Assembly (NCBI GenBank): GCA_021828715.1
Contig: JAJZDF010000054.1
Span: forward strand, 1-5,665
DNA: 5,665 nt
Origin: Thermoplasmata archaeon
Lineage (GTDB): Archaea; Thermoplasmatota; Thermoplasmata; Lutacidiplasmatales; UBA184
Reading direction: 5' to 3'
Shown: positions 1-5,665 of the stretch, piece after piece
Numbering within the stretch: the stretch's first letter is position 1
How the letters are laid out: the number at the start of each line of letters is the position of its first letter
Position numbers and translations under genes: made by a program
Notes under the pieces: model-generated
Told to the model about the DNA's origin: nothing
The model's input: only the letters and a program-made list of their open reading frames with translations
The model's database searches: none

Positions 1-1
1 C

Positions 2-1090
2 AACGCGTCGACCCGGTTCGCTGTCGCCGCGCCCGGCGCCGCGCTCCCGGCCGGCCGCAGCGACCTCGTCGAGTACATGCTGCCCCCGCAGTCCGCTCTC
101 GCGCTCCGGGTGATCGGGATCGGCAGCGGCTCGGAGCAGGACAAGGGCGCCGACGGCGCGCGGATGCAGGAGTTCCTCTCCCAGCTCACCCGCCGCGCCC
201 AGTCCCTCGGGCTGCCGGCGGCGTTCACCTATCAGGAGGTTGCGACCGGGGGAGCGCTGTTTGCGCAGATGGTGAACGCCTTCCTCGACGTCGGCTACGA
301 GGAGGATCGGGCGATCGAGGACCTCCATCCGGAGGAACTCGCCCAGCACGCGGCGAATGCCGCCCGAGCCCTCAAGGAGCCGCAGCAGCACGCCACCCTC
401 ACGCGACTTCGGACCGCGGCTCCGGCCGCGGACGCCCCGTACACCGAGGCGCCCGACTTCGAGGTCGACGTGCTCTCCTCCAGCGCGGGCCCGGCGACGA
501 CCCCGGCCTACCTCAAGGAGCGGTACGGACCGCTGGGGGAGATCGTGGAGGCGTACCTGGCCGGTCAGTTCGACCGGGCCCTCGAGCTGGTCGGGCGCTC
601 GGGAGGGGTCCTTCCGCCGGTGACCCGCCTCTACTGGGAGGCCCGGGTCCAGTTCGCGCGCCGGGCGATCGTGGAGGCGGCGCGGGCGCTTCTCCAGGCC
701 TGGGAAGAGGTCGACCGCCTTCCCGCCCCGGCGCAGGCCCGCGTCCTCCGGCGCCTCGCTCTCCTGCAGGCCCGGATGCAGAACGACCGGGAGACGGAGA
801 CCCTGGTGCGGTTCATCGACGAGACCGAGCACCGGCTGGCCGGCGCCGACCCGAACGTACGGGCGCGGCTGCAGGAACTGTTCGCCCGGATGCTGGAGCT
901 GCGCGGAACATACCAGCTCACCCGATTGGCGGAAGAGGACGATCTGCAGGACGCCGCGATCCGGCATGAGGCGGCCGTCGAGGCGGTCTTCGGCCAGCTC
1001 CAGGACGCGCGGCTCGACCTCTCCTCCGCGGGGCCGGTCGCGGAAGGGGCGCTCGACTTTATCGAGATCTGCTTGGCGGAGATGCGGTAG
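2..1090 (+). CDS. Partial helical-repeat protein, 5' end outside window; first gene of GTPase cassette
   Basis: I do not recognise a named family. The frame is open to the left edge. The 25 codons before the first in-window ATG (77) contain no stop and no ATG, GTG or TTG, and 24 of 25 end in G or C like the rest of the gene, so the true start probably lies upstream; 362 codons are visible. Codons about 33-100 look alpha/beta: a hydrophobic strand (LALRVIGIGSG), an amphipathic helix, then a GGALF turn before another helix, faintly like the C-terminal half of a von Willebrand A fold (low confidence). Codons about 135-170 are a low-complexity Ala/Pro/Thr linker. Codons 171-340 are nearly all helical with TPR-like pairs (for example AYLAGQFDRALELV), which suggests a protein-binding scaffold. 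No signal peptide or membrane segment is visible. It ends with TAG, 15 nt before the GTPase gene, so the two are probably co-transcribed and functionally linked (inference). Confidence 0.85.
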   Translation, partial: NASTRFAVAAPGAALPAGRSDLVEYMLPPQSALALRVIGIGSGSEQDKGADGARMQEFLSQLTRRAQSLGLPAAFTYQEVATGGALFAQMVNAFLDVGYEEDRAIEDLHPEELAQHAANAARALKEPQQHATLTRLRTAAPAADAPYTEAPDFEVDVLSSSAGPATTPAYLKERYGPLGEIVEAYLAGQFDRALELVGRSGGVLPPVTRLYWEARVQFARRAIVEAARALLQAWEEVDRLPAPAQARVLRRLALLQARMQNDRETETLVRFIDETEHRLAGADPNVRARLQELFARMLELRGTYQLTRLAEEDDLQDAAIRHEAAVEAVFGQLQDARLDLSSAGPVAEGALDFIEICLAEMR

Positions 1091-1105
1091 AAGGGTACCA
1101 CCATC

Positions 1106-2272
1106 ATGACGGAGGTCAAGGTCACCACAAAGACCCGGCGCGCGCCGGGAGCGAAGCGCGAGACGAAGAAGACGCCGGATTCGGCCCGGATCGCAGTCGT
1201 CGGGATCCCGGCGTCGGGCAAGACCACCTACTTCCGGTTCCTGGCCGGCCATTTTGGCCTCAACCTGCCGATCCTCTACGTGCCGGCCCGGCAGGACGGG
1301 GGCGCGTTGCCGATCTACGGCGACCTCGAGAACGACGTCGCGCTCGAGGAGACGACGTACGAGACGACCGATCCGACCGACCCCGAGGGAAGCCTCGAGA
1401 CCACGACCCGGTTTTACGTGAACCGCCCGATGGAGGATCGCCGTAAGCTCTGGGTCGAGCTCGCGGCCGGCCGGGACGAGCAGGGGGTGCTCACGAAGTA
1501 CCCGCTGCCGACGAAGTTCAACCAGTTCGTCGAGATGAAGATGCGGTTCCGCTACGGCGCCCCCGATGGGGAGGCCGGCTCCCGCCCGATGGAGCTCCAG
1601 ACGATCGACGAGGCGGGCGGGATCATCGCGGACTACTTCACGTACGATCGGCTCTGGATCGATTCCGAGGAGGGGGAGGTCGCCGAGCGCAGCTGTCGCG
1701 TAATCCCCCACTTCGATTCGTGGCGGCCGGACCGCCGCGACCTCTGGCGGCGGGGGCTGACCCTGCTCGGGAGGTTCGTCCAGGGAGCGGACGCGATCAT
1801 CCTCCTCCTCGCTCCGACGCTGCCGTCGCTCCACGACCAGGCGCAGCAGGTGAACCTTGCCCGGGGCGTGTTCAAGTACGTCCGTTCCCGTAACCTTCCC
1901 CTGGTGATCGCGATCTCCAAGGCGGACAAGCTGAAGGAGTTCTACGGCGAGATCGACCAGTCGGTCCGGGAGCGGACGTACCGCAGCGCCTTCGACCCCA
2001 CCGACTTCCTGCTCCGTCGGGATGGCGGGGGGATGGGGACGATCCTCGTCGCCCAGGAGGGACGCGGGATCTCCGTGAAGCAGGACGTCTTCCTCGTCTC
2101 GAGCGCCGTCTCGACGGGCGGTGGACACCCGATGCTCGTCGGAGACACCGGGGAGGAGGCGCCCACGGTGGGGACGCCCACCCTCGGAGTGCCGGTGATG
2201 GTGAACACGACGCTCCCGCTCGCGCGCGCCTGCGAACGGATCCTCGAGCGCCGGGCGACGAAGGGGGCGTGA
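1106..2272 (+). CDS. P-loop GTPase (TRAFAC-like, resembling the double-GTPase group)
   Basis: This 388-residue protein is a probable cytoplasmic GTP-binding switch. Visible motifs are a Walker A/G1 GIPASGKT at 33-40, a likely G3 with DEAGG at 168-172 after a hydrophobic strand, G4 SKAD at 271-274 in the strand-loop LVIAISKAD, and a G5-like SSA at 332-334. Between G1 and G3 a segment at 129-141 (LTKYPLPTKF...) recalls the 'P-x-T' switch region that I associate with double-GTPase-type proteins. Only one GTPase domain is present, so it would be a single-domain relative. The first 28 residues are basic and probably disordered. Residues 75-101 are an acidic, Thr-rich insertion. ATG at 1106 is the only reasonable start, since no other ATG, GTG or TTG precedes the P-loop in frame. 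It overlaps the next gene by one base, implying coupled synthesis with the coiled-coil protein. The GTPase class is solid; the subfamily and biological role are inference. Confidence 0.9.
   Translation: MTEVKVTTKTRRAPGAKRETKKTPDSARIAVVGIPASGKTTYFRFLAGHFGLNLPILYVPARQDGGALPIYGDLENDVALEETTYETTDPTDPEGSLETTTRFYVNRPMEDRRKLWVELAAGRDEQGVLTKYPLPTKFNQFVEMKMRFRYGAPDGEAGSRPMELQTIDEAGGIIADYFTYDRLWIDSEEGEVAERSCRVIPHFDSWRPDRRDLWRRGLTLLGRFVQGADAIILLLAPTLPSLHDQAQQVNLARGVFKYVRSRNLPLVIAISKADKLKEFYGEIDQSVRERTYRSAFDPTDFLLRRDGGGMGTILVAQEGRGISVKQDVFLVSSAVSTGGGHPMLVGDTGEEAPTVGTPTLGVPVMVNTTLPLARACERILERRATKGA
2260..2267 (+). promoter_or_regulatory. Ribosome binding site deciding the start of the coiled-coil gene
   Basis: The purine tract GAAGGGGG ends 4 nt before ATG 2272 and only 1 nt before the alternative GTG 2269. 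The spacing favours ATG. The start overlaps the GTPase stop codon as TGATG, so ribosomes ending the GTPase can restart here. Confidence 0.45.
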
Positions 2273-5106
2273 TGGGCGCACCGGACGGACGAACGGGCGG
2301 CCACACGCCCGTCGCCGTCGTCTGGTGCCGCCAGGTCGACCACGAGGCCGAGAGCCCGGGGTACACCACCATCCCGGACGACTTCCCGGGCCGCCGCGAG
2401 ACGCTCGATACGATCCGGGTCGTCGGGAACCTGACCGTCAACGTGGCCGACACCCACGACTACTGGGACCCGGATCCCTCCGCGCCCCTCTCCTACTACC
2501 CGAACCTGTTCCTCTATCCGGCCGCCGGCGGCCGCTACACGTGCGTGGGCCGGATGTTCCTTTCCACCGAGGACCGCCCCCGGATCGGGATGAAGACGCT
2601 CGTCTTCGAGACGGCCCCGCTGCTCGCCAGCGGCGAGTTCGCCCCCGTGGTCCTGCGGGCCCACGCCACGATGGGCGGTCGCGCGGTCGAGGGACGGCCG
2701 GCCGCTGACCCCGACCTGCCGGTCTACCAGGCGGTCGGGGAAGGGTTCCTCTTCCACCGCGGCTCCACCGAGCCGGTCGTCGTCATCGCCTCCGATCAGT
2801 GGGAGGCGGCGAACCGCGTCGTCCTCGATTTGGTCGCCGAGATGCCGACGGCGCTCGTCGCGCTCGGGGCCTTCCTGGTGTTCCCGTACTTCCTCCCCGT
2901 CGCCAAGGTCGACCTTCACCAGTTCACCGAACAGTTGCCGCTCGCGCTCGCGGTGATGCGGGTCGCTCGGGCCGAGGCGAGCGGGGAGCGGCATCAGAAG
3001 CGGATCGCCGGCTGGGAGGCGTCGCCGGTCGCGCTGCGGGACCTCACCCGGCCGGGGACCGGTCGGGCGGCCAAGGATGCGCTGCCCCTCGTGCTCCAGT
3101 ACGCCCGCGACCGGGCGGAGGAGCGGCTCTCCGAGATCTCCCGGCGGGTGGACCTGGTGGAGCGGCCCCGCCTGGACCCCCTGCGGGTCGATCCGGACCG
3201 ACAGTCCGGGCGGGAGCGGCGCAAGGAGATGTGGCGGATCGGGACCGCGATGGAGACGGCCGCCTTGCTCCTCAGCCGGCCGCGCGGACGCACGGTGCCG
3301 ACGAGTCGCGATGCCGCGCGCCGGGCGAACGAGTACGTGAACGCCCCGGCCGGGGGGACCCCGGTCCCTCCCGTCGTCCCCGCCCCGCCGACCGCCGACC
3401 CGGGAACGGCGGCCACCGCCTCCCTCCCGCCGTGGCTGGCGGGGCCGGTGGAGGTCCCGCTGGGCGGGACGGCTTCGGCGACCGTACCCGTCCCCATCCA
3501 GAACGACTCCTCCCTGCTCCGGGGCCCGGCCTCGACGCCGTCCCCGACGGAGGACCCGGGAGCCCCCGGCCGTTCCGGGCTCGACGCCCGCCTGGCCGAG
3601 GCGAGCGAGAGCGCGGCCCGCGCCCTCGCCCAGAGCCGGCACGACCTCTCGGCCCGCCTCGCCGCGGTCGAGGCCCGCGGGACGGTCGACCCGGAGGCGA
3701 TCGCGCGGAACGTCGAGGAGCGGGTCCGGGCGACGGTCGACCCCCAACTCGCCCGTATGCCGGAGCTGTCGCGGCAGGCGGTCGACGCCGCCGCGGAGTC
3801 GTTCCGGGGCGAGATCGACCGACTGACGCGGGAGATGGCGAGTCGCGCCGCGAAGACCGAAGAGGAGCTGCGCGCGGCGCTCGTCGCCCAGCTCGACCTC
3901 GAACTCCGCGAGGCGAAGGAGCAGGGGGTCGCCCTCCGCGAGCAGATCGAGTCCAACGTCCGCTCGATGGTCGATCGCCGGGGCGCCGAGCTCGATGCCC
4001 AGCGCGCGAAGGAGACGCGGGAGCTCGAGCAGCGCCTCCTCCACCTCGTGGATGGGCGGGCGAAGGAGCTCGAGTCGCGGCTCGGGGAGCTCGTCGGCAC
4101 GCGCGCGAAGGAGTTCGCGACCCGGCTGGATCAGGAGATCGGCGCGGACCGTGCCGCCGCCGACGACCGCCTGGCCCAACTCACGAAGCGGATGGACCTC
4201 GAGCGCGAACAACGGTTCGCGGAGATCGCGGAGACCCACGCGAAGTCGCTCGCCGGCCTCCAGGTCCGGATGCAGTCGTACCTGGACCAGAAGCTCCGCG
4301 AGGACGGAGACCTGGAGCGGGGGAAGTACGTCGAACTGCTCGCCCGCCTGAAGGGGGAGGTCGATCAGGCGCTTGCCCGCACGATCGACTCGACCCGCTT
4401 CGACGCGGCGGTCCGGGAGCGGATCGACCGAACGGTCGAGGAGACCCGCCGGGAGTACCTTCGGGCCATGGGAGACCTCGAATCCCGTCTGACGCGCGAC
4501 CTGGGCCCGAACGCCCAGCGCCTCGACGCCCTCGAGACGAAGCTCCAAGAGCGCGCCGACGCGATGGCGGAGGTAGAGGCGCGGGTCCGACGCGAGATCG
4601 ACGACCTCGACCGGCGCGCCCAGGTCCTTTCGGACAAGATGCTACCGCTCGTACGCAAGACCTGGGTGCGGATCGAGGAGATCGAGAAGTTGCTCGGGAG
4701 CTCCGACGACACCGAAGCGAGATTCGGCCAGCTCCGCCGGGACCTGGGACGCGAGCTGCGTCGGGTCGAGAGCCAGTTCCAGGAGGAGCAGGCCGCGCTC
4801 CGCCGGCGCCTGGAGCACACCATGACGACCCAGAGCAAGGTATGGATGAACCTGGTCCGCCAACTCTCCGAGTCGGGGGCCGGCTTCGCCCCGTCCGACG
4901 AGGAGCTTCCGTCCGCCCGGTCCGCCCGGGAGAGCCCCCCCGACGACCTCGAGCCGGCCGGGCGAAGAGGCGGCCGGGAGGCGCCGCCGTACGCCGGCTT
5001 CGAGGAGGCCGTACCGGATCCCGCCGAACCGGAGCGGCCCGACGATCCCCCGGTGGGCTCCCGCCGCCCCCCGAGCCGCTCGAGCCGGGGCGGGGCGCAA
5101 CGCTAA
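2272..5106 (+). CDS. Large coiled-coil protein with GAP1-N-like N-terminal domain
   Basis: This is a 944-residue protein of unknown function. Residues 1-240 form a globular beta-rich domain. It includes VAVVWCRQ (14-21), ESPGYTTIP (27-35), YTCVGRMFLSTEDRPRIG (89-106) and a hydrophobic MPTALVALGAFLVFPYF stretch (191-207). The order and spacing recall the GTPase-associated protein 1 N-terminal domain (GAP1-N), a by-eye match with no search behind it. Residues 240-357 are helical and charged. Residues 358-436 are a Pro/Ala/Thr/Gly linker. Residues 437 to about 865 are an almost uninterrupted coiled coil rich in Arg, Glu, Ala and Leu. Residues 871-944 are a disordered Pro/Arg/Glu tail. No transmembrane span or ATPase motif is seen, so it is not SMC or Rad50. 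The ATG at 2272 overlaps the GTPase stop (TGATG). A GTG at 2269 is also in frame but lies too close to the purine-rich ribosome site. A likely role is effector or scaffold controlled by the upstream GTPase (inference). Confidence 0.88.
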   Translation: MGAPDGRTGGHTPVAVVWCRQVDHEAESPGYTTIPDDFPGRRETLDTIRVVGNLTVNVADTHDYWDPDPSAPLSYYPNLFLYPAAGGRYTCVGRMFLSTEDRPRIGMKTLVFETAPLLASGEFAPVVLRAHATMGGRAVEGRPAADPDLPVYQAVGEGFLFHRGSTEPVVVIASDQWEAANRVVLDLVAEMPTALVALGAFLVFPYFLPVAKVDLHQFTEQLPLALAVMRVARAEASGERHQKRIAGWEASPVALRDLTRPGTGRAAKDALPLVLQYARDRAEERLSEISRRVDLVERPRLDPLRVDPDRQSGRERRKEMWRIGTAMETAALLLSRPRGRTVPTSRDAARRANEYVNAPAGGTPVPPVVPAPPTADPGTAATASLPPWLAGPVEVPLGGTASATVPVPIQNDSSLLRGPASTPSPTEDPGAPGRSGLDARLAEASESAARALAQSRHDLSARLAAVEARGTVDPEAIARNVEERVRATVDPQLARMPELSRQAVDAAAESFRGEIDRLTREMASRAAKTEEELRAALVAQLDLELREAKEQGVALREQIESNVRSMVDRRGAELDAQRAKETRELEQRLLHLVDGRAKELESRLGELVGTRAKEFATRLDQEIGADRAAADDRLAQLTKRMDLEREQRFAEIAETHAKSLAGLQVRMQSYLDQKLREDGDLERGKYVELLARLKGEVDQALARTIDSTRFDAAVRERIDRTVEETRREYLRAMGDLESRLTRDLGPNAQRLDALETKLQERADAMAEVEARVRREIDDLDRRAQVLSDKMLPLVRKTWVRIEEIEKLLGSSDDTEARFGQLRRDLGRELRRVESQFQEEQAALRRRLEHTMTTQSKVWMNLVRQLSESGAGFAPSDEELPSARSARESPPDDLEPAGRRGGREAPPYAGFEEAVPDPAEPERPDDPPVGSRRPPSRSSRGGAQR
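4045..4269 (+). repeat. Five 15-residue coiled-coil repeats inside the large coiled-coil gene
   Basis: Five consecutive 45-nt units encode LVDGRAKELESRLGE, LVGTRAKEFATRLDQ, EIGADRAAADDRLAQ, LTKRMDLEREQRFAE and IAETHAKSLAGLQVR. Hydrophobic residues recur near unit positions 1, 9 and 13, and Arg/Lys/Glu elsewhere. The two best-matched units share GCGAAGGAG (at 4060 and 4105). The same 9-mer, in the same Ala-Lys-Glu frame, also occurs at 3913 and 4006. A related segment begins at 3967 (MVDRRGAELDA), 26 residues (15+11) before the first unit. This is protein-level periodicity and probably old internal duplication, since the DNA copies have diverged. Confidence 0.6.
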
Positions 5107-5121
5107 GGGGACGGTTCCCCT
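5106..5121 (+). other. Short intergenic hairpin between coiled-coil gene and zinc-ribbon gene
   Basis: AGGGGA (5106-5111) and TCCCCT (5116-5121) are perfect inverted complements around a 4-nt CGGT loop. The hairpin starts at the last base of the TAA stop and fills most of the 24-nt gap. No T-run follows, so it is not a convincing terminator in either the bacterial or archaeal style. It could instead mark an RNA processing site or hide the only purine-rich tract before the next start. It may also be chance. Confidence 0.35.
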
Positions 5122-5130
5122 ATTCGCTGC

Positions 5131-5319
5131 GTGCTCGCGGTGGACGCGCACCGGCATTGTCGAAGCTGCGGGCGCCCCTGCCCGCCGGACGAGTGGACGT
5201 GCAGCGCGGATTGCGCCGAAAAGCGCGCCGCGGTCGAGCGGAGCCGACGGAATTACACCTACCTCCTGTACGGCTCGATCGCTCTCCTCGCGATCCTGTT
5301 CCTGTCCCATTACCTCTGA
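5131..5319 (+). CDS. Tail-anchored zinc-ribbon protein, DUF2116-like
   Basis: This is a 62-residue protein of unknown function. Near the N-terminus it has a zinc-binding pattern H9-C10-x2-C13 and C24-x3-C28, with an extra Cys at 17. This is the layout of the small archaeal DUF2116 zinc-ribbon family (matched from memory). A basic helix at 29-40 follows, then a hydrophobic segment at about 42-60 (YLLYGSIALLAILFL) reaching the C-terminus, so the ribbon should face the cytoplasm on a tail-anchored protein. The start is uncertain: GTG 5131 has no good Shine-Dalgarno, and GTG 5140 in the same frame would remove only three residues. It lies 24 nt after the coiled-coil gene and 12 nt before coaD. 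It may belong to the coaD side of the locus more than to the GTPase cassette. Confidence 0.82.
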   Translation: MLAVDAHRHCRSCGRPCPPDEWTCSADCAEKRAAVERSRRNYTYLLYGSIALLAILFLSHYL

Positions 5320-5320
5320 C

Positions 5321-5324
5321 GGAG
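5321..5324 (+). promoter_or_regulatory. Shine-Dalgarno site of coaD
   Basis: GGAG sits 7 nt before ATG 5332, just after the TGA of the zinc-ribbon gene. It is the best-spaced classical ribosome site in the window and fixes the coaD start. Confidence 0.5.
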
Positions 5325-5331
5325 CGGTCCG

Positions 5332-5665
5332 ATGCCGCGGTACGGGCTCGTCATCCTCGGGGGGACGTTCGACCGTCTCCATCGGGGCCACGAGGCGCTC
5401 CTGGAAACCGCCTTCTCCCTCGGTCGGACGGTCGCGATCGGGGTGACCACCGATGCGTTCCTCGCCGCTCATCCGAAGCCGCGGGCCGGGCGTCTCCAGC
5501 CGTTCCGCCTCCGCCGGGCCGCGGTCGCCCGCTGGGTCGCACGGCATCACCCCGGCCGACCGGTACGGATCGTCCCGCTCGCCGACCGCTTCGGCGGGTC
5601 GCTGGACCCCGAGGTCGACGCGCTGGTCGTTTCGGCAGAGACGGCGGAGGGGGGGCGGGCCGTCA
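5332..5665 (+). CDS. coaD: Phosphopantetheine adenylyltransferase, archaeal type (3' end outside window)
   Basis: This enzyme joins ATP and 4'-phosphopantetheine to give dephospho-CoA and pyrophosphate, the penultimate step of coenzyme A synthesis, in the cytoplasm. The visible 111 codons begin with a strand and the nucleotidyltransferase signature GGTFDRLHRGH at 10-20. This contains the HxGH motif (H17-R-G-H20) that binds the ATP phosphates. GVTTDAF (37-43) follows, and VVSAETAEGG (99-108) near the window edge. The VVS-x-ET version of that last motif is typical of the archaeal/eukaryotic-like enzymes and differs from bacterial CoaD, which is why I favour an archaeal host. Family members run to about 150-160 residues, so roughly a quarter to a third is missing at the right edge; nothing looks broken. 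It lies 12 nt after the zinc-ribbon gene, suggesting co-transcription. Confidence 0.93.
   Translation, partial: MPRYGLVILGGTFDRLHRGHEALLETAFSLGRTVAIGVTTDAFLAAHPKPRAGRLQPFRLRRAAVARWVARHHPGRPVRIVPLADRFGGSLDPEVDALVVSAETAEGGRAV

Follow-up and report, generated by a model that had tools for sequence, protein, structure and literature searches.

A gene trio of vWA protein, GTPase and large partner with a predicted longin-like domain in one family of Thermoplasmata

The three genes of the locus and their products

The window, meaning the whole stretch of DNA analysed here, is a complete contig of 5665 bases (G000:C16) from a 0.97-Mb genome of 69% completeness. It holds three packed open frames on the forward strand, encoding a vWA protein, a P-loop GTPase and a large protein referred to here as the partner (Table 1). 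Fifteen bases separate the vWA and GTPase frames, and the GTPase and partner frames overlap by four. A first-pass annotation of this DNA had described three tightly packed genes with this order and overlap, G motifs and a coiled coil, all of which are borne out by the frames and by our alignments (A1 to A6; rows picked by hand, a subset of all relatives). The DUF2116 protein that adjoins the trio is a probable treble clef with a hydrophobic C-terminal segment, and is present too in six loci that lack the trio.

Table 1. Features of the window, with the basis of each assignment
Feature	Position	Strand	Basis or remark
vWA protein, C-terminal 362 residues	2..1090	+	Open frame without a start in the window; 5' part past the contig end
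P-loop GTPase, 388 residues	1106..2272	+	Open frame; relatives, invariant columns, motifs, profile comparisons
Large partner protein, 945 residues	2269..5106	+	Open frame; directly 3' of the GTPase in 48/48 testable loci
Predicted longin-like domain, model residues about 1-133	2287..2685	+	AlphaFold model; structural neighbours
Predicted alpha/beta part, then long helices, in DENN-like order, model residues about 136-340	2692..3306	+	Inferred from model secondary structure; two DENN rows extend into the region
Pro-rich linker, residues about 361-430	3349..3558	+	Composition
Coiled-coil arm, residues about 480-868, with a family-conserved end segment (RKTW ... WxxLVxQLS)	3706..4872	+	Heptad periodicity, C-terminal consensus
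DUF2116 protein, 62 residues	5131-5319	+	Pfam
Pantetheine-phosphate adenylyltransferase CoaD, start only	5332 on	+	Pfam

The truncated first gene starts shortly past the TDG motif and retains the last stretch of the vWA domain, followed by a C-terminal part that seems helical. Its full-length relatives have about 500 residues with the vWA domain at the N-terminus, and the window copy is 80% identical to that of locus L029. In alignment A2, 17 of 18 rows match the Pfam family VWA_2 (best E 8.5e-12; L029 scores 32.4 bits for a cut-off of 27); the exception is the window's own truncated copy, for which a Pfam search up to E 1 returned no family. All 17 full-length rows keep DxSxS and TDG, as in a vWA domain with a MIDAS. 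The vWA-like part suspected by the first-pass annotation is therefore real, while the TPR-like helices that it ascribed to the same protein went unconfirmed (no TPR family among the Pfam matches of the 18 rows at E up to 1).

The second gene encodes a GTPase with the motifs GIPASGKTT (P-loop), DEAGG and ISKAD, and a long conserved stretch separates the P-loop from DEAGG. These G motifs are kept in all 22 rows of alignment A4, drawn from several genera of the window's family and including the window (GIP-SGKTTYFR, DEAGGII and SK-D-L, with SK(A/S)D), and the relatives share invariant blocks such as LTKYPLPTK between P-loop and DEAGG. No Pfam family exceeds its cut-off with the window's GTPase: AAA_18 and ATP_bind_1 (22/22 rows each, best E 0.00024 and 0.00069) and GTP_EFTU (19/22 rows) match it below theirs. 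DO-GTPase2 matches 6 of the 22 rows with a best E of 0.043, and neither the DO-GTPase1 nor the DO-GTPase2 profile reaches its cut-off.

Using hhalign, we obtained 95.7% (E 9e-9) for the GTPase against ten archaeal DO-GTPase2 rows. With trimmed profiles the values were 91.0% for all ten DO-GTPase2 rows, 91.6% for the f19 group (20 columns) and 70.4% for the f8 group; those for other families were 84.3% (Obg/DRG), 79.0% (FeoB), 76.7% (YchF), 67.6% (NOG1), 36.1% (IF2) and 33.1% (HflX). An hmmsearch of 34 GTPases ranked four DO-GTPase rows at the top and mixed six others with the 24 remaining proteins, all at less than 14 bits. These comparisons weakly suggest that DO-GTPase2 is the nearest of the families compared, as a preference and not as proof. 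Two same-order DO-GTPase2 matches (G037 and G039) were considered as orthologues and rejected, as neither region matches the GTPase of the window's family; from their sequences we take both to be of the HflX type. In DEAGG the glutamate directly follows the aspartate in 22/22 rows; in alignment A6 a nearly invariant glutamate comes after DxxG. The available text of Kaur et al. 2020 (PMC7159879) mentions a Walker B glutamate of DO-GTPases in wording that leaves its position unfixed. A PDB sequence search with the GTPase returned 18 weak matches, of which 16 fall in the P-loop region, and its structure model is poor and resembles Nog1-particle chains among others.

Co-inheritance, genomic site and conservation

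Gene neighbourhoods were compared at 53 loci (41 + 12, with L124 and L125 excluded), and genes were counted as adjacent when they lay on the same strand with less than 400 bases between tblastn match ends, in loci with room of 600 bases or more. All 50 loci with room upstream of the GTPase have the vWA gene directly next to it on that side, and all 48 with room downstream have the partner gene directly next to it there, so that chance does not account for the order. Of 400 genomes from the class, 74 carry the GTPase; they belong to seven genera of the window's family. The partner domain occurs in 70 of these 74 and in no other genome of the scan. In three of the four GTPase genomes lacking the partner, the GTPase piece sits at the first bases of its contig (G226, G021 and G314), and the fourth has a partial piece (G335). 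The GTPase gave no match in at least 20 genomes of one genus among the negatives listed, nor in 299 further class genomes. Seven further class matches, outside the family, are short P-loop pieces (E 7.8e-4 to 0.0095).

Nine genus-mates, all among those 20 genomes, lack the GTPase, the vWA gene and the partner domain, each of which was searched for; one exception (G222) has a vWA gene at a contig end and neither of the others. The view that the three genes travel together is thus upheld by the constant order and by this joint absence, and GTPase homologues occurring mostly without the other two genes are not what we see, since the trio is adjacent in the testable loci. At one locus (G300:C19:7142-8928), the GTPase and partner genes are in several pieces, through frame errors or decay.

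A scan of the phylum with A4 matched 22 of 389 genomes, 19 of them in the window's family. The other three are short matches to the P-loop with E between 8.8e-4 and 0.0041, and the one in G104 falls within its DO-GTPase2 frame. Viral contigs scanned with A4 gave 53 pattern stretches with no relative among them. At the sensitivity used, the trio appears to be restricted to one family among these 400 class and 389 phylum genomes, with matches outside it confined to P-loop pieces.

In two loci of genus g1 (L035 and L061), the gene order reads S19e, L31e, aIF6, S17e (reverse), the trio, DUF2116, CoaD and then others, among them genes for an M50-like protein and GlmM (Pfam labels for the window's DUF2116 and CoaD; the others by reading of the sequences). 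S17e was found in 37 of the 53 loci, and at L042 a stretch of about 5 kb separates the trio from DUF2116. The site could be fetched for six of the nine trio-less genus-mates (in G019 and G206 aIF6 lies near a contig end, and G010 gave no aIF6 match). In all six, the same flanking genes are present, with 88-212 bases between the S17e and DUF2116 matches. A rough tree was built from concatenated rows for 45 of 64 loci; L124 and L125 were left out as the same contigs as L058 and L057, and 17 loci had fewer than four markers. Several of its rows are less than half filled, and 26 of its 42 inner branches are starred. The six trio-less loci are nested within clades that carry the trio, which takes at least two changes, one of them forced by starred branches. 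Because the trio-less loci with closed flanks sit inside trio-bearing clades, the block was probably ancestral at this site in genus g1 and was lost whole.

In other genera the surroundings of the trio differ. No S19e, L31e, aIF6 or S17e match was found beside it in g24 (4/4 loci) and g26 (1/1), where the downstream flank is kept, and none of ten flank markers was found in g64 (4/4). In the g64 loci (L113, L114, L115 and L119), the trio is intact away from the ribosomal-gene site. Since the trio is intact at sites without the ribosomal flank, its genes stay together and are not tied to the ribosomal ones. Families encoded near relocated or divergent copies include GNAT, methyltransferase, asparagine-synthase-like, KaiC and pirin proteins, and a profile search of the window's genes and ten neighbours of such copies gave no FNIII or GASH. 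A protein of 1000 residues 3' of the L115 copy has a weak match to the Ig-like family Big_1 (0.0024).

Over 45 pairs from ten loci, median identity is 73% for the GTPase, 66% for the partner N-domain and 61% for the vWA protein. The corresponding values of flanking genes are 79% (L31e), 73% (S17e), 73% (a 73-residue protein), 67% (S19e), 62% (aIF6) and 50% (CoaD), with 66% for GlmM (15 pairs) and 56% for M50 (36 pairs). The GTPase is as conserved as the neighbouring ribosomal proteins.

This conservation and the site next to S19e, L31e, aIF6 and S17e could be read as signs of a ribosome-linked GTPase module with a role in ribosome assembly, in which the vWA protein would be a Midasin-like client binder; the frequency of S17e among the loci and the resemblance of the GTPase model to Nog1-particle chains fit with it. 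We regard this as very unlikely, given the g64, g24 and g26 loci without these ribosomal genes, the genus-mates that live without the trio and the poor quality of the GTPase model.

Conflict systems are expected to evolve fast. The first-pass annotation had placed the locus among conflict or signalling cassettes, and the conflict role is disfavoured because the trio is inherited and lost as a whole block and its GTPase is conserved at the ribosomal level. As to mobility, the trio keeps to one site with block loss in g1, occurs in one family only and lies in other places in g64. A switch passed on vertically seems to fit the trio better than a mobile conflict cassette does. Assignment to a defence system was rejected; the PADLOC hits were limited to LmuB (0.00094, coiled coil) and PtuA (0.068, GTPase).

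The partner protein and the GAP1-N question

The partner consists of an N-terminal domain, a Pro-rich linker and a coiled coil, the last called from composition and heptad periodicity with a simple script and not with a standard predictor. Across 23 proteins, the window's included, its whole open frame ranges from 560 to 1327 residues, with an arm that varies from short to very long and a conserved tip.

The AlphaFold model of the N-terminal domain (pLDDT 85.8, pTM 0.87) has two strands, a helix, three strands and two helices in the order of a longin domain (E10-15, E25-29, H36-52, E68-70/E74-79, E84-93, E99-108, H109-115 and H118-129). Lokiarchaeal chains are its top structural neighbours, and the best 22 structural rows are all entries on longin, DENN, Rag-like, GATOR1/KICSTOR, TRAPPII, EGO, MON1-CCZ1 or FLCN proteins or complexes. 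Only about 100 residues align well with eukaryotic longin-DENN proteins, and a PDB sequence search with the domain gave no match at E up to 10. The N-terminal part is thus predicted to be longin-like and to be followed by alpha/beta and helical parts in a DENN-like order.

Roadblock rows also occur among the structural neighbours, ranked lower than most longin rows. A further reading would be an MglA-MglB-like system acting in polarity or at membranes, in which a longin-like domain replaces the roadblock GAP. It seems improbable to us: Arf, Ras and Roadblock are all missing from the Pfam matches of the GTPase (22 rows) and the partner (21 rows), and the GTPase model is poor.

The first-pass annotation had likened the N-terminal residues of the third protein to GAP1-N and had seen in the locus an archaeal form of the bacterial pairing of GTPase and GAP1. 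None of the 21 partner rows matches the Pfam family GAP1-N2 (limit E 10; the HMMER filters drop most matches above 0.1). GAP1-M and GAP1-C are without a match in the whole 945-residue partner at E up to 1, and GAP1-N1, compared through Pfam alone, also gave none. Aligned by hhalign to archaeal GAP1-N2-type proteins, the N-domain obtained 0.2-0.8%, and column-shuffled controls reached the score in 3/60 cases for the whole domain, 16/60 for the longin part and 1/60 for the rest. The power of the profile test is low, as the GAP1-like neighbour of a DO-GTPase2 gene at L086 (G104) is likewise without a Pfam match at 0.01 (18.3 bits, below the cut-off).

The identification of the partner as GAP1-N by profile was rejected, and we do not file it as GAP1 because no GAP1-N profile matches it. 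What remains of the proposed archaeal pairing is the GTPase-centred cassette with its vWA protein and co-travelling genes; the large protein is not demonstrably GAP1. The predicted longin-like fold keeps the GTPase-regulator reading alive in another form.

By eye and post hoc, we found a tryptophan in the N-domain of 21/21 partner rows (A3) and 9/10 archaeal GAP1-N2-type rows (A5). A G-17-R-x-G pattern, likewise seen by eye and not amounting to a test, occurs in 21/21 partner rows, with G and R in 10/10 and the last G in 9/10 of the GAP1-N2-type rows. The sharing of both features by the two kinds of N-domain is suggestive.

According to the available text of PMC7159879, DO-GTPase systems are mobile neighbourhoods of a DO-GTPase, GAP1 (N, M and C), FNIII or GASH and effectors, known from bacteria and a few archaea; the GAP1 gene lies just downstream of the GTPase, and some GAP1-N2 systems include vWA proteins. 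The trio could accordingly be a divergent conflict system of this kind that senses invaders, its third protein being a GAP1 with an N-domain that has drifted past the reach of profiles. The closeness of the GTPase profile to DO-GTPase2 speaks for this, as do the position of the partner gene, the vWA protein and the features shared by eye. The silence of the GAP1-N, GAP1-M and GAP1-C profiles, the low hhalign values with their shuffled controls, the block inheritance, the ribosomal-level conservation and the meagre PADLOC result all speak against it, and on balance we judge it unlikely.

Systems of this known kind also occur in other Thermoplasmata. At L129:376-3369 (G278), a P-loop GTPase gene adjoins one for a protein with GAP1-N2 and GAP1-M over the cut-off. 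A cassette of the DO-GTPase/GAP1 type at L086:5963-13128 (G104) has a DO-GTPase2 gene (8.7e-12) followed by one for a GAP1-N2-like protein that stays under its Pfam cut-off; a membrane protein encoded two genes beyond it ends in a weaker DO-GTPase match (DO-GTPase1, 0.00055). In family f8 (L071, L074 and L075), DO-GTPase2 genes that read as zinc-ribbon proteins lie near the apparent start of a DnaK-like gene, and at L071 GrpE (Pfam, 1.4e-6) lies between the two, the HSP70 theme of GAP1-N2 systems in archaea.

A possible GTP-dependent switch and its relation to known systems

Longin and DENN proteins control eukaryotic GTPases of membrane traffic and nutrient sensing. We propose, with a probability of about 0.55, that the three co-inherited genes encode proteins that together form one GTP-dependent switch, in which the N-terminal domain of the partner, predicted to be longin-like and DENN-like, would bind the GTPase and control its nucleotide state. 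This could work through hydrolysis or exchange alike. The GTPase probably needs the partner for turnover, because no glutamine directly follows its DxxG (DEAGG). The metal site of the vWA protein may serve to recognise a ligand or client, and the long, length-variable coiled coil with its conserved tip may tether or oligomerise the regulator. As the module is inherited with the lineage and constrained like ribosomal proteins, a housekeeping switch for assembly or positioning is more likely than a mobile conflict system.

Beyond this switch, it is possible, although we hold it doubtful, that the trio is a non-Asgard archaeal operon of a GTPase with a complete longin-DENN regulator, which would place the tripartite DENN in prokaryotes and make bacterial GAP1-N domains hidden longin relatives. 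The words "longin" and "DENN" do not occur in the main text of PMC7159879. The available text of PMC3521125 presents the DENN module as eukaryotic, with an origin in the ancestral eukaryote, and longin relatives from Asgard archaea are described in that of PMC10933270. The proposed switch itself would place such a GTPase regulator outside eukaryotes and their closest archaeal relatives, and a conserved operon of a GTPase with a longin-DENN-like partner could link bacterial GTPase-centric systems to eukaryotic regulators. The operon in Thermoplasmata would provide a small, purifiable prokaryotic system for the action of a regulator on its GTPase, and the clean joint losses of the trio are natural knock-outs for comparison.

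The likeness to eukaryotic longin-DENN proteins (DENND, C9orf72, NPRL2 and FLCN/FNIP) consists in a predicted longin-like N-terminus followed by alpha/beta and helical parts, and in an assumed dedicated GTPase partner. The trio differs in that its partner has no PDB sequence match, aligns well over a limited length, is encoded in an operon with one GTPase and carries a long coiled coil. In MglA-MglB, too, a GTPase of prokaryotes is encoded together with its roadblock/longin-type regulator, whereas the trio has the longin order of elements, no Roadblock match in Pfam, extra alpha/beta and helical parts, a GTPase of 388 residues and a vWA protein as third component. Archaeal longin-like domains linked to GTPases are likewise found in Asgard longin and roadblock proteins, which belong to another phylum, and according to PMC10933270 the small GTPase genes of MK-D1 do not, as a rule, share operons with genes for longin or roadblock proteins.

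Like a DO-GTPase/GAP1 system, the trio has a gene for a TRAFAC-type GTPase with a large, dedicated partner encoded after it, a vWA protein as in some versions, and the tryptophan and G-17-R-x-G pattern in the partner. It is unlike one in having no match to GAP1-N, GAP1-M or GAP1-C, one GTPase, inheritance and loss as a block with the lineage, and a long coiled coil. Judged by its sequences, we would not file the trio as a DO-GTPase/GAP1 system, but it appears to work like one, by the same logic of a GTPase plus its partner.
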